Assembly: GCA_026391555.1 (NCBI GenBank)
Contig: JAPLEB010000058.1
Coordinates: forward strand, 1-64,000
Direction of reading: 5' to 3'
Source of the DNA: Bacteroidia bacterium
GTDB lineage: Bacteria > Bacteroidota > Bacteroidia > Bacteroidales > VadinHA17
DNA: 64,000 nt
Part shown: positions 1 to 64,000 of the stretch, one piece after another
Numbering within the stretch: the stretch's first letter is position 1
Layout of the letters: each line of letters begins with the position of its first letter
Notes under the pieces: generated by a model
Databases searched by the model: none
What the model was told of the DNA's origin: nothing
The model's input: only the letters and a program-made list of their open reading frames with translations
Translations under genes and position numbers: made by a program

Positions 1-81
1 AGGATTGTTAAAGCATCGTTCTGAAAGGGCATTAGGCTTCAGGATTCATGCGACAGTCGTACCCCGTACCTCAAACCATTT

Positions 82-1425
82 TTAGAGTTTGAAAGCCTTC
101 TTTATCTTATCAACATAATCCAGTTTTTCCCAGGCAAAGAATTCAACTTTTTTCAGATAAACTTTTTTGCCGTTGCCATTCACAATTTTTGGTTTACTGC
201 CGGGTACTTCATAGTATACTTCAACATTTTTAACTGTACAATCACGACCAAAATGTCCGTAAGAAGCTGTTTCCAGGAACACCGGGTTTTTCAGTCCGAA
301 ACGCTGAACGATAGAGTAAGGACGCATATCGAACAGTTTGTTGATCTTTAATCCAATTTCTTCATCGGAGAGCAATTTGCCTTTACTGTCTTTTACTTTA
401 GCTGTTCTGTATGTATTAACATATAAACCAACAGGTTGAGCAACACCTATAGCATAGGCAACCTGGATCAATGCCAGATCGCAAACGCCGGCTGCCACCA
501 GGTTCTTGGCAATATGACGGGCAGCATAAGCTGCTGACCTGTCGACTTTTGAGGAATCCTTTCCTGAAAATGCACCTCCTCCGTGGGCGCCATGTCCTCC
601 GTAAGTGTCAACGATGATTTTACGGCCGGTAAGACCTGTATCGCCATGAGGACCTCCGATGACAAATTTGCCTGTCGGATTTACAAGAAGTTTAAAATCC
701 TCATTGAAAAGTTTTTGTATTCTTTTAGGAAGAGCTTTTTTCACGCGTGGGATAAGAATTTTCTGAAGGTCATCCCTGATTTTTTTCTGCATCGCTTTTT
801 CTGCATTCTTTTCAGATTTGTACGATTTGTTCTTTGGCAGAACAAATTCATCGTGCTGGGTGCTGACAACTATTGTGTCGATGCGGAGAGGTTTATTATT
901 GTCATCATATTCAACTGTAACCTGAGACTTACTGTCGGGTCTAAGGTATTTCATCTGTTTCCCTTCGCGCCTTATAGTTGCCAGTTCCTGGAGAATACGG
1001 TGAGACAGCTCTATGGTTAAGGGCATATAGTTATCCATTTCACGGCAGGCATAACCGAACATCATTCCCTGATCGCCAGCTCCCTGCTCTTCAGGCTTTT
1101 CACGAACCACACCCTGGTTTATATCGCTCGATTGTTCATGAATAGTCGATATTACACCACACGAATCGCAATCAAAACGGTATTCTGCTTTTGTATAACC
1201 AATGTTCCGTATTACTTTACGGGCAGTCTCCTGTACATCCACCCATCCTTCTGTACGTACTTCTCCACCGCAGACAACAAGGCCTGTTGTTACAAAAGTC
1301 TCGCAGGCAACTTTTGACTCGGGATCCCAGCGAAGGAATTCATCAAGTAAAGCGTCTGATATCTGATCGGCTACCTTATCGGGGTGGCCTTCTGAAACTG
1401 ATTCTGAAGTAAATAAATATCCCAT
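82..1425 (-). CDS. metK: S-adenosylmethionine synthase
   Basis: Makes S-adenosylmethionine from methionine and ATP, releasing phosphate and pyrophosphate; cytosolic homotetramer in the family. The 447-residue protein starts [20 protein letters not shown], where HPDK (residues 14-17) is the ATP-binding motif. It carries the conserved GAGDQG loop in the N-terminal third and the glycine-rich [13 protein letters not shown] segment in the middle. It is longer than the roughly 380-residue proteobacterial enzyme because of insertions rich in lysine, as is usual in Bacteroidota. The ATG is chosen because the MetK signature starts immediately after it. A probable SAM-II riboswitch sits about 70 nt upstream of the start, so the product probably represses its own synthesis. 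It is transcribed alone. Confidence 0.97.
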
Positions 1426-1492
1426 AATTCAATTATTAGTTGATTATTAAACAACAGATGGGCAGTTTGGTTGATTGAAAAAGAGGGAATTA

Positions 1493-1547
1493 TCAGCATT
1501 TTAGCATTTTTTTCCTGTGGTTGCAATCAGAACAAATCTTTCCACCA
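1493..1547 (-). ncRNA. SAM-II (SAM-alpha) riboswitch aptamer in the metK leader
   Basis: On the minus strand the metK leader reads GGTGG, then AAGATTTGTTCTGATTGCAA, then CCAC, then an A-rich run and TGCTAAAATGC. GTGG (1545-1542) pairs with CCAC (1520-1517) to form P1. The loop holds the family hallmarks GATTTG and TTGCAA, and the downstream GCTAAAA is the conserved segment that folds back to form the H-type pseudoknot of SAM-II. The order, spacing and short P1 match what I recall of the SAM-II consensus, a class described in alphaproteobacteria and Bacteroidota. The position between a candidate promoter and metK fits feedback by SAM. I could not run a covariance model. Confidence 0.8.
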
Positions 1548-1560
1548 ATTTATGACGGTA

Positions 1561-1592
1561 CAAAGCAAATAAAAAAAATCAGAAAAACCAAA
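1561..1592 (-). promoter_or_regulatory. metK promoter, Bacteroidota type
   Basis: Minus strand TTTG (1592-1589), a 20-nt spacer, then TTGCTTTG (1568-1561), which matches TAnnTTTG except for one base. The predicted transcript start near 1554 falls just before the riboswitch aptamer, which supports both calls. Confidence 0.6.
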
Positions 1593-1596
1593 AATA

Positions 1597-2511
1597 TTAT
1601 GCGTTGGTAAGATTTCTGAAAACATCTTCAAGATTACTCTCCTGCTTCTGAAGTGAGAGTACAGTGAGGGTATTTCTTACAGCAAAGTTGAATATAGCAG
1701 GACGGATATCCTCATCGCCTTCAGCTTCAATCAGCCATAAATTGTTATTAATCAGGCTAACCTTGCTGACATTACCAATATCAGCCAGCAACGACTCTTT
1801 TGTGTCCTTATCAAACTCCACGCGGATTACCTGTTTCGGGCGCTTTATAAGGGAATAGATTTTACTCTTCTCTTCGTCAGCTACTATAACACCTTTATCA
1901 ATAATTATAACTCTGTCGCATATTGCTTCAACCTCCTGCATGATATGTGTTGAAAGCATCACGGTCTTTTCTTTTCCAACCTCTTTGATCAGGTTTCGAA
2001 TGTCGACAATCTGATTAGGGTCGAGTCCGGCGGTTGCCTCATCGAGAATCAGCACCCCAGGGTTAAGGATAAGGGCCTGGGCAAGTCCGACCCTCTGTCT
2101 GTATCCTTTTGAAAGTGAACCGATCTTTTTCTTCTGTTCCGGCGCCAGACCGGTTAATTCAATAATATTATCAATCTGCTTTTTCTTTGGAAGTCCCGTC
2201 TTGTATATTGAAGCAACAAACCCAAGATATTCCCTCACGTACATTTCAGGATATAGGGGGTTATTTTCAGGAAGATAACCTATTTGCTTTTTTACTTCAA
2301 GATTGTCAACTCCCACTTCAAGGCCATTAACGTACACCTGTCCGGATGAGGCAGGGATGAAACCGGTAATAATCTTCATCATTGTTGATTTTCCGGCACC
2401 GTTGGGACCAAGAAACCCAACGATCTCACCTGTTTTAACCTCGAAAAAGACATTATCGAGAGCTTTCTGTTCGCCAAAAAACTTTGTAACGCCCTGAATT
2501 ACAATTGACAT
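1597..2511 (-). CDS. gldA: gliding-motility ABC transporter ATP-binding protein GldA
   Basis: ATPase subunit of the GldA-GldF-GldG ABC transporter associated with gliding in Bacteroidota, acting on the cytoplasmic face of the inner membrane. Seen: Walker A GPNGAGKS (residues 35-42 from the chosen start), signature LSKGYRQR, Walker B VLILDEATAGLDP and the H-loop STHIMQE. The C-terminal 80 residues form the extra domain typical of GldA and related exporters. The ORF track starts 17 codons earlier, inside the upstream gene; ATG at 2511 gives MSIVIQGVTKFFGEQ, the usual GldA start, and leaves a 10-nt gap to the usp gene. Partners gldF and gldG are not in the window, so the transporter must be completed from elsewhere. 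Confidence 0.85.
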   Translation of the reverse strand: MSIVIQGVTKFFGEQKALDNVFFEVKTGEIVGFLGPNGAGKSTMMKIITGFIPASSGQVYVNGLEVGVDNLEVKKQIGYLPENNPLYPEMYVREYLGFVASIYKTGLPKKKQIDNIIELTGLAPEQKKKIGSLSKGYRQRVGLAQALILNPGVLILDEATAGLDPNQIVDIRNLIKEVGKEKTVMLSTHIMQEVEAICDRVIIIDKGVIVADEEKSKIYSLIKRPKQVIRVEFDKDTKESLLADIGNVSKVSLINNNLWLIEAEGDEDIRPAIFNFAVRNTLTVLSLQKQESNLEDVFRNLTNA

Positions 2512-2521
2512 AAGCCGGTTA

Positions 2522-3373
2522 TTATTCTCCCCAACCACCCATAAATTGTCCAAGCTTGGCAAAGGATACCTTGGGATTTACACAGCAGACAGGTATCTTG
2601 GAGCTGTTGGCAATAATATATTGTTCAGATGCCCCTATTACATAATCAGCAAAAGTAATATTCTTGGTTGTCACAATAAGGATCAGGTCGGCATTTATTT
2701 TCTGGGCAAAATCGATGGTCTGCTGGGCAAAGTTTCCCTTGGGAATTTCATGGATCTCATAATCTATATTATTTTGTATTAAATATTTAACACCAAAATT
2801 TAAATTTATATTTGTCTTTTTTATAAGATTCTTATCGGTGCTGACAGCAACAAACATATGAATTTTTGATTCAAAATATTTCCCCATAAAAATAGCCATC
2901 TTCATCTTCTCCTTATTTTCACCCCTGAAATCAACAGGAAAGACAATATTGTGATATCTCTCCTGGTCAACAGGAGGGTCCTGAATAACAATGAACGGAA
3001 TTTTTGATTTAACGATAACCTTTAGCGCCCAACTGCCGGTAAGTTTCTGCAATCCTTTCATCCCATGCGTACCCATAACCACAAGACTGGCTTCCTTCGC
3101 ATTTGCAAATTCGGCAATAGCGCTGAATATGCTTCCTTTAGAAATATGAAAAGAAATGGGAACATTGTACTTTTTGCTGTTTTCTTCAGTCAACTGATGC
3201 AACTGTGCATTTTTTTCTTTCTCAACTTTCGGATTGATGCCGTGTTCTACGATATGCAGAAGGCATATATCATTCCCCACCATATGGCTTATTTTAACTG
3301 CATGCGCCAGTGCATGTCCGGCAACATCAGTGAAATCCCATGGTACAACTATAAGTTTTTTATGTTCTTCCAT
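2522..3373 (-). CDS. tandem universal stress protein
   Basis: A 283-residue cytosolic protein made of two UspA folds (about 1-145 and 150-283). The first half ends with VVMGTHGMKG followed by a GS pair, a near match to the Gx2Gx9G(S/T) nucleotide-binding motif. The second half lacks that motif (VTTKNITFADYVIG), so only one half is likely to bind ATP. Usp proteins respond to starvation or energy stress, but the specific role here is unknown. It is the first gene of a short operon with gldA, 10 nt downstream, which could place GldA under stress control. Confidence 0.85.
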   Translation of the reverse strand: MEEHKKLIVVPWDFTDVAGHALAHAVKISHMVGNDICLLHIVEHGINPKVEKEKNAQLHQLTEENSKKYNVPISFHISKGSIFSAIAEFANAKEASLVVMGTHGMKGLQKLTGSWALKVIVKSKIPFIVIQDPPVDQERYHNIVFPVDFRGENKEKMKMAIFMGKYFESKIHMFVAVSTDKNLIKKTNINLNFGVKYLIQNNIDYEIHEIPKGNFAQQTIDFAQKINADLILIVTTKNITFADYVIGASEQYIIANSSKIPVCCVNPKVSFAKLGQFMGGWGE

Positions 3374-3401
3374 AGCTCTGAATAGTTTTCAATTTTATAT
3401 C

Positions 3402-3432
3402 CAAAGTTATTCAGATTTTATCAATTATCAAA
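3402..3432 (-). promoter_or_regulatory. usp-gldA promoter
   Basis: Minus strand TTTG (3432-3429), 19-nt spacer, TAACTTTG (3409-3402): an exact match to the Bacteroidota TTTG/TAnnTTTG promoter. The predicted start is near 3396, about 23 nt before the usp ATG. Confidence 0.7.
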
Positions 3433-3603
3433 CTAATAAGTAAACGACTGCTTTACCTTATTAATAACTTGTACAAAAAATTAGTATTATTGAGAACGGT
3501 CAAATAATCTGATTAAGAAGACGCTAACGCTCAAAAATAGTGCCGGAAAGTTAATAAAACAAAATATTGGCGATTTAATGGCACTTAGCGGCTAACATTT
3601 TAT

Positions 3604-3624
3604 TATTTTTGCGTACTATTTTTG
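3604..3624 (+). promoter_or_regulatory. candidate asnS -7 elements
   Basis: Two copies of TATTTTTG, 3604-3611 and 3617-3624, fit the TAnnTTTG -7 element. No TTTG is seen at the expected upstream distance. The 3374-3603 stretch between the divergent usp and asnS genes shows no ORF; it holds the usp promoter and a 6-bp inverted repeat AGTGCC/GGCACT (3539-3544, 3580-3585). Confidence 0.4.
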
Positions 3625-3637
3625 TTGAAAATAATTG

Positions 3638-5032
3638 ATGGTGATGAAAAGAATTAAGATAAAAGCATTATTATCCTCCCCACTGTTGGGGTCAGATGTA
3701 CTGGTGAAGGGATGGGTAAGAACAAAAAGGGGAAATAAAAATATTGTCTTTATTACTCTGAATGACGGATCGACAATCAATAATATCCAGGTGGTTGTGG
3801 ACGCGGGATCATTTGATGAGAACCTTCTTAAAGATATCTCCACCGGTGCCTGCATTGCCGTTAACGGGAAGCTGATTAAGTCGCAGGGGCAGGGGCAGAA
3901 TATCGAAATAAATGCTACAACCATTGAGCTTTATGGGAAAAGCGATGCAGAGACATACCCTCTTCAGAAGAAAGGACATTCAATGGAATTCCTGAGGGAG
4001 AATTCTCACCTGCGCTTCAGAACAAATACTTTTGGTGCTGTCTTCAGAATAAGGCACGCGATGGCTTTTGCAATTCACAAGTACTTTAACGATAAAGGAT
4101 TCTTCTATCTGCACACTCCTATTATAACAGGAAGCGACTGTGAAGGAGCAGGCGAGATGTTCCATGTTACAACTATGGACCTGAAAAACATGCCTCATAA
4201 TGAGGGCGGATCTGTAGATTTCAGAAACGATTTCTTCGGAAAGGAGACAAATCTTACAGTTTCCGGACAACTCGAAGGAGAACTTGGGGCTCTTGCATTA
4301 GGTGATATCTACACCTTCGGACCAACCTTCAGAGCTGAAAACTCAAACACTCCGCGCCATCTTGCAGAGTTCTGGATGATAGAACCGGAAATGGCATTCT
4401 ATGACCTTACCGACAATATGGATCTCGCGGAAGAGTTTGTAAAATACCTGATCAGGTATGCACTTGATAACTGTCGCGAAGATATGGAATTCCTTAATAA
4501 TATGATTGATAAGGCGCTTCTTGAAAGGCTTAAATTTGTTCTTGAAAATGAATTTGTAAGAATAACTTATACTGAAGCTGTAACAATTCTCACTGCTTCA
4601 GGGAAAAAATGGGATTATATGGTTGGGTGGGGCCGCGACCTGCAGGCTGAACATGAAAGGTATCTTGTTGAAGAGCATTTCAAAAGGCCTGTTATCCTTA
4701 CCGATTATCCAAAAGAGATAAAGGCTTTTTATATGAAGCAGAACGATGATGGCAAAACTGTCAGAGCTATGGATGTTCTGTTCCCGGGAATAGGTGAAAT
4801 AATCGGCGGATCGCAGAGAGAAGAGCAATATGACAGGTTGCTTGCCAGAATTAAAGAGATGAAATTACCCGAAAAGGATCTATGGTGGTACCTTGATACA
4901 AGAAAATTCGGGACAGCGCCACACAGCGGATTTGGTCTTGGTTTTGAGCGGTTGATATTGTTTGTTACCGGTATGTCTAATATACGCGATGTGATACCAT
5001 TTCCAAGAACGCCAAAGAATGCTGAATTTTAG
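3638..5032 (+). CDS. asnS: asparagine--tRNA ligase
   Basis: Class IIb aminoacyl-tRNA synthetase that charges tRNA-Asn. The N-terminal OB-fold (about 1-110, containing [13 protein letters not shown]) binds the anticodon. The catalytic core holds motif 2 [15 protein letters not shown] and motif 3 GFGLGFERL near the end. The length of 464 residues is normal for AsnS. The ORF track starts at a TTG (3635); ATG at 3638 or 3644 is more likely, because [10 protein letters not shown] is the natural N-terminus. Presence of AsnS rather than AspS is supported by the motif 2 sequence and by length: bacterial AspS is about 590 residues with a GAD insertion that is absent here. rpoN follows 40 nt downstream. 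Confidence 0.96.
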
Positions 5033-5071
5033 AAAAGCTCACTCCTGAATGCTTTAGTTGAAGAGAAAAGT

Positions 5072-6532
5072 ATGTTAAAGCAAAGGTTACAGCAGAAGTT
5101 ACTTCAGAAACTTTCACCACAGCAGATACAGATGATCAAGCTGCTGGAGGTTCCTACGTTACAGATTGAGGAGCGAATAAAAAAAGAACTCGAGGAAAAC
5201 CCTGCCCTGGAAGAGGGCCAGGAGGAGGAGGAGGATATTCATTCAGAAGCGGAAGAAGAAGAACAATCCGGGGAGGCAGACAAAAATCAGGAGGAATTCA
5301 CTCTCGATGATTATATTGAAGAGGACGATATTCCTGATTATCGTCTTCAGGCAAAAAACTACAGCAAAGACGAAGATAAAAGAACTGAGATACCCTTTTC
5401 CGTGGGATTTTCATTTCATGAGCATCTCGAATCGCAACTGGGTCTAAGGGACCTTACCGATAAACAGAAAAATCTTGGAGAATATATTCTCGGGAATATC
5501 GATGAAGACGGATATCTTAGAAGAGAACTGATAAACATAGTTGATGATCTTGCTTTTCTTCAGAATGTTGAAACTACAGAAAGCGAACTTGAAGAGGTAC
5601 TTAAAATAATTCAGGACCTTGAACCGGCAGGTGTCGGTGCGAGAACCCTCAGGGAGTGCCTTTTGCTTCAGATTGAGAAACGAGACTATTCGCAACCTTC
5701 TATTAATCTTGCACATATAATTATCGACTCATATTTTGAAGAATTCACCAAAAGGCATTATAATAAAATAGTAGCAAGACTGGGGATCACAGAAAATGAA
5801 CTTAAGGCAGCAATTGATGAGGTGCTGAAACTCAACCCCAAACCGGGTGGCGTCTACAGCGATCCATTCAATAAAACATCCCAACCAATAATTCCGGATT
5901 TTATCCTTGAGCTTTCTGAAGATGGTTTCGACCTGCATCTTAATTCACGAAACCTCCCTGAACTAAGGTTAAGCGCCGCGTATAGCGAAATGCTTCATTC
6001 ATTTAGCAAAGATAAGAGCCAGAAAAAAGAGATGAAAGATGCTGTTCTGTTCGTGAAGCAGAAAATTGATTCAGCCAGATGGTTCATTGATGCAATAAAG
6101 CAGCGGCAGAACACGCTTCTTTTAACCATGAATGCTATTCTCGAATACCAGCAGGAATATTTCATCGACGGGGATGAAACAAAATTAAAACCGATGATCC
6201 TTAAAGATGTTGCTGAAATGACAGGACTTGACATTTCAACTGTCTCAAGAGTCGCCAATAGTAAATATATACAATCACACTTTGGGATATTTCCTCTGAA
6301 GTTTTTCTTTTCAGAAGGACTTCAGACAGATAGCGGGGAGGAAGTATCAACAAGGGAGATCAAACGGATTTTACAGGACTGTATCGAAAACGAACAAAAA
6401 CGTAAGCCATTAACCGATGAGAGGCTTACTGAAATCCTACAGGAAAAGGGGTACCAGATAGCACGCCGTACTGTCGCGAAATACCGTGAACAGCTTAATA
6501 TTCCGGTTGCAAGGATGAGGAGGGAGATCTAA
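5072..6532 (+). CDS. rpoN: RNA polymerase sigma-54 factor
   Basis: Sigma-54 directs RNA polymerase to -24/-12 promoters and needs an AAA+ activator to open DNA. The protein has a leucine/glutamine-rich region I (residues 1-48), an acidic region II of Glu/Asp runs (about 48-100), a core-binding domain, a helix-turn-helix segment (DISTVSRVANSKY) and the RpoN box ARRTVAKYRE near the C-terminus. At 486 residues it is full length. No enhancer-binding activator is encoded in this window, so its targets cannot be inferred here. It overlaps the convergent glycosyltransferase gene by 4 nt. Confidence 0.97.
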   Translation: MLKQRLQQKLLQKLSPQQIQMIKLLEVPTLQIEERIKKELEENPALEEGQEEEEDIHSEAEEEEQSGEADKNQEEFTLDDYIEEDDIPDYRLQAKNYSKDEDKRTEIPFSVGFSFHEHLESQLGLRDLTDKQKNLGEYILGNIDEDGYLRRELINIVDDLAFLQNVETTESELEEVLKIIQDLEPAGVGARTLRECLLLQIEKRDYSQPSINLAHIIIDSYFEEFTKRHYNKIVARLGITENELKAAIDEVLKLNPKPGGVYSDPFNKTSQPIIPDFILELSEDGFDLHLNSRNLPELRLSAAYSEMLHSFSKDKSQKKEMKDAVLFVKQKIDSARWFIDAIKQRQNTLLLTMNAILEYQQEYFIDGDETKLKPMILKDVAEMTGLDISTVSRVANSKYIQSHFGIFPLKFFFSEGLQTDSGEEVSTREIKRILQDCIENEQKRKPLTDERLTEILQEKGYQIARRTVAKYREQLNIPVARMRREI

Positions 6533-7638
6533 CCCTTTTTATGTTGTTTATCTAATAACTCTTCTAACGCTTCTGTTAAGAGCAGACTACTTTGCTCAGT
6601 TATTTCACCGGAACAGAAGGCTCTATTTGAAGGAAGAGAAATTCCTGCTTTTATTTCACCCTGGGGAATGGTATTAAACCACCCCTTTTCTGAAAGGTAT
6701 TCAGCCAGGTACTCCTGCTCAGTCTGACCAGGTGTTGGAATTAGTAAGGCATTGCAATTCAGGCTTATAAGCTCCATTATTATAGTGTACCCCGACCGGG
6801 TAATAATACTTTCACTCCCCGTGATCATCTCTTTCATCTCTGAAGCAGGAAGATGGTTATAATAAAAAATATTACCAGACCTGACAATCTCTCTCATTTT
6901 ATCGGGTCTGCCTTCAAGCATTATCGTCGGGGTACCTTGTTCTTTCAGAAGGCGAGCCAGCTTCTGTTTGAGAATCTCCCTCTGGGGCTCCGGCCCTGAA
7001 AGAATCACAGTGTGATGTTGAAATTTTATTGGATTCTCATTTTGGGATGGTCCGCATCTGATAAATCTCGACAATATCCCGACATATCTTACATTATCAG
7101 GGAGCTTAATGCCATGCGATAACCTTCCTGAAACATTCAACTCTCCGGGTAGATCCGGAATGAAACAAAGTGAATATTTATTAATAACTACCCTGTGCAA
7201 AAGTATACCAACAATCTCCATGAATCTTAACAACTTTGGTAACGGGATCAAAGGCATGTGAGTTACATATACCGTTATGACGTTCCTGTTCCATAACCCG
7301 AAACGGTTATCACTGATAACTATATCAATAGCATATTCCTGAATGATTTTTTTCAACCTGAAATGTTCCAGGATTATGTGATAAAGAAGTAGAGGAGTTT
7401 TCAGCAGGAGCGTAAGGTATTGAGGAAGGAAGCGTGAGTAACCGGGTTTGAATCCGCTAAATTTAATATATGATAGTCCGGATAATTCATTACGGAACAG
7501 CGATAAATGCTCCTCTCCGGATCCGATAAAAATATTATGATTCATCTCCCGAAGCTTCCCCGCCAAAGGGATCATACGGGCGGCATGACCTAATCCCCAC
7601 TCCAGAGGACAGATAAGTATATTATAGTGTTTATTCAA
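6529..7638 (-). CDS. MurG/GT28-like glycosyltransferase
   Basis: A 369-residue GT-B-like protein. The N-terminus ILICPLEWGLGHAARMIPL carries the GxGHxxR loop seen in MurG-like and TIGR00661-like transferases. The C-terminal half has a nucleotide-sugar-binding style segment (SGPEPQRE, then ITRSGYTIIMELI and LIPTPGQTEQEYLA), matching the GT28 C-terminal pattern. There is no signal peptide; a hydrophobic patch around residues 75-90 may sit on the inner membrane. Donor and acceptor are unknown. It is the last gene of the minus-strand run from rbfA, 2 nt after the radical SAM gene, so it may act on a lipid or cofactor made by that cluster. It is not MurG itself: the operon is unrelated to cell division. 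Confidence 0.75.
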   Translation of the reverse strand: MNKHYNILICPLEWGLGHAARMIPLAGKLREMNHNIFIGSGEEHLSLFRNELSGLSYIKFSGFKPGYSRFLPQYLTLLLKTPLLLYHIILEHFRLKKIIQEYAIDIVISDNRFGLWNRNVITVYVTHMPLIPLPKLLRFMEIVGILLHRVVINKYSLCFIPDLPGELNVSGRLSHGIKLPDNVRYVGILSRFIRCGPSQNENPIKFQHHTVILSGPEPQREILKQKLARLLKEQGTPTIMLEGRPDKMREIVRSGNIFYYNHLPASEMKEMITGSESIITRSGYTIIMELISLNCNALLIPTPGQTEQEYLAEYLSEKGWFNTIPQGEIKAGISLPSNRAFCSGEITEQSSLLLTEALEELLDKQHKKG

Positions 7639-7640
7639 TC

Positions 7641-8423
7641 TTAACCCGAAACCTGTGTTTTAATACCCAGCTTTTCAACCAATGCAGCTATTACCCTCAG
7701 TTCCTTAACAGGCACATTATTTAGTTGCCCGCCTTCCGGAGTATCCCTCGATATTGTATAGATCATCACTTCGGAAGGCCTTATTCTTGAAAGTGTTTTA
7801 AGCCATGCATTAATTTCTGCAGGAGTTGTATTGTCGATTACTATGCCATTGTAATTACCCCGGAGAAAAAGTGTCTGAATGATAAGTTTCCCATTAAATC
7901 CAACCAGATTATTAATAAGTTCTTCCACATTAATATTAATCCCTGGCTGGTTATGTATCTTCACAGTTGAATCAAATGCAGAGTCGAGTTTAAGGATATT
8001 CACATCGACTTTTAACAAAGCTGCTTTAATAAGTGGATCATCAATGGTAGTGGAGTTTGACAATACAGCGATTTTAGCTTTTGGAAAGTATTTGTCTCTC
8101 AGAATTATACTGTCATCAATTATTCCGGGGAAATCAGGGTGAAGAGTGGGCTCTCCGTTGCCTGCATATGTTATTACATCGGGTGACCGGCTCTTTGCTT
8201 TCATCCCTGAGAGTTTGAGATCGAGCGCCTTATAAACATCTTCGCGACGGGGAAGATAGCTGACCGCTTTTTCAATATCCGGGGTCCATCCGCATTCGCA
8301 GTAGATGCAATTGAAATTGCAAAACTTTCTTTTGGTGGGTAAAAGATTTATTCCAAGTGAACCCCCCAGTCGCCTGCTTTTCACCGGTCCGAATATAATA
8401 TCATCAAAAAGGAATGTAGCCAT
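7641..8423 (-). CDS. radical SAM protein, COG0731-like
   Basis: A 260-residue radical SAM enzyme. The cluster-binding motif CNFNCIYC (CX3CX2C) is at about residues 35-42, preceded by GPVKSRRLGGSLGIN, a signature of the Wyosine-synthetase-like bacterial radical SAM group. The segment YAGNGEPTLHP is the GGE-like SAM-binding motif. No auxiliary cluster domain is apparent, so it looks like a minimal single-cluster enzyme. The substrate is unknown; bacteria do not make wyosine, so a tRNA role should not be assumed. It lies 6 nt downstream of the amidohydrolase and 2 nt upstream of the glycosyltransferase, suggesting co-expression. Confidence 0.82.
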   Translation of the reverse strand: MATFLFDDIIFGPVKSRRLGGSLGINLLPTKRKFCNFNCIYCECGWTPDIEKAVSYLPRREDVYKALDLKLSGMKAKSRSPDVITYAGNGEPTLHPDFPGIIDDSIILRDKYFPKAKIAVLSNSTTIDDPLIKAALLKVDVNILKLDSAFDSTVKIHNQPGININVEELINNLVGFNGKLIIQTLFLRGNYNGIVIDNTTPAEINAWLKTLSRIRPSEVMIYTISRDTPEGGQLNNVPVKELRVIAALVEKLGIKTQVSG

Positions 8424-8429
8424 AATGAT

Positions 8430-9605
8430 TTAAATTAGTCTCGTTACAAAGCTATCAGGCAGCAGCTTCATATTTAAAAGATCAACATTCTGAAGCAGAA
8501 GTAACCCTGGCTTCTTCCCTGTTTCAATCTTACCAAAGCGATCTTCCTCTCCCAGGGCTTTAGCGCCGTTAACAGTCGCCCATCTTGTCAATTCTTCAAT
8601 TGATAAAGAAGGGAAGTTAACCTGAAGGGTTTTAAGCTCTTCGATGATGCTAAGCTTATTATTCGATGCCAGGCTGTCGGTCCCGATCACTATTTCACAA
8701 CCCTCCTCAATAAGAAGATCAAGAGGCGGTATCTCATTCTCGATATAAATATTTGAATTGGGACACAGACACCAGAATAAATTTTTTCTCTCCTTAACCA
8801 TTCTTATCGTATCTCTGTCAACGAAGGTATTATGGACAAGTATAAGTTTACCGGCCAGGGTCATCTCATTCAGAATTGCATCAGTATGGCTTTTAACTGT
8901 TTCCAGCCTGGATGGAATTAATCCGGATTGTTCGTATGAGTTCATTAGAGGGCCAGAATGATTTTCGAGGAAAGCCTTTTCTCCGGCTGTCTCCATAAAA
9001 TGAATGGAGGTAACCTTGTTGTTTTCACTATTATTTCTTAGGAGCCGGAAAAGTGACAACGATATTGAATACGCAGAGTGGGGAACTACTGAAAACGGAA
9101 GGTTCATCTCCTTAGCTATTTCTGCGATTTTGGCTATTTCATCTATGCGACAGCTGGCTTTTTCCGGGTCTATCCCAAAAACTTCAAGCAGGTTAATGTA
9201 CCTGATTCTGCTTTCTTTTTTTATGTTGAAGGATAGTGAAGTGTTACAGATATCAGCGCACAAAACCACTCCTTCCTTATACATATTATCATCGGCTGAG
9301 TATGCGGATGTAATAATGTTTTCATTATTGTAATCCCTCGTGTTTCTTACCTGGTCAATAAAACTTTCCACCCCACAACCCTGAGCTATAGAGTCTTTCA
9401 TGTGCGACAGCTCAAGATGACAATGGCTATTCACAAACCCTGGAATTATGATGCCATTATGAAATTCCATTGAATGTTTTTCTTCCGGAATACCGCTGGT
9501 ATCCTCAATACTTAAAATAGTACCATCATCTTCAGATGTTATCACTGCTCTTTTAAGCGGAGTACCGGAGTTAGTAATGATGTATTGGGCTGAAAAGCGT
9601 TTCAT
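8430..9605 (-). CDS. amidohydrolase-superfamily deaminase
   Basis: A 391-residue metal-dependent hydrolase of the chlorohydrolase/cytosine-deaminase type. Seen: HCH metal motif in PGFVNSHCHLELSHM, the histidine in VPHSAYS, a second in LVHNTF, and the catalytic aspartate in GTDSLASNNKLS. This set is complete, so it should be active, probably deaminating a purine-like or adenosine-like substrate. Aminodeoxyfutalosine deaminase of the futalosine menaquinone route is one possibility because that family has this fold, but no other mqn gene is visible. Its ATG overlaps the DUF4296 gene by 4 nt, indicating translational coupling. Confidence 0.8.
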   Translation of the reverse strand: MKRFSAQYIITNSGTPLKRAVITSEDDGTILSIEDTSGIPEEKHSMEFHNGIIIPGFVNSHCHLELSHMKDSIAQGCGVESFIDQVRNTRDYNNENIITSAYSADDNMYKEGVVLCADICNTSLSFNIKKESRIRYINLLEVFGIDPEKASCRIDEIAKIAEIAKEMNLPFSVVPHSAYSISLSLFRLLRNNSENNKVTSIHFMETAGEKAFLENHSGPLMNSYEQSGLIPSRLETVKSHTDAILNEMTLAGKLILVHNTFVDRDTIRMVKERKNLFWCLCPNSNIYIENEIPPLDLLIEEGCEIVIGTDSLASNNKLSIIEELKTLQVNFPSLSIEELTRWATVNGAKALGEEDRFGKIETGKKPGLLLLQNVDLLNMKLLPDSFVTRLI

Positions 9606-10375
9606 AACGCTACTGAGGTATAGGTAAATGAGATGGCTTCTATTATCAGATGCTTTTCCCTTTCATCAGGTCGGTTATCAAAATCATAGAACCAGCCTCT
9701 TAAATGAAGTGTTGTGTTGCCCGGGTCATTAATAATTAGAGTATAGGTATGTGGCCGGCCATCTTTAATATAGTAAATTGTTTTAATATAATCCCTCTTT
9801 CCTGTTTCAATACTGTCGGGGTGGCATGAGAAAACGGTAATTCGCGGGCTGACTGACTGGTCATCGGGGAAAAGAGTGGCAGAAAATGCAAGTGTATAAA
9901 CACCTGTTTTATTAAGAGTTATATCGAACCGCGCTGAATCAGTGCCCGAAAGGTCAGGGAATATATAAAATTCTTTTCCTGTCCAGTGGTTTTCAATATG
10001 CCCTTTTGCCAGTAATGCTTCTTTTTCAACAAGTGATTCCATCTCGCTTAATATTCCAAGAACCTGGTCATAAATCTTAATTAGTTTCTTTGGGTTTTTT
10101 ATGAAATAATATTTCATTGTTTTGTCCATGGTTTCTTTAGAATAACCATGTTTTTTAATTATGTGGTGATATGTTGAAAGAGAGTCCGGAGAAGAAAACA
10201 TGTATTGAACTTTTTGAATGGTAAGAAGTCCGTCGGTAATATAGATATCAGTTAAAATAGGAATCAGCTCCTTTTCTGGAATCAGTTTACTGTGGTCCAA
10301 TTTATTTTTTCTACCGGAACATGAACCGGCGATTAATGAAAACATTATCAATATAAGAAGCGTAAATCGGATCAT
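9602..10375 (-). CDS. DUF4296 lipoprotein
   Basis: A 257-residue secreted protein with a lipobox ending at Cys19 (LIAGSC), so an envelope lipoprotein. Residues about 35-120 (IPEKELIPILTDIYITDGLL ... FIKNPKKLIKIYDQVL) match the helical DUF4296 domain common in Bacteroidota. The C-terminal half is predicted beta-rich (FYIFPDLSGTDSARFDITLNKTG) and resembles a carbohydrate-binding or jelly-roll-like module, though I cannot name it. Function is unknown. It sits between the LolC/E-like permease, 88 nt upstream, and the amidohydrolase, with which it overlaps by 4 nt. Confidence 0.8.
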   Translation of the reverse strand: MIRFTLLILIMFSLIAGSCSGRKNKLDHSKLIPEKELIPILTDIYITDGLLTIQKVQYMFSSPDSLSTYHHIIKKHGYSKETMDKTMKYYFIKNPKKLIKIYDQVLGILSEMESLVEKEALLAKGHIENHWTGKEFYIFPDLSGTDSARFDITLNKTGVYTLAFSATLFPDDQSVSPRITVFSCHPDSIETGKRDYIKTIYYIKDGRPHTYTLIINDPGNTTLHLRGWFYDFDNRPDEREKHLIIEAISFTYTSVAL

Positions 10376-10463
10376 AGTACTTTATTATTGGCGTTTTTTC
10401 TCATTTTTCAGGGGTGTAACAGGTTTCTCCGGGCTTTAACAGTAAAAATATAGTAATTGATTA

Positions 10464-11687
10464 TTAAACGTCCTTATTCAGGAATTTCTTTGTAAGAAAT
10501 CTTACAGGATACCAGGCAGCCCAATATCCAATTAACAGGACTGTTCCCGGAACAATAATAAAATCTTTAATCTTCATCACTACCGGGTAAGAATCCATGA
10601 TAAGAGATTCACTCTGAAGTTTTACAAGTCCGTATGTTTGCTGAAGCCAGCAGATAAAAAAACCAAGAAGAATGCCGGCAAATGCCCCGATTATTGAGAT
10701 CAGCCAGCCTTCAAATATAAAAATTTTTCTTATCAGGTTGTTATCAGCGCCGAGACTCTTCAGTATTTCTATATCGCGCTCTTTTTCAATTATCAGCATG
10801 GTAAGCGAACCTATAATATTGAACGAGGCAATGATAATGATAAGTGTAAGGATAAAGAAGATTGCCAGCCTTTCGGACCGCATTACCTTATAAAAGATCT
10901 CCTGTTGTTCATACCGGTTCTGAACAAAGAAACCCTCCCCAAAAATTTTTACAATATTTTTTTGCACAATCCATGGATCGGCCTTTTCAGTGAATTTGAT
11001 CTCAACAGAAGTTACACCATCTTTAATTTCAGTCAGTTCACGGGCAAATTCGATTGGGATATAAACATATTTTGAATCGTACTCTTTTTCAACTTCGAAG
11101 ATACCTGAAGGGAAGACGAACTTCTTGTTAAATGCATCTTCAGGGTTTAAATTGGCGCTCCCTGTCCTTCGCGGTACGAATATATTTAACGGGGTGATAA
11201 AATTAACCCTGATTCCAAGGTATTGGGCAACTCCGATCCCGGGAATAGCATACGGCCTGCCTTTATCGGATATCAGGATGAAATCGCCTTCCCACATCGA
11301 GCTGTCGATATTAGTAACCATGGCATAGTTATCATCAACACCTTTAATAGTTGCAATAAATTGCCTGTCTCCATATTTCAGAAGTGCATTTTCCTCAATA
11401 GTAAGCGAATAGCAGGATAAGCCTTCAACATTTGCCAGCAATTTAAGCCTTGATGTGTCGGCAATAAAGGTTTTACCCTCAGCGGCAGTTATCTTAATGT
11501 CGGGGTCAAACGTGTTGAAAATAGCGCTTACCATTGTTTCAAGTCCGTTAAAAACCGAAAGGATAATTATCAGAGCCATAGTGCCAACAGCAACACCGGC
11601 AACAGAGACTGATGAAATTATATTTATTGCATTTCGCGACTTTTTCGCGAACAGATACCTTTTTGCTATATATAATGAAAGTTTCAT
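10464..11687 (-). CDS. LolC/LolE-type ABC transporter permease
   Basis: A 407-residue inner-membrane permease of the FtsX/MacB family. It starts MKLSLYIAKRYLFAKKSRNAIN, the usual LolC/E N-terminus, followed by the first membrane helix (about 25-47). A large periplasmic domain runs to about residue 270, then three more helices (about 275-300, 320-345 and 370-390) around the SLGADNNLIRKIFIFEG coupling segment. In the family it moves lipoproteins from the inner membrane towards the outer membrane, with a LolD ATPase that is not in this window. It is preceded at 5 nt by the methyltransferase gene. Confidence 0.85.
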   Translation of the reverse strand: MKLSLYIAKRYLFAKKSRNAINIISSVSVAGVAVGTMALIIILSVFNGLETMVSAIFNTFDPDIKITAAEGKTFIADTSRLKLLANVEGLSCYSLTIEENALLKYGDRQFIATIKGVDDNYAMVTNIDSSMWEGDFILISDKGRPYAIPGIGVAQYLGIRVNFITPLNIFVPRRTGSANLNPEDAFNKKFVFPSGIFEVEKEYDSKYVYIPIEFARELTEIKDGVTSVEIKFTEKADPWIVQKNIVKIFGEGFFVQNRYEQQEIFYKVMRSERLAIFFILTLIIIIASFNIIGSLTMLIIEKERDIEILKSLGADNNLIRKIFIFEGWLISIIGAFAGILLGFFICWLQQTYGLVKLQSESLIMDSYPVVMKIKDFIIVPGTVLLIGYWAAWYPVRFLTKKFLNKDV

Positions 11688-11692
11688 GATTC

Positions 11693-12502
11693 TTATTTTC
11701 TGGCGGTAACCAGTAATCCTGTTCCTGTATTATGGGTTAAAAGAAGATCAAAAATGTTAAGTATTATTGAAACAGGGAAAAAAATCAGGTAATAAAATGG
11801 GAGAATAATAAAAAAGAGCCGGGAGACATTAAGCATCTTAACAGGATATTTCATCGATAATCGCCATGATATATTCCCTGGTTTTCCGTATGTAAATCCT
11901 GCCTCAATATTTCTGAAACCTGCCAGAGTTAGTTTTTCTGTAATATCCTTAATGCTGTATCCATCTCTGACATGTTCATCTATAAATGATTCCTCTGTGT
12001 CGTCGTGTACATTAGAACCTCCCTGGTCAGAAGGAGTTGATATTAATAATATACCATTATCTTTCAGTGACTTGTAAAAGTTTTTAAAGACTATAACATC
12101 TTGTTCAATATGCTCCATTACATCAACTGAAAGAATGATGTTGTAGCTGTTGAGGTCAGCCAGAGTGGTGAGATCACCTGTGTAAAAAATTACTCTGCCC
12201 GACAAACCTGTTTTTTCGAAAAACCTGTTGCAATCTTCAATTTGTTCACTATTGATATCAACGGCTTTTATATTCCAGTGGTTATTCATTTTGCTCATGC
12301 ACCAGGAGTACTGGCCAAATCCTGAACCCGCATCCAAAACCGATGCATCACCTTGAAATTGGCGGGCGATTTTTCGTAATGCCTTTTTTACGTGCCAGGT
12401 TCGCAGGAGTAAAAGGTCAAGTAGAAAATAGAGGGTTTTTCTCATAAAAAGTGACCCCGCGAAGAATCTGCCTAATGATCTTTTGATGGGTTCGTATTGC
12501 AT
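11693..12502 (-). CDS. class I SAM-dependent methyltransferase
   Basis: A 269-residue Rossmann-fold methyltransferase. SAM motif I is VLDAGSGFGQYS at about residues 55-66, motif II falls near the acidic VDINSEQ, and DVMEHIEQD is the usual post-II segment. The C-terminal 60 residues hold hydrophobic stretches (LFFIILPFYYLIFFPVSIIL), implying membrane association and perhaps a lipid or quinone-like acceptor. The acceptor is not identifiable. It lies between rbfA (5 nt) and the LolC/E-like permease (5 nt), a tight operon. Confidence 0.82.
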   Translation of the reverse strand: MQYEPIKRSLGRFFAGSLFMRKTLYFLLDLLLLRTWHVKKALRKIARQFQGDASVLDAGSGFGQYSWCMSKMNNHWNIKAVDINSEQIEDCNRFFEKTGLSGRVIFYTGDLTTLADLNSYNIILSVDVMEHIEQDVIVFKNFYKSLKDNGILLISTPSDQGGSNVHDDTEESFIDEHVRDGYSIKDITEKLTLAGFRNIEAGFTYGKPGNISWRLSMKYPVKMLNVSRLFFIILPFYYLIFFPVSIILNIFDLLLTHNTGTGLLVTARK

Positions 12503-12507
12503 ATATG

Positions 12508-12852
12508 TCAGGATTTCAATAACTTGTCTATCTTATCTATATAGTCAAGGCTATCATCAATATGGAATACAATATCAGGTACAATCCGGAGCTGAGATCT
12601 GACTTTTTGCCCCAGGTCAAATCTGATCTTTGAGCTATGTTCCTGTATTGAATGGAGAATATCGTCCTGGTTTATCGCCGGGAAGATACTTATATAAACT
12701 TTTGCAAAAGAGAGATCGGGGCTGACTCTTACCCTGGTGATTGAAACTAATTTCCCGTGGGCGAATTCATTGCCTCTTTTAAGAAAGATGTCGGCCAGTT
12801 CTTTCTGGACTAATCGCGATACTTTTTTCTGTCTTGTCGATTCCATGGCCAA
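12508..12852 (-). CDS. rbfA: 30S ribosome-binding factor RbfA
   Basis: Small KH-fold protein that binds the 16S rRNA 5' region late in 30S maturation and is needed in cold. It is 114 residues long, with the family segments STRQKKVSRLVQKELADIFL at the N-terminus and ITRVRVSPDLSFAKVYISIF in the middle. First gene of the seven-gene minus-strand run ending at the glycosyltransferase. Its promoter region is shared with divergent trpS, and a hairpin-forming repeat lies between them. Confidence 0.93.
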   Translation of the reverse strand: MAMESTRQKKVSRLVQKELADIFLKRGNEFAHGKLVSITRVRVSPDLSFAKVYISIFPAINQDDILHSIQEHSSKIRFDLGQKVRSQLRIVPDIVFHIDDSLDYIDKIDKLLKS

Positions 12853-12868
12853 TATTGTTTTAATCCGG

Positions 12869-12876
12869 CAAAGGTA
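12869..12876 (-). promoter_or_regulatory. rbfA operon -7 element
   Basis: Minus-strand TACCTTTG is an exact TAnnTTTG match 17 nt before the rbfA ATG. No TTTG is seen at the expected upstream spacing, where the inverted repeat begins. Confidence 0.5.
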
Positions 12877-12880
12877 ATAA

Positions 12881-12937
12881 AAAAAAGGCTTTAGAGGCTT
12901 TATAGCCTTTATAGCCGTTGTGCTATAAGCCTTTTTT
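12881..12937. repeat. 9-nt repeat array with inverted ends between rbfA and trpS
   Basis: Three tandem 9-mers, TTTAGAGGC, TTTATAGCC and TTTATAGCC (12890-12916), are flanked by an 11-bp inverted repeat AAAAAAGGCTT (12881-12891) and AAGCCTTTTTT (12927-12937). A further internal hairpin TATAGC/GCTATA is possible. The element covers the trpS -33 region. Confidence 0.75.
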
Positions 12938-12947
12938 ATTAGCTTTG
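12917..12947 (+). promoter_or_regulatory. trpS promoter
   Basis: GTTG (12917-12920), 19-nt spacer, TAGCTTTG (12940-12947). The -7 element is an exact TAnnTTTG match and the predicted start near 12953 gives a 20-nt leader. The -33 element lies inside the inverted repeat. Confidence 0.65.
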
Positions 12948-12972
12948 CGATGAATTTTTATTGATTAGTATA

Positions 12973-13962
12973 ATGGACACAGTAGTGAGTGGTATAAGAT
13001 CGACGGGGAATCTGCACCTGGGAAATTATTTTGGTGCAATTAAGAACTTTCTCAAAATGCAGAAAGAGAATAATTGCTATTTCTTTATTGCTGATTACCA
13101 CGCTCTTACAACTCATCCAAAACCCGGGAACCTTCATGGGAATATTAAGCAGGTTTTAGCTGAATATCTTGCATGTGGTATCGACCCGGAAATTGCTACG
13201 GTTTTCATTCAGAGCGATGTCCCGGAAGTATCTGAGTTATATCTGCTGCTGAATATGAATGCCTATGTAGGCGAACTTGAAAGGACTACCTCATTTAAGG
13301 AAAAGATAAGAAAACAACCCGATAATATTAATGCAGCTCTGTTAACCTATCCGGTACTTATGGCTGCCGACATAATAATTCATAAAGCAAATAAAGTACC
13401 TGTAGGGAAAGACCAGGAACAGCACCTTGAAATGACCAGGAGATTTGCGAGGAGATTTAATATGATGTATGATGTAAACTATTTTCCTGAACCTGATGCA
13501 TATAATTTTGGCAAACAGTTGGTTAAAATACCTGGTCTTGATGGTACAGGTAAAATGGGAAAGAGTGAAGGCAACGGGGTTTTTCTTGCTGATACTCCAC
13601 AGGAAATAAAGAAAAAAGTGATGAGAGCAGTCACCGATACCGGACCGGCAAAACCAGGGCAGGAACCATCGGAGCCGGTGAAGAACCTTTTTACGATTAT
13701 GAATGTTGTTTCGGATCAGGATACTGTTAAATTTTTCAAAGAGAAACATGCTTCGTGCGAAATCCGTTATGGTGACATGAAAAAGCAAATAGCGGAGGAT
13801 ATTATAAAGTTTACCGAACCGATCAGAAGCAGGATCAATGATATCCTGGCTGATGAAAAATATCTCTCAAGAGTTGTATCAGAGGGAGCGGAAAAGGCCA
13901 GGGCAAGTGCTTCAAAAACTGTGAGGGAAGTGAGAGAAATAATCGGTTACAGATCATTTTAA
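12973..13962 (+). CDS. trpS: tryptophan--tRNA ligase
   Basis: Class Ic synthetase that charges tRNA-Trp. The HIGH motif appears as TGNLHLGNYFG (about residues 10-20) and the KMSKS motif as GKMGKSEG. Length is 329 residues from ATG at 12973; the ORF track's TTG at 12961 adds MISI, which is not part of the conserved start MDTVVSGIRSTG. The gene is monocistronic by appearance, followed by two small hairpins and a repeat-rich gap before the envelope operon. Confidence 0.96.
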   Translation: MDTVVSGIRSTGNLHLGNYFGAIKNFLKMQKENNCYFFIADYHALTTHPKPGNLHGNIKQVLAEYLACGIDPEIATVFIQSDVPEVSELYLLLNMNAYVGELERTTSFKEKIRKQPDNINAALLTYPVLMAADIIIHKANKVPVGKDQEQHLEMTRRFARRFNMMYDVNYFPEPDAYNFGKQLVKIPGLDGTGKMGKSEGNGVFLADTPQEIKKKVMRAVTDTGPAKPGQEPSEPVKNLFTIMNVVSDQDTVKFFKEKHASCEIRYGDMKKQIAEDIIKFTEPIRSRINDILADEKYLSRVVSEGAEKARASASKTVREVREIIGYRSF

Positions 13963-13974
13963 CGGAAAAAAGAA

Positions 13975-14012
13975 AGCCAGGGTTTTGACCTGGCTGCCCT
14001 GAAGGTTCAGGG
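13975..14012 (+). terminator. two consecutive hairpins after trpS
   Basis: AGCCAGG (13975-13981) pairs with CCTGGCT (13989-13995), then CCCTGA (13997-14002) pairs with TCAGGG (14007-14012). Both stems are perfect. No T-run follows, so termination is plausible but not certain. Confidence 0.4.
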
Positions 14013-14057
14013 ATATGATTGAGATTACCTGTGTAATAACATTATCTCAAATTGTGT

Positions 14058-14135
14058 GCCAAAAGGTGAAAGGCAAACTTTTATCTTATATTCTTATTAC
14101 TTTTGTCTTGTGACTTTTGCCTTTTGTCTTTTATT
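14058..14135. repeat. degenerate heptamer (TTTTGNC) array, both orientations
   Basis: Five consecutive 7-mers on the plus strand (TTTTGTC TTGTGAC TTTTGCC TTTTGTC TTTTATT, 14101-14135) are preceded by three 7-mers of the same type in inverted orientation (GCCAAAA GGTGAAA GGCAAAC, 14058-14078). The array ends 18 nt before the likely start of the envelope operon. Confidence 0.6.
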
Positions 14136-14153
14136 TTCACTAATGACCTGATT

Positions 14154-16832
14154 TTGGGAAAACGGATCGCGATCATATCTGTGATAATCCTGGTTTGTGG
14201 ACTTGCCATAATGGGATATGTTCTCCAGCAGGGCAGAAAAAGCTTATTTACAGATCCTTACAGGGCCATCTCTAAGGGTGCGTGTATTGTTATTGAGTCT
14301 GTTGATCTTCAAAGCTTCATGAATTCTCTTACAACCGGAAAGGGTTTATTTGGGGAGGCAGGTAAGATCAAAGAGTTTGATAGTTTTAACCGGATGTTGA
14401 AATATCTTACGGATCAGCTTAATAAACCGGGGGTTAAGAAGTTACTGAATGATGGCTCCGCGATTATATCATTTCACCTGGCTAAGAATGGAAAACTTCA
14501 GCCTCTTCTTTCAATGACTGTTCCTGGTGAAATCAGGTACCGGCAGATCAAAGAGATATTGCGTTCCTCGGGAATTAAGGGAGTGATTGAAAGTAAATTA
14601 AGCGGTAATTCTGTTCTTAAGATTCCTTTTAAAGTTAACAGCGTGAATGACACCGCTTATATCTCTCTTAAATCAGGGTTAATGTTATGTAGCAGTTCGG
14701 AAGAGCTTATTGAAGAAGCCCATGTTCAGATGGACAGGGAAAATGATGTAAGAGAACTGCCGGGTTTTTCAAGAGTATTACTGGCATCAGGGAAAAATGA
14801 AGATAAGATCTTTGTGATTTTTGCTAATCTCCCTCAGCTGTTTAAATCTGTTCTGGAAAGGGAAGGACAGGGGTTGGCAGAAAAGATTGCCAAACTAGCA
14901 GGAACCGCGGAAGGGGATATTTATATTAATGAAGATGGTCTTGTTCTGAGCGGTTATACTGAAAGTGAAGATTCATTGGAATTTCTTTACAGGTATAAAT
15001 TCCTTCCGCCAAGGGAATTTCATACTTATAAGATTCTCCCATCATCAACGGTGCTTTTTGAAACACTTGTTCTTCCCGCTGAAAGTCTGGGCAATAAGTT
15101 CGACAATACTCTTTCGCGGGAAGTTGTTGATCTTGCTGTTAAACTAAAAGAATTTACCGGAGAAGAGATTACGAGAGCATACATTGATATTAAAGATAGA
15201 CCGGTTGGCGATAACACTTTGATTATTTATGAATTAATTAACCGTGTTCAGGCTGAACAACTCTTTCTTGAAGAACTTGGTACAAAGTGTGAAATTTTCT
15301 ATTTTGAACCGGATGATCAGATCAAAATCCCTGTTTACAAGATTCCCTTTAAGGGTTTGACCAGGGTTTTGCTGCCGGGATTTGCTCCGGAGTTTGATGA
15401 TTCTTATTTTGTTTTTTATGATAATTTCATGATTACGGGAAGTTCCTTTGTCACAATTTCAAGGTTGTTGTATGACAATCTTCTCAACAAGACTCTTGCA
15501 AATGATCTGACATATCGCGATTTCGAAAGTACGTTGCCCAGCCGTGCAGGATATTTTTTCTATTGTGTTCCTTCGCGTATTACAGATTATCTTGCCGGGT
15601 TCCTGAATGATGATATAATTAATGCCCTTAAATCGAATAGAAATTCACTTAATAAAATTCAAGCTGCAGGATACCAGTTTGCTTCGAGTAATGGGATGAT
15701 ATACAATAGTTTATCAATCAGATTCAAGGAAGAGGCCAGGGAAGAATCGACTACCGAATGGGAGACTTTGCTGGACACTACTGCAAGCATCAAACCATTC
15801 TTTTTTACCAATCATACTACAGGAGCAAAAGAGATTTTTATTCAGGATATGAAGAACAATACCTACCTGATAAATGCTGCAGGACGTGTACTCTGGAAAG
15901 TATTAGTGAAAGAGAGGATTATTGGCACTATTTATATGATTGACTATTTCCGGAATGGTAAGTATCAGTTACTGTTTTCCGGCAGAAACTTTATTCATCT
16001 TTTAGACAGAAATGGTAATTATATTGAGAGATATCCGGTTAAACTCCGGTCTCCGGCAACGAACTCCATTGCCCTTATTGACTATGACAATAATCTGAAT
16101 TACAGACTTTTTATTGCCGGCGAAGATAAAATGATCTATTCTTATGATAAAACCGGGAATGTCGTGAAGGGATGGAAGCCGTTCATGACCACCGGGTATG
16201 TAAAAGCAGAGATCAGTTATTTTAAAGTTTCAGGGAAAGATTACCTGGTAGCCTCTGATGAAAACTCGGTCTTTTTTCTCGACCGTACCGGAAATAAAAG
16301 ATTAAACCTGAAAGAACCCGTTACCAAAGCCGGCGGATCTGCGATGAGATTAATTCCCGGATCGGAACCTTATGTGATGTGTACTTCTCCCGATGGCACA
16401 GTACAACAAATATATTTCGATGGAAATGTCAAAAAATTCAACCTGAAAAAGTTTTCAGGTGACCATTCATTCGATATTTTTGACGTAGATGGCGATGGGT
16501 TTGGTGAATACATTTTTATTGATAAAGGTAAATTGTATCTTTATGACCATGATAGATCGGAGATGTTCACAAGGGAATTTGGGTCAGTTAAACTGGGGGG
16601 ACCGATAAATTTTATTTTTTCTGCTTCAGACAGAAAAACAGGAGTGTTTGACGTTAATAAGAATCTTATATATCTGATAGGTAAAAACGGAGAAACAATG
16701 AATGGATTCCCTCTGAGAGGAGCATCTATGTTCTCAATCGGGAAATTGTCAGACAAAAGTGGCTATCATCTGATTGTCGGAGGAACTGACAGGTTCCTGT
16801 ATAATTATAAAATAGATACAGAGATTAAATAA
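14154..16832 (+). CDS. membrane-anchored propeller-like protein, unknown function
   Basis: I do not recognise a named family with confidence. Seen: a single N-terminal membrane helix (residues 5-24, IAIISVIILVCGLAIMGYVL), then a long extracytoplasmic region. About 540 residues of mixed alpha/beta sequence follow, loosely like DUF3352-type proteins. The last 300 or so residues hold repeated blades (YLINAAGRVLWK, IHLLDRNGNYIERYP, MIYSYDKTGNVVKG, VFFLDRTGNKR, FDVDGDGFGEYIFI, YLIGKNGETMNGFPL) resembling FG-GAP/PQQ-type beta-propellers. No ATG gives this frame; TTG at 14154 (then GKRIAII) is the best start, as the track's TTG at 14103 adds residues encoded by the heptamer repeat. First gene of a three-gene operon, with 8 nt to the next. 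Confidence 0.65.
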   Translation: MGKRIAIISVIILVCGLAIMGYVLQQGRKSLFTDPYRAISKGACIVIESVDLQSFMNSLTTGKGLFGEAGKIKEFDSFNRMLKYLTDQLNKPGVKKLLNDGSAIISFHLAKNGKLQPLLSMTVPGEIRYRQIKEILRSSGIKGVIESKLSGNSVLKIPFKVNSVNDTAYISLKSGLMLCSSSEELIEEAHVQMDRENDVRELPGFSRVLLASGKNEDKIFVIFANLPQLFKSVLEREGQGLAEKIAKLAGTAEGDIYINEDGLVLSGYTESEDSLEFLYRYKFLPPREFHTYKILPSSTVLFETLVLPAESLGNKFDNTLSREVVDLAVKLKEFTGEEITRAYIDIKDRPVGDNTLIIYELINRVQAEQLFLEELGTKCEIFYFEPDDQIKIPVYKIPFKGLTRVLLPGFAPEFDDSYFVFYDNFMITGSSFVTISRLLYDNLLNKTLANDLTYRDFESTLPSRAGYFFYCVPSRITDYLAGFLNDDIINALKSNRNSLNKIQAAGYQFASSNGMIYNSLSIRFKEEAREESTTEWETLLDTTASIKPFFFTNHTTGAKEIFIQDMKNNTYLINAAGRVLWKVLVKERIIGTIYMIDYFRNGKYQLLFSGRNFIHLLDRNGNYIERYPVKLRSPATNSIALIDYDNNLNYRLFIAGEDKMIYSYDKTGNVVKGWKPFMTTGYVKAEISYFKVSGKDYLVASDENSVFFLDRTGNKRLNLKEPVTKAGGSAMRLIPGSEPYVMCTSPDGTVQQIYFDGNVKKFNLKKFSGDHSFDIFDVDGDGFGEYIFIDKGKLYLYDHDRSEMFTREFGSVKLGGPINFIFSASDRKTGVFDVNKNLIYLIGKNGETMNGFPLRGASMFSIGKLSDKSGYHLIVGGTDRFLYNYKIDTEIK

Positions 16833-16840
16833 GATAGATT

Positions 16841-18949
16841 ATGATAAGGAAATTGTCCCAAATAGTTTTCATGATCATGCTTTTCTCAACTGCCGGTTGT
16901 ATAAAAGATACCTACGACATGAATCTGCTTTCGAAAAAGTTGCATCTTTCACCAACTATGGCTATTTCGGCCATAAAGGGGGGTGTTTCGCTTAGTGACC
17001 TTGTGAAATCGGGCGATACTGTTGTGTTCGATCAAAACAATTTCGTTAAGATCATTTTCAAAGAAGACTCAGTCATTGATTTGAAACTTGCCGATTTTTA
17101 TGATCTGAACAATATGGTTTCCTTCACACAGGAATATGCATTAGGTGATCTGTCGATAGATCCTTTTCAGGGAACAGTAACCCAGTCACTTAATCAGATA
17201 AGCACAAAGTTAGGTGAACCGTACTATACGGTTTTTAGCAGCCTTAACGGGATTACTGCAAATTTTCCTGCTTTTCCTTCTATTAATCTTGATGAAACAC
17301 CTTATTCTCTCTTCTCAAATTTTGAAAATGCAGTTTTCAGATCTGGTACTCTGGATATTTCCATAAAAAACAACCTTACCGCACCCCTGAATAGTATCAC
17401 TTTGACATTCTTTAACACCATTGGTCATATTGCAATAGGGAGCGGAATTACTATTCCGGCAATTCTGCCGGGTCAGACCCAGACAGGTTCTCTGGATCTT
17501 TCAGATAAGACAGTCACAAACTCGATCACTGTCGCTATTGTTCTTTCGGGCAGCCCTGGCACTACTACTCCTGTTTTGATCGACCTGAACAATAGTAACA
17601 TTCAGGTCACTGCCAGGGGAAGGGATCTGAAAGTTAAATCCGGCAGGGTCATTCTGCCGGCTCAGACTTTAACATCTCTTGATAACAAGGATACAGTTTC
17701 CTTTAATCCAGGCAGCGGTATAGAGTTAAATAAATTAAAAATTACAACCGGAAGTCTCTCTTATACACTTCAGTCATCTATAAATGTAAAGGCTTCTTTA
17801 GAAATTAAATTACCTACAGCTCTGCGATCAGGGGCACCTCTGTCGAAAACTATTAATGTTAATTCCAACACTACAATAATCGACAGCATACCGGCAGACA
17901 ATACAATTATAGATATGGGCGCTGACCCTCTCAAACCGTATAACCAGGTACCTATGGAATACTCGATTGCTATAATTCCCGATGCCTCAATGGTTAACTT
18001 TACTTCGTCAGATAAAATCAAATTTGACCTTAAATTTATTAACCCTGTTTTTGATTATGTAAAAGGATATTTTGGTCAGCAGGCTGAAACAATTGAACCT
18101 GATTCCCTTAATCTTGGAATTGAAGATATTTTAAGCAACCTCACGGGAGATTTTCTTATTTCAAGTCCATCAATAAAAATTAATTATTCAAACTCATTTG
18201 CAATTCCTGTTCAAATAGCTTTGAATGCCACGGGAAAGAGGAAAGCCGATACTGTAAATCTCAGGCTGGCTCCCATTAGTATTACAAATCCGGTTTTTCC
18301 GGCTAATCGCGATGTTTCATCTTCTTTCACGATAGATAAAAACAACTCCTCTTTGCCCAAACTTATCTCAATGCCTCCTGATGAGATCCGTTTTTCAGGT
18401 TCTGTTAAAATGAATCCTTTAGGAAATAACGGACTGAGAGATAATTATGTATTTGGCGATAGCCGCATCCTTGGGGCAATTGAGGTTGAAGTACCTATGG
18501 AATTCCGTATGAACCTTCAGTTTAACGATACCATTGATAACTTCTTAGCTGATGTATTTGATACAGAAAGCGATTTTAACTGGGACGACTTTGAATTATT
18601 CAAAATAGATTTTGAAATTGAGAATGGCTTTCCATTGGGTGTCTCACTTGAAATGGTACTGCTCGATTCATTATCCCCGCATCAACCGATAGACTCTGCT
18701 AAAGCATCTCGTCTTCTTGAACCTGCTACGTTTGATGCTGAAGGAAAAATAGTGGTTGCTTTGAGTTCCACTTCAATCGAATTCACAAAGGGATTTTTCA
18801 GTTCAATTAGCAAATCCGATAAAATCAACTTAATCTTCACTCTTATCACAACAGAAGCTGACAAATTAAAAGATATTAAGATATACTCTGACTACCGGAT
18901 TGATTTCAATGCTGCCCTGGTTTTGAAACCTGATATCAACCTTAAGTGA
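16841..18949 (+). CDS. large beta-rich lipoprotein, unknown function
   Basis: A 702-residue protein with a clear lipobox (STAGC, Cys20), so anchored in a membrane leaflet. There is no recognised enzyme motif. The body is rich in alternating hydrophobic strands and in Ser/Thr/Asn, with repeated units such as GITIPAILPGQTQTGSLDL and GRVILPAQTLTSL that look like tandem LEA-2-like or Ig-like beta domains; this is a visual impression, not a search result. An acidic segment DVFDTESDFNWDDFELF lies near residue 570. It is encoded between the propeller protein (8 nt) and the DUF5723 barrel (19 nt), which suggests a complex spanning the periplasm. Confidence 0.65.
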   Translation: MIRKLSQIVFMIMLFSTAGCIKDTYDMNLLSKKLHLSPTMAISAIKGGVSLSDLVKSGDTVVFDQNNFVKIIFKEDSVIDLKLADFYDLNNMVSFTQEYALGDLSIDPFQGTVTQSLNQISTKLGEPYYTVFSSLNGITANFPAFPSINLDETPYSLFSNFENAVFRSGTLDISIKNNLTAPLNSITLTFFNTIGHIAIGSGITIPAILPGQTQTGSLDLSDKTVTNSITVAIVLSGSPGTTTPVLIDLNNSNIQVTARGRDLKVKSGRVILPAQTLTSLDNKDTVSFNPGSGIELNKLKITTGSLSYTLQSSINVKASLEIKLPTALRSGAPLSKTINVNSNTTIIDSIPADNTIIDMGADPLKPYNQVPMEYSIAIIPDASMVNFTSSDKIKFDLKFINPVFDYVKGYFGQQAETIEPDSLNLGIEDILSNLTGDFLISSPSIKINYSNSFAIPVQIALNATGKRKADTVNLRLAPISITNPVFPANRDVSSSFTIDKNNSSLPKLISMPPDEIRFSGSVKMNPLGNNGLRDNYVFGDSRILGAIEVEVPMEFRMNLQFNDTIDNFLADVFDTESDFNWDDFELFKIDFEIENGFPLGVSLEMVLLDSLSPHQPIDSAKASRLLEPATFDAEGKIVVALSSTSIEFTKGFFSSISKSDKINLIFTLITTEADKLKDIKIYSDYRIDFNAALVLKPDINLK

Positions 18950-18968
18950 ACCTTTATATACCACTGAT

Positions 18969-20444
18969 ATGATAGGGAAAACAAAATATATTCTGATTTT
19001 ACTGATGGCAATGATCATTGGGAATATATCAGCTCAAAATAACCAGGCTCTGTACTACATGAACCTGCCTCAGAATCACCTTATTAATCCGGCATTAAGA
19101 CCAACCAACTCATTATACATCGGATTGCCTGCTATGTCTGGTATTAACTTGAATATAAACAACAATTTTATCAATTTTTCAGACGTATTTATGAAGGGTC
19201 AGACTTCCGATTCGATTATCTCCTTTCTTCATCCCGATTATAATATTAATGACTTTCTTGCTAAAATAAAAGATAAGAACTCGCTGGAACCAGAACTTTC
19301 AGTTCAACTTTTAGGACTTGGACTTTCAGCAGGAAAAAATCTGTATGTTTTTCTTGACTATAATATACGGGCTGAAAGCAATCTTGTTCTGCCCGGAGAT
19401 ATCTTTAAGCTTGCCTTTAATGGGAATGAGCAGTTTGTAGGTAATAAAATCGATTTATCTTCACTGAGGAGTGATTTGAAATTATACCATGAATTTGGTC
19501 TTGGTTTTTCGAAGAATTTTACAAATAGGCTACGGATCGGTGTGAAAGGTAAGTTGCTAATGGGCGTAGCTTCAGTATCTATCGACAACAAATCTCTCGG
19601 TATATCCGTAAACAATGACTATACTCATACTCTGGATGCCGACATGGTTGTCAATATCAGTGCACCGCTTACGATAATTATGGACAGTCAGAATATCGAT
19701 AGTGTTTTTTTTGATGATAAACGATTTGAAACAACAAGCGGAATAATCGATTTTGTTTCAGGTAAAAAGAACATGGGTCTGGGTCTCGATATAGGAGCAA
19801 CATATAACATTACCGACAAACTAATGGTTTCAGCTGCCATAACGGATATAGGCTATATAAAATGGAAAAAGGATGTTACCAATTTGCAGGCTGTAAGCAG
19901 GTTTGAGTTCAATGGATTTGACATGACTAATGTCCTCAACGGAACAATGACAATTGACTCGGTGGCAAACCAGCTACTCGATTCTTTAAAGAATTCATTT
20001 AAAGTATCTGACTCAAATGATCCGTTTGTAACCTATCTTCCATTTGGGGTGACTTTAGGCGGAAGCTATAAACTTACAAAAAGTTTATCGTTAGGTTTAT
20101 TGTCGTACAGCAGGGTAATAGGCAAGCAGATACGTGAGTCTCTGACCTTGTCGGCTAATGTAAATTTTGGCAATGTATTCTCCACGAGTCTTAGTTATAC
20201 TGCTGCCAATCAGCGGTTTGACAACCTTGGTGCCGGCCTGGCTTTCAGAGCAGGAGTATTTCAATTTTACATGATTGCTGACAGAATCCCTGTAGTGTGG
20301 AATAAAATAAAAGTTGACAGTAAAAGTACCATACCTCTTCCAACAAGCTGGAATACTATTAATTTGCGATTAGGGATGAACCTTGCTTTCAGGAACAGGA
20401 TCGTCAAGAAGAAAGACGACAAACCGATGGTACAGGTTGAGTAA
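18969..20444 (+). CDS. DUF5723-family outer-membrane protein
   Basis: A 491-residue protein with a signal peptide (cleavage probably after Ala22, NISA-QN). Its opening NQALYYMNLPQNHLINPALRP matches the DUF5723 family. The remainder has amphipathic strands typical of a beta-barrel (LSLGLLSYSRVIGKQIRESL, FSTSLSYTAANQRFDNLGAGLAF), related in style to PorV/PorP-like barrels. The C-terminus RNRIVKKKDDKPMVQVE is charged rather than ending in the usual aromatic residue. Function is unknown. It is last in the operon with the propeller protein and the large lipoprotein, giving inner-membrane, lipoprotein and outer-membrane parts. Confidence 0.75.
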   Translation: MIGKTKYILILLMAMIIGNISAQNNQALYYMNLPQNHLINPALRPTNSLYIGLPAMSGINLNINNNFINFSDVFMKGQTSDSIISFLHPDYNINDFLAKIKDKNSLEPELSVQLLGLGLSAGKNLYVFLDYNIRAESNLVLPGDIFKLAFNGNEQFVGNKIDLSSLRSDLKLYHEFGLGFSKNFTNRLRIGVKGKLLMGVASVSIDNKSLGISVNNDYTHTLDADMVVNISAPLTIIMDSQNIDSVFFDDKRFETTSGIIDFVSGKKNMGLGLDIGATYNITDKLMVSAAITDIGYIKWKKDVTNLQAVSRFEFNGFDMTNVLNGTMTIDSVANQLLDSLKNSFKVSDSNDPFVTYLPFGVTLGGSYKLTKSLSLGLLSYSRVIGKQIRESLTLSANVNFGNVFSTSLSYTAANQRFDNLGAGLAFRAGVFQFYMIADRIPVVWNKIKVDSKSTIPLPTSWNTINLRLGMNLAFRNRIVKKKDDKPMVQVE

Positions 20445-20491
20445 TTATTTTAATAAGGATGGGTTTAATTCGTTATATATTAGTCAGTTTA

Positions 20492-21247
20492 TTACTTGTT
20501 TGTGGTTCTCAGCTTTTTAGCAAGAGAATTCGCAAAAACAAAATCGTTCAACGTTCCACAATCTGAATGGAGAATCTCGTTTTTATTCCCTTCCCAGCAT
20601 TTTATTCCATCGCTGATAAAAATGATTTTTTCTCCGATTTCCATAACAGAGTTCATATCGTGCGTATTTACAATTGTTGTCATTGAATATTCTTCAGTCA
20701 GCTCTTTGATAAGCTCGTCAATGAGGATGGCGGTTATCGGGTCGAGACCTGAATTTGGTTCATCACAAAAAAGGTATTTAGGATTTAATGATATTGCTCT
20801 GGCGATTGCCACCCTTTTTTTCATACCGCCCGATAATTCTGCAGGAAATAATTTATTGGCATTGATGATATTGACCCTGTTGAGACAAAAATTAACCCTT
20901 TCATTTTTTTCCTCAGGACTTTTATCAGTAAACATGTCCAGAGGGAAGCGGACATTCTGTTCAGCAGTTAAGGAATCGAAGAGTGCACTTCCCTGGAATA
21001 ACATTCCCATTTCACTTCGGATATCTTTTCTGTCTTTAAAATCGAGTTTATTGAATAAGGTATCCTCAAACCATATCTCTCCGCTATCAACTTCATGTAA
21101 TCCGACAATTGATTTAAGAAGTACTGTTTTACCCGATCCGCTTCTGCCGATAATGAGATTAGTTTTACCTGTTTCGAAAGTTACCGAGATATCATTCAGG
21201 ACACTCTTCCCATTGAATGATTTATTCAGATTTTTAACACTTATCAT
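20492..21247 (-). CDS. mlaF: MlaF-type ABC transporter ATP-binding protein
   Basis: ATPase of the Mla/MCE-type phospholipid transporter, at the inner membrane. Walker A GRSGSGKTVLLKS (about 33-45), signature LSGGMKKRVAIARAI, Walker B YLFCDEPNSGLDP and the H-loop NTHDMNS are all present; length of 251 residues is normal. The LSGGMKKRVA form of the signature is typical for MlaF. Its start overlaps mlaE by 4 nt. No MCE-domain protein (MlaD) is encoded next to the pair in this window, so the substrate-binding part must be elsewhere. Confidence 0.88.
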   Translation of the reverse strand: MISVKNLNKSFNGKSVLNDISVTFETGKTNLIIGRSGSGKTVLLKSIVGLHEVDSGEIWFEDTLFNKLDFKDRKDIRSEMGMLFQGSALFDSLTAEQNVRFPLDMFTDKSPEEKNERVNFCLNRVNIINANKLFPAELSGGMKKRVAIARAISLNPKYLFCDEPNSGLDPITAILIDELIKELTEEYSMTTIVNTHDMNSVMEIGEKIIFISDGIKCWEGNKNEILHSDCGTLNDFVFANSLAKKLRTTNK

Positions 21248-21987
21248 GACAAAAGAAGTTGGGTAAGTATTACATTGAACAGCAATATTACAACACTGCT
21301 ATAAACAACTGCTTTTGTGCTTGCCTGCCCTACTTCAAGGGATCCACCGTCGACATAATACCCCTGAAAGGCTGAAACACTGGTTATTATAAATGCAAAG
21401 AATACTGTTTTTATAAGTGAATATGTAATATAATAAGGTATGAAAGCATATTGAATTCCGTAAATAAAGTTTTCTGAAGTTATAACCCCTGAAAGGGTAC
21501 CTGCAATCCATCCTCCGAAAATACCTACAATTATACAGATTAATGTAAGTATCGGGTTAAATATAAGAGTTGCAATTATTTTAGGAAGTATAAGATAAGA
21601 AGCGGAATTGACTCCCATAATCTCAAGGGCATCTATCTGTTCTGTGACCCTCATAGTTCCAATTTCAGATGCAATATTAGAACCGACTTTTCCGGCAAGG
21701 ATGAGTGCAGCAACCGTGGAAGAAAATTCAAGGATGATAGAATCGCGGCAACCAAGTCCTATAAGATATGTAGGGTATATTGGATTTTCCATATTATACG
21801 CTGTTTGAAGGGTAATAACTGCACCCATGAAAAAGGAGATAATGGAAAGGATACCAATCGAATTCAGGCCCAGATATACAAACTCCTTAATGGTTTGCCT
21901 GTAATAAATAGAAGGTTTCTCAGGTTTGGAGAAGACCTTCTTAAGGAGAAGGAAGTAAAGGCCGATCTGCATAAAAAACTTAATCAT
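21244..21987 (-). CDS. mlaE: MlaE-type ABC transporter permease
   Basis: A 247-residue inner-membrane permease of the MlaE family, with five or six hydrophobic segments. The conserved block VGSNIASEIGTMRVTEQIDALEIMGV (middle of the protein) is diagnostic. In the family it moves phospholipids between inner and outer membranes together with MlaF and MlaD. The ORF track starts 27 codons earlier; ATG at 21987 gives MIKFFMQIGLYFLLL, and a candidate promoter element lies inside the track's extra residues, so 21987 is preferred. Confidence 0.88.
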   Translation of the reverse strand: MIKFFMQIGLYFLLLKKVFSKPEKPSIYYRQTIKEFVYLGLNSIGILSIISFFMGAVITLQTAYNMENPIYPTYLIGLGCRDSIILEFSSTVAALILAGKVGSNIASEIGTMRVTEQIDALEIMGVNSASYLILPKIIATLIFNPILTLICIIVGIFGGWIAGTLSGVITSENFIYGIQYAFIPYYITYSLIKTVFFAFIITSVSAFQGYYVDGGSLEVGQASTKAVVYSSVVILLFNVILTQLLLS

Positions 21988-22007
21988 GATATTAATATTT
22001 GGCGCAT

Positions 22008-22015
22008 CAAAATTA
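22008..22015 (-). promoter_or_regulatory. mlaE -7 element
   Basis: Minus-strand TAATTTTG matches TAnnTTTG and lies 20 nt before the chosen mlaE ATG. No clear -33 element is seen. Confidence 0.4.
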
Positions 22016-22069
22016 CTAATATTTACGGTATTTCCGTTACCTTGGTTTTTGAATCCCCGCGAGCGCATT

Positions 22070-22160
22070 CTCCGTTGCTTGCTGCGGAGTCAGCGAGCAT
22101 TAAGAAATTACCTTAGGGGATCGAAGATTCTTCGTAGCTTGCTGCGAAGAGCTTCAATCC
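22070..22160. repeat. paired extragenic hairpins with GCTTGCTGCG core
   Basis: Two hairpins 60 nt apart share the loop and arm sequence GCTTGCTGCG (22077-22086 and 22137-22146). Copy 1 is CTCCG/CGGAG (22070-22074, 22085-22089). Copy 2 is longer: GGAT, GAAG and CTTCG on the left pair with CGAAG, CTTC and ATCC on the right (22118-22160). They fill the 228-bp gap between divergent mlaE and manC, where no ORF is seen. Confidence 0.75.
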
Positions 22161-22178
22161 TGAATGCATAATTTATTA

Positions 22179-22186
22179 TATATTTG
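22179..22186 (+). promoter_or_regulatory. manC -7 element
   Basis: TATATTTG matches TAnnTTTG and lies 29 nt before the manC ATG. No TTTG is seen at the usual upstream spacing. Confidence 0.45.
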
Positions 22187-22215
22187 CATAAATTGTTGAA
22201 AATAATCTTTCTCTT

Positions 22216-23301
22216 ATGAATAACAGGTATGTGATAATAATGGCAGGCGGAGTAGGAAGTCGTTTCTGGCCTCTTAGCCGTCGTGATAAACCAAAACAGT
22301 TTCTTGATATTCTTGGAAAAGGAGAGACCCTTATCCAACAGACATATAGGCGGTTTAAAGCAACATGTCCCGCGGAGAATATTTTTGTTGTAACAAATGC
22401 TGATCACAAAAACCTCGTAATTGAGCAGTTGGGTATTGATCCCTCTCGTGTTCTGGGAGAACCTTTTCGTCGAAATACAGCACCTTGCCTGGCATATGGT
22501 ACATTCAGGATATTAAATGAAAATCCGAACGCGGTAATTGCCGTTACACCCGCTGACCACCTGATTGTTAAAGAAGATAAATTTTGTGAAGTATTACAGA
22601 GATGTTTTGACTTTGCTGAAGGGAATGATGCCCTGATTACTTTAGGAATAAAACCTGACAGACCCGAAACAGGATACGGTTATATACAGGCAGATCAGAA
22701 GAAACCTGTTAAGGGCTATGAAAATCTGCTAAAGGTTAAGACATTTACAGAGAAGCCGGATATTGACCTTGCAAAAGTCTTTTTAGAAAGCGGCGATTTT
22801 TACTGGAACTCAGGGATCTTTATCTGGAATATCAAATCGATCCTTTCTGCATTTGAAAAGCATCTGCCGGATACTTATTCTGTTTTTGATGAAGGAAGGA
22901 ATATTTTTGGAACGAAACAGGAAAAAAGCTTTATTGGAAAGACATATGCTGAATGCAAAAGCATCTCTATTGATTATGGGATTATGGAAAAGGCAGACAA
23001 TGTATATGTTATGTGTACTGACATTGGTTGGTCGGATCTTGGAACATGGAGTTCGTTATATGAACATACGGCATTTGACAAAAAGGGGAATGCATTGGTA
23101 AGGGGAGATGTTTTTTCCTATGACAATAAGGGGAACATCTTTAATATTTCTCCGGGTAAGATAGCTGTCTTGCAGGGCCTGAAAGACTATATTGTTGTTG
23201 ATTCGGAAGATGTGCTTCTGATCGTAAAAAAAGAAGAAGAGCAGAATATCAAACAATATCTGGAAGATGTAAAGAAATCAACCAAAGAGAAATATTTATA
23301 A
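22216..23301 (+). CDS. manC: mannose-1-phosphate guanylyltransferase
   Basis: Makes GDP-mannose from GTP and mannose-1-phosphate for polysaccharide or glycoprotein sugars. Nucleotidyltransferase signature GGVGSRFWPLSRRDKPKQF is at residues 11-29, and FTEKPDIDLAK holds the sugar-phosphate loop. At 361 residues it is the short, single-function form without the C-terminal phosphomannose isomerase cupin found in longer ManC/AlgA proteins. Transcribed alone, ending at a perfect 30-bp palindrome. Confidence 0.94.
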   Translation: MNNRYVIIMAGGVGSRFWPLSRRDKPKQFLDILGKGETLIQQTYRRFKATCPAENIFVVTNADHKNLVIEQLGIDPSRVLGEPFRRNTAPCLAYGTFRILNENPNAVIAVTPADHLIVKEDKFCEVLQRCFDFAEGNDALITLGIKPDRPETGYGYIQADQKKPVKGYENLLKVKTFTEKPDIDLAKVFLESGDFYWNSGIFIWNIKSILSAFEKHLPDTYSVFDEGRNIFGTKQEKSFIGKTYAECKSISIDYGIMEKADNVYVMCTDIGWSDLGTWSSLYEHTAFDKKGNALVRGDVFSYDNKGNIFNISPGKIAVLQGLKDYIVVDSEDVLLIVKKEEEQNIKQYLEDVKKSTKEKYL

Positions 23302-23305
23302 AACA

Positions 23306-23335
23306 AGCAGAGGCGGGTCGCGACCCGCCTCTGCT
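23306..23335. terminator. perfect 30-bp palindrome after manC
   Basis: AGCAGAGGCGGGTCG (23306-23320) is followed directly by its exact reverse complement (23321-23335). It begins 4 nt after the manC stop and lies between convergent manC and gldN, so it could terminate both. There is no strong T-run. Confidence 0.65.
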
Positions 23336-23347
23336 ATTTATGTATTT

Positions 23348-23398
23348 AAGCCCCCTTCAGAGCTTGTCCCGATTTATCGGGAGTGTTTGGGGGTTCTT
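23348..23398. repeat. nested inverted repeat downstream of gldN
   Basis: Inner stem CCCGAT/ATCGGG (23368-23373, 23376-23381) sits within an outer CCCCC/GGGGG pair (23351-23355, 23389-23393). It abuts the gldN stop and may be the terminator of the T9SS operon. Confidence 0.6.
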
Positions 23399-24223
23399 CT
23401 AATATTCCCAAAGATCGTGTTCTAAGTCGAAAAGGTCATTTTTAATTCGTTCAGCTTCAAAAAGAGTGGACTTTCCAATCAGGTATTCCGAAACTCTTCT
23501 GTCATTGTAAACGTTAGATTCTCCTGTAATAATACTCCCGAATCTTCGCTGCATGAAGAGATCGTCAAAGGAAATTCTCTGGGCATCATTATTATTCATG
23601 AACACCTCTTTTTTTGCAAGAGCGTCTCTGACATCGTCATATTTAATCCAGAATAACCCTATCTTCTTCGCTCTTCCGACCTGTTCATCATAACCCATAT
23701 AGATAGGTTGAATGGAAATTATTCTGACATCGAGTTTTGAAAGTTTCTTGTCAAAATACCATTCTTCATACAGAAGCAATTCTTTTATCTCTTCCGGTTT
23801 TGCATCTTGTTTTACCGAGTCCTCTCTTGTTGCACCTGAAGCATTTATCTGCACTGATACAACCTTGGTTACAGCTCCCATCTTTACTTCGATGTCACCA
23901 TAGGTGGTATTTGCATTTGAATTCTGTGGGTCATACGCGTTGAGCCGGCCGGCCTTAATCTCGTCGAGAACAATACCGATAAAGTTTTGCCTGCCATCGA
24001 GAGTTTTTGTTGTTGGATAATATAATGGTTGATTTATTTTTTCCCTAAGGTCAATTAGACGAAATAACCTTTTTGACCAGACAACGTCGGCCTCCCTCAG
24101 GTATGGGAATTCAATTTTCTTTGCATCGGGAATCGTTTTCTGGTAAATATCTCCGAAACTCTGGGCATTAACGATACCAGAAAGTGAAAGGGTGATAATT
24201 CCAAAAAGAATTTTCTTATTCAT
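23399..24223 (-). CDS. gldN: T9SS component GldN
   Basis: Periplasmic partner of the lipoprotein GldK (PorK); together they form the large ring under the outer membrane in type IX secretion. The 274-residue protein has a signal peptide (cleavage near VNA-QS, residue 20). Conserved GldN segments include [23 protein letters not shown] and [15 protein letters not shown]. Last gene of porP-gldK-gldL-gldM-gldN, 21 nt after gldM, the standard order in the phylum. Confidence 0.94.
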
Positions 24224-24244
24224 GATGGTATATTTATTTTGATA

Positions 24245-25840
24245 CTAGTTTATCTTTAAAATTATCGGATTAAGTTCTACAGTCTTTCCATCCGGACCAA
24301 CGGCTCTGATATCTTTAATGCTCAGGTTCTTGCCTCGTGTCAACAATTGCATCGCCTGCTTCTGTTTCGGAGTGAAGTTACTGCTTGTGCTCGGTTCCTC
24401 AATATCCATACCTTTCTCGGTATAAAAAATTGTAAACCCGGTAATTGTGTATGTAAGCTCAAAGTCGAAATCAGGTAATATGGCAAAGACACCCTGTTGG
24501 GCAAGAGCATCTTGCCTTGTCACACTTCCTGTACTCTTTTGTGCAAATATTGCAATCGGTTTTGGGAGTGGTTTTACCCTGAAAGGAATAGGGGCAAACG
24601 TCATTGGTTTGCCATTGATATCGGCGGTTACAAAAACCTCTACATTTTGTCCTGGTGTGATTGGTTTAATAATCCAGTTTCCTCTGAAAAACTGTCCTGA
24701 AGGATTTTTCACTTTCCCGATGGATAAATCGCCATTTGTTATTCTGAGTTTGATCTTATCAGGTCCGACACCTGGTACTGAAACATCAAGAGGGTTTTCA
24801 ATACTGGTGTAGAGTACATTCATACCTGTAGGAGAGACAACAACATTTGGCTCGCCTACAACATACGAAGCATCGAACGGGTAGTTTTTAGTTGAACCAT
24901 CGGGAGCTGTAAGAGCGATTATCCCACCCCATTTTTTAGGGCCAACAGAGGAAGCGCGGACTTTATAAATCCCTTTTCCTGTTTCATCAAGAGAGAGGAC
25001 GTCATTGCCTACAGTAATGACAGGAGTTTTTGTCGAATCAGTAGCAGAAATAAATACCAGAGCTTCGTAATCGCTTCCCATTGTCACGTAATTTGAATTT
25101 GGGATAACAATTGCATCCAGTTTATTAAATTTAAATGAAGAAGCATCAATCTGGGAATAGAGGTAGTTAAGAACTTCAGTCTCGCCGTTTCTTACGTTGA
25201 GCTGCATTTCCGACAGGATGCAAATAACGGCAACCAGAGGCATTGTCTGGAAGTTAAGGTTCTCCCATCGTTCGATTTTGCCATCTTTATTTTTTCCATC
25301 ATCAGTGTTAATACTTTTTTTCAAAGCCGCTTCAGCGACCGGGTTTTTGCCTTCAAGAGTTGTAATAAGAAACTGGCGATACTCAGCAAGAACAGCTTTA
25401 AGGTCGTTGGCTTTTCCGTTTTCGTCTGATCCTATAAGAATTTGAGAAGGAATGTTGCTATCATCAAATCTTTTAACTTCTTTAATAATGACCTCGTTTC
25501 CTTTAACAGCAGTATTTTCGGGACCGTCAGCTTCATTGATTATTTGTATCTTTAGTCCCTGTATAAAATCGAATGCTTCATTTGCACGTTCTTTAACCTG
25601 TAATGCTGTAGTTTTATATTTCCCGGCTTTTGCAGGGTTTTCTGCAGCAGCTCTGTCGAATTCGTTATATATGAGGTTATTTTTCAGGGCATAATTTGCG
25701 ACAGTCACAGTAAGACCCTCATCAACTTTTTTAAATGCTTCAACAGCCTCTTTTGATACGTTAAGTGCAAGCATGGCAGTAAGTACCAGGTACATCATAC
25801 CGATCATCTTTTGCCGTGGAGATAGCCTTTCGTGAGCCAT
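24245..25840 (-). CDS. gldM: T9SS motor shaft protein GldM
   Basis: Inner-membrane protein with one N-terminal helix (about residues 10-28, MIGMMYLVLTAMLALNVSKEA) and a long periplasmic part. With GldL it forms the proton-driven rotary motor that powers T9SS and gliding. The helix carries the family segment SPRQKMIGMMYLVLTAMLAL; the periplasmic region corresponds to the D1-D4 domains, ending in the VRAVGPDGKTVEL C-terminal domain. Length of 531 residues is normal. It lies between gldL (35 nt) and gldN (21 nt). Confidence 0.95.
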   Translation of the reverse strand: MAHERLSPRQKMIGMMYLVLTAMLALNVSKEAVEAFKKVDEGLTVTVANYALKNNLIYNEFDRAAAENPAKAGKYKTTALQVKERANEAFDFIQGLKIQIINEADGPENTAVKGNEVIIKEVKRFDDSNIPSQILIGSDENGKANDLKAVLAEYRQFLITTLEGKNPVAEAALKKSINTDDGKNKDGKIERWENLNFQTMPLVAVICILSEMQLNVRNGETEVLNYLYSQIDASSFKFNKLDAIVIPNSNYVTMGSDYEALVFISATDSTKTPVITVGNDVLSLDETGKGIYKVRASSVGPKKWGGIIALTAPDGSTKNYPFDASYVVGEPNVVVSPTGMNVLYTSIENPLDVSVPGVGPDKIKLRITNGDLSIGKVKNPSGQFFRGNWIIKPITPGQNVEVFVTADINGKPMTFAPIPFRVKPLPKPIAIFAQKSTGSVTRQDALAQQGVFAILPDFDFELTYTITGFTIFYTEKGMDIEEPSTSSNFTPKQKQAMQLLTRGKNLSIKDIRAVGPDGKTVELNPIILKIN

Positions 25841-25875
25841 TTTGTAGGTAGTTAAGTTAGATAAAAAATGCCACG

Positions 25876-26778
25876 TTATTTAACATTCATAGCAGCAAGC
25901 ATATTTCCATAAACATTATTCAATTCCGACAAGTTGTCGTTAAGTTTTGTTATCTGCTCGCGGTACTTTTTAGTATCACCGGCTGATTCTGAAAGATCTT
26001 TCATTAAACCCTGAATTCCTTTATAGAGTGTATCAGATTCTTTCAAATGATCGTCTACTCCTTTACGTTGGAGTTCATAAACTGCATTTAGAGCAGAAAG
26101 ATTTTTGTTAAGTACTTCCAGTTGTTGCTGATATGATTTTCCACCTACTTCAATAACTGAAAATGAGTCAGCCATATTACGATATGTAGAACCTGTTTCA
26201 TTTATTACTTTTGTGGTTGCCTGGTATGAATCAGACAATTTGCCAAGTGAGTCATTTGCCGTGTTGATTGTATTCATATACTTTGAAGAAACTGCAGAAA
26301 CATCACCCATGGTATTCATGTTTGCAGTTGTTTCGCTCAGCTTTTTCATTCCAACGCCAAGTTTCTGGAACAGGTCGGGCGTGATTTCTGCTTTCTCGAG
26401 CATTTCATCGAATTTTGCGAGGGCAACTGATCCGGCGCCACCACCATAACCTCCACCTCCACCTCCACCTCCGCCACCTGTAGCAGCGCCATGGTGTTTT
26501 CCTCCATGAGATGCGAGTTCTGGTGTTTCATCTTCAGGAATTCCTGCAAGTTCAGGATAGACCAGAGACCAGTCAATCTCTTCGTGTAACGGCTCAAAGG
26601 CCGAAAAGAAGAAGATTACAGCTTCGGTAAGAAGGCCAAGCGTAAGCATTTCTCCTGCCAATGGCCAGTGCTGTATTTTAAATAATGCACCAATGATAAC
26701 GACGGCAGCACCTAAACCATAAAGTTTAGCGATAAAATTTTTCCATCCGCTGCTTTGTACTAATTCTGCTAGGCTCAT
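25876..26778 (-). CDS. gldL: T9SS motor protein GldL
   Basis: Inner-membrane stator-like protein of the GldLM motor. Two N-terminal transmembrane helices are seen (about 18-36 and 44-62, ALFKIQHWPLAGEMLTLG between them), then a cytoplasmic domain of coiled-coil character (about 120-300). A glycine tract of ten consecutive Gly followed by YGGG (residues about 100-115) links the two parts. The glutamate in the second helix (TEAVIFFFSAFEPLHEE region) corresponds to the position implicated in proton flow in the family. Length 300 residues. Confidence 0.94.
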   Translation of the reverse strand: MSLAELVQSSGWKNFIAKLYGLGAAVVIIGALFKIQHWPLAGEMLTLGLLTEAVIFFFSAFEPLHEEIDWSLVYPELAGIPEDETPELASHGGKHHGAATGGGGGGGGGGYGGGAGSVALAKFDEMLEKAEITPDLFQKLGVGMKKLSETTANMNTMGDVSAVSSKYMNTINTANDSLGKLSDSYQATTKVINETGSTYRNMADSFSVIEVGGKSYQQQLEVLNKNLSALNAVYELQRKGVDDHLKESDTLYKGIQGLMKDLSESAGDTKKYREQITKLNDNLSELNNVYGNMLAAMNVK

Positions 26779-26810
26779 ATACCTTATTATTATAGGGTTA
26801 TTTCAATTAT

Positions 26811-28154
26811 TTAATTTACACCAATATAAGTTCTTACATTACGGAATCCGACAAATGGTTTTGTTGAATCCTGATATTCATAGTCTCTTGAACTAGTCTG
26901 AAGAAAATAAGCAATGTCTTTCCAGGAGCCGCCACGGATTACCTTCCTTTTCATTACCGGAGGATCCTGTGGAGTTGCATTATATTCAAAGTTTGGATTG
27001 AGGTCGTGCTGGAAAATGTAAGCTGAAGGTTGATATGCACAGCCTGTCCATTCAGAAACGTTTCCTGACATATCATACAATCCATACTCGTTTGGTTCGT
27101 ACGATCCTGCTCTACCTGCATAAACGTTACCATCGTCGATATAATTACCGCGCAATGGTTTGAAGTTAGCAAGGAAGCAACCTTTGTAGTTACGGGTATA
27201 TGGTCCACCCCATGGATACATTGAAAGGTCGAGGCCACCTCTTGCAGCATATTCCCATTCTGTCTCGGAAGGCAGTCTGTACTCATTAACATCGGGAATG
27301 TCATTTTTTCTGAGAGAGGTGTTCATATAATCGGTTCTCCAGATACTGAATGCAGTTGCCTGAATCCAGGTGATACCTACAACGGGATAATCATCAAATG
27401 ATGGATGCCAGAAATAGATTGACGCCTGTGGATCGTTGAATGAATAAGTAAAATCCCTTATCCAGCAAAGGGTGTCGGGATAAACGTTTATTATATTGTG
27501 TTTTATAAAAGAGGAGCGGTCTTTTATATCGGTACGTGTACCGTCAAGGTTTGTAACCTGTCCTTCGTACTTACCGGTATTATTTACATAATCATAAACA
27601 TATTTTGATTTTGCAGCCTGCTGTTTGTCAACCCAGAAATAGGAATAATTAAGTTTTCTGACATCAACCTCCTTTTTACCGTTAAATCTTTCTTCAGGAG
27701 GATAGTACATCTCATCAATAGTTGTTTTTGTAATCTCTTCTTCAGGATCAATTTTTTCTTCCCAGTTAATAATATTAGGTTCAATTACATTTCCATCTTT
27801 GTCAGCCATAAAATACTGCCTGTCTGCAATACCCGCGTTGCCAAGTTTTGTTCTGAAGATAGAATCGCGGACATAATATACAAACTGACGGTACTTGTTA
27901 TTGGTGATTTCTGTCTGGTCCATCCAGAATGCATCAACTGTAACAGACTTTGATATACTGTTCATTGCAAATACTGCATCCTGATCGCTCGGACCCATCA
28001 TAAAATTCCCGGCAGGAATGAATGCCATTTCAAAGGGTTCAGGTTCAAAAAATTTTTTCCGCCCCGGAACACCGGTCAACTCGCCGGTATTTGAAGAACC
28101 ACAACCAGTTAACAAGATTATCAATATTAGAGCAGATAAGGTTACCTTTTTCAT
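26811..28154 (-). CDS. gldK: T9SS ring lipoprotein GldK
   Basis: Outer-membrane-facing lipoprotein (lipobox LLTGC, Cys18) of the GldK-GldN ring. The body is an FGE-sulfatase-like domain: FEMAFIPAGNFMMGPSDQD, FWMDQTEITNNKYRQF, RLPSETEWEYAARGG, YDMSGNVSEWTG and VIRGGSWKDIAYFLQTSSRD. Formylglycine-generating catalytic cysteines are not apparent, consistent with a structural role. 447 residues, 32 nt upstream of gldL and 47 nt downstream of the PorP/SprF gene. Confidence 0.95.
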   Translation of the reverse strand: MKKVTLSALILIILLTGCGSSNTGELTGVPGRKKFFEPEPFEMAFIPAGNFMMGPSDQDAVFAMNSISKSVTVDAFWMDQTEITNNKYRQFVYYVRDSIFRTKLGNAGIADRQYFMADKDGNVIEPNIINWEEKIDPEEEITKTTIDEMYYPPEERFNGKKEVDVRKLNYSYFWVDKQQAAKSKYVYDYVNNTGKYEGQVTNLDGTRTDIKDRSSFIKHNIINVYPDTLCWIRDFTYSFNDPQASIYFWHPSFDDYPVVGITWIQATAFSIWRTDYMNTSLRKNDIPDVNEYRLPSETEWEYAARGGLDLSMYPWGGPYTRNYKGCFLANFKPLRGNYIDDGNVYAGRAGSYEPNEYGLYDMSGNVSEWTGCAYQPSAYIFQHDLNPNFEYNATPQDPPVMKRKVIRGGSWKDIAYFLQTSSRDYEYQDSTKPFVGFRNVRTYIGVN

Positions 28155-28201
28155 AATACGTTAGAATTTTATAATGCAAGTAAGTAATATTTTTTTAATA
28201 A

Positions 28202-29146
28202 TCATAAAAATCTGATACTTTTATATTTCATCGGGCTTTTACCAAGGCTCAGATCGAAGCAATAATTAACCATAAATTCATGTGAACCACGACTGTCTTT
28301 TGCCATATCGGAAATCGTAAAATCATAAGCATAACCCAGCCGTATTCCATTATATAGCTCAAATCCAACGATCCCGATTAAGGCATCACCGGCTCTGTAG
28401 GAAACGCCTCCCCATACTTTTTTATTGTATTTTACTAATGAAGTTACAGTAAATTGAGCCACCTTTCCATCGCTGAAAGCAAAAACCGAAGGAATTAATT
28501 CAAGGGAAGGGTTTGGTAACTGTAAAGTATAACCGGCAGTCAGATAGTAATGCCGGCTGATATAGGGAAGTCCTTTAGTAAATTTGATTTTAGGTTGATT
28601 AAGGTGTGTAATCGAAAGTGCGGCGTAATATTTTTCGGCTTTAAAGTAGAGGCCCAGACCCGCATCAAATGCAACGAAACTCTCTTTGCTTGTGGGTATA
28701 AGGGGGTCCCCGTCAGGTTGCTCAAAACCTTCACCGGTGGGTATAAACCAGGTTGCTGCAAGAGTTTTATTCAGCATGCCAAGGCTTAATCCGATACCGA
28801 GTTTCCCTGAACCCAGATCCATAAGATATGAATAAGCGGCAGAAAGGTTAATATCTTTATCAAAACCTATATTATCACTTTCAATTAACAAACCAACACC
28901 GCTTTTGATTTTAAAAGGAGCGACAGGAGCGCTTATATTAAATACTGTTGTTGCGGGAGCACCTTTAAATCCGATCCATTGGTGCCGGATCAGGGCAGTG
29001 GCACAGATCATCCCGGAAGTGCCGGCAACACCGGGATTATAAGTCATTGTATTGAACATATAATGACTCGATAGCGGATCTTGTTGCGACAAAACCGGCT
29101 GTAATATCAAAATTAAAAAAAGAAATGCAATATTTAGTTTTTTCAT
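28202..29146 (-). CDS. PorP/SprF-family T9SS outer-membrane protein
   Basis: A 314-residue outer-membrane beta-barrel with signal peptide (cleavage near residue 20, VLS-QQ). The opening QQDPLSSHYMFNTMTYNPGVAGTSG is the PorP/SprF hallmark. The family interacts with the GldK-N ring or with surface adhesins and may anchor the machine to the outer membrane. As first gene of the gldKLMN operon it is likely the genuine PorP rather than one of the accessory SprF paralogs usually paired with adhesins. Confidence 0.9.
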   Translation of the reverse strand: MKKLNIAFLFLILILQPVLSQQDPLSSHYMFNTMTYNPGVAGTSGMICATALIRHQWIGFKGAPATTVFNISAPVAPFKIKSGVGLLIESDNIGFDKDINLSAAYSYLMDLGSGKLGIGLSLGMLNKTLAATWFIPTGEGFEQPDGDPLIPTSKESFVAFDAGLGLYFKAEKYYAALSITHLNQPKIKFTKGLPYISRHYYLTAGYTLQLPNPSLELIPSVFAFSDGKVAQFTVTSLVKYNKKVWGGVSYRAGDALIGIVGFELYNGIRLGYAYDFTISDMAKDSRGSHEFMVNYCFDLSLGKSPMKYKSIRFL

Positions 29147-29213
29147 TTCTTTATTTATAGGTGCGGTGCACTTAAGTTGAACGAGTAAAATAAATAAAAA
29201 TATAACTTGTATA

Positions 29214-29221
29214 CAAATTTA
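29214..29221 (-). promoter_or_regulatory. candidate T9SS operon -7 element
   Basis: Minus-strand TAAATTTG matches TAnnTTTG about 67 nt before the porP/sprF ATG. No -33 TTTG is visible at the usual spacing, so this may depend on an alternative sigma factor or an activator. Confidence 0.35.
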
Positions 29222-29265
29222 CCTGCATTTATTTAAAATTTATTAACATCTTCTCAGATTAGTAT

Positions 29266-30435
29266 TCAGGATTTCAATCTTTCGGCCGCTTTTACCCATC
29301 TTTCAGGGACTTCGTTACGGTTGGCCTTAAGGTAATCTTCATGTGAACAGGCAACATACAGGTTCTGGTCTTTTTCAGCTGGAAATTCGATCCACCACCG
29401 GTCGGTCAGATTGCTTTTTACAAATATCAGATCGTCGTTGAGATCAGTAACTCTGACGTGATACTTAATAAATCGCCCTGAATTGTTGTTATTCAAGACA
29501 GGGGTTTCGTATTGTTTTTGTGAAAAACCTTCGAGAAAAAACCAAAGTATCTGTGCAGCAAGACCCGCTGTCTGGAACCGGATATCAAATTCAGGATTTA
29601 CATCAAACAGGCCGAATATTTTCAGCTTGTCAGATATTCCGGCATATCTTGAAAGGAGGCATATCTCTTCTCCGTAAAAACCATTTGGGGAAGGACTGAT
29701 TGTCCCCGGGGCGTCTGACTGCCTCACCGAGGAAATATCAAATACTACCACATCGGAGTCTCTGAACAGAGGTTCCGTAAGGTAAATTGCCTGTCTTACA
29801 TCTCCTATCCTGACAAGCTCTGACCTGCGTTTCAAAAAACGGTTTATTACCTGCTGATCATTAAGATAGGTCTGGTAACCTATATTGATATAATGGTCAA
29901 ATGTGCTTTTGTGGTTATTGATAATAGTATTAAGATAATTAAACGAATCAGGCTCTTTCCTTTCATTACTGAAATCAATCCTTGGATCAACCGCGGTTAG
30001 TGTGTATCTGGTTTTCTGTCGCGAGAGAGCCCTGTCTACAGCCGGCACAAGGGCACTACTGCCCCCGATAATTACCGGGAACAGGTTTTCCTCAATCAAT
30101 AAAGACAGAATATCAGTAAGCCCTGCAATGGTATCGTTGAATGTAACACCTTGTTTCATGTTGCCGAGATCAATTATTTTTGATTTTCCCGGTATCTTCG
30201 CGAGTCTGTATAATTGCCCCCTGATCATATCGGGTCCTTTTCCCGAACCTGTATTTGGTGAGTTTCGGCCATCTGGAACTCCCAATATTGCAATCTTGTA
30301 CTTACTGATATCTTTCACAGGGGTACTATCTGTGTGTATAGCGATATTGTGAGGGAAGCCGGCCTGTGCCGTCAGACATTCAAAATCAGGTCCTTCGATG
30401 CTTACCGGATTAAAATAATCATTCAGGTCTGCCAT
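29266..30435 (-). CDS. ureohydrolase-fold protein with altered metal site
   Basis: A 389-residue member of the arginase/agmatinase/formimidoylglutamase superfamily by overall layout (ILGVPDGRNSPNTGSGKGPDMIRGQLY; FPVIIGGSSAL; LTAVDPRIDFS; VVVFDISSVRQSDAPG). The active-site motifs are eroded: GGxHS is GGSSA, DAHxD is DPRID and SxDxD is FDIS. Three of six manganese ligands (two His, one Asp) are therefore missing. It is probably not an active ureohydrolase; a structural or regulatory role, or a different chemistry, is inferred. It lies between topA (6 nt) and the T9SS operon. Confidence 0.78.
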   Translation of the reverse strand: MADLNDYFNPVSIEGPDFECLTAQAGFPHNIAIHTDSTPVKDISKYKIAILGVPDGRNSPNTGSGKGPDMIRGQLYRLAKIPGKSKIIDLGNMKQGVTFNDTIAGLTDILSLLIEENLFPVIIGGSSALVPAVDRALSRQKTRYTLTAVDPRIDFSNERKEPDSFNYLNTIINNHKSTFDHYINIGYQTYLNDQQVINRFLKRRSELVRIGDVRQAIYLTEPLFRDSDVVVFDISSVRQSDAPGTISPSPNGFYGEEICLLSRYAGISDKLKIFGLFDVNPEFDIRFQTAGLAAQILWFFLEGFSQKQYETPVLNNNNSGRFIKYHVRVTDLNDDLIFVKSNLTDRWWIEFPAEKDQNLYVACSHEDYLKANRNEVPERWVKAAERLKS

Positions 30436-30441
30436 GGTATA

Positions 30442-32745
30442 TTAAGAGCTCTTTTTGGTTTTATCACTGTTGCCGATAATCTTAATGCAGTCTTCTTTCG
30501 TAAGTTTTTCTGCATCGGCACTTTTAGGGAGCCTGTAGTTTAGCTTATCCTTAACAAGGTAGGGCCCGTACCTTCCGTTCAGCAGCATTATGTCGCCAAA
30601 GTCTTTGATGACCTTCTTTTTATCACTTTCATTCTTTTCAATAATAATCTCAACAGCCCTTTCAAAGGTCAAAGTATAAGGGTCATCCACCCCCTTTTTT
30701 AAAGAGAAGAACTTGCTTTTAAACCTGATATATGGGCCAAATTTCCCAATACCAACTACCATTTCTTCACCATCATATTCACCAATTGAACGGGGAAGAC
30801 GGAAAAGATTCAGTGCCTCCCCGAGAGTTATTGTTTCCAGTAGCTGGCTCTTTGAAAGACTGGCAAACCTGGGTTTCTCCCCGTTTTCTGAATTGCCTAT
30901 CTGTGCAACCGGTCCAAACCTTCCCATCCTCACGGTTACAGGCTCTCCGGTTTCAGGATGATTACCAAGTAACCTTACTCCGGTTTTTCTCTCTTTTTTC
31001 TCAAGCGTGTTTGTAACTGTTTTATGAAAAGGCGAGTAGAATTTCTCAATCATCCCGGTCCATTTGAGATTACCAAGTGCAATCTCATCAAACTGTTCCT
31101 CAACTTCAGCAGTAAAATGATAATCAAGTATTTCCGAAAAGTTCTCCATAAGAAAATCATTAACTATCATTCCAATATCCTGAGGAAAAAGTTTTGATTT
31201 TTCTTTTCCTGCAACTTCTGTTTTTGTTGAAGTTGCAAGGTTCCCTTTCAGAAGTGTAATAATTTTTATCGAACGTTTTTCTCCAGGTCTGTCTTCACGC
31301 GAAACATATCCCCGGTTTTGAATAGTTGAAATGGTAGGGGAATAAGTTGAAGGCCGGCCAATTCCAAGTTCTTCAAGCTTTTTCACAAGGCTCGCTTCAG
31401 TATATCTGGGTGGAGGTGTTGTGAATTTCTGTGTGGCAGTAATATTGTCGTACCTTAGTGGCATCCCTTTAATTACGGGGGGTATTACGTATCTGTCTTC
31501 ATCAATATTCTCCTGATCGGTCGATTCAGCATAAACTCTGAGGAAACCATCAAACTTAATAACTTCCCCGTTAGCCTGGAATGTGACCGGAGAGTTATTC
31601 ATATCAATTGAAATAGAGGTCTTCTCCACCTTGGCATCAGCCATCTGTGAGGCTACTGTTCTTTTCCAGATAAGTTCATAAAGTTTTTGCTCATTCTGAC
31701 TTCCTGAAGTAGTCGGATTGTCAAGATACGCGGGACGAATAGCCTCATGGGCCTCCTGGGCGCCCTTTGATTTGGTTTTAAACTGCCGGGTTTTTGAATA
31801 TTTTTCACCAAACTCAGAGATGATCATTTCGCGGGCCTTGACAAGGGCCAGCTTCGAAAGATTTGTTGAGTCGGTTCTCATATATGTTATTCTTCCTGCT
31901 TCATAAAGCTTCTGTGCTACAGCCATCGTCTGTGCTACAGAAAATCCTAATTTACGGTAAGCCTCCTGTTGCAGAGTTGATGTAGTAAAGGGGGGTGCCG
32001 GCGACCGGGTCCCGGGCTTGATGCTGATATTGGCAATTGAATATTTTGAATCATTGCACAACTCAAGAAATTTCAATGCTTCTTTTTCATCAGGATATCG
32101 TTTGGAGGCTTCAGCCCTGAGAATTGCATTTTCTCCGTTAGCTGAACCGATCCGGAAAATTGCAGTGACCCTGAATGCGGATTCTGTCTCGAATGAGATA
32201 ATCTCCCTTTCTCTTTCAACGAGCAGGCGGACGGCTACAGACTGAACCCTTCCTGCAGAAAGTGCGGGTTGTACTTTTTTCCACAGTACCGGGGAAATTT
32301 CAAAACCAACCAGTCTGTCAAGAATACGGCGGGCCTGCTGTGAATTAACGAGGTTCATATCAACCTTCCGGGGATTTTCAATAGCATTTGAGATGGCCTC
32401 TTTAGTAATTTCATGGAACACAATTCTCTTTGTTGTAGAGAGATCAAGGTTCAACACACTTGCAAGATGCCATGCAATTGCCTCTCCTTCACGGTCCTCG
32501 TCGGAAGCGATCCAGATATTCTTCGAATCAGCAGCAGCTTTGCGTAACTCGCTTACCACTTTTGCCTTTTCCTTCGGGACCTCATAATCGGGAGTGAAAT
32601 TGTTTTCAACATCTATGCCCAGATTCTTTTTGGACAGATCTCTGATATGCCCGAAACTAGATACAACCCGGAAATCTTTTCCCAGGAACTTCTCAATAGT
32701 TTTCGCTTTTGCAGGTGACTCAACAATTACAAGATTTTCGATCAT
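30442..32745 (-). CDS. topA: DNA topoisomerase I
   Basis: Type IA topoisomerase relaxing negative supercoils. TOPRIM domain begins IVESPAKAKTIEKFLG (residues about 6-21) with the DEDREGEAIAWH acidic triad; the catalytic tyrosine is in GRITYMRTDS. The C-terminal region has three glycine-rich repeats (GRFGPVAQIG, GKFGPYIRFK, GRYGPYLVKD) instead of the four-cysteine zinc fingers of the E. coli enzyme. 767 residues, full length. The ureohydrolase-like gene follows 6 nt downstream. Confidence 0.96.
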   Translation of the reverse strand: MIENLVIVESPAKAKTIEKFLGKDFRVVSSFGHIRDLSKKNLGIDVENNFTPDYEVPKEKAKVVSELRKAAADSKNIWIASDEDREGEAIAWHLASVLNLDLSTTKRIVFHEITKEAISNAIENPRKVDMNLVNSQQARRILDRLVGFEISPVLWKKVQPALSAGRVQSVAVRLLVEREREIISFETESAFRVTAIFRIGSANGENAILRAEASKRYPDEKEALKFLELCNDSKYSIANISIKPGTRSPAPPFTTSTLQQEAYRKLGFSVAQTMAVAQKLYEAGRITYMRTDSTNLSKLALVKAREMIISEFGEKYSKTRQFKTKSKGAQEAHEAIRPAYLDNPTTSGSQNEQKLYELIWKRTVASQMADAKVEKTSISIDMNNSPVTFQANGEVIKFDGFLRVYAESTDQENIDEDRYVIPPVIKGMPLRYDNITATQKFTTPPPRYTEASLVKKLEELGIGRPSTYSPTISTIQNRGYVSREDRPGEKRSIKIITLLKGNLATSTKTEVAGKEKSKLFPQDIGMIVNDFLMENFSEILDYHFTAEVEEQFDEIALGNLKWTGMIEKFYSPFHKTVTNTLEKKERKTGVRLLGNHPETGEPVTVRMGRFGPVAQIGNSENGEKPRFASLSKSQLLETITLGEALNLFRLPRSIGEYDGEEMVVGIGKFGPYIRFKSKFFSLKKGVDDPYTLTFERAVEIIIEKNESDKKKVIKDFGDIMLLNGRYGPYLVKDKLNYRLPKSADAEKLTKEDCIKIIGNSDKTKKSS

Positions 32746-32776
32746 TTGAGGAGATATTTATTCTTTTATCAGACGA

Positions 32777-32808
32777 CAAAGTAAGTCAATTAGGTTCCAA
32801 ACTTCAAA
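32777..32808 (-). promoter_or_regulatory. topA promoter
   Basis: Minus-strand TTTG (32808-32805), 20-nt spacer, TTACTTTG (32784-32777), one mismatch to TAnnTTTG. Predicted start near 32771, about 26 nt before the topA ATG. The architecture is the same as the metK promoter. Confidence 0.55.
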
Positions 32809-32837
32809 ATAAACCGATAAGATTCTTTTTAATTTAC

Positions 32838-32845
32838 TATTTTTG
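32838..32845 (+). promoter_or_regulatory. PBP1A gene -7 element
   Basis: TATTTTTG matches TAnnTTTG, 19 nt before the ATG at 32865. No -33 TTTG is seen upstream. Confidence 0.45.
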
Positions 32846-32864
32846 AAGCAAATTTTTTAAGTGA

Positions 32865-35210
32865 ATGAAAGGCAATTCAAACAACAAAAAATATCTGATC
32901 TGGTTCTGGGCATTATTCATTTTTCCTTTCGCTTTTGTAATAACATTATCTATTCTTATATCAAAGGAAAAACTTGGTCCCATGCCGTCATTCGGGGAAC
33001 TTGAAAATCCGGAATATTATTTAGCTGCAGAGGTCTATTCTGAAGATGGAGTTCTACTTGGAAAGATTAGTATTGAGAACCGGACATGGACTGAGTTTAA
33101 AGATTTTTCTCCCTACCTTACCGATGCACTAATAGCCACAGAAGATATACGGTATTACAGACATTCCGGTATTGATATACGTGGTCTGGGCCGGGCAGCT
33201 ATCCGCACGATTCTTCTGGGTCAGAGCACCGGTGGTGGAAGTACAATTACCCAACAACTGGCAAAGCAGCTTTACCCCAGAGATACTGTCAGAAACTCTG
33301 CTATTATGAGAAAAGTCAAACTTGGTGTTTCCAAATTCAAAGAATGGCAGACGGCTGTTAAGCTTGAGCGAAGCTATACCAAGGAGGAGATAATAACCAT
33401 GTACCTGAACAAATTTGACTTTAGTTATAATGCAATAGGAATAAGGTCAGCTGCTAAGGTATATTTCAATACAACTCCCGACTCACTGAACCTTCAGCAG
33501 TCAGCAATTCTGATTGGGATGCTTAAAGCTTCTACAAGGTATAACCCTGTGAGAAATTATGATCTTATGCTCCAGAGGCGAAATGTCGTCATTTCACAAA
33601 TGGCAAAATATGGGTACCTCTCACCTTCCGTTGCAGACTCGGTTAAGAAATTGGCTATTGAAGTCGATTTCAGGGTTGAAGATCATAATACCGGTCTTGC
33701 CACTTATCTGAGGGAATACATCAGGAACACGATGAGAAAGCCTGAACCCGACAGAAACAAATATATAAGGGAATCATCCTATGAGGATGCATTATGGGAG
33801 TGGGATAACAATCCGCTCTATGGCTGGTGCAGCAAGAACAAAAAACCGAACGGAATAAGTTATGACATATATAAAGACGGGTTAAAGATATATACCTCTA
33901 TTAATTCCCGGATGCAGAAATATGCAGAAGAAGCTTTGTCGGAACACCTTTCCAAAGAGGTTCAGCCTGATTTTTTTACGAGAGCAAAAGAGTTTAATAA
34001 CCCTCCTTATTCCGATGATCTTACACGGAAAGAAGTCGATGAAATTATGATGTCTTCAGTTGAAAGTACCGACAGATATTATTCAATGAGACGAACAGGT
34101 GTTCCTGAAGATTCAATAATGCTTGCATTTAACACTCCGGTAAAAATGAGAGTCTTTTCCTGGAAGGGAGACAGGGATACCATCATGACCCCGCTCGATT
34201 CAATACGATATTATAAGTATTTTATCCGCTCCTCATTCCTGGTTGAAGATCCTCATAACGGGTATGTTAAAGCTTATGTGGGGGGCCCCGATTTCAGGTA
34301 TTTTAAATGGGATGGAATTACTCAACAAAAGAAACAGGTCGGGAGCACTATTAAACCTTTCCTATATACTATTGCAATGCAAAACGGATATTCTCCCTGC
34401 TATGAGGTGGAGAACATCCCCAGGTCTTTCGAGGTCGGTGATTCTATCTGGACTCCAAGGAGCTCAGGGCCAAAAACATACCATGGTAAAATGGTCACAT
34501 TAGCCTGGGGGCTGGCTCAATCGGAAAACTATATTTCAGCATGGCTAATGCAGCAGTTCAAACCAACTGCTGTAACTGACCTTATGCACAAGATGGGGGT
34601 CAGAAGTTTTATTGATCCTGTCCCTTCAATCTGTTTAGGGACTTCCGATATTAAACTTGAAGAGATGGTCGGCGCTTATGGTACATTTGCTAACAAAGGT
34701 GTATATACAAGACCGATGTATGTTACACGTATTGAAGACAAAAACGGGAACACAATTTCAAGGTTTACACCAAAAATTGAAGAAGTATTAAGTGAAGAAC
34801 AGGCCTTCCTGATGCTTCATCTTCTGCAGGGGGTGGTAAAGACAGGATCCGGTAGAAGAATGAGAGTAGAACCTTATAATCTTATGAATCAGATAGGTGG
34901 TAAAACAGGAACAACGCAAAACCATGCAAATGGCTGGTTCATGGGTGTTACACCAAATCTTGTAGGTGGCGTCTGGAGCGGATGGGAAGACCAGTCGATC
35001 CATTTTGAAACACTGGGAGAAGGTCAGGGGGCAAATATGGCTTTGCCGATTTTTGCGATATTCCTCAAAAAAGTTTATTCCGATCCTCAGTTCGGGATCA
35101 TGGAGACAGATGAGTTTGAGCGTCCTTCCGATTTCAATTGGGAACTGGATTGTGATAAGGTTAATAAGGAGAAATCGCGCAGGGATAATTCACGCAAGGA
35201 AAGATATTAA
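32865..35210 (+). CDS. mrcA: class A penicillin-binding protein 1A
   Basis: Bifunctional peptidoglycan synthase at the inner membrane. N-terminal helix at about 11-30. GT51 transglycosylase domain has EDIRYYRHSGIDIRGLGRAA and GGSTITQQLAKQLYP. The transpeptidase domain has the serine motif STIKP, SEN and KTGTT. At 781 residues it is the usual length for Bacteroidota PBP1A. The C-terminus is charged (DKVNKEKSRRDNSRKERY). Monocistronic; its stop overlaps the convergent radA gene by 4 nt. Confidence 0.95.
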   Translation: MKGNSNNKKYLIWFWALFIFPFAFVITLSILISKEKLGPMPSFGELENPEYYLAAEVYSEDGVLLGKISIENRTWTEFKDFSPYLTDALIATEDIRYYRHSGIDIRGLGRAAIRTILLGQSTGGGSTITQQLAKQLYPRDTVRNSAIMRKVKLGVSKFKEWQTAVKLERSYTKEEIITMYLNKFDFSYNAIGIRSAAKVYFNTTPDSLNLQQSAILIGMLKASTRYNPVRNYDLMLQRRNVVISQMAKYGYLSPSVADSVKKLAIEVDFRVEDHNTGLATYLREYIRNTMRKPEPDRNKYIRESSYEDALWEWDNNPLYGWCSKNKKPNGISYDIYKDGLKIYTSINSRMQKYAEEALSEHLSKEVQPDFFTRAKEFNNPPYSDDLTRKEVDEIMMSSVESTDRYYSMRRTGVPEDSIMLAFNTPVKMRVFSWKGDRDTIMTPLDSIRYYKYFIRSSFLVEDPHNGYVKAYVGGPDFRYFKWDGITQQKKQVGSTIKPFLYTIAMQNGYSPCYEVENIPRSFEVGDSIWTPRSSGPKTYHGKMVTLAWGLAQSENYISAWLMQQFKPTAVTDLMHKMGVRSFIDPVPSICLGTSDIKLEEMVGAYGTFANKGVYTRPMYVTRIEDKNGNTISRFTPKIEEVLSEEQAFLMLHLLQGVVKTGSGRRMRVEPYNLMNQIGGKTGTTQNHANGWFMGVTPNLVGGVWSGWEDQSIHFETLGEGQGANMALPIFAIFLKKVYSDPQFGIMETDEFERPSDFNWELDCDKVNKEKSRRDNSRKERY

Positions 35211-36568
35211 CTGAAAAGAGATCTGACCAGGTTCTCAATTTTCCCGATGGGTATCACCTCAATATTCAAACCTTTCGTTGATACATTCCTGTGATATTTT
35301 GAAATATATATTTTGTTGAACCCCATTTTTGATGCTTCACGGATACGTTGTTCGATCCGCGAGACGGGTCTTACCTCTCCCGACAAACCGGTTTCACCGG
35401 AAAAGCAGATATCTCTTCCGATAGGGAGATCAAGATTAGATGATAAAACAGAACTTATTATGGCAAGATCAATTGCCGGGTCGTTTACTTTGATGCCTCC
35501 GGCAATATTCAGAAAAACATCTTTTACACCAAGTCTGAAACCGGCTCTTTTTTCGAGGACAGCCAGCAACATATTAAGTCGCCGGATATCGAACCCTGTG
35601 GAGCTTCTCTGTGGGGTCCCATATACAGCACTGCTTACAAGTGCTTGTGTTTCAATAAGAAAAGGTCTTAGCCCGTCAACCGTGGCGGCTATTGAAATTC
35701 CACTGAGGGCTTCATCGTGCTGATTGATAAACATTTCAGATGGGTTGTCAACTTCCCTTAAACCTGTCTCAACCATTTCAAAGATGCCTAACTCAGAGGT
35801 TGCCCCAAACCTGTTTTTTACTGAGCGCAGTATTCGGTACACATAGTTATTATCACCTTCAAAATAAAGAACCACATCAACAATATGTTCAAGCACTTTC
35901 GGACCGGCAAGTGTGCCATCCTTGGTAATATGACCAATCAGGAAGACAGGGATCCCGGTTATCTTGGAATATTTAAGGAGCTGTGCAGCGCACTCCCTGA
36001 CCTGCGAGACCGAGCCTGCGGAAGACTCAAGCATCCCGGTACTTATTGTCTGAATAGAGTCAATTATAATTAATCCGGGTTTAATGTTTTCGGCATGTGT
36101 CAGAATGCTTTCAAGTTCCGTCTCACTAAGAATATAACATTGAGGGTTGGAGTTCTTTATCCTTTGTGCCCTCAGACTGATCTGTTCTTCGCTCTCTTCA
36201 CCGGAAACATAAAGGATATTTTTCCCTTTAAGTGCAAGGGCAAGCTGAAGTGCAAGGGTTGATTTACCTACACCCGGTTCCCCACCGAGAAGGATAAGAG
36301 ATCCGCCTACAATACCGCCACCTAATATCCTGTCGAGTTCTGAAATACCTGTTTTTTGACGGCCATGTTCATCAGCTTTTATGTTATCGAGAAGCTCGGG
36401 TTTTCTTTTTTCCCGGTTCATTACGAAAGACACCTCGCGTGAGGAAGATGGAGCAATTATCTCTTCATGGTATGTATTCCACTCTTTACATGAAGGGCAC
36501 CGGCCGATCCACTTTGCCGATTCGACACCGCAGTTCTGACAGACAAATATTGTTTTAGTCTTTGCCAT
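35207..36568 (-). CDS. radA: DNA repair protein RadA
   Basis: RecA-like ATPase that drives branch migration during recombination. N-terminal zinc finger CQNCGVESAKWIGRCPSC, Walker A GGEPGVGKSTLALQ, the RadA-specific KNRFG motif (VKNRFGATSELG) and a Lon-like C-terminal domain (GLSGEVRPVSRIEQRIREA) are all visible. 453 residues, full length. Last gene of the panC-panD-flippase-radA run. Confidence 0.96.
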   Translation of the reverse strand: MAKTKTIFVCQNCGVESAKWIGRCPSCKEWNTYHEEIIAPSSSREVSFVMNREKRKPELLDNIKADEHGRQKTGISELDRILGGGIVGGSLILLGGEPGVGKSTLALQLALALKGKNILYVSGEESEEQISLRAQRIKNSNPQCYILSETELESILTHAENIKPGLIIIDSIQTISTGMLESSAGSVSQVRECAAQLLKYSKITGIPVFLIGHITKDGTLAGPKVLEHIVDVVLYFEGDNNYVYRILRSVKNRFGATSELGIFEMVETGLREVDNPSEMFINQHDEALSGISIAATVDGLRPFLIETQALVSSAVYGTPQRSSTGFDIRRLNMLLAVLEKRAGFRLGVKDVFLNIAGGIKVNDPAIDLAIISSVLSSNLDLPIGRDICFSGETGLSGEVRPVSRIEQRIREASKMGFNKIYISKYHRNVSTKGLNIEVIPIGKIENLVRSLFS

Positions 36569-36602
36569 TTTTGTTTTATTTATCTATCCCACTTAAAACT
36601 AA

Positions 36603-37616
36603 TTAGGGATTTGGGTGTGTTTTATCTTTCCTGAAAATGATAAAAAAGGAAATTGTTCCGATAATCACAACAAAAATAAGTTGTGATTCATGGGTAAGTG
36701 TTGCATAAGCAAGTCCGTCTTCAACAGGAATACCTTTAACAAAAAGCAGTCCCCGGGAAATAATATAATGGAATGCCCCCAGACCACCCTGAACCGGCGC
36801 CGACATGGCAAGTCCTCCGATTACAAGAAGAAAAATGCTATCTCTGAAGGTTAAGAATGAAGTACTTTCAAGTGAGAAAACTACAATCCATGTCATAAGT
36901 GTATAGTTGACCCATATAAATACTGTATGGAAAATGAATTCCCATTTCCTTTGAAGATTGGTAATTGTTTTAAGACCGTTTATGATTCCCCTGGCCAGGT
37001 CGAACATTTTTGAAAAGAACCTGATTTTCCTGAGTCTTTTCTTAAAACGGATCATCAGAAACGCCATGATTATTCCAGCGGAAAAAAGTATTATCCAGAG
37101 AATCCCGGTGACTCCAAATATTGAATACACTTTCTGCTGAATAGGAATAAGAATGCCTTCTTTCAGGAACAGGCTTATCTGGTCACCGCTCGTGAAGATA
37201 AGTATAATCATTATAAGAAGCAGGGAGATGAAGTCGATGGTTCGTTCAACAACTACCGTTCCGATAAGTTGATCGACTGGTATTTTTTCTTTTTTACCTA
37301 ATGCCACACAACGGGTTATTTCACCAATTCTCGGCAAAGCAAGATTGGCGAGGTAGCCGGTCATAAGTGAATAAAAAGAGTTTTTTAATGAGGGATTGTA
37401 CCCTAGTGGGTTAACAAGCAGTATCCACCTGCGTGCCCGGCTGATGAATGCAAAAAATCCAAAGAGAACTGACAACAGAAGCCAGGAGTAGTTAGCTTCT
37501 TTTAAATCGGTTACAAGCTTTCTTGTGTCGACATTGCGGAATGCTAACCAAAGCAGAACTATTCCGACAGCAAGGAAAGCCAGAAATTTTAAAGTCTGTA
37601 TAATGCCTTTTCTCAA
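36603..37616 (-). CDS. lysylphosphatidylglycerol synthase-like flippase-domain protein
   Basis: A 337-residue polytopic inner-membrane protein with about eight hydrophobic segments. It matches the LPG synthase TM-region family (MprF membrane half), including the GYLANLALPRIGEITRC and GGLGAFHYIISRGLLF segments. It lacks the cytosolic aminoacyltransferase domain of full MprF, so it probably moves or binds a lipid rather than aminoacylating it; substrate unknown. It begins 2 nt after panD. Confidence 0.82.
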   Translation of the reverse strand: MRKGIIQTLKFLAFLAVGIVLLWLAFRNVDTRKLVTDLKEANYSWLLLSVLFGFFAFISRARRWILLVNPLGYNPSLKNSFYSLMTGYLANLALPRIGEITRCVALGKKEKIPVDQLIGTVVVERTIDFISLLLIMIILIFTSGDQISLFLKEGILIPIQQKVYSIFGVTGILWIILFSAGIIMAFLMIRFKKRLRKIRFFSKMFDLARGIINGLKTITNLQRKWEFIFHTVFIWVNYTLMTWIVVFSLESTSFLTFRDSIFLLVIGGLAMSAPVQGGLGAFHYIISRGLLFVKGIPVEDGLAYATLTHESQLIFVVIIGTISFFIIFRKDKTHPNP

Positions 37617-37618
37617 AG

Positions 37619-37969
37619 TCAGATCAGTTTATTGGTTTTTGTATCGGGGAAAATAATTGTCGGTTTGAAAGCTTTTGCTTCCTGAAAATCGAGAAATGTG
37701 TATGACATTATTATTATTATATCGCCAACGAGCACCTTCCTGGCAGCGGCGCCATTCAGGCAAATATCGCCCGCTCCACGAATACCTTTTATAATATATG
37801 TTTCGAGGCGCTCGCCGTTATTGAGATTTAAAACATGTACCTTTTCGTTTTCAATTAAATTCGCGGCATCCATAATATCCTCATCAATTGTGATACTGCC
37901 AACGTAATGCAGGTTTGCCCCTGTGACAGTGACCTTATGAATCTTCGATTTAACTACTTCTATTAACAT
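37619..37969 (-). CDS. panD: aspartate 1-decarboxylase
   Basis: Makes beta-alanine from aspartate for pantothenate and CoA. It is a pyruvoyl enzyme that cleaves itself between Gly24 and Ser25; YVGS at residues 22-25 is present. The 116-residue proenzyme also has the conserved [13 protein letters not shown] and [17 protein letters not shown] segments. It follows panC by 54 nt, giving the two steps of beta-alanine supply and use side by side. Confidence 0.96.
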
Positions 37970-38023
37970 AATGTAATACCTTACTGATAGTAATTATGGC
38001 GCAAAGGTAATTAACCTTTTGGT

Positions 38024-38881
38024 TCAGACCAACCCGATTTCAATATTATCTATAAGCCTCACCTTTCCTGCCATTACTGCAATGCAGGCAAAATACCTTT
38101 TCCCTTTTTGCATTTCACTTCGTTTAATGACAGGTGTAAGCTCTGTATCATCAACAATATCAAAATATTCCACATCAAATCCTTCAAATTTTCCGATACT
38201 GTTTTTAACAAAGGTTTTAATTTCAGCGATTTCTTTTTCAGAGATCATTATAGAGGCAGCGGATATTGTTTTATAAATTACGGATGCATTATTTCTGATA
38301 TGGGGTTCCAGAAGCACGTTTCTGCTGCTCATTGCCAACCCGTCCTTTTCGCGGATTATTGGATTCCCGGTTACCTTTACATTAGAGCCTGTTAGCTTTA
38401 CAAGCTCTTTTATCACTGCAAGCTGCTGGAAGTCTTTCATGCCAAAAAAGGCAATATCAGGTTCAATTATTTCAAAAAATCTGCTGACAACCTGTGCAAC
38501 ACCGTTAAAATGACCGGGGCGGTGCATTGCCTCCATAACATTATCGAGGTTCCCGAAATGGAATTCTCTTTTATCTTCTTCCGGGTAAATTTCTTTATTA
38601 TCTGGAGTAAAGACAATATCGGATTCCCTGAGAACTTTTTCAAGCAGTTCCAGGTCATTCTTAAGTGTTCTGGGGTAATTCTTAAGATCATTTTTATCAT
38701 TAAACTGAGTCGGATTAACATATATACTAACAACCACTACAGGACATTGTTCAGCTGCACTTTTTACCAGCGACAGATGTCCTTCATGAAGAGCACCCAT
38801 TGTCGGTACAAAACCAACAGGAGCAAGATGTAACTTACATAGCCGGGTTTGCAACTCCTTAACGGCACATAAAACCTTCAT
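38024..38881 (-). CDS. panC: pantothenate synthetase
   Basis: Joins pantoate and beta-alanine using ATP. The HIGH-type motif is in PTMGALHEGHLSLVK (residues about 28-42), and the KMSKS-like MSSRN as well as GMKDFQQLAVIK are present. 285 residues, normal length. First gene of panC-panD-flippase-radA, divergent from the GT5-like gene with 77 nt between the two start codons. Confidence 0.96.
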   Translation of the reverse strand: MKVLCAVKELQTRLCKLHLAPVGFVPTMGALHEGHLSLVKSAAEQCPVVVVSIYVNPTQFNDKNDLKNYPRTLKNDLELLEKVLRESDIVFTPDNKEIYPEEDKREFHFGNLDNVMEAMHRPGHFNGVAQVVSRFFEIIEPDIAFFGMKDFQQLAVIKELVKLTGSNVKVTGNPIIREKDGLAMSSRNVLLEPHIRNNASVIYKTISAASIMISEKEIAEIKTFVKNSIGKFEGFDVEYFDIVDDTELTPVIKRSEMQKGKRYFACIAVMAGKVRLIDNIEIGLV

Positions 38882-38896
38882 TATGCTAATTTTTTA

Positions 38897-38904
38897 CAAA
38901 CATA
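38897..38904 (-). promoter_or_regulatory. panC -7 element
   Basis: Minus-strand TATGTTTG matches TAnnTTTG, 15 nt before the panC ATG. A clear -33 element is not seen; the region also holds the opposite-strand promoter at 38918. Confidence 0.45.
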
Positions 38905-38917
38905 AATTAAATTTTAC

Positions 38918-38925
38918 TATCTTTG
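38918..38925 (+). promoter_or_regulatory. GT5-like gene -7 element
   Basis: TATCTTTG matches TAnnTTTG and is followed by GCA, the commonest context for this element. It lies 33 nt before the ATG at 38959. Confidence 0.55.
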
Positions 38926-38958
38926 CACCTTAAATCGAAATGGTATATCCAGGCAGAA

Positions 38959-39765
38959 ATGGAAAGCAGGAAGGTATTATTCATTTCACAAGAGATCACT
39001 CCATACTTAGGTGAGACGAAGTTATCGAAGATCGGAAGATTTCTCCCGCAAGGCATTCAGGAAAGGGGCAAAGAGATCCGGACTTTTATGCCGAGGTATG
39101 GTTGTATTAATGAAAGAAGAAATCAACTTCATGAGGTTATCCGGCTTTCCGGGATGAATCTTATTATTGACGACACCGATCATCCTCTTATAATTAAAGT
39201 TGCTTCAATTCAGTCGGCCCGCATGCAGGTCTATTTTATTGATAATGACGATTATTTCCAGAGAAAGTATATCACAAGCGACTCTGCCGGTCGGGAATTT
39301 GAAGATAATGATGAACGTGCTTTATTCTTTGCCCGTGGTGTAATTGAAACGGTAAAAAAACTTCGATGGGCTCCGGATATTGTTCATTGCCATGGATGGA
39401 TGTCAGCCCTGGTACCGGTTTATCTCAGGAGTATCTATAATGATGATCCCCTGTTCCATAATTACAAAATTATTTATTCCATTTACAATAATGATTTTAA
39501 AACTCCGTTTAGATCAACATTCGCCGATAAACTGCGTTTCGACGGGATAGATGGGGAAAACCTTAAAATGGTTAAAAAACCTGATTTTATTAATTTATCA
39601 AAACTAGCTATAAAATATTCTGACGGGATCATTATAGGAAGTGAAGATATAAACGAGGAATTGAAAAAATACATTAGTACTATTAACAAGCCGGTTCTTA
39701 CATATAAGGATGAGACCGAATATATTGATGCCTATAATGATTTTTATGACAAGATGCTATCATAG
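38959..39765 (+). CDS. half-length glycogen/starch synthase-like protein
   Basis: A 268-residue protein equal to the N-terminal half of GT5 glycogen synthases: MESRKVLFISQEITPYLG, AEF-like entry, then APDIVHCHGWMSALVPVYLRS, the HxHGW segment. The C-terminal catalytic half is absent and the ADP-glucose-binding KTGGL is replaced by KLSKIG, so glycogen synthase activity is unlikely. The same short form next to panC is, to my knowledge, common in Bacteroidota, so it is a stable family rather than a fresh truncation. ATG at 38959 is chosen over the track's TTG at 38923, which lies in the promoter. Overlaps the DUF4270 gene by 20 nt. Confidence 0.8.
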   Translation: MESRKVLFISQEITPYLGETKLSKIGRFLPQGIQERGKEIRTFMPRYGCINERRNQLHEVIRLSGMNLIIDDTDHPLIIKVASIQSARMQVYFIDNDDYFQRKYITSDSAGREFEDNDERALFFARGVIETVKKLRWAPDIVHCHGWMSALVPVYLRSIYNDDPLFHNYKIIYSIYNNDFKTPFRSTFADKLRFDGIDGENLKMVKKPDFINLSKLAIKYSDGIIIGSEDINEELKKYISTINKPVLTYKDETEYIDAYNDFYDKMLS

Positions 39766-41113
39766 TTCCAAACTCCCCTGCAGAGTCATTTCTGTCTCTC
39801 ATCATCTCTTTAAAATTTTTTGTCTGACACTCTTTGCACTGGTGGTTTTTTTTGTGAGTTCATGCGAGGAGGGACCAACAAAAATCGGGAACCGACTTCT
39901 TCCCGGAAGTGATTTTGTTGAAATAGCATCGACCGATACCTTAAGTGTATGGTCTTACACCATGTATGATGAGTCAATTCGTACAGATAATCCTGCAATT
40001 TCTTACCTGGGACAAATTTATGATCCCTATTTTGGCACAACTACGGCAGAGTTTGTTACACAGATAAGAATGGCCTCAGCATGGGACAATCAACCATTCG
40101 CAATAGATTCGGTTAGGTTAATTCTGCACTTGTTGGATGTTAAAGGCGGATCGGGCGTGACTCATACTTTAAAACTTTCGGAGATAGCCGAGCAGATATA
40201 TACCGACTCTGCATATTATTCAAACAAGCCGGTGCTTCTTACAGGGTATGAGGTTCCCGATATTGAGTTGCCTATCTTAAAAGCCGATACAGTAAATGAT
40301 ATTGTTTTAAATCTGCCTCAAGAATTTGGGTATCATCTTTTACAAAATCCTGAATGGCTGTTTTACGATAATTCAAAACCTGATTTCAGATCTTTTTTCA
40401 AAGGGCTTTACTTCCAGATATCCTCCTCCTCCGATCCTTTGCTTGTTACTTTAAGTCTTCAGCCACCATCAACTATGGGTGCCTACAATAACTATTTCGT
40501 TTTATATATGCTTAGTGGAGCTAAATTTTATTTTATTCTGGATGCTGTGAACACAAACGCATCCTTTAACTTGTTTTCACATAAATTTAATACTGCGATG
40601 CCGGGGAAAAAGATTGAACATATTGATAGTCTTTTTAATGATGTTGATGGTTACAGGGATACCCTCTCATACCTGCAGTGCCTTAACGGAGTATATACCA
40701 AAATAGTATTTCCCGGATTGGATAGTTTAAAAAACAATCTTTCTTTAAAAAACATTGCAGTAAATAAAGCGAGGCTCAAAGTTCCGGTTTATTTCGATGG
40801 TGATCTTTATAGAGCATCTACAGTTGAGTCGCAGCTTTATCTCAGGTATAAAACTTTAAGCGGTTCCAAATATGTTGTTCCTGACTATAATCTCGATCAG
40901 TATCATGTTTTTTTTGACGGTAAATTAGATTCAACTGCTAATTTGTATAAATTCAATATAGCTGCATTTGTCCAGGGTTATTTAGACGATGCCTCAGGAA
41001 ATGTAAAACCGGAACTGGAAATTTTCCAGGGTACAGGAACAAGGAACGTCATCCTGAAGGCCAACAGCAGCAAAACTCCGGTTAAATTCGAATTTACCTA
41101 TACCGAGTTTTAG
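39746..41113 (+). CDS. DUF4270 lipoprotein
   Basis: A 455-residue secreted protein with a long N-terminus and a lipobox FVSSC (Cys40 from the chosen ATG). DUF4270 features: EEGPTKIGNRLLPGSDFV, SYLGQIYDPYFGTTTAEFVTQIRM and a series of beta-strand segments. Function is unknown; the family is widespread in Bacteroidota, usually near glycan or glmS genes. The start is uncertain: ATG 39746 overlaps the upstream stop by 20 nt, and the track's earlier start at 39710 overlaps more. glmS follows after 55 nt. Confidence 0.75.
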   Translation: MTRCYHSSKLPCRVISVSHHLFKIFCLTLFALVVFFVSSCEEGPTKIGNRLLPGSDFVEIASTDTLSVWSYTMYDESIRTDNPAISYLGQIYDPYFGTTTAEFVTQIRMASAWDNQPFAIDSVRLILHLLDVKGGSGVTHTLKLSEIAEQIYTDSAYYSNKPVLLTGYEVPDIELPILKADTVNDIVLNLPQEFGYHLLQNPEWLFYDNSKPDFRSFFKGLYFQISSSSDPLLVTLSLQPPSTMGAYNNYFVLYMLSGAKFYFILDAVNTNASFNLFSHKFNTAMPGKKIEHIDSLFNDVDGYRDTLSYLQCLNGVYTKIVFPGLDSLKNNLSLKNIAVNKARLKVPVYFDGDLYRASTVESQLYLRYKTLSGSKYVVPDYNLDQYHVFFDGKLDSTANLYKFNIAAFVQGYLDDASGNVKPELEIFQGTGTRNVILKANSSKTPVKFEFTYTEF

Positions 41114-41168
41114 ATTTTGTGAACCAAAATAACTACTTTCGAAACTGATTTTCTAAAACTTGTTTATT

Positions 41169-43004
41169 ATGTGCGGAATTATTGGCTATATCGGATCGAA
41201 ACCTGCCCGTGAAATAATCATTAATGGTCTTAAACGACTTGAGTACCGGGGGTACGATTCTGCCGGTATGGCTCTTGTAAATGGCGAGACTAAGATTTTC
41301 AAGTGCGCAGGCAGGGTGAAAGATCTTGAGGAGATGGTTAACAAATCGAGTTTTAACGGTACAACCGGGATGGGACATACAAGGTGGGCCACGCATGGCG
41401 AACCTAATGAATTGAATGCCCATCCTCAGGTTTCTTACAAAGGCAACTTCATAGTTGTTCATAATGGAATAATTGAGAATTATTCCCGTCTTAAAAAACA
41501 CCTCGAGAGCAGAGGTATAATCTTTACAAGCCAGACTGATACCGAAGTTCTTGCAAATCTGATTGAACACCTTTATCTGGAAGGTGATCTGACTGCCGAG
41601 CAGGCAATTACCATGGCTCTTAACAGGGTCGAGGGTGCATATGGCCTGGTTATAATCTGTACACGGGAACCTGATAAACTATTTGCTGCAAAAAAAGGTA
41701 GTCCGCTTGTAATAGGGGTTGGAGAAGGAGAAAACTTTATCGCTTCCGATGCGACACCTATTGTCGAATATACCCAGAGGGTTATCTATTTGAATGACGA
41801 TGATATTGCCATTATTAAGAAAGATGAACTTATCCTCAAAACAATCAGGAATGAAAAGATTCAACCGGAAGTTAAAGAGCTGGATCTTAAGATCGGGGAG
41901 ATTGACAAAGAAGGATTTGCTCATTTCATGCTGAAGGAAATTTTTGAACAACCCAGAGCAATTCACGATACTTTCAGAGGCAGAGTATTACCCGATTATT
42001 CAGGTGTGATGCTCGGCGGACTGCACGACGTCCTTGAATCATTGTCCCAGTCAGAAAGAATAATAATAATCGCCTGCGGCACATCGTGGCATGCAGGACT
42101 ACTGGGTGAATATATCTTTGAGGAATACACCCGGATCCCGGTTGAAGTTGAATACGCTTCCGAATTCCGCTATAGAAATCCTGTAATAAAAAAAGGAGAT
42201 ATTGTAATCGCAATAAGCCAGAGCGGCGAAACAGCCGATACTCTTGCAGCTGTTAAACTTGCAAGGGAAAGAGGTGCAAAAGTGATCGGGATATGCAATG
42301 TTGTTGGCAGTAGTATCCCTCGTGAAACAGATGCAGGTGTTTATACTCATGCCGGTCCGGAGATTGGTGTTGCATCTACAAAAGCATTTACTACACAGGT
42401 TACGGTGCTTGCAATGATGGCATTTGAAATCGGACATCAGAAGGGAATTCTCTCCGATTCAGCATACAAAGAGTTGATAACTGAACTGGTATCAATCCCG
42501 GGGAAAATTGAAAAGGCGCTTGAAATTAACGATCAGGCCCTTGATCTTGCCAGAGTTTTTCAAAACACACACAATGCCCTTTATCTTGGAAGAGGATATC
42601 TCTTTCCGGTTGCACTTGAAGGCGCCCTGAAGCTGAAGGAGATTTCATATATTCATGCAGAAGGTTATCCCGCTGCTGAAATGAAACATGGCCCCATTGC
42701 CCTTATTGATGAGAATATGCCTGTTGTGGTAGTTGCTACAAAAGATGACACTTATGAAAAGATCATCAGTAACATTCAGGAGATAAAGGCACGAAAAGGG
42801 ATTGTAATTGCTATTGTCACTGAAGGGGATGAAATAATCAGGAAGATGGCTGATTATGTTCTTGAAGTTCCCGAAACACTACCGGCATTTTCAGGACTGC
42901 TTGCAGTTATCCCGCTTCAATTGCTCTCATATCATATTGCAGTTTTAAGAGGGTGTAATGTTGACCAGCCCAGGAATCTTGCAAAGTCAGTAACTGTAGA
43001 ATAA
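41169..43004 (+). CDS. glmS: glutamine--fructose-6-phosphate aminotransferase
   Basis: Makes glucosamine-6-phosphate, the first step to UDP-GlcNAc for peptidoglycan and for the HexNAc-derived sugars in this window. ATG at 41169 puts the catalytic Cys at residue 2 (MCGIIGYIGSKPA); the track start at 41160 would bury it. Class II amidotransferase domain (1-220) is followed by two SIS domains with CGTSWHAGLLGEY, SQSGETADTLAA and STKAFTTQV, and the C-terminus PRNLAKSVTVE. 611 residues, full length. No glmS ribozyme is seen upstream. Confidence 0.96.
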   Translation: MCGIIGYIGSKPAREIIINGLKRLEYRGYDSAGMALVNGETKIFKCAGRVKDLEEMVNKSSFNGTTGMGHTRWATHGEPNELNAHPQVSYKGNFIVVHNGIIENYSRLKKHLESRGIIFTSQTDTEVLANLIEHLYLEGDLTAEQAITMALNRVEGAYGLVIICTREPDKLFAAKKGSPLVIGVGEGENFIASDATPIVEYTQRVIYLNDDDIAIIKKDELILKTIRNEKIQPEVKELDLKIGEIDKEGFAHFMLKEIFEQPRAIHDTFRGRVLPDYSGVMLGGLHDVLESLSQSERIIIIACGTSWHAGLLGEYIFEEYTRIPVEVEYASEFRYRNPVIKKGDIVIAISQSGETADTLAAVKLARERGAKVIGICNVVGSSIPRETDAGVYTHAGPEIGVASTKAFTTQVTVLAMMAFEIGHQKGILSDSAYKELITELVSIPGKIEKALEINDQALDLARVFQNTHNALYLGRGYLFPVALEGALKLKEISYIHAEGYPAAEMKHGPIALIDENMPVVVVATKDDTYEKIISNIQEIKARKGIVIAIVTEGDEIIRKMADYVLEVPETLPAFSGLLAVIPLQLLSYHIAVLRGCNVDQPRNLAKSVTVE

Positions 43005-43024
43005 AAATCTTTAAATGTTCCGAA

Positions 43025-45022
43025 ATGAGACTGAAAGAAAATTACCGGAGCATAACCGGAGCTGAAACGAAGATTTTAACGTTGAACGGTTGCAGTTGCG
43101 ATGACTGGAACAGGGTCAAGGTTAAAGAAGGATTCGATCCATCCCGTTGCGTAAATGTCATTTTTTCGGGAGATATCACCCTTGGTCATTTTAACGAACC
43201 CTTCATTGATGAATCAGGAGTTAGCATTCCAAGCGGTATCCTCAACGCGAGGCTTCATAATTGTACGGTAGGATCAAATGTTATAATAAATAATATTGGC
43301 GATTATATTGCAAATTATCATATTGAAGATAACGTTGTTATAAAGAATTGCGGGAAAATAAATACCGAAGGAATTTCCACTTTTGGAAACGGAATACCGG
43401 TTGCCGTCCTTAATGAAACCGGAGGCAGAGTAGTTAAAATGTGGGACAAGCTTTCTGCTCATGAAGCATATATTATTGCCCTTTACAAGCATCGCGGTAT
43501 TGCCATTAATATTATAGAGAAGATGGTTGATGATTATTCTGCATCTCATTCTTCCGGAACAGGGACCATCGGACACAACTCAAGGATATTCAATTGCAAC
43601 AACATACGGAATGTCAAACTTGGCCCGTTCAGCCATATTGAGGGGTCAATCGCGCTGAATGAAGGGTCGGTTAACAGCTGTGAGGCTGATCCTGTTTTTA
43701 TCGGCCCCGGTGTAATAATGGAACATTTTATCGTATGTTCAGGCTCAATAGTTACGGAATCGACACTAATAGATAAGTGTTTTATTGGGCAGGGCTGTGT
43801 TCTTGCCAAACATTATTCGGCAGAAAACTCCCTGTTCTTTGCCAACTGCGGCGGATATCATGGCGAGGCCTGTTCAATATTTGCCGGCCCCTATACAGTT
43901 ACTCACCACAAATCAACACTGCTTATTGCAGGGATATTTTCATTCATGAATGCCGGAAGCGGGTCAAACCAGAGTAACCACATGTACAAACTTGGTCCTA
44001 TTCACCAGGGAATTATGGAACGTGGTTCCAAAACAACCAGCGACTCGTACATGTTATGGCCGGCTCGCATTGGTCCTTTCACATTGGTAATGGGTCGTCA
44101 TTATAAGAATATGGATACTTCCTCGCTCCCATTTTCATATCTGATTGAAAGCAATGATGAGAGTATTCTTGTCCCCGGGATTAATCTCAGAAGTGTCGGA
44201 ACAATAAGAGATGCTCAAAAATGGCCTCTTCGCGACAGAAGAAAAGGCCCGTTAAAGATCGATCAGGTGAACTTTAATCTGCTCAGCCCATATACAATCC
44301 GGAAAATGTTCGACGGCAGAGAAATCTTGCAAAAGCTCAAAGCAAAGTCGCCAACTGGGACATCTTATTACAAATACAATAACATGAAGATAAAGGGAGC
44401 TTCCCTTGAGCGTGGGATAGGACTTTATCAGACAGGCATCAATAAATTCCTTGGAAACTCTTTAATTAAAAGGCTGGAAAAGACTGAGTTCAAAACAATT
44501 GAAGAGATGAGAAAAAGACTTGCCCCTGACCGGCAGAAGGGAAAAGGCGAATGGGTTGATCTTGCAGGATTGATAGCTCCGAAGAGTGAAGTTGACAGGC
44601 TGCTTGACGACATTGAATCGGGAAAGGTCAATTCCCTTCAGGCATTGTCGGAATCCTTTATTGAAATGCACAATTCATATTACGACTGGGAGTGGACCTG
44701 GTCGTGTGAAATGATAGAGGAAGAAGCCGGAACTACTGTTAATAAATTAACAGTAGAAAATGTCATAAGGATAGTTGAAAGATGGAAGAAAAGTGTTGTT
44801 GATCTGGATAATCTTCTCTATGAGGATGCAAGGAAGGAGTTTACCTTATCGTCGATGACCGGATTTGGTATTGACGGGGGAGATGAGGTCAAAAAACTTG
44901 ATTTTGAGCAGGTAAGGGGAGAATTTGAATCAAACAGTGTTGTTGCGGCTATTCAGGAGCATATAATTCAAAAAACAACTCTCGGAGATGAGTTGACAGA
45001 TAGGATGAAACGGATTGGTTAA
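43025..45022 (+). CDS. DUF4954 left-handed beta-helix protein
   Basis: A 665-residue cytosolic protein of the DUF4954 family. The first 300 residues contain many hexapeptide-like turns (NARLHNCTVGSNVIINNIGDYI, DPVFIGPGVIMEHFIVCSGSIVTESTLIDKCFIGQGC) expected of a left-handed beta-helix like those of sugar acyl- or nucleotidyltransferases. The remaining part is helical (about 470-665) and may be a second domain. No catalytic histidine pattern is certain. It starts 20 nt after glmS, so a role in amino-sugar metabolism is inferred. Confidence 0.75.
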   Translation: MRLKENYRSITGAETKILTLNGCSCDDWNRVKVKEGFDPSRCVNVIFSGDITLGHFNEPFIDESGVSIPSGILNARLHNCTVGSNVIINNIGDYIANYHIEDNVVIKNCGKINTEGISTFGNGIPVAVLNETGGRVVKMWDKLSAHEAYIIALYKHRGIAINIIEKMVDDYSASHSSGTGTIGHNSRIFNCNNIRNVKLGPFSHIEGSIALNEGSVNSCEADPVFIGPGVIMEHFIVCSGSIVTESTLIDKCFIGQGCVLAKHYSAENSLFFANCGGYHGEACSIFAGPYTVTHHKSTLLIAGIFSFMNAGSGSNQSNHMYKLGPIHQGIMERGSKTTSDSYMLWPARIGPFTLVMGRHYKNMDTSSLPFSYLIESNDESILVPGINLRSVGTIRDAQKWPLRDRRKGPLKIDQVNFNLLSPYTIRKMFDGREILQKLKAKSPTGTSYYKYNNMKIKGASLERGIGLYQTGINKFLGNSLIKRLEKTEFKTIEEMRKRLAPDRQKGKGEWVDLAGLIAPKSEVDRLLDDIESGKVNSLQALSESFIEMHNSYYDWEWTWSCEMIEEEAGTTVNKLTVENVIRIVERWKKSVVDLDNLLYEDARKEFTLSSMTGFGIDGGDEVKKLDFEQVRGEFESNSVVAAIQEHIIQKTTLGDELTDRMKRIG

Positions 45023-45031
45023 CACCAGATG

Positions 45032-46087
45032 CTATCTGCCTGAATACATCAGATCATAATATTTTCCGTAATCGCCCGACAATACCCTTTCGAGCCATTT
45101 CCCGTTTGTAAGATACCATTCAACGGTTTTTTCAAGACCATCAGCAAATTCAGGCAGCGGTGACCAACCTAGTTCTTTCTGTAATTTGGAGGAGTCGATT
45201 GCATACCTCAGGTCATGTCCGGGCCTGTCTTTCACATAAGTAATAAGTTTTTCAGAAGTTCCCGAAGGACGGTTAAGTTTTTTGTCCATTATCCTGCAGA
45301 GAAGAAGAATGAGGTCAATATTTTTCCATTCATTATTACCCCCGATATTATAAGTATCCCCAACCTTACCGCGATGAAAGATATGATCAATAGCGGAAGC
45401 ATGATCTTCAACATATAAAAAATCAAGGATGTTTACCCATTTACCGTACACAGGGAAAGTTTTGTTTTTTTTAATATTGTTTATTGCAAGGGGAATGAGC
45501 TTTTCCGGGAATTGGTTGGGCCCATAGTTATTTGAGCAGTTGGAGATTACCACCGGAATTCCAAAAGTATGGTTATAAGCCCTTACCATGTGGTCGGAAC
45601 TTGCTTTGGATGCAGAATATGGACTTTTGGGGTCATAAGCAGTTTGTTCTGTGAAGAGGCCATCTTTTCCTAATGAACCGTAAACCTCATCAGTTGAAAT
45701 ATGATAAAACAGTTTCCCTTCAGGTGAGTTCTTCCAGCTGTTAAGAGCGGAATTAAGAAGGTTAACAGTGCCTATAATATTTGTAAAAACAAATTCATCG
45801 GGGCCTGTTATGGAACGATCGACATGTGATTCAGCTGCCAGATGGATTATTCCGTCAAAACAGTATTTTTTAAAGAGATCAAGAACAGATTGTTTGTTAA
45901 CGATATCAATCTTTTCGAAAAGGTAATTCTTTTTTGTTTCAATGTCTGTCAGGTTTTCAAGGTTACCGGCATAGGTAAGTTTATCGGCATTAACTACGAG
46001 ATAATCGGGGTAGTTATTAACGAATCTTCTTATCACATGAGAGCCAATAAATCCTGCACCGCCGGTAATCAGAATTGTTTTCTTCAT
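45032..46087 (-). CDS. rfbB: dTDP-glucose 4,6-dehydratase
   Basis: Makes dTDP-4-keto-6-deoxyglucose, precursor of rhamnose and other deoxysugars. Extended SDR with GGAGFIGSH (NAD-binding), the STDEVYG catalytic triad residues, the YSASK YxxxK pair and the NNYGPNQFPEKLIPL substrate segment. 351 residues, full length. No rfbA, rfbC or rfbD is in the window, so the deoxysugar pathway is completed elsewhere. Last gene of the nucleotide-sugar operon, 2 nt after galE. Confidence 0.92.
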   Translation of the reverse strand: MKKTILITGGAGFIGSHVIRRFVNNYPDYLVVNADKLTYAGNLENLTDIETKKNYLFEKIDIVNKQSVLDLFKKYCFDGIIHLAAESHVDRSITGPDEFVFTNIIGTVNLLNSALNSWKNSPEGKLFYHISTDEVYGSLGKDGLFTEQTAYDPKSPYSASKASSDHMVRAYNHTFGIPVVISNCSNNYGPNQFPEKLIPLAINNIKKNKTFPVYGKWVNILDFLYVEDHASAIDHIFHRGKVGDTYNIGGNNEWKNIDLILLLCRIMDKKLNRPSGTSEKLITYVKDRPGHDLRYAIDSSKLQKELGWSPLPEFADGLEKTVEWYLTNGKWLERVLSGDYGKYYDLMYSGR

Positions 46088-46089
46088 AG

Positions 46090-47121
46090 TTATCCCTTTT
46101 TATTCCTGATATTCTTTTCCCAATCCCAGGCTGTTTTCATAGCTTCATCGAGGGAACTTAATGTTTTCCAGGCCAGTTCTTTGTTTGCAAATGAAGGATC
46201 GGCCCATATCTTTTCAATGTCTCCTGCTCTCCTTCCGGTTATTTTGTACTTCAATTTAATTCCTGAAACACGTTCAAACGATTTGATTGCCTCAAGAACT
46301 GAGACTCCCTTACCAGTACCAAGGTTAAAGACTTCATAATTTGTCTTGTTCCTTCTTCCAATAAGCCTTTTTACAGCAACAACATGGGCTTTCGCGAGAT
46401 CGACAACATGGAGGTAATCCCTGATGCAAGATCCGTCCGGGGTATCGTAATCATTTCCGAATACTTTGAGTTCATCCCTTAAGCCGTATGCGGTCTGTGT
46501 AATATATGGCACAAGATTTTCCGGAACTCCCCTTGGCAGTTCTCCTATGAGAGCCGATGGATGGGCTCCGATAGGATTAAAATACCTTAATGAAACTGCT
46601 TTGATATTTTTGTCAGAAACGGTTGTATCCCTTATGATTGCTTCGCCAATTTGCTTGGTGTTTCCATAGGGAGAAGTTGCCGGTTGCAAAGGAGCGTCCT
46701 CAGTTACCGGTAGTTTTTCGGGTTGCCCGTAAACAGTACATGAAGATGAAAAGACCAGATCAGAAACGCCAAAGCGTTTCATGGCATCCAGGACGTTAAC
46801 CAATGATAAGAGGTTATTCCGGTAGTACTCTAAAGGCTTATTAACTGACTCTCCCACAGCTTTATAGGCTGCAAAGTGAATTATGGCCGAAATATCATTA
46901 TATTTCTTAAAGAATATGTCAAGTTTTTCCTGATCGCACAGATCAAATACTTCGAGGACAGGCTTAACTCCGGTTATCTTATGAATCCTGTCAATAATCT
47001 CAGCTTCCGAGTTGTACAGGTTGTCGATTATTACAACATCGAATCCCTCTTTAATAAGTTCAACTGAGGTATGTGAACCGATATATCCGGTTCCTCCGGT
47101 TACCAGAATTTTATTTTTCAT
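46090..47121 (-). CDS. galE: UDP-glucose 4-epimerase
   Basis: Interconverts UDP-glucose and UDP-galactose, or the HexNAc forms. NAD motif GGTGYIGSH at residues 8-16, catalytic SSSCTVYG and YGNTK (YxxxK), C-terminal RRAGDIEKIWADPSFA. 343 residues. Located directly downstream of the UDP-HexNAc dehydrogenase, with no gap, which suggests that UDP-GlcNAc/GalNAc interconversion is relevant here. Confidence 0.93.
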   Translation of the reverse strand: MKNKILVTGGTGYIGSHTSVELIKEGFDVVIIDNLYNSEAEIIDRIHKITGVKPVLEVFDLCDQEKLDIFFKKYNDISAIIHFAAYKAVGESVNKPLEYYRNNLLSLVNVLDAMKRFGVSDLVFSSSCTVYGQPEKLPVTEDAPLQPATSPYGNTKQIGEAIIRDTTVSDKNIKAVSLRYFNPIGAHPSALIGELPRGVPENLVPYITQTAYGLRDELKVFGNDYDTPDGSCIRDYLHVVDLAKAHVVAVKRLIGRRNKTNYEVFNLGTGKGVSVLEAIKSFERVSGIKLKYKITGRRAGDIEKIWADPSFANKELAWKTLSSLDEAMKTAWDWEKNIRNKKG

Positions 47122-48411
47122 TTAAAGGCTCCAGTAAGTATGATTTTTTATTCTTCCGCGAAGCACCCCTTTTACATCAACCACAATTCCGTCTTTATTT
47201 AGTAAAGGAGTAAAAAACGCTTCATCTAATTTTAAATATTCTTTATGACTGACAGCCAGAATTACAGCATCGTATTTGCCGGAAGGATGTTCTTTCAAAT
47301 CAATCCTGTATTCTTCTTTTACCTCAAGTTTTCCGGCTCCCGGATCAATTACATCAACCGCTATTCCAAAATCATCCAGTTCGCTGATCACATCCACGAC
47401 TTTTGAATTGCGAATGTCGGTAACATCTTCTTTAAAGGTAATACCCATTATCAGAACCCTGGCGCCTTTCAATCCCTTACCTGCTGCTATAATTTTTTTA
47501 ACAGTCTGTTTCCCAATATATCTACCCATACTGTCGTTGATAAACCTTCCTGAATCAATCATCTGAGGGTGATATCCCAGAGCTTTTGCTTTGAATGAGA
47601 GATAATAAGGATCGACACCAATGCAATGTCCCCCTACTAAGCCCGGATAGAACTTAAGGAAGTTCCATTTTGTTCCGGCTGCTTCCAGTACTTCAAATGT
47701 ATTGATTCCAAGTTTGTTAAAAATAATTGATAGTTCATTCATAAAGGCAATGTTAATATCGCGCTGGGTATTTTCAATGATTTTTGCTGCCTCTGCAACC
47801 TTAATTGAGCTTGCCCGGTGAACGCCTGCCTTTATTATCAGTTCGTAAGTCTTAGCTATATTTTCGGCCGCTTCCGGATCGCAGCCACTTATTACTTTTA
47901 TAATTTTTGTCAGTGTATGATTGGTGTCCCCCGGATTAATTCTTTCGGGGGAGAAACCAACTTTAAAGTCTGTACCGCATTTTAACTCCGAATACCTTTC
48001 AAGTACAGGAATACAGTCGTCTTCGGTGCAACCCGGGTAAACGGTTGATTCGTAGACTACATAATCGCCTTTTTTTAATACTCTTCCAACAGTCTCGGAT
48101 GCTTTTAGTACCGGTGTCAGATCGGGGAGGTTATGACTATTGACAGGAGTGGGCACAGCAATAATATGAAATGAAGCATATTTTAAATCAGCCGGATCGC
48201 TTGTAAAAATGATATCGGTGTCCTTAAACGCTTCTGAGGTGAGTTCATTACTGGGATCGATGCCCTTTTTCATCAGCTCGATTCTATCAGGTTTAATATC
48301 AAAACCGATGACCTTTATTCGTTTTGCGAATTCAAGTGCTATAGGCAGGCCCACATAACCAAGGCCAATGACAGAAAGTTTTGCTTCCCTTTTTAAAAGT
48401 TTATTGTACAT
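47122..48411 (-). CDS. UDP-N-acetylhexosamine 6-dehydrogenase, TviB/WbpO type
   Basis: Oxidises UDP-GlcNAc or UDP-GalNAc to the uronic acid, using two NAD. N-terminal Rossmann motif LSVIGLGYVGLPIALEFAK, mid-domain VGFSPERINPGDTNHTL, the catalytic cysteine in GGHCIGVDPYYLSFKA, and a C-terminal UDP-binding domain. The GGHCIGVDPYYL form is the TviB/WbpO type rather than UDP-glucose dehydrogenase. Product could feed the WbpB-E-D enzymes encoded just upstream. 429 residues, 1 nt after the wbpB-like gene. Confidence 0.88.
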   Translation of the reverse strand: MYNKLLKREAKLSVIGLGYVGLPIALEFAKRIKVIGFDIKPDRIELMKKGIDPSNELTSEAFKDTDIIFTSDPADLKYASFHIIAVPTPVNSHNLPDLTPVLKASETVGRVLKKGDYVVYESTVYPGCTEDDCIPVLERYSELKCGTDFKVGFSPERINPGDTNHTLTKIIKVISGCDPEAAENIAKTYELIIKAGVHRASSIKVAEAAKIIENTQRDINIAFMNELSIIFNKLGINTFEVLEAAGTKWNFLKFYPGLVGGHCIGVDPYYLSFKAKALGYHPQMIDSGRFINDSMGRYIGKQTVKKIIAAGKGLKGARVLIMGITFKEDVTDIRNSKVVDVISELDDFGIAVDVIDPGAGKLEVKEEYRIDLKEHPSGKYDAVILAVSHKEYLKLDEAFFTPLLNKDGIVVDVKGVLRGRIKNHTYWSL

Positions 48412-48412
48412 G

Positions 48413-49369
48413 TTATATAACAGTTTTTAATATTGGATGATAGTCACCCTGAAGTCCAACAGGTTTTGCATTTCTGATTGTGTACGCGATCCCGACTGAC
48501 TGGTGAGCCTCTTTAAGCCCGAATCCTCTTCCGGCAAGTATCTCTTTGTATGACAGCGTATGCAGGCCGGTAAAACCTTCGCTGAATTCGATCTCTTCTC
48601 CATCAACTTTTATTGACCTGAATGTCCTCTGACCTGTTTTCTTAATTGAGGCCGGAATATCGTCATAATCGAGGCTGAGGAACCATCTTACCCTGGCATT
48701 TTCAAGTTCGAGATATCCTGCAGCTTTATGGGGTTCAGAGAGATGTACTATATTTTTCTTTGTATTGCCGAAGATCCAGCTCAACATATCAAAAAAATGA
48801 ATACCGATGTTTGTTGCCACGCCGCCTGATTTCTGGATATCACCTTTCCATGATATTGAATACCAGTTTCCTCGGCTGGTAATATATGACAAATCAACAT
48901 CATATATCTTTCCTTTCGGTCCATTCCGGATCTTTTCATGCAGTTCCAATATTTTTGGATGAAGACGAAGCTGAAGAATGGTATAGATTTTACGGCCGGT
49001 TTCATTCTCAATCTCCTGTAACGCATCAATATTCCATGGATTGAGGACTATCGGCTTTTCGCAGATTGCATCAGCCTTATGGCGTAGTGCAAATCTGATA
49101 TGAGAATCGTGAAGATAATTCGGAGAGCAGATGCTTACATAGTCAATTTTCGTCCCGGTTCTTTTAAGTTTGTCAAAATGTCTGTCGAACCGTTCAAATT
49201 CAACAAAAAAATCACTTTCCGGGAAATAGTTGTCAATTCGCCCGACACTATCAAACTTATCGAGGCTGGCAAGGAGGTTGTTGCCTGTTTCCTTAATTGC
49301 CTGGAGATGCCTGACAGCGATATAACCTGCAACACCTATTATTCCGAAATTTTTTGGAGTCTTTGTCAT
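48413..49369 (-). CDS. wbpB: Gfo/Idh/MocA oxidoreductase, WbpB/WlbA type
   Basis: NAD-dependent 3-dehydrogenase of UDP-GlcNAcA, step two of UDP-2,3-diacetamido-glucuronic acid synthesis. Rossmann fold GIIGVAGYIAVRHLQAIKETG at residues 9-29, the EKP motif (ICEKPIVLN) and the WbpB-like KGDIQKSGGVATNIGIHFFDML segment. 318 residues, matching WbpB. Assignment relies on the neighbours: WbpD-like and WbpE-like genes are adjacent upstream. Confidence 0.85.
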   Translation of the reverse strand: MTKTPKNFGIIGVAGYIAVRHLQAIKETGNNLLASLDKFDSVGRIDNYFPESDFFVEFERFDRHFDKLKRTGTKIDYVSICSPNYLHDSHIRFALRHKADAICEKPIVLNPWNIDALQEIENETGRKIYTILQLRLHPKILELHEKIRNGPKGKIYDVDLSYITSRGNWYSISWKGDIQKSGGVATNIGIHFFDMLSWIFGNTKKNIVHLSEPHKAAGYLELENARVRWFLSLDYDDIPASIKKTGQRTFRSIKVDGEEIEFSEGFTGLHTLSYKEILAGRGFGLKEAHQSVGIAYTIRNAKPVGLQGDYHPILKTVI

Positions 49370-49399
49370 AATTTAATGCTATAAAGGCGCGCAAAACTA

Positions 49400-49978
49400 C
49401 TAAATTATTTTTGAAACAACGCCGTTCTCAATCCGGTATCTCTCATTGCTTTCAGGACAAAATGCAAAGCCGGCGCTGTCAAAAATGAGTTTATGTCCGA
49501 ATTCGCTCATCCAGCCTGTCTGCCGTGCCGGGTTGCCTACGACAAGTGCATAAGGCTTGACGTCTTTTGTCACAACAGCACCAGCTCCAATAAATGCATA
49601 TCTTCCTATTATATTTCCGCAAACGATTGTTGAATTAGCGCCTATCGAGGCTCCTCTTTCCACAATTGTCTCAAGATAACTGTCTTTACGGATTATTGCG
49701 CTACGCGGATTGATTACATTTGTAAATACCATTGAAGGTCCGAGAAAAACATCATCATCGCAAATAACTCCGGTATAGATAGAGACATTATTCTGGACTT
49801 TTACATTATTCCCGAGTTTCACCCCTGGTAAGATGACAACATTCTGGCCGATATTACAGTTTTCACCGATTTCCGAACCTGTCATTATATGGCTGAAGTG
49901 CCATATTTTTGTTCCTTTCCCGATTTTGCAGCCTTCATCAATGACAGCTGTTTCGTGGGCAAAATATTCCTTCTCCAT
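49400..49978 (-). CDS. wbpD: sugar N-acetyltransferase, WbpD type
   Basis: Acetylates the 3-amino group of UDP-GlcNAc(3N)A using acetyl-CoA. A 192-residue left-handed beta-helix protein with hexapeptide turns (KIGKGTKIWHFSHIMTGSEIG, NVVILPGVKLGNNVKVQ) and the C-terminal VVGNPARQTGWMSEFGHKL loop typical of WbpD/WlbB. Preceded at 5 nt by the aminotransferase gene and followed at 30 nt by the dehydrogenase. Confidence 0.87.
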   Translation of the reverse strand: MEKEYFAHETAVIDEGCKIGKGTKIWHFSHIMTGSEIGENCNIGQNVVILPGVKLGNNVKVQNNVSIYTGVICDDDVFLGPSMVFTNVINPRSAIIRKDSYLETIVERGASIGANSTIVCGNIIGRYAFIGAGAVVTKDVKPYALVVGNPARQTGWMSEFGHKLIFDSAGFAFCPESNERYRIENGVVSKII

Positions 49979-49983
49979 GGTAT

Positions 49984-51114
49984 TTATTTATCGAAGAATT
50001 TTAAAATATTAAGTATAATATAATCAATCTGTTCCTGTTCCATGTCAGGGTGTATTGGTAATGACAGAACCTCTTTGCAAAGAGCCGCAGTAACAGGAAA
50101 ATCATTCTCTTTATATCCTAAATTACTATAAGCTTCCTGCATATGAAGGGGTCCCGGGTAATAAACCATTGCAGGTATATTCTTTGATTCGAGAAACTTT
50201 TTAAGCTCATCCCTTTTACCGTTTTTCACCTTGATGGTATATTGATGAAATATGTGAGAAGAATAGCTGACTCTTTCCGGAACAGATATTGAGTGGCATC
50301 CGGCAAATGCTTCATCATATTGATTTGCAACCGCTTTCCTTGCTGAATTGAATTTAGAAAGGTAATTTAGTTTTACCCTTAAAATTGCGGCCTGAATTGT
50401 ATCCAACCTTGAGTTAACTCCTATATCATCATAGTGATACCTCACTTTACTACCGTGGTTGGCAATGCTTCTCAGCTTTTTTGCAAGAGCGTCGTCGTTT
50501 GTATAGAGAGCACCTCCATCGCCGTAACATCCAAGGTTTTTGGATGGGAAAAATGAAGTCGTGCCGATATGTCCGATTGTTCCGGCTTTTATTGTGGTGC
50601 CATCTTTAAGAATATAATCGGCTCCGGTTGCTTGCGCGGCATCCTCAATTACAAAAAGATTATGTTTTTTTGCAAGTTCCATAATGCTCTCCATATCGGC
50701 ACACTGGCCAAAAAGATGAACAGGAACAATTGCTTTCGTTTTTGGTGTAATAGCATTTTTGACTGCTTCAACGGAAATGTTAAAACTTCCGGGGTCGGGA
50801 TCAACTATAACAAGCTTAAGGCCAAGCAGAGCAACCACTTCTACAGTTGAAACAAAGGTGAAATTTGTTGTAATAACCTCATCTCCTGGCTTAAGTCCGG
50901 GAACCATCATCGCGAGATAAAGAGCATCGGTCCCATTTGCACATGAAACCACATGTTTTACTCCCATATATTTCTGGAGCTCTTCCTCAAATAGCTTAAC
51001 GTCAGGGCCTTTAATAAAAGCGGTTGATTCCAGTACCGATTTTATTGCGATATCAATTTCTGGCCCGATCTTCTCGTACTGAGCCTTCAGGTCGACCATC
51101 TGAATCTCTCTCAT
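49984..51114 (-). CDS. wbpE: DegT/DnrJ-type sugar aminotransferase, WbpE type
   Basis: PLP-dependent transfer of an amino group from glutamate to the 3-keto sugar made by WbpB. The PLP lysine lies in FFPSKNLGCYGDGGA; other family segments are NGTDALYLAMMV and EDAAQATGADY. 376 residues, normal length. First gene of the operon wbpE-wbpD-wbpB-dehydrogenase-galE-rfbB. The order of enzymes matches a UDP-GlcNAc(3NAc)A pathway, with no WbpI epimerase in the window. Confidence 0.88.
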   Translation of the reverse strand: MREIQMVDLKAQYEKIGPEIDIAIKSVLESTAFIKGPDVKLFEEELQKYMGVKHVVSCANGTDALYLAMMVPGLKPGDEVITTNFTFVSTVEVVALLGLKLVIVDPDPGSFNISVEAVKNAITPKTKAIVPVHLFGQCADMESIMELAKKHNLFVIEDAAQATGADYILKDGTTIKAGTIGHIGTTSFFPSKNLGCYGDGGALYTNDDALAKKLRSIANHGSKVRYHYDDIGVNSRLDTIQAAILRVKLNYLSKFNSARKAVANQYDEAFAGCHSISVPERVSYSSHIFHQYTIKVKNGKRDELKKFLESKNIPAMVYYPGPLHMQEAYSNLGYKENDFPVTAALCKEVLSLPIHPDMEQEQIDYIILNILKFFDK

Positions 51115-51151
51115 ATCAGAGTTAAATTTAGAAATACGAAGATAATATTTT

Positions 51152-51179
51152 TTTGTCAGGACTATTTTTCATATTTTTG
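51152..51179 (+). promoter_or_regulatory. HU-SPOR gene promoter
   Basis: TTTG (51152-51155), 16-nt spacer, TATTTTTG (51172-51179). The -7 element ends 1 nt before the track's ATG at 51181, so transcription would begin after that ATG. This favours the GTG at 51202 as the true start. Confidence 0.55.
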
Positions 51180-51201
51180 TATGAACATTAGAATTATTAT
51201 A

Positions 51202-52164
51202 GTGGATATTACTGCTTTTTTACGGGAATTATTATTCGGTCACGATTGTGTTATCGTTCCCGGGTTTGGTGGTTTTATCGGCAACTATACTCCGGCGCAT
51301 ATTGATAAGAGTACCGGGACATTTTATCCCCCTGTCAAGCAGATATCGTTTAACAGGAACCTGAATCATAATGATGGTCTTCTTGTAGGGCGGATATCAG
51401 GAACGGCAGGTATCAATTATGGTGATGCCAGAAATTTAGTTGAGGAGTTTGTTGGGGAGTTGCGTAGAAAACTTGAAAGAGGCGATAAGGTTGTTTTCGA
51501 TAATATCGGAAGTTTTATCAATAACCATGAGGGAAGTCTTCAGTTTGAACCCGACAGGAACGCAAACTATCATCTGGATTCTTACGGTCTTGAGTCCTTT
51601 CAGTGTTTGCCGCTTGAAGGATATGATGTAAGGAAACGGATCATCAGACATGCCGGGAAGGATCCTGTAAGGCAGGCATCCTTGAAAAAGATTCTTTGGA
51701 GGGCAGCGGTAATCATTCCTCTTCTTTCCGTTCTGGTTGCCGTGCCCCTGAAAACAGACCTCTTTAAAGCAAAGATTGAAGCAACAACAATGAATCCCCT
51801 GGTAACAGCTGAGTTTGAACACAATAAAAATACTGTGGATGAGGATATAAAAGATGAATCAGCAAAGATTTCAGAAAATGTAATGCCGGTATCTGAAGAG
51901 TCAGCTACCCCGGAAGTTGTTGTACCTGTTGCCGTTGATGCAAATGTTTATTGTCTGATTACCGGGAGCTTCAAATCAGAAGATAATGCAGTTTCTCAGG
52001 TAAATATGCTGAAAGAAGAAGGATTTTCTCCTGAGATTATAGATGGGCCCAATGGTTTTTACAGGGTAAGTTCAATGACGTGCAGCGATCTGAATACAGC
52101 TTTAATCAAAAAAGACAGCATAGCGAAAAAATTCCCGGGGACCTGGGTTTCAAGGAAGAGATGA
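51202..52164 (+). CDS. HU-domain and SPOR-domain membrane protein
   Basis: A 320-residue protein with HU-CCDC81-like DNA-binding-type domains at the N-terminus (MDITAFLRELLFGHDCVIVPGFGGFI, then a second around GDKVVFDNIGSFINN). A membrane helix follows (about residues 160-180, AAVIIPLLSVLVAVPL), then an acidic linker and a C-terminal SPOR domain (VYCLITGSFKSEDNAVSQV ... FYRVSSMTC). The topology puts HU in the cytosol and SPOR in the periplasm, where SPOR domains bind denuded peptidoglycan at the septum. GTG 51202 is preferred over ATG 51181 on promoter position. A link between nucleoid and division site is inferred. Confidence 0.78.
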   Translation: MDITAFLRELLFGHDCVIVPGFGGFIGNYTPAHIDKSTGTFYPPVKQISFNRNLNHNDGLLVGRISGTAGINYGDARNLVEEFVGELRRKLERGDKVVFDNIGSFINNHEGSLQFEPDRNANYHLDSYGLESFQCLPLEGYDVRKRIIRHAGKDPVRQASLKKILWRAAVIIPLLSVLVAVPLKTDLFKAKIEATTMNPLVTAEFEHNKNTVDEDIKDESAKISENVMPVSEESATPEVVVPVAVDANVYCLITGSFKSEDNAVSQVNMLKEEGFSPEIIDGPNGFYRVSSMTCSDLNTALIKKDSIAKKFPGTWVSRKR

Positions 52165-54198
52165 TTATTTTATCGTACTCCCGTTACTCACTTTATCAGA
52201 AGTAGTAACCATTACCAATTTTCCATCCTTGTCCTCCGCCATCAGTATCATCCCTTTCGACTCTATTCCTTTAATCTCGCGGGGTTCAAGGTTGGCTACA
52301 ATTGATATCTGTTTTCCTACAATAGCTTCCGGTGCATAGTATTCTGCAATACCTGATACAATTGTTCGGGTATCAAGGCCGGTGTCAATCTTTAGTTTAA
52401 GTAATTTTGTTGTTTTCGGAACTTTTTCTGCTTCAAGAATCGTTGCAGTTCTGATATCTATTTTTGTGAAGTCATCAAAAGTAATAACAGCTTTTCCAGG
52501 GACTGTTTTTGCACCGGCCTCTTCATTGGATTTTTTTGTTGCAATAAGTTTATCTGTCTGCCGGGTAATCTCTTCATCTTCAATCTTGTCAAAGAGCAAT
52601 CCTGGTTTATTGATAATATGACCTGATGCCAGGAGATCAGAGTTGCCGGCTTTGCTCCATTTCAACTCATTGAAATTGATCCAGCCGCGTAATTTCTCCA
52701 TTGAGAAAGGCAGAAATGGTTCAAAAACAATTGTCAGGTTTGCAGTTATCTGCAGGGCAATGTTCATTATCGTTTTTACTCGTTCCGGATTAGTTTTAAT
52801 AACTTTCCATGGCTCAGCATCGGTAAGGTATTTATTGCCAAGTCTTGCAAGGTTCATCGCCTCTTTAAGCGCTTCACGGAACCTGAATGATTCAAGGCTT
52901 GTCTCCACATATTCCTTAATCCGGGCCATTTCATTCAAAACGGAATCATCATTTGAATCTGTTTTTCCTCTTCCCGGGACTTTCCCGTCGTAATAATTAT
53001 TGGTAAGAACAAGAGTCCGGTTGACAAAGTTCCCGAGAATAGCAACAAGTTCGTTGTTATTTCGTGCCTGAAAATCTTTCCAGGTGAAATCATTATCTTT
53101 TGTCTCGGGTGCGTTGGCACATAGGGAATATCTCAGAACATCCTGTTTCCCAGGAAAATCTTCAAGGTATTCATGCAGCCATACGGCCCAGTTTCTTGAA
53201 GTTGATATTTTGTCGTTTTCGAGATTCAGAAATTCATTGGCAGGAACATTTTCCGGAAGGATATAACTTCCTTCAGCCTTAAGCATGGCAGGGAATATGA
53301 TACAATGGAATACAATATTGTCTTTCCCAATAAAGTGAACCATTTTTGTCTCTTTATCCTTCCAGTATTTTTCCCAGTCGGGAGTAAGTTCTTTTGTAGC
53401 AGAGATATAACCTATAGGAGCATCAAACCACACATAGAGAACTTTACCTTTTGCTCCATCAACAGGTACCGGTATACCCCAGTCGAGGTCGCGGCTGACA
53501 GCCCTTGGCTGCAAACCCTGATCTAACCACGATTTACACTGTCCGTATACATTTACTTTCCAGTCCTTATGATCTTCGAGGATCCATTTTTTGAGCCATG
53601 GTTCGTATTTGTCGAGAGGGAGATACCAGTGCAGAGTTTCACGCAATACAGGTTTGCTTCCGCTGACAGTTGAGTGTGGATTAATAAGTTCATTGGGGCT
53701 GAGCGAAGTTCCGCATTTTTCACACTGGTCGCCATAGGCGTTCTCATTTCCGCAATGAGGGCATGTCCCCATAATATACCTGTCGGCCAGGAAACAACCT
53801 GCTTCTTCATCAAAATACTGTTCAGAAGATTTTTCAGTGAATTCACCTTTATTATAAAGTGTAAGGAAAAAATCGGATGCAGTTTCGTAATGTACTTTAT
53901 TTGATGTGCGTGAATAGATATCGAAAGCAATACCAAAATCTTCAAATGCCTTTTTATTTATTGAGTGATATCTGTCAACAATCTCCTGTGGGGTAACACC
54001 TTCTTTGCGTGCCTTAAGAGTAATCGGAACACCGTGTTCGTCGGATCCACAAATTGATATCACGTCCAAACCCTTCATTCTCAGGTACCTGGTATAAATA
54101 TCGGAAGGTATATATACCCCTGCAAGATGGCCAATATGTATCGGGCCATTGGCATAGGGAAGCGCTGAAGTAACGAGATATCTTTTATAATTCTTCAT
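52165..54198 (-). CDS. metG: methionine--tRNA ligase
   Basis: Class Ia synthetase charging tRNA-Met. HIGH motif is literal in [16 protein letters not shown], the zinc knuckle is CPHCGNE...CEKCG, and the KMSKS motif is degenerate as KISTS. The C-terminal 110 residues form an EMAP-II/Trbp111-like tRNA-binding domain ([20 protein letters not shown]). 677 residues, typical for the long form. Its upstream 212 bp contain the repeat cluster described separately. Confidence 0.96.
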
Positions 54199-54237
54199 GA
54201 TTCTGATAATGAATAATTAGCAGTTTTTAAAACTGCA

Positions 54238-54245
54238 CAAATATA
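54238..54245 (-). promoter_or_regulatory. metG -7 element
   Basis: Minus-strand TATATTTG matches TAnnTTTG, 39 nt before the metG ATG. A 7-bp palindrome CAGTTTT/AAAACTG (54221-54235) lies in the leader. No -33 TTTG at the usual distance. Confidence 0.4.
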
Positions 54246-54262
54246 ATAATTTACAACTAATC

Positions 54263-54394
54263 AGTGCCTATAGTCTGGAGTGCCTGAAATGCCTAAAGTA
54301 TTTATTTTTGCATTCCGGATAATAATTAATTCATCCTTATAACAACATTTTTGATTTAACATGATTAATTCTATAAATTTGAACTTTAGGCACT
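54263..54394. repeat. AGTGCCTAAAGT repeat set between metG and the LD-carboxypeptidase gene
   Basis: Three direct copies at 54263-54274 (1 mismatch), 54279-54290 (2 mismatches) and 54288-54299 (1 mismatch), and one exact inverted copy ACTTTAGGCACT at 54383-54394. The last two direct copies are 9 nt apart. The inverted copy lies just after the plus-strand -7 element. Confidence 0.65.
54352..54381 (+). promoter_or_regulatory. LD-carboxypeptidase gene promoter
   Basis: TTTG (54352-54355), 18-nt spacer, TAAATTTG (54374-54381). Predicted start near 54387 falls inside the inverted repeat copy, 24 nt before the ATG. Confidence 0.6.
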
Positions 54395-54410
54395 CTTAAC
54401 TATTATTTAT

Positions 54411-55325
54411 ATGGCTGCAAATAAAATACAACCTGCATATCTGAAACCCGGCGATGAGGTAGCAATAATATCACCTTCATTTAGCATTGAAGAGAAGAAA
54501 GTGGTTGAGGCTGTGACCTTTCTTAAAAAATGGGGATTGAGAGTACGTGTTGGGAAAAATGCCCTGAAAAATAACGGTCCCTTTGCCGGAAGCGATGAGG
54601 ATCGCTTATCTGATCTTCAGGAGATGACGGATGATCCTGAAATTAAGGCTGTTTTCTGTTCACGGGGGGGCTATGGCGTTTCAAAGATTATCAGCAAAGT
54701 TGATTTCTCAGCCTTGAAGAAAAATCCAAAATGGTATATTGGGTTCAGCGATATAACCGTTTTACATTTGTGGTTAAGTGAAGTTTGCGAAATTATGTCA
54801 GTTCATGGAGATATGCCTCTTAACTTTAATAATCATGAAAAGACCCGGAGTACTTTCAGATCATTGCAGCAGGCATTATTCGGAAATTTTCAGCCAATTA
54901 AATGGAAGGGCTCCTTTTTTAAGGCCGGAAATGTGGCCGGTGAAATGACAGGAGGGAACCTTTCACTGATATATAGTCTGATTGGAACACCGGCAGAGCC
55001 GGCAACAAAAGGAAAGATATTGTTCATTGAGGAGGTGGGAGAGTATTATTATCACATCGACAGGATGATGACCTCGCTTAAGCTTGCCGGGAAACTGGAA
55101 GGTTTATCTGCATTGGTAGTTGGTGGAATGAATAAGATTGAGGAGGCAAAGATTCCCTGGGGGAAGGGCATTGAAGAGACTATTTTTGGGATCGTAAGTG
55201 AATATGATTATCCTGTTTTTTTTAACTTTCCGGCCGGGCATATTGCTGATAACCGGGCATTCTATATCGGCAAGCAGGCAAATATTGAATTAAAAGGCAA
55301 AAAGGCTATACTCACATTCTTCTGA
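54411..55325 (+). CDS. LD-carboxypeptidase (S66 family)
   Basis: Serine peptidase that trims the terminal D-alanine from tetrapeptides during peptidoglycan recycling (LdcA family; MccF microcin-immunity enzymes are related). Catalytic Ser is in [12 protein letters not shown], Glu in [16 protein letters not shown], His in [12 protein letters not shown]; the RGGYG loop is also present. 304 residues with no signal peptide, so cytosolic like LdcA. Monocistronic with its own promoter. Confidence 0.92.
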
Positions 55326-55328
55326 TAA

Positions 55329-56552
55329 TCAGAATGCCGAAATAAGAAGATCGAGGTCTTTTGAGATTATTCCGAACTTCTGTCCCAATGTTTCATTTGT
55401 GAGCATCCCATTATATAAATAGGCTCCGTTGCGTACACCCCGATCATTCTTCAGCAATTGGGTTATTCCACCGGCATCAGCCATACTCTGAAGCAAAGGT
55501 GTGAAAATATTGCTGAGTGCGATGGATGCTGTCCGTGCAACACGCGACGGAAGATTCCATGCTGAAAAATGGATAACGCCATGTTTCTCATAAACAGGAT
55601 CATGCAGGGCACGACATTCAGTTGTTTCGATGCAACCACCACGGTCGATACTCAGGTCTATTACTACAGCTCCCTTTTTCATTTTACGTATCATATCCTC
55701 TGTTATGTAATACCAGGGGCGGAGATCTTCAAGTTCTATAGCGCCAATTAGCACATCGGCTGATTTAAGAGCTTTTATTAAAACCTGGGGATGGAAGACA
55801 GATGTCTGAAGTCGCTGACCGAGCAGACTCTGAAATCTTCTTAACTTGTGGAGCGAATTGTCGAATATTTTAACCGTAGATCCAAGCCCGATTGCTGCTC
55901 TTGCAGCATATTCACCTGCAGTATTTGCTCCAATAATGACAACCTCCGTTGGAGTAACACCTGTAACTCCACCAAGCATCACTCCCTTACCTCCGTGCAT
56001 ATTACTAAGGTATTCTGAAGCAACAAGAAGAGATGTTATACCACATATTTCGCTCATCGACTCTATCACGGGCATTACCCCGTTGTTGTCGCGGATCTTT
56101 TCAAATGCAATTGCAGTAACTTTTTTCCTGATGAGCTTCCCCAGGATTTCTTCATTAAGCTTAAGGACATTAAGATACGACATAACTACCTGATTACCTT
56201 TAAGATAATCGATGTCTTTCTCTGAAAAAGGGGCAACCTTGATTACTGCATCAGCACTGTAAACCATTGCAGGAGAGTCGCTTATAATAGCTCCGTTTTC
56301 ACTGTAGTCTTTATCTGAATAATTGGCCCCAAGCCCGGCGCCTTTCTGAATAAAAACCTCATTGTCACTTTCAACAAGCAGATTAACTGCCTCAGGAGTC
56401 AGAGCCACTCTTTTCTCATCGTCTTTATTGTCACTGGGGATACCGATTGAAATTCTCCGGTTCTTAACAGCAGTTTCCAGGTGTTCTTCTTTTGGCATGA
56501 AAGCTGTATTGCCAAAACTGACTTTCCCGCTATTACCTTTGTCGTTCATCAT
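55329..56552 (-). CDS. ald: alanine dehydrogenase
   Basis: NAD-dependent interconversion of alanine and pyruvate plus ammonia. N-terminal substrate domain has IGIPSDNKDDEKRVALTPEAV, and the Rossmann motif is VVIIGANTAGEYAARAAIGLGS. Length 407 residues: about 30 more than the common 370-residue enzyme because of an extended N-terminus (MMNDKGNSGKVSFGNTAFMPKE) that is often seen in Bacteroidota. It lies downstream of tsaE and porX. The same fold is used by the transhydrogenase alpha subunit, but no beta subunit is present. Confidence 0.88.
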   Translation of the reverse strand: MMNDKGNSGKVSFGNTAFMPKEEHLETAVKNRRISIGIPSDNKDDEKRVALTPEAVNLLVESDNEVFIQKGAGLGANYSDKDYSENGAIISDSPAMVYSADAVIKVAPFSEKDIDYLKGNQVVMSYLNVLKLNEEILGKLIRKKVTAIAFEKIRDNNGVMPVIESMSEICGITSLLVASEYLSNMHGGKGVMLGGVTGVTPTEVVIIGANTAGEYAARAAIGLGSTVKIFDNSLHKLRRFQSLLGQRLQTSVFHPQVLIKALKSADVLIGAIELEDLRPWYYITEDMIRKMKKGAVVIDLSIDRGGCIETTECRALHDPVYEKHGVIHFSAWNLPSRVARTASIALSNIFTPLLQSMADAGGITQLLKNDRGVRNGAYLYNGMLTNETLGQKFGIISKDLDLLISAF

Positions 56553-56613
56553 TAGAAAGGGGTTAATTCTTCAAAGATAAAAAATTTGTGATACAGCGCA
56601 AAATCAGATATTG

Positions 56614-57027
56614 TTATGATATCGAAAGGGTTCGTTGCTCATTATTATCAACTGTAATTCTGACAATCACCGTTTCGGGAGGAAGAATTTCTTCAACAAG
56701 TTCGGGCCACTCCATAAAACAGTATGAATCACCTGACAGGTACTCCTCAACACCAAAGTCAAACACCTCTTCCTGTTTTTTTATTCTGTAGAAATCAATA
56801 TGATATAAAGCTTCTCCTTTCAAAGTCCTGTATTCATTTACCAGCGTGAAGGTAGGGCTGCTGACAATATCTACAGCACCCAAAACTTTGCAGATGGCTT
56901 TGATAATTGTTGTTTTGCCCGCACCCATTGACCCGTAGAAGGCAAATAGTTTATTATCTCCGGTATGTTTCAGAAGTTGTTTTGCAGCTCCAGCCAGATG
57001 CCTTTTATCCTTTATTAATATCTTCAT
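56614..57027 (-). CDS. tsaE: tRNA threonylcarbamoyladenosine ATPase TsaE
   Basis: ATPase that works with TsaB, TsaC and TsaD to make t6A37 in ANN-decoding tRNAs. Walker A GSMGAGKTTIIKAIC at about residues 32-46, and the family segment SSPTFTLVNEY follows. 137 residues, full length. Located 20 nt after porX and 61 nt before ald. The other tsa genes are not in the window. Confidence 0.94.
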   Translation of the reverse strand: MKILIKDKRHLAGAAKQLLKHTGDNKLFAFYGSMGAGKTTIIKAICKVLGAVDIVSSPTFTLVNEYRTLKGEALYHIDFYRIKKQEEVFDFGVEEYLSGDSYCFMEWPELVEEILPPETVIVRITVDNNEQRTLSIS

Positions 57028-57047
57028 CGGGATTAAAAAACTATTTC

Positions 57048-58601
57048 TTATACAGGTTCAAGACAGGCAACAGGTAACATTATCTCCTGCATTGAAATTC
57101 CTCCATGCTGAAAAGTATCCTTGTAATAACCGACATAATAATTATAATTGTTCTGATATACAAGATAGTCTTTGTTTAGAGCAAAGATATATCTTGAACT
57201 TAAATTAGTTTTTGGAAGCATTGCTTTTTCCGGATTTATCAACTCAAATACTTTCTTTGGATCGTAATCGAGGTTTCTGCCCATTTTATACCTGAGGTTT
57301 GATGATGTTTTTCTGTCGCCGATTATTTTTACCGGATTCTGCACCCTTATTGTACCATGGTCGGTACTGAAAATAACCTTAACAGGATGTGATGCAAGTG
57401 TTTTCAGTAATTCGAACAACGACGAATGCACAAACCAGGAACGGGTCAGACTCCGGTAGGCAGACTCATCATTAGCAAGGTCACGGATCACCCCGATCTC
57501 GGTTCTCGCGTGTGAAAGCATATCTACAAAATTAAAAACAAGAATATTAATATCATTTTCAAGCATCGACCTGACCTTATCATTTACCTTTCTCCCTTCG
57601 TGGCTGCTACTGATTTTATTATACGACCATTTGTATTTTAATCCTTTACGGGTTAATTGGCTCTTAAATAATTCTTCTTCGAATTTGTTTTTACCTTCCT
57701 CCTCATCATCATTTATCCAGAACTCCGGCATGGTTTCAGCAATTGCGGATGGCATCAATCCTGCGAAAATTGAGTTCCGGCTGAATTGTGTTGCAGTAGG
57801 TAAAATGCTAAAATAAAGATCCTCTTCAATAATCCTGAACAGACCGGCCATCTCGCCGGAAATAGTTTTCCACTGGTCGTACCTCATATTATCGATAAGG
57901 ATAAAGAAGAGAGGTTTGTGTTCCTGTACGTGCGGGAATATTTTTTTCGAAAAGAGACCTGGGGAGAGCAAAGGGTTATTCTTGTTTTCAGGATTAAGCC
58001 AACCGGTGTAATTCTTAATCATGAATTTTGAAAATGAATTGTTGGCTTCGTTCTCCTGCATTTTCAGGATCTCTGCCATACCGGGATCAGTCGACTTTTC
58101 AAGTTCTGATTCCCAGAATACAATCTTCTTGTACAAATCTGTCCAGTCGCTATAGGTTGACGCGGATGAAATCATGTTGCTGATGCGGCTGAATTCCTGT
58201 CTGTAATCGGTTGTTGTTTTTTCAGTTATAAGTCGTCGCTGGTCGAGTATCTTTTTTATTGCCAGAAGTACCTGTTTTGGCTTTACGGGTTTAATCAGAT
58301 AATCGGCTATTTCCGATCCGATAGCAGCCTCCATTAACTCTTCTTCATCGCTTTTTGTTATCATCACAACAGGGATATCTGTCCTTACCTCTTTTATAAG
58401 CCTGAGTGTCTCAATTCCGCCTAACCCCGGCATGTTTTCATCAAGAAAAATAAGATCGTATCGATTCTGTCTGACGAGGTCAATTGTATCGTTGCCATTT
58501 GAGCAGGTATCGATCTCATAACCTTTTTCCTCAAGAAAAAAAATGTGAGGTTTCAGAACCTCAACTTCATCGTCAGTCCAGAGTATTCTTATTTTTCTCA
58601 T
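57048..58601 (-). CDS. porX: T9SS regulator PorX (response regulator with PglZ domain)
   Basis: Response regulator that controls T9SS gene expression and function in Bacteroidota. Receiver domain (1-120) has the acidic pocket D10/D11, phosphoacceptor Asp54 in LIFLDENMPG and Lys near KPVKPKQ. The C-terminal half is a PglZ-type alkaline-phosphatase-fold domain, with metal-site segments FFILIDNMRYDQW, FNFVDMLSHARTEIG and FSTDHGTIRVQNP. In P. gingivalis PorX pairs with the kinase PorY, not encoded here. The start overlaps sprE by 4 nt. Confidence 0.94.
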   Translation of the reverse strand: MRKIRILWTDDEVEVLKPHIFFLEEKGYEIDTCSNGNDTIDLVRQNRYDLIFLDENMPGLGGIETLRLIKEVRTDIPVVMITKSDEEELMEAAIGSEIADYLIKPVKPKQVLLAIKKILDQRRLITEKTTTDYRQEFSRISNMISSASTYSDWTDLYKKIVFWESELEKSTDPGMAEILKMQENEANNSFSKFMIKNYTGWLNPENKNNPLLSPGLFSKKIFPHVQEHKPLFFILIDNMRYDQWKTISGEMAGLFRIIEEDLYFSILPTATQFSRNSIFAGLMPSAIAETMPEFWINDDEEEGKNKFEEELFKSQLTRKGLKYKWSYNKISSSHEGRKVNDKVRSMLENDINILVFNFVDMLSHARTEIGVIRDLANDESAYRSLTRSWFVHSSLFELLKTLASHPVKVIFSTDHGTIRVQNPVKIIGDRKTSSNLRYKMGRNLDYDPKKVFELINPEKAMLPKTNLSSRYIFALNKDYLVYQNNYNYYVGYYKDTFQHGGISMQEIMLPVACLEPV

Positions 58602-61252
58602 TTTAAATAATTATCCATGAAAAAAAGCTGATAACGGCCGGGATTTTTATCCTTGTTAAGTACTTTAAGATTATCATTACTTATAATAAAATCCATAATC
58701 TTTGTACCTGAAGAATTTCTTACAAACTTTTCAGTACTGAAAGCATGGTAATAATCTAATGTCTGGGCATAATCTGAAAAGCCCGAAACAGTTATCATTA
58801 TATATTTATTATCAACAAGCATACCTTCTGTTCTGAAATTATAATTTGTAAAATTATCAATGTTATAGCTGATGACATCAAAAGTTGCCTGGTTGATATT
58901 GAATGCAGGATCTGTAATAATCAATGCAAAAACATGATTTACAGATGTATCCGCAATATATAGTTCCGCCGCAATTTCTTTATCTTCTTCAATTTTCAGT
59001 TCAGGAATTTTCTGGTTAAGGAATGCAATTATTTCTTCTGCCTTCTTACTTTCAGCTGATTCGGGCCACATTTTAATGAGGCTGTTAAGTTCTTGCTTAA
59101 AGCTTCTTTCATCACTTATCCTGGCAACAGAATAAGCACGAAGAAGCTGGAATTTGGGTGCAAGAAGATCCTGCGGGTATTTTTTTAAAGCATCATCGCA
59201 GAGCGAAATTGCATCGTTAAATTTTTCACCGATATATGTATTGTATGCCTTTCCGTAAGTTATTTCAACCATTTTCAGATCGGCCATCTTTTTTTCGTAA
59301 TAGGTGGGATCTGACAGAATTCTGGCAAACTCGCTATCGGGGTACTTTTCGAGTAACCGTTGCCTGTAAGCTTCAGATTTTGAGTTATTCTTTTCTTTAT
59401 TGACCGTATACAGGTTGTATAATGCTTCAGGAACGAGTTCGCTGTCCGGGGAACGGCTAATAAGTAACTCAAATGTTTCAGTTGCTCTTGCCTGGTCAAA
59501 TATTTTTTCGGAGTATGCTTTTCCGGCATTCAGCAGTGCATTGGCTATCTTTTCGTTGGAAGCAATAATTAAAGAATCAGTTAATGGCAGGTTCTTAAGG
59601 TAAAATTCAGGTTTTTTGTAATCGAGTATCGCTGCTGCAGTATCAGAACCGTTTTGTGAAGCCTCATTACCGCTAACTGAAACCTGCGACATATTTACTT
59701 TTGCTTTGTTCGACCTTCTCCAGTTGTCTTCAAGTTTTCTGTCACCCCACCGTCTGCGGAATTCGGTCCGGCCAAAAGTGAGAGCTGCCTGATTATAGAA
59801 ATACCATTTGCCTTCCTGATCAATATTCCCCTGAGAACGTCTCTCATTCTCATAATATTGTCCAAGATTATATCTGTCGGAGTTTCCTGAAGTTTTTCCT
59901 TCACTTTCATCTTTAATGATTTTAGCTATTATTGATGAAATCAAAGCATTCCTTTCAGGTTCAGTCATCGATGCCACCCTTTGCAGGCTGTCTTCACGCT
60001 GAATAATTGTCAATTGAGAAACAACAGCATTCAGACTTTGTGATTTAGTTTTTAATGTCTTGTAATCAGGATTTTTCTGGTCAAGGAAAAAGACGACGCT
60101 ATCATAGTACTTCCCGGCTTTCATATAATCGGGTTTTTCATAGTAATAACCGGCAAGGGCAAGGTAGGACCTCCCTTTCTGATTTTGATTCCGGGAAGTA
60201 GTGGTTGCTGATTTTCTGAAGAATTCCAGGGCCTCTGTCTCGTTTCCCTCTCTCATCGACAAATTTCCCAGGGCAAAGTAAATCTGATCCTGAAAATCCT
60301 TATTCTTGGAATCTTTCAGCATTTTTTCAAGCTCTCTCCTGATTTCACGAGGATTTCCGGAGTTAATATCAAAAACTCCGGCAATGTTTATCGTGGCATT
60401 AAATTCAACATCATAAGGAGGGTTCATCTTAACAACTTCGAGATAAAGAGATGTTGCCCTGGCTCCATCCCCTGTTTGCTCAAATAACTGTGCCAAAAGG
60501 TAGGTTAACCTGTACTTGTTCCTTTTTCCCGAAGCCATTTCAATTGATTTACCGAGAGGGTCTATTGCTTCAGAATATTTTTTTTGTTTGATGAAGAGAT
60601 CTGCCAGTGTTGTATAGTACATTGATTTAAAAGATCTTGTGAAATCAGCAGTAGTATCAAGCTCATTAATTAATCTTAATGATTCATTATAGTTGCCGGT
60701 CTCATTATATATTCTTGCCAGCCATATAACAGCTTCTGTTTTTATTGCAGGATCGTTTGCCCCGGCTATGCAGTAATTGAATATAGAGGTCGCCTCATTA
60801 AACTCATGCTTATATAAACGTGCTTTACCGATGAGCAGATAACTGTCATCAACCCACACATTATATTCTTTATTTTCAAGTAGTTCCTTATCTTTTTCGG
60901 AGGGTTGACGTTTTTCTTTTGTTTCAGGCTTTGCAGTAATTGATTTTAAGGAAATTAATTTTGAGGCCTTCTGTATTGCTCTTTCCATGTCGGAGGAGCA
61001 GAGGGAAACGGTAGAAGGATCACTGAATTCAAACACCTTAAGCAATTCTGCATAGTCATCCTGATAGCCATTGGTTATTTTAACCAGACCTGCTTTAAAG
61101 CTCTCATAACCATTAAAATAGATGTTATATCTGGCAGTCATGCTATGATAAAACCTTGTAGCGTCCGTGTTTTTTTCAACCGAACAGTATGTCAGGATCA
61201 GGTATAATCCCAATAACACCAGATATTTATATGATGTTTTGTGTGGAGCCAA
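58598..61252 (-). CDS. sprE: T9SS-associated TPR lipoprotein SprE/PorW
   Basis: An 884-residue tetratricopeptide protein needed for T9SS and gliding in the family. N-terminal hydrophobic segment with Cys23 (LILTYC; lipobox not ideal because of Tyr before Cys). The hallmark ARYNIYFNGYESFKAGL follows, then many TPR helices (ALGNLSMREGNETEALEFFRKSA and similar). The C-terminus contains VLNKDKNPGRYQLFFMDNYLK. Start is a TTG at 61252; no ATG gives this frame upstream. The ATGA overlap with porX suggests coupled translation. Confidence 0.88.
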   Translation of the reverse strand: MAPHKTSYKYLVLLGLYLILTYCSVEKNTDATRFYHSMTARYNIYFNGYESFKAGLVKITNGYQDDYAELLKVFEFSDPSTVSLCSSDMERAIQKASKLISLKSITAKPETKEKRQPSEKDKELLENKEYNVWVDDSYLLIGKARLYKHEFNEATSIFNYCIAGANDPAIKTEAVIWLARIYNETGNYNESLRLINELDTTADFTRSFKSMYYTTLADLFIKQKKYSEAIDPLGKSIEMASGKRNKYRLTYLLAQLFEQTGDGARATSLYLEVVKMNPPYDVEFNATINIAGVFDINSGNPREIRRELEKMLKDSKNKDFQDQIYFALGNLSMREGNETEALEFFRKSATTTSRNQNQKGRSYLALAGYYYEKPDYMKAGKYYDSVVFFLDQKNPDYKTLKTKSQSLNAVVSQLTIIQREDSLQRVASMTEPERNALISSIIAKIIKDESEGKTSGNSDRYNLGQYYENERRSQGNIDQEGKWYFYNQAALTFGRTEFRRRWGDRKLEDNWRRSNKAKVNMSQVSVSGNEASQNGSDTAAAILDYKKPEFYLKNLPLTDSLIIASNEKIANALLNAGKAYSEKIFDQARATETFELLISRSPDSELVPEALYNLYTVNKEKNNSKSEAYRQRLLEKYPDSEFARILSDPTYYEKKMADLKMVEITYGKAYNTYIGEKFNDAISLCDDALKKYPQDLLAPKFQLLRAYSVARISDERSFKQELNSLIKMWPESAESKKAEEIIAFLNQKIPELKIEEDKEIAAELYIADTSVNHVFALIITDPAFNINQATFDVISYNIDNFTNYNFRTEGMLVDNKYIMITVSGFSDYAQTLDYYHAFSTEKFVRNSSGTKIMDFIISNDNLKVLNKDKNPGRYQLFFMDNYLK

Positions 61253-61299
61253 TAAATGACTTTTAATACTATAACTGACTAAATTTGTGTATAGTATTT

Positions 61300-61307
61300 C
61301 AAAGGTA
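61300..61307 (-). promoter_or_regulatory. candidate sprE-porX -7 element
   Basis: Minus-strand TACCTTTG is an exact TAnnTTTG match 47 nt before the sprE TTG, in the gap after the NifU-like gene. No -33 TTTG is visible. Confidence 0.45.
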
Positions 61308-61332
61308 AATAAAATTGAGTTGATATGCTTTT

Positions 61333-61572
61333 TCAGGCTGAAATAACTCTCTTTATTTCGGGAACTTCCTTCATAATAGCCTGCTCAACTCCGGCTTTTA
61401 AGGTCTGCATACTGTAAGGGCAGCCATGACATGCCCCCGTTAGTTTTACCTTAACAGTCATATCGTCAGTTACATCTATAAGGTCAATATCTCCTCCGTC
61501 GGACTGAAGATAAGGTCTGACTCTTTCTAATGCTTTCAAAACGCGGTCTTTAATACTTTTTATTTCTGTCAT
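61333..61572 (-). CDS. NifU-like Fe-S scaffold domain protein
   Basis: A 79-residue protein equal to the C-terminal NifU domain. The cluster-binding CxxC is in TGACHGCPYSMQTL; VLKALERVRPYLQSDGGDIDLIDV is the family N-terminus. It likely carries or delivers iron-sulfur clusters. It is 13 nt after the Mrp-type ATPase gene, a pairing that supports Fe-S function for both. Confidence 0.93.
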   Translation of the reverse strand: MTEIKSIKDRVLKALERVRPYLQSDGGDIDLIDVTDDMTVKVKLTGACHGCPYSMQTLKAGVEQAIMKEVPEIKRVISA

Positions 61573-61585
61573 ATCTTTTGGAAAT

Positions 61586-62689
61586 TTATTTAGTTATCTG
61601 AAGTTTAACCGTTGGTCTTTTATCTTTGTTTCTTTTATTTACTCTTTCGATCAGCTCCCCGGCCAATGCCATAAATGCATTTCCTGTTAAAGAATCTCCG
61701 AGCGCCACAGGTTGACCATTATCACTTCCCTCACATATACTCTGAACCAGGGGAATCTGGCCAAGAAGAGGGACTTTCATTTTTTCAGCAAGTTTTTTGC
61801 CTCCTTCTTTCCCAAAAATGTAGTATTTGTTTTCCGGAAGTTCTTCAGGAGTAAACCACGACATGTTTTCGACCAGGCCCAGTACCGGGACATCAATTTT
61901 ATCGCTCCGGAACATTGAGATTCCTTTAACAGCATCGGCAAGAGCTACTTCCTGCGGAGTACTTACAACAATTGCTCCGGTAACAGGAACCTCCTGCACC
62001 AGTGTCAGATGAATATCGCTTGTGCCGGGAGGGAGATCTACAAGAAGATAATCGAGAACCCCCCATTCACCCTGGGTTATAAGCTGCTTAAGAAAATTTG
62101 AAGCCATTGGTCCTCTCCATATAACTGCATCTGCCGGATCAACAAAAAAACCTGTTGAAAGAACCCTGACTCCATATTTTGTTAATGGAATAATATAATC
62201 AACATTATTTTCCCTTCTTACTTCAGGCCTGTATTTTTCGGCATCGAACATTTTGGGAACAGATGGTCCGAAGACGTCAGCATCTAAAAGCCCGACATTA
62301 TAGCCCTTTCGTGCAAGGGAGATAGACAGGTTTACAGCGATTGTTGTTTTTCCCACACCTCCCTTTCCCGAAGCGACAGCAATTATATTTGTGACTCCGG
62401 GTAAAATTTCACGTTGTTTTTCCTGTTGTTTTCCAACCATGACCTTTGGCTGAACTTTTATTTCATTAATAACAGCATCGGATCCGAGAACATCTTTTAT
62501 TGTTCGTACAATTGTGCTTTTAATTGATGTGATGAATGGGTCGTTTGATTTCTCAGGTGTAATAGTAAGAGAGATCCCGTTTTCACTAGATTCAATTTCC
62601 GAAATCATCCCAAGGGTAACAATGTCTTTTCCTTTTTCGGGATGGATGATTTTGGAAAGAGCCTTTAAAATCTGTTCTTTGGAAAACAT
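61586..62689 (-). CDS. Mrp/ApbC-type Fe-S cluster carrier ATPase
   Basis: P-loop ATPase of the Mrp/NBP35 family that handles Fe-S clusters. N-terminal MIP18/DUF59 domain (1-90), then a deviant Walker A ASGKGGVGKTTIAVNLS and Walker B-like YLLVDLPPGTSDIHL. The CxxC that bridges clusters in many family members is absent: the equivalent region reads ENMSWFTPEELPENKYYIFG. The track start adds 20 codons with no family match; ATG 62689 gives MFSKEQILKALSKI. 367 residues. Confidence 0.9.
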   Translation of the reverse strand: MFSKEQILKALSKIIHPEKGKDIVTLGMISEIESSENGISLTITPEKSNDPFITSIKSTIVRTIKDVLGSDAVINEIKVQPKVMVGKQQEKQREILPGVTNIIAVASGKGGVGKTTIAVNLSISLARKGYNVGLLDADVFGPSVPKMFDAEKYRPEVRRENNVDYIIPLTKYGVRVLSTGFFVDPADAVIWRGPMASNFLKQLITQGEWGVLDYLLVDLPPGTSDIHLTLVQEVPVTGAIVVSTPQEVALADAVKGISMFRSDKIDVPVLGLVENMSWFTPEELPENKYYIFGKEGGKKLAEKMKVPLLGQIPLVQSICEGSDNGQPVALGDSLTGNAFMALAGELIERVNKRNKDKRPTVKLQITK

Positions 62690-62720
62690 TACAATACAAT
62701 TTTTTATCCAGTGAATGTTA

Positions 62721-62741
62721 GCGCGGATTTGTAATCCGTGC
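62721..62741. repeat. extragenic inverted repeat between mrp and ATL genes
   Basis: GCGCGGATT (62721-62729), loop TGT, AATCCGTGC (62733-62741): nine pairs with one G-T wobble. It lies in the 133-bp gap upstream of mrp, where no other gene is seen. It may attenuate or terminate read-through from the ATL gene. Confidence 0.6.
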
Positions 62742-62822
62742 CAGCTCAAACCTGTTATTTTTATTTAATTTAAATATAAACAAGGTGCAATTTTACCAAA
62801 TATTTGGCAGACGACAAAATAT

Positions 62823-63173
62823 CTACTTCAGTTCTGTAAGGGGATCCCAGAATTTTTCCCTGAAATTGATAATCCGGTCATCCTCAATAATGATACCTTC
62901 ATTTTCGAGAAGTTGTTTCATGGTTGAGGAATTGCCGAAATGATGTTTCCCTGTAAGAAGGCCATTGCGGTTGACTACCCGGTGGGCAGGAATAAAATCA
63001 GGGTTGTTGTGGCATACGTTAAGAGCCCACCCTACCATACGGGCTGATCTGCCGGTACCCAGAAAGAGGGCAATAGCACCATAAGATGTTATCCTTCCGT
63101 AAGGTATAAGTTTTGTGACTTCATATACCTTTGAGAAAAAATCGATATTAACTTTTTGATTTCCGGGAGGCAT
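62823..63173 (-). CDS. alkyltransferase-like protein (ATL) of the MGMT family
   Basis: A 116-residue DNA-binding protein of the O6-alkylguanine-DNA alkyltransferase family. The active-site PCHR is changed to PAHR (FIPAHRVVNRNGLLTG), so it cannot accept alkyl groups. ATL proteins instead bind O6-alkylguanine and hand lesions to nucleotide excision repair. The helix-turn-helix region LIPYGRITSYGAIALFLG and the arginine finger GRSARMVGWAL are intact. It overlaps the end of trmB by 26 nt. Confidence 0.88.
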   Translation of the reverse strand: MPPGNQKVNIDFFSKVYEVTKLIPYGRITSYGAIALFLGTGRSARMVGWALNVCHNNPDFIPAHRVVNRNGLLTGKHHFGNSSTMKQLLENEGIIIEDDRIINFREKFWDPLTELK

Positions 63174-63858
63174 CTTCGATAATCTTTTCTTTATCCAGTC
63201 TGAAAGAGAGGTAGTTGATTTTTAGTCCCTCATTCAGGAATATTTTTTCATAATGAGTTCTTATTGAAAGAATATCGTCTGAAATATTTTCCGAATAGAG
63301 GTCATTCGTGGAAACGATCAGATCAAGACTGTTGTCTGAAACGACTTTTTTCGAATAGTTATATAGCTCAATGTTATCAGTTTTAAGATGAACTATTCCC
63401 CGGTTTTTCAGGAAAAGACGATAGACATTCAGGAACCTGGGGGAAATAAGTCTCTTACTTGAGTTTCTTCCTCCCGGATGGGGGTCTGGAAAGGTGATCC
63501 ATATCTCATCAATCTCATCTGTGGAGAAGAACGAATTAATAAACTCAATTCTCATACGGAGGAAGGCAACATTGGGTAGCTTCTGTTCGTTAGCTGTTTT
63601 GGCTCCCCGCCACATGCGGGCTCCCTTTATATCAATGCCGATATAATTGTTGCCAGGAAACCTGGAAGCCAGTCCGATTGTATATTCTCCTTTGCCACAT
63701 CCCAGCTCAAGAATAACAGGATTTTCATTTTTGAAGATCTCTTTATTCCATCTGCCTTTTACAGGGTGATCTTTTGCGAATACATCTCCGATTTCGGGCT
63801 GGATAACATTATCGAATGATCCAAACTCAGTCCATCTGGCCAGTTTATTCTTTCCCAC
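63148..63858 (-). CDS. trmB: tRNA (guanine-N7)-methyltransferase
   Basis: Methylates G46 in the variable loop of tRNA with SAM. SAM motif VILELGCGKGEYTIGLASRFP at about residues 47-67, and the TrmB signature WITFPDPHPGGRNSSKRL. 236 residues, normal. It lies 10 nt downstream of gldH and overlaps the ATL gene. Confidence 0.95.
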   Translation of the reverse strand: MGKNKLARWTEFGSFDNVIQPEIGDVFAKDHPVKGRWNKEIFKNENPVILELGCGKGEYTIGLASRFPGNNYIGIDIKGARMWRGAKTANEQKLPNVAFLRMRIEFINSFFSTDEIDEIWITFPDPHPGGRNSSKRLISPRFLNVYRLFLKNRGIVHLKTDNIELYNYSKKVVSDNSLDLIVSTNDLYSENISDDILSIRTHYEKIFLNEGLKINYLSFRLDKEKIIEDASRKSKS

Positions 63859-63868
63859 CTACGAAGAA

Positions 63869-64000
63869 TTATTTGCTGATTTTTTCTATTCTCAACCCAA
63901 AATCATAAACACCTTTAAGATTTTCAATACGCATACCATGCTGAATTTTAAACTGGTATGTGCCTTTTACAGGGAAGTATACATTTGATTTATATGGGAG
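63869..64000 (-). CDS. gldH: gliding-motility lipoprotein GldH, 3' end only
   Basis: The window holds the last 43 codons of a minus-strand gene, absent from the ORF track because it runs off the edge. The translated tail LPYKSNVYFPVKGTYQF, then HGMRIENLKGVYDFGLRIEK, matches the C-terminus of GldH, a lipoprotein required for gliding and chitin use in Flavobacterium and conserved widely in the phylum. The stop is 10 nt before the trmB start. The N-terminal lipobox cannot be seen. Confidence 0.75.
   Translation of the reverse strand, partial: LPYKSNVYFPVKGTYQFKIQHGMRIENLKGVYDFGLRIEKISK

Follow-up and report, generated by a model that had tools for sequence, protein, structure and literature searches.

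In the window analyzed here (the whole stretch of DNA, 64,000 nucleotides [nt]), the S-adenosylmethionine (SAM) synthetase gene metK lies behind a SAM-II (long-loop) riboswitch aptamer, with a promoter sequence just upstream of the aptamer and, just downstream of it, a leader strand whose pairing with the aptamer covaries across families. It is highly probable that these components (the RF01726 aptamer, metK, the promoter, and an anti-aptamer helix) form an OFF switch. Under the proposed mechanism, metK would be transcribed from its own promoter, beginning a few bases before the aptamer, and in the presence of SAM the nascent leader would fold into an H-type pseudoknot composed of helices P1 and P2. 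When SAM is absent, the leader at 1489 to 1457 would instead pair with the linker, with the loop (including the P2 5′ strand), and with the P1 5′ strand, producing one extended nested hairpin that is incompatible with the aptamer, and metK would be expressed. SAM would free the downstream strand, and metK expression would fall. That the aptamer binds SAM, that the switch turns metK off, and how it does so are inferred; because the leader shares its class with known SAM-II riboswitches, repression by SAM of its own synthase, metK, is expected by analogy.

The metK leader

The features of the leader, all on the minus strand and given in the direction of transcription, are as follows.

1589 to 1592, minus strand: putative −33 promoter element TTTG (from sequence).
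1561 to 1568, minus strand: putative −7 promoter element TTGCTTTG, matching TANNTTTG at 7 of 8 positions (from sequence).
1491 to 1551, minus strand: SAM-II (long-loop) riboswitch aptamer, RF01726 (cmscan, 58.4 bits; gathering score, 44).
1542 to 1545, minus strand: P1 5′ strand GUGG (from sequence and P1 covariation).
1523 to 1528, minus strand: 5′ strand GAUUGC of the pseudoknot helix P2 (from sequence and the RF01726 alignment; role taken from the known SAM-II structure).
1517 to 1520, minus strand: P1 3′ strand CCAC (from sequence).
1500 to 1505, minus strand: 3′ strand GCUAAA of the pseudoknot helix P2 (from sequence and the RF01726 alignment).
1457 to 1489, minus strand: predicted anti-aptamer block UUCC...CAAUCA..CAAACU..CCAUC (minimum-energy fold of −20.9 kcal/mol; cross-family covariation).
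82 to 1425, minus strand: metK, S-adenosylmethionine synthetase of 447 amino acids and the proposed regulated gene (Pfam PF00438, PF02772, and PF02773).

Judged by its covariance-model match, the aptamer of the metK leader is an ordinary, already catalogued SAM-II long-loop riboswitch, of a kind known since 2010. The cmscan alignment spans the whole model (positions 1 to 60), with E-values of 2.3 × 10^-10 when 1.2 kb is searched and 1.2 × 10^-8 when the whole window is searched, and RF01726 is the sole Rfam family to exceed its own gathering score across the window. This score upholds the SAM-II class proposed in the initial annotation, which had named the wrong accession of two: the RF00521 (SAM_alpha) model reaches 14.9 bits, below its gathering cutoff of 36, and was ruled out. 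Because RF01726 is the applicable family, taking the failure of RF00521 literally as a refutation would wrongly discard a correct observation.

The hallmarks from which the class had been recognized are all present on the minus strand, with GTGG (1545 to 1542) paired with CCAC (1520 to 1517) and with GATTTG (1538 to 1533), TTGCAA (1526 to 1521), and GCTAAAA (1505 to 1499) in the loop and tail. The P1 5′ strand has two predicted partners: bases 1520 to 1517 when the aptamer forms, and the downstream block when the alternative fold does. Among 206 leaders, P1 is formed by GTGG/CCAC in 176, GAGG/CCTC in 24, and GCGG/CCGC in 3, compensatory changes of the sort that the initial annotation had suggested looking for, and cognate P1 strands pair better than swapped ones (z = −8.8). 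Both strands of P2 (GAUUGC and GCUAAA) are present and near-invariant, and this invariance leaves their covariation test (z = −0.64) uninformative.

The open reading frame at 1425 to 82 carries all three of the Pfam domains listed above, confirming metK as the downstream gene. Its ATG (1425) lies 73 nt beyond GCTAAAA and 65 nt beyond the Rfam match, near the earlier estimate of 68 nt, and the median distance from aptamer to start codon across loci is likewise 73 nt. On the same strand, genes for an ABC ATPase (2511 to 1597) and a universal stress protein lie upstream.

Bacteroidota promoters follow the consensus TTTG-N19-21-TANNTTTG. In the window, TTTG (1592 to 1589) is followed after 20 nt by TTGCTTTG (1568 to 1561). 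Of 76 family representatives, 66 have TANNTTTG in the 30 nt preceding P1 (median spacing from the end of the element to P1, 12 nt), whereas it falls there in 4.4% of dinucleotide shuffles. These frequencies support the position of the TTTG-N20 promoter that had been proposed upstream of the aptamer, and from that position transcription would start a few bases 5′ of the aptamer.

Predicted pairing between the aptamer and the downstream leader

The aptamer, metK, and promoter of the initial annotation have stood, its accession has not, and it had missed the anti-aptamer block at 1489 to 1457. The 30 to 50 nt 3′ of the aptamer complement the aptamer 5′ half and the linker in nested order, the order required by a single hairpin. 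Within the window, the predicted partners of the block are GGAA (1515 to 1512), UGAUUG (1529 to 1524), UUUG/AG (1539 to 1533), and GGUGG (1546 to 1542). The consensus for the genus of the window sets CAATCAACCAATCTTCC against GGAAAGATTTG..TGATTG, and that for Flavobacterium-like loci sets GCAATtATTTTTcCTC against GAGGAAAAAT..ATTGC. Since the same bases form P1 and the P2 5′ strand, the anti-aptamer helix and the aptamer would be mutually exclusive. The alternative fold of the window is predicted at −20.9 kcal/mol versus −7.5 kcal/mol for the P1 hairpin plus the rest, a comparison in which P2 and SAM go uncounted because the energy model takes in neither pseudoknot nor ligand. Taken alone, the window duplex has a P value of 0.06 against shuffles; leader folds contain a mean of 14.6 anti-aptamer pairs, compared with 9.2 when the downstream part is shuffled.

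Covariation was assessed by duplexing each aptamer half with each downstream leader, removing row and column means, and comparing cognate pairs with permutations. The test set comprised 76 loci, each representing a family or, within well-populated families, a genus. Cognate duplexes average −14.7 kcal/mol and swapped duplexes −12.1 kcal/mol (z = −9.8), and none of 20,000 permutations was as low. Controls are flat, both for upstream sequence (P = 0.6) and for coding sequence (P = 0.26). The signal is also ordered along the leader: the loop side pairs with leader nt 8 to 30 (z = −8.0) and the A-rich linker with nt 4 to 30 (z = −6.4), whereas the P1 side pairs with nt 25 to 60 (z = −3.6) and not with nt 8 to 30 (z = +0.5). 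A further 59 loci yielded z = −8.5 (linker, z = −3.1) with flat controls, for a pooled z of −13.6; these loci were picked after the first set and similarity-filtered against it, and many share families, such that the replication is not fully independent. The permutation test ignores phylogeny, but the controls are nonetheless flat at the family level.

A real aptamer followed by complementarity that reflects nothing beyond shared base composition and common descent, with no switch, is improbable. Related loci do have both strands in common, and within the genus, covariation does not rise above that of the upstream control (z = −2.45 and −2.43, respectively), as this explanation would have it. 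Across families, however, the strands change together while the upstream and coding controls stay flat in two sets of loci, and row and column effects had been taken out. An RNAalifold analysis of a MAFFT alignment of the representatives recovered nothing beyond P1 and local pairs, missing the block because the downstream region is unalignable across families. Conservation and covariation of the anti-aptamer strand across families are well supported by these sequence comparisons, and the strand is also likely to be the expression platform.

Possible routes from the released strand to metK expression

How the released strand might lower expression is a more tentative matter. We favor, at somewhat under even confidence, a translational output in which the released strand would block initiation. 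This strand covaries with the region from −8 to +8 around the start codon (z = −4.5), with values near zero further off, and folding the leader without the aptamer lowers start-codon accessibility relative to shuffled leaders (P = 0.006). In the further loci, the start-codon signal is weak (P = 0.027; upstream control, P = 0.067), in the genus of the window it is not significant (P = 0.15), and exact k-mer complements of the metK start are modestly enriched in the leader (11, versus about 5 to 6 expected). Folding of the window itself gives no support to start-codon occlusion there: the start codon is paired in both states, and CCCAU:AUGGG pairing has a probability of 0.03.

Rho-dependent termination is a less likely output. 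Here, the C-rich, G-poor leader would serve as a Rho loading site that is exposed with SAM and masked by the anti-aptamer helix without it. Across the 76 loci, leader nt 8 to 45 average about 27% C and 9% G, the metK leader ranks in the top 2.5% of 81 leaders from its own genome (drawn from 20 contig stretches plus the window) for C minus G, rho is encoded in the genome, and no intrinsic terminator was found in the leader. However, any block able to pair with the purine-rich aptamer strand GGAAAGA would be C-rich anyway.

Attenuation through a classical intrinsic terminator, in the style of alphaproteobacterial SAM-II, is very improbable. Alpha- and betaproteobacterial SAM-II leaders are mostly associated with terminators (PMC2258182), and a weak Bacteroidota relative preceding metY (locus L078) has a hairpin followed by T8, but no hairpin with a U-run lies between the aptamer and metK in the window, and such terminators appear in 3 of the 76 representatives, compared with 1.3% of shuffles. 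Simple occlusion, in which the aptamer alone blocks ribosome binding and the downstream complementarity is idle, is reported for the metX SAM-II riboswitch (PMC10907184) but is improbable for metK. A median of 73 nt separates the aptamer from the start codon, which argues against direct blockage by the aptamer, the aptamer 3′ strand contains no Shine-Dalgarno motif, and the downstream block covaries with the aptamer.

Extended to Bacteroidia, occlusion by the released strand would imply a conserved SAM-II long-loop platform in which the downstream strand alternates between the aptamer 5′ half (no SAM, on) and the start codon (SAM, off), a generalization that we hold a little more loosely still. 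Shine-Dalgarno-based ribosome binding is rare in Bacteroidota, and a start-codon-exchange switch, if true, would suit bacteria that hardly use such sequences.

Distribution and comparison with known SAM-II systems

Of 35 genomes from the same genus, 31 have the aptamer, in keeping with the conservation among close relatives anticipated at the outset, as do 266 of 393 genomes from the order, 67 of 396 from the class, and 46 of 297 from the phylum; the relatives with names are uncultured Bacteroidales genomes. At 76 of the initial 78 loci, metK follows the aptamer. The two exceptions are L077, whose match (32.7 bits) is probably spurious, and L078 (31.9 bits; 1775 to 1830, minus strand), where the weak SAM-II match is followed by the hairpin and T8 of an intrinsic-terminator layout and by a metY-like gene (product similar to O-acetylhomoserine sulfhydrylase), an arrangement unlike that of the metK leaders. 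One genome of the order (G413) has a second SAM-II copy, before a metH-like gene (L209, 151 to 209), that keeps the downstream block (CCAATCATCAATCTCCCC), so the block appears to travel with the riboswitch rather than with metK.

Several leaders depart from the common architecture. An extra hairpin of about 10 to 50 nt is inserted between P1 and GCTAAA in Flavobacteriia-like loci (L040, L043 to L044, and L048 to L058), and L059 has one within the loop, before GATTGC. In two named relatives (L118 and L121), the metK leader has what looks like a promoter and begins as an aptamer would (partial GTGGAA..TTTGATT) but holds no complete aptamer; these are possibly decayed or assembly-damaged copies. 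In several members of the genus (L029, L030, L060, L064, L068, L074, and L075), an additional repeat-like stretch (AAGTACTTAAAGT ... CTCTAAGTACTTTAGGCACTCCAAACTT) separates the riboswitch from metK; neither it nor the REP-like repeat in the leaders of some relatives is present in the window. The motif TTGTTTAA sits roughly 28 nt 5′ of the start codon, at 1454 to 1447 (minus strand) in the window, and is overrepresented, occurring in 7 of 76 metK leaders where 0.45 would be expected.

Weinberg et al. (2010, PMC2864571) listed RF01726 under the name "SAM-II long loops," from Bacteroidetes and marine samples. The window matches the same covariance model at full length and belongs to the same phylum, metK is the adjoining gene at nearly all loci examined here, and the aptamer is no different; the passages of that paper's main text consulted here give no expression platform. 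Searches of an open-access library of papers returned no description of an anti-aptamer platform for SAM-II, and we provisionally regard this platform as new.

Alphaproteobacterial SAM-II leaders act by intrinsic termination or Shine-Dalgarno occlusion (PMC9373788, PMC2258182, PMC10907184). SAM_alpha (RF00521), which precedes metA, metZ, and metX in alphaproteobacteria, shares the ligand class, the H-type pseudoknot, and the GCUAAA strand with the aptamer of the window, but the latter scores below the RF00521 cutoff, and its leader differs from those of RF00521, which rely on intrinsic terminators or on direct occlusion (PMC9373788, PMC10907184), in having a downstream strand predicted to re-pair the aptamer and in showing no terminator. 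SAM-V has the same fold and SAM site as SAM-II (PMC6061858) but is a translational switch whose Shine-Dalgarno sequence lies at the aptamer 3′ end, a layout that the window does not match. The aptamer of the window is one more member of a catalogued class, and what is added to that class is the anti-aptamer strand, which would explain how SAM-II works in Bacteroidota, provides a specific strand to mutate, and bears on the control of the essential gene metK in a major phylum of gut, soil, and aquatic habitats.
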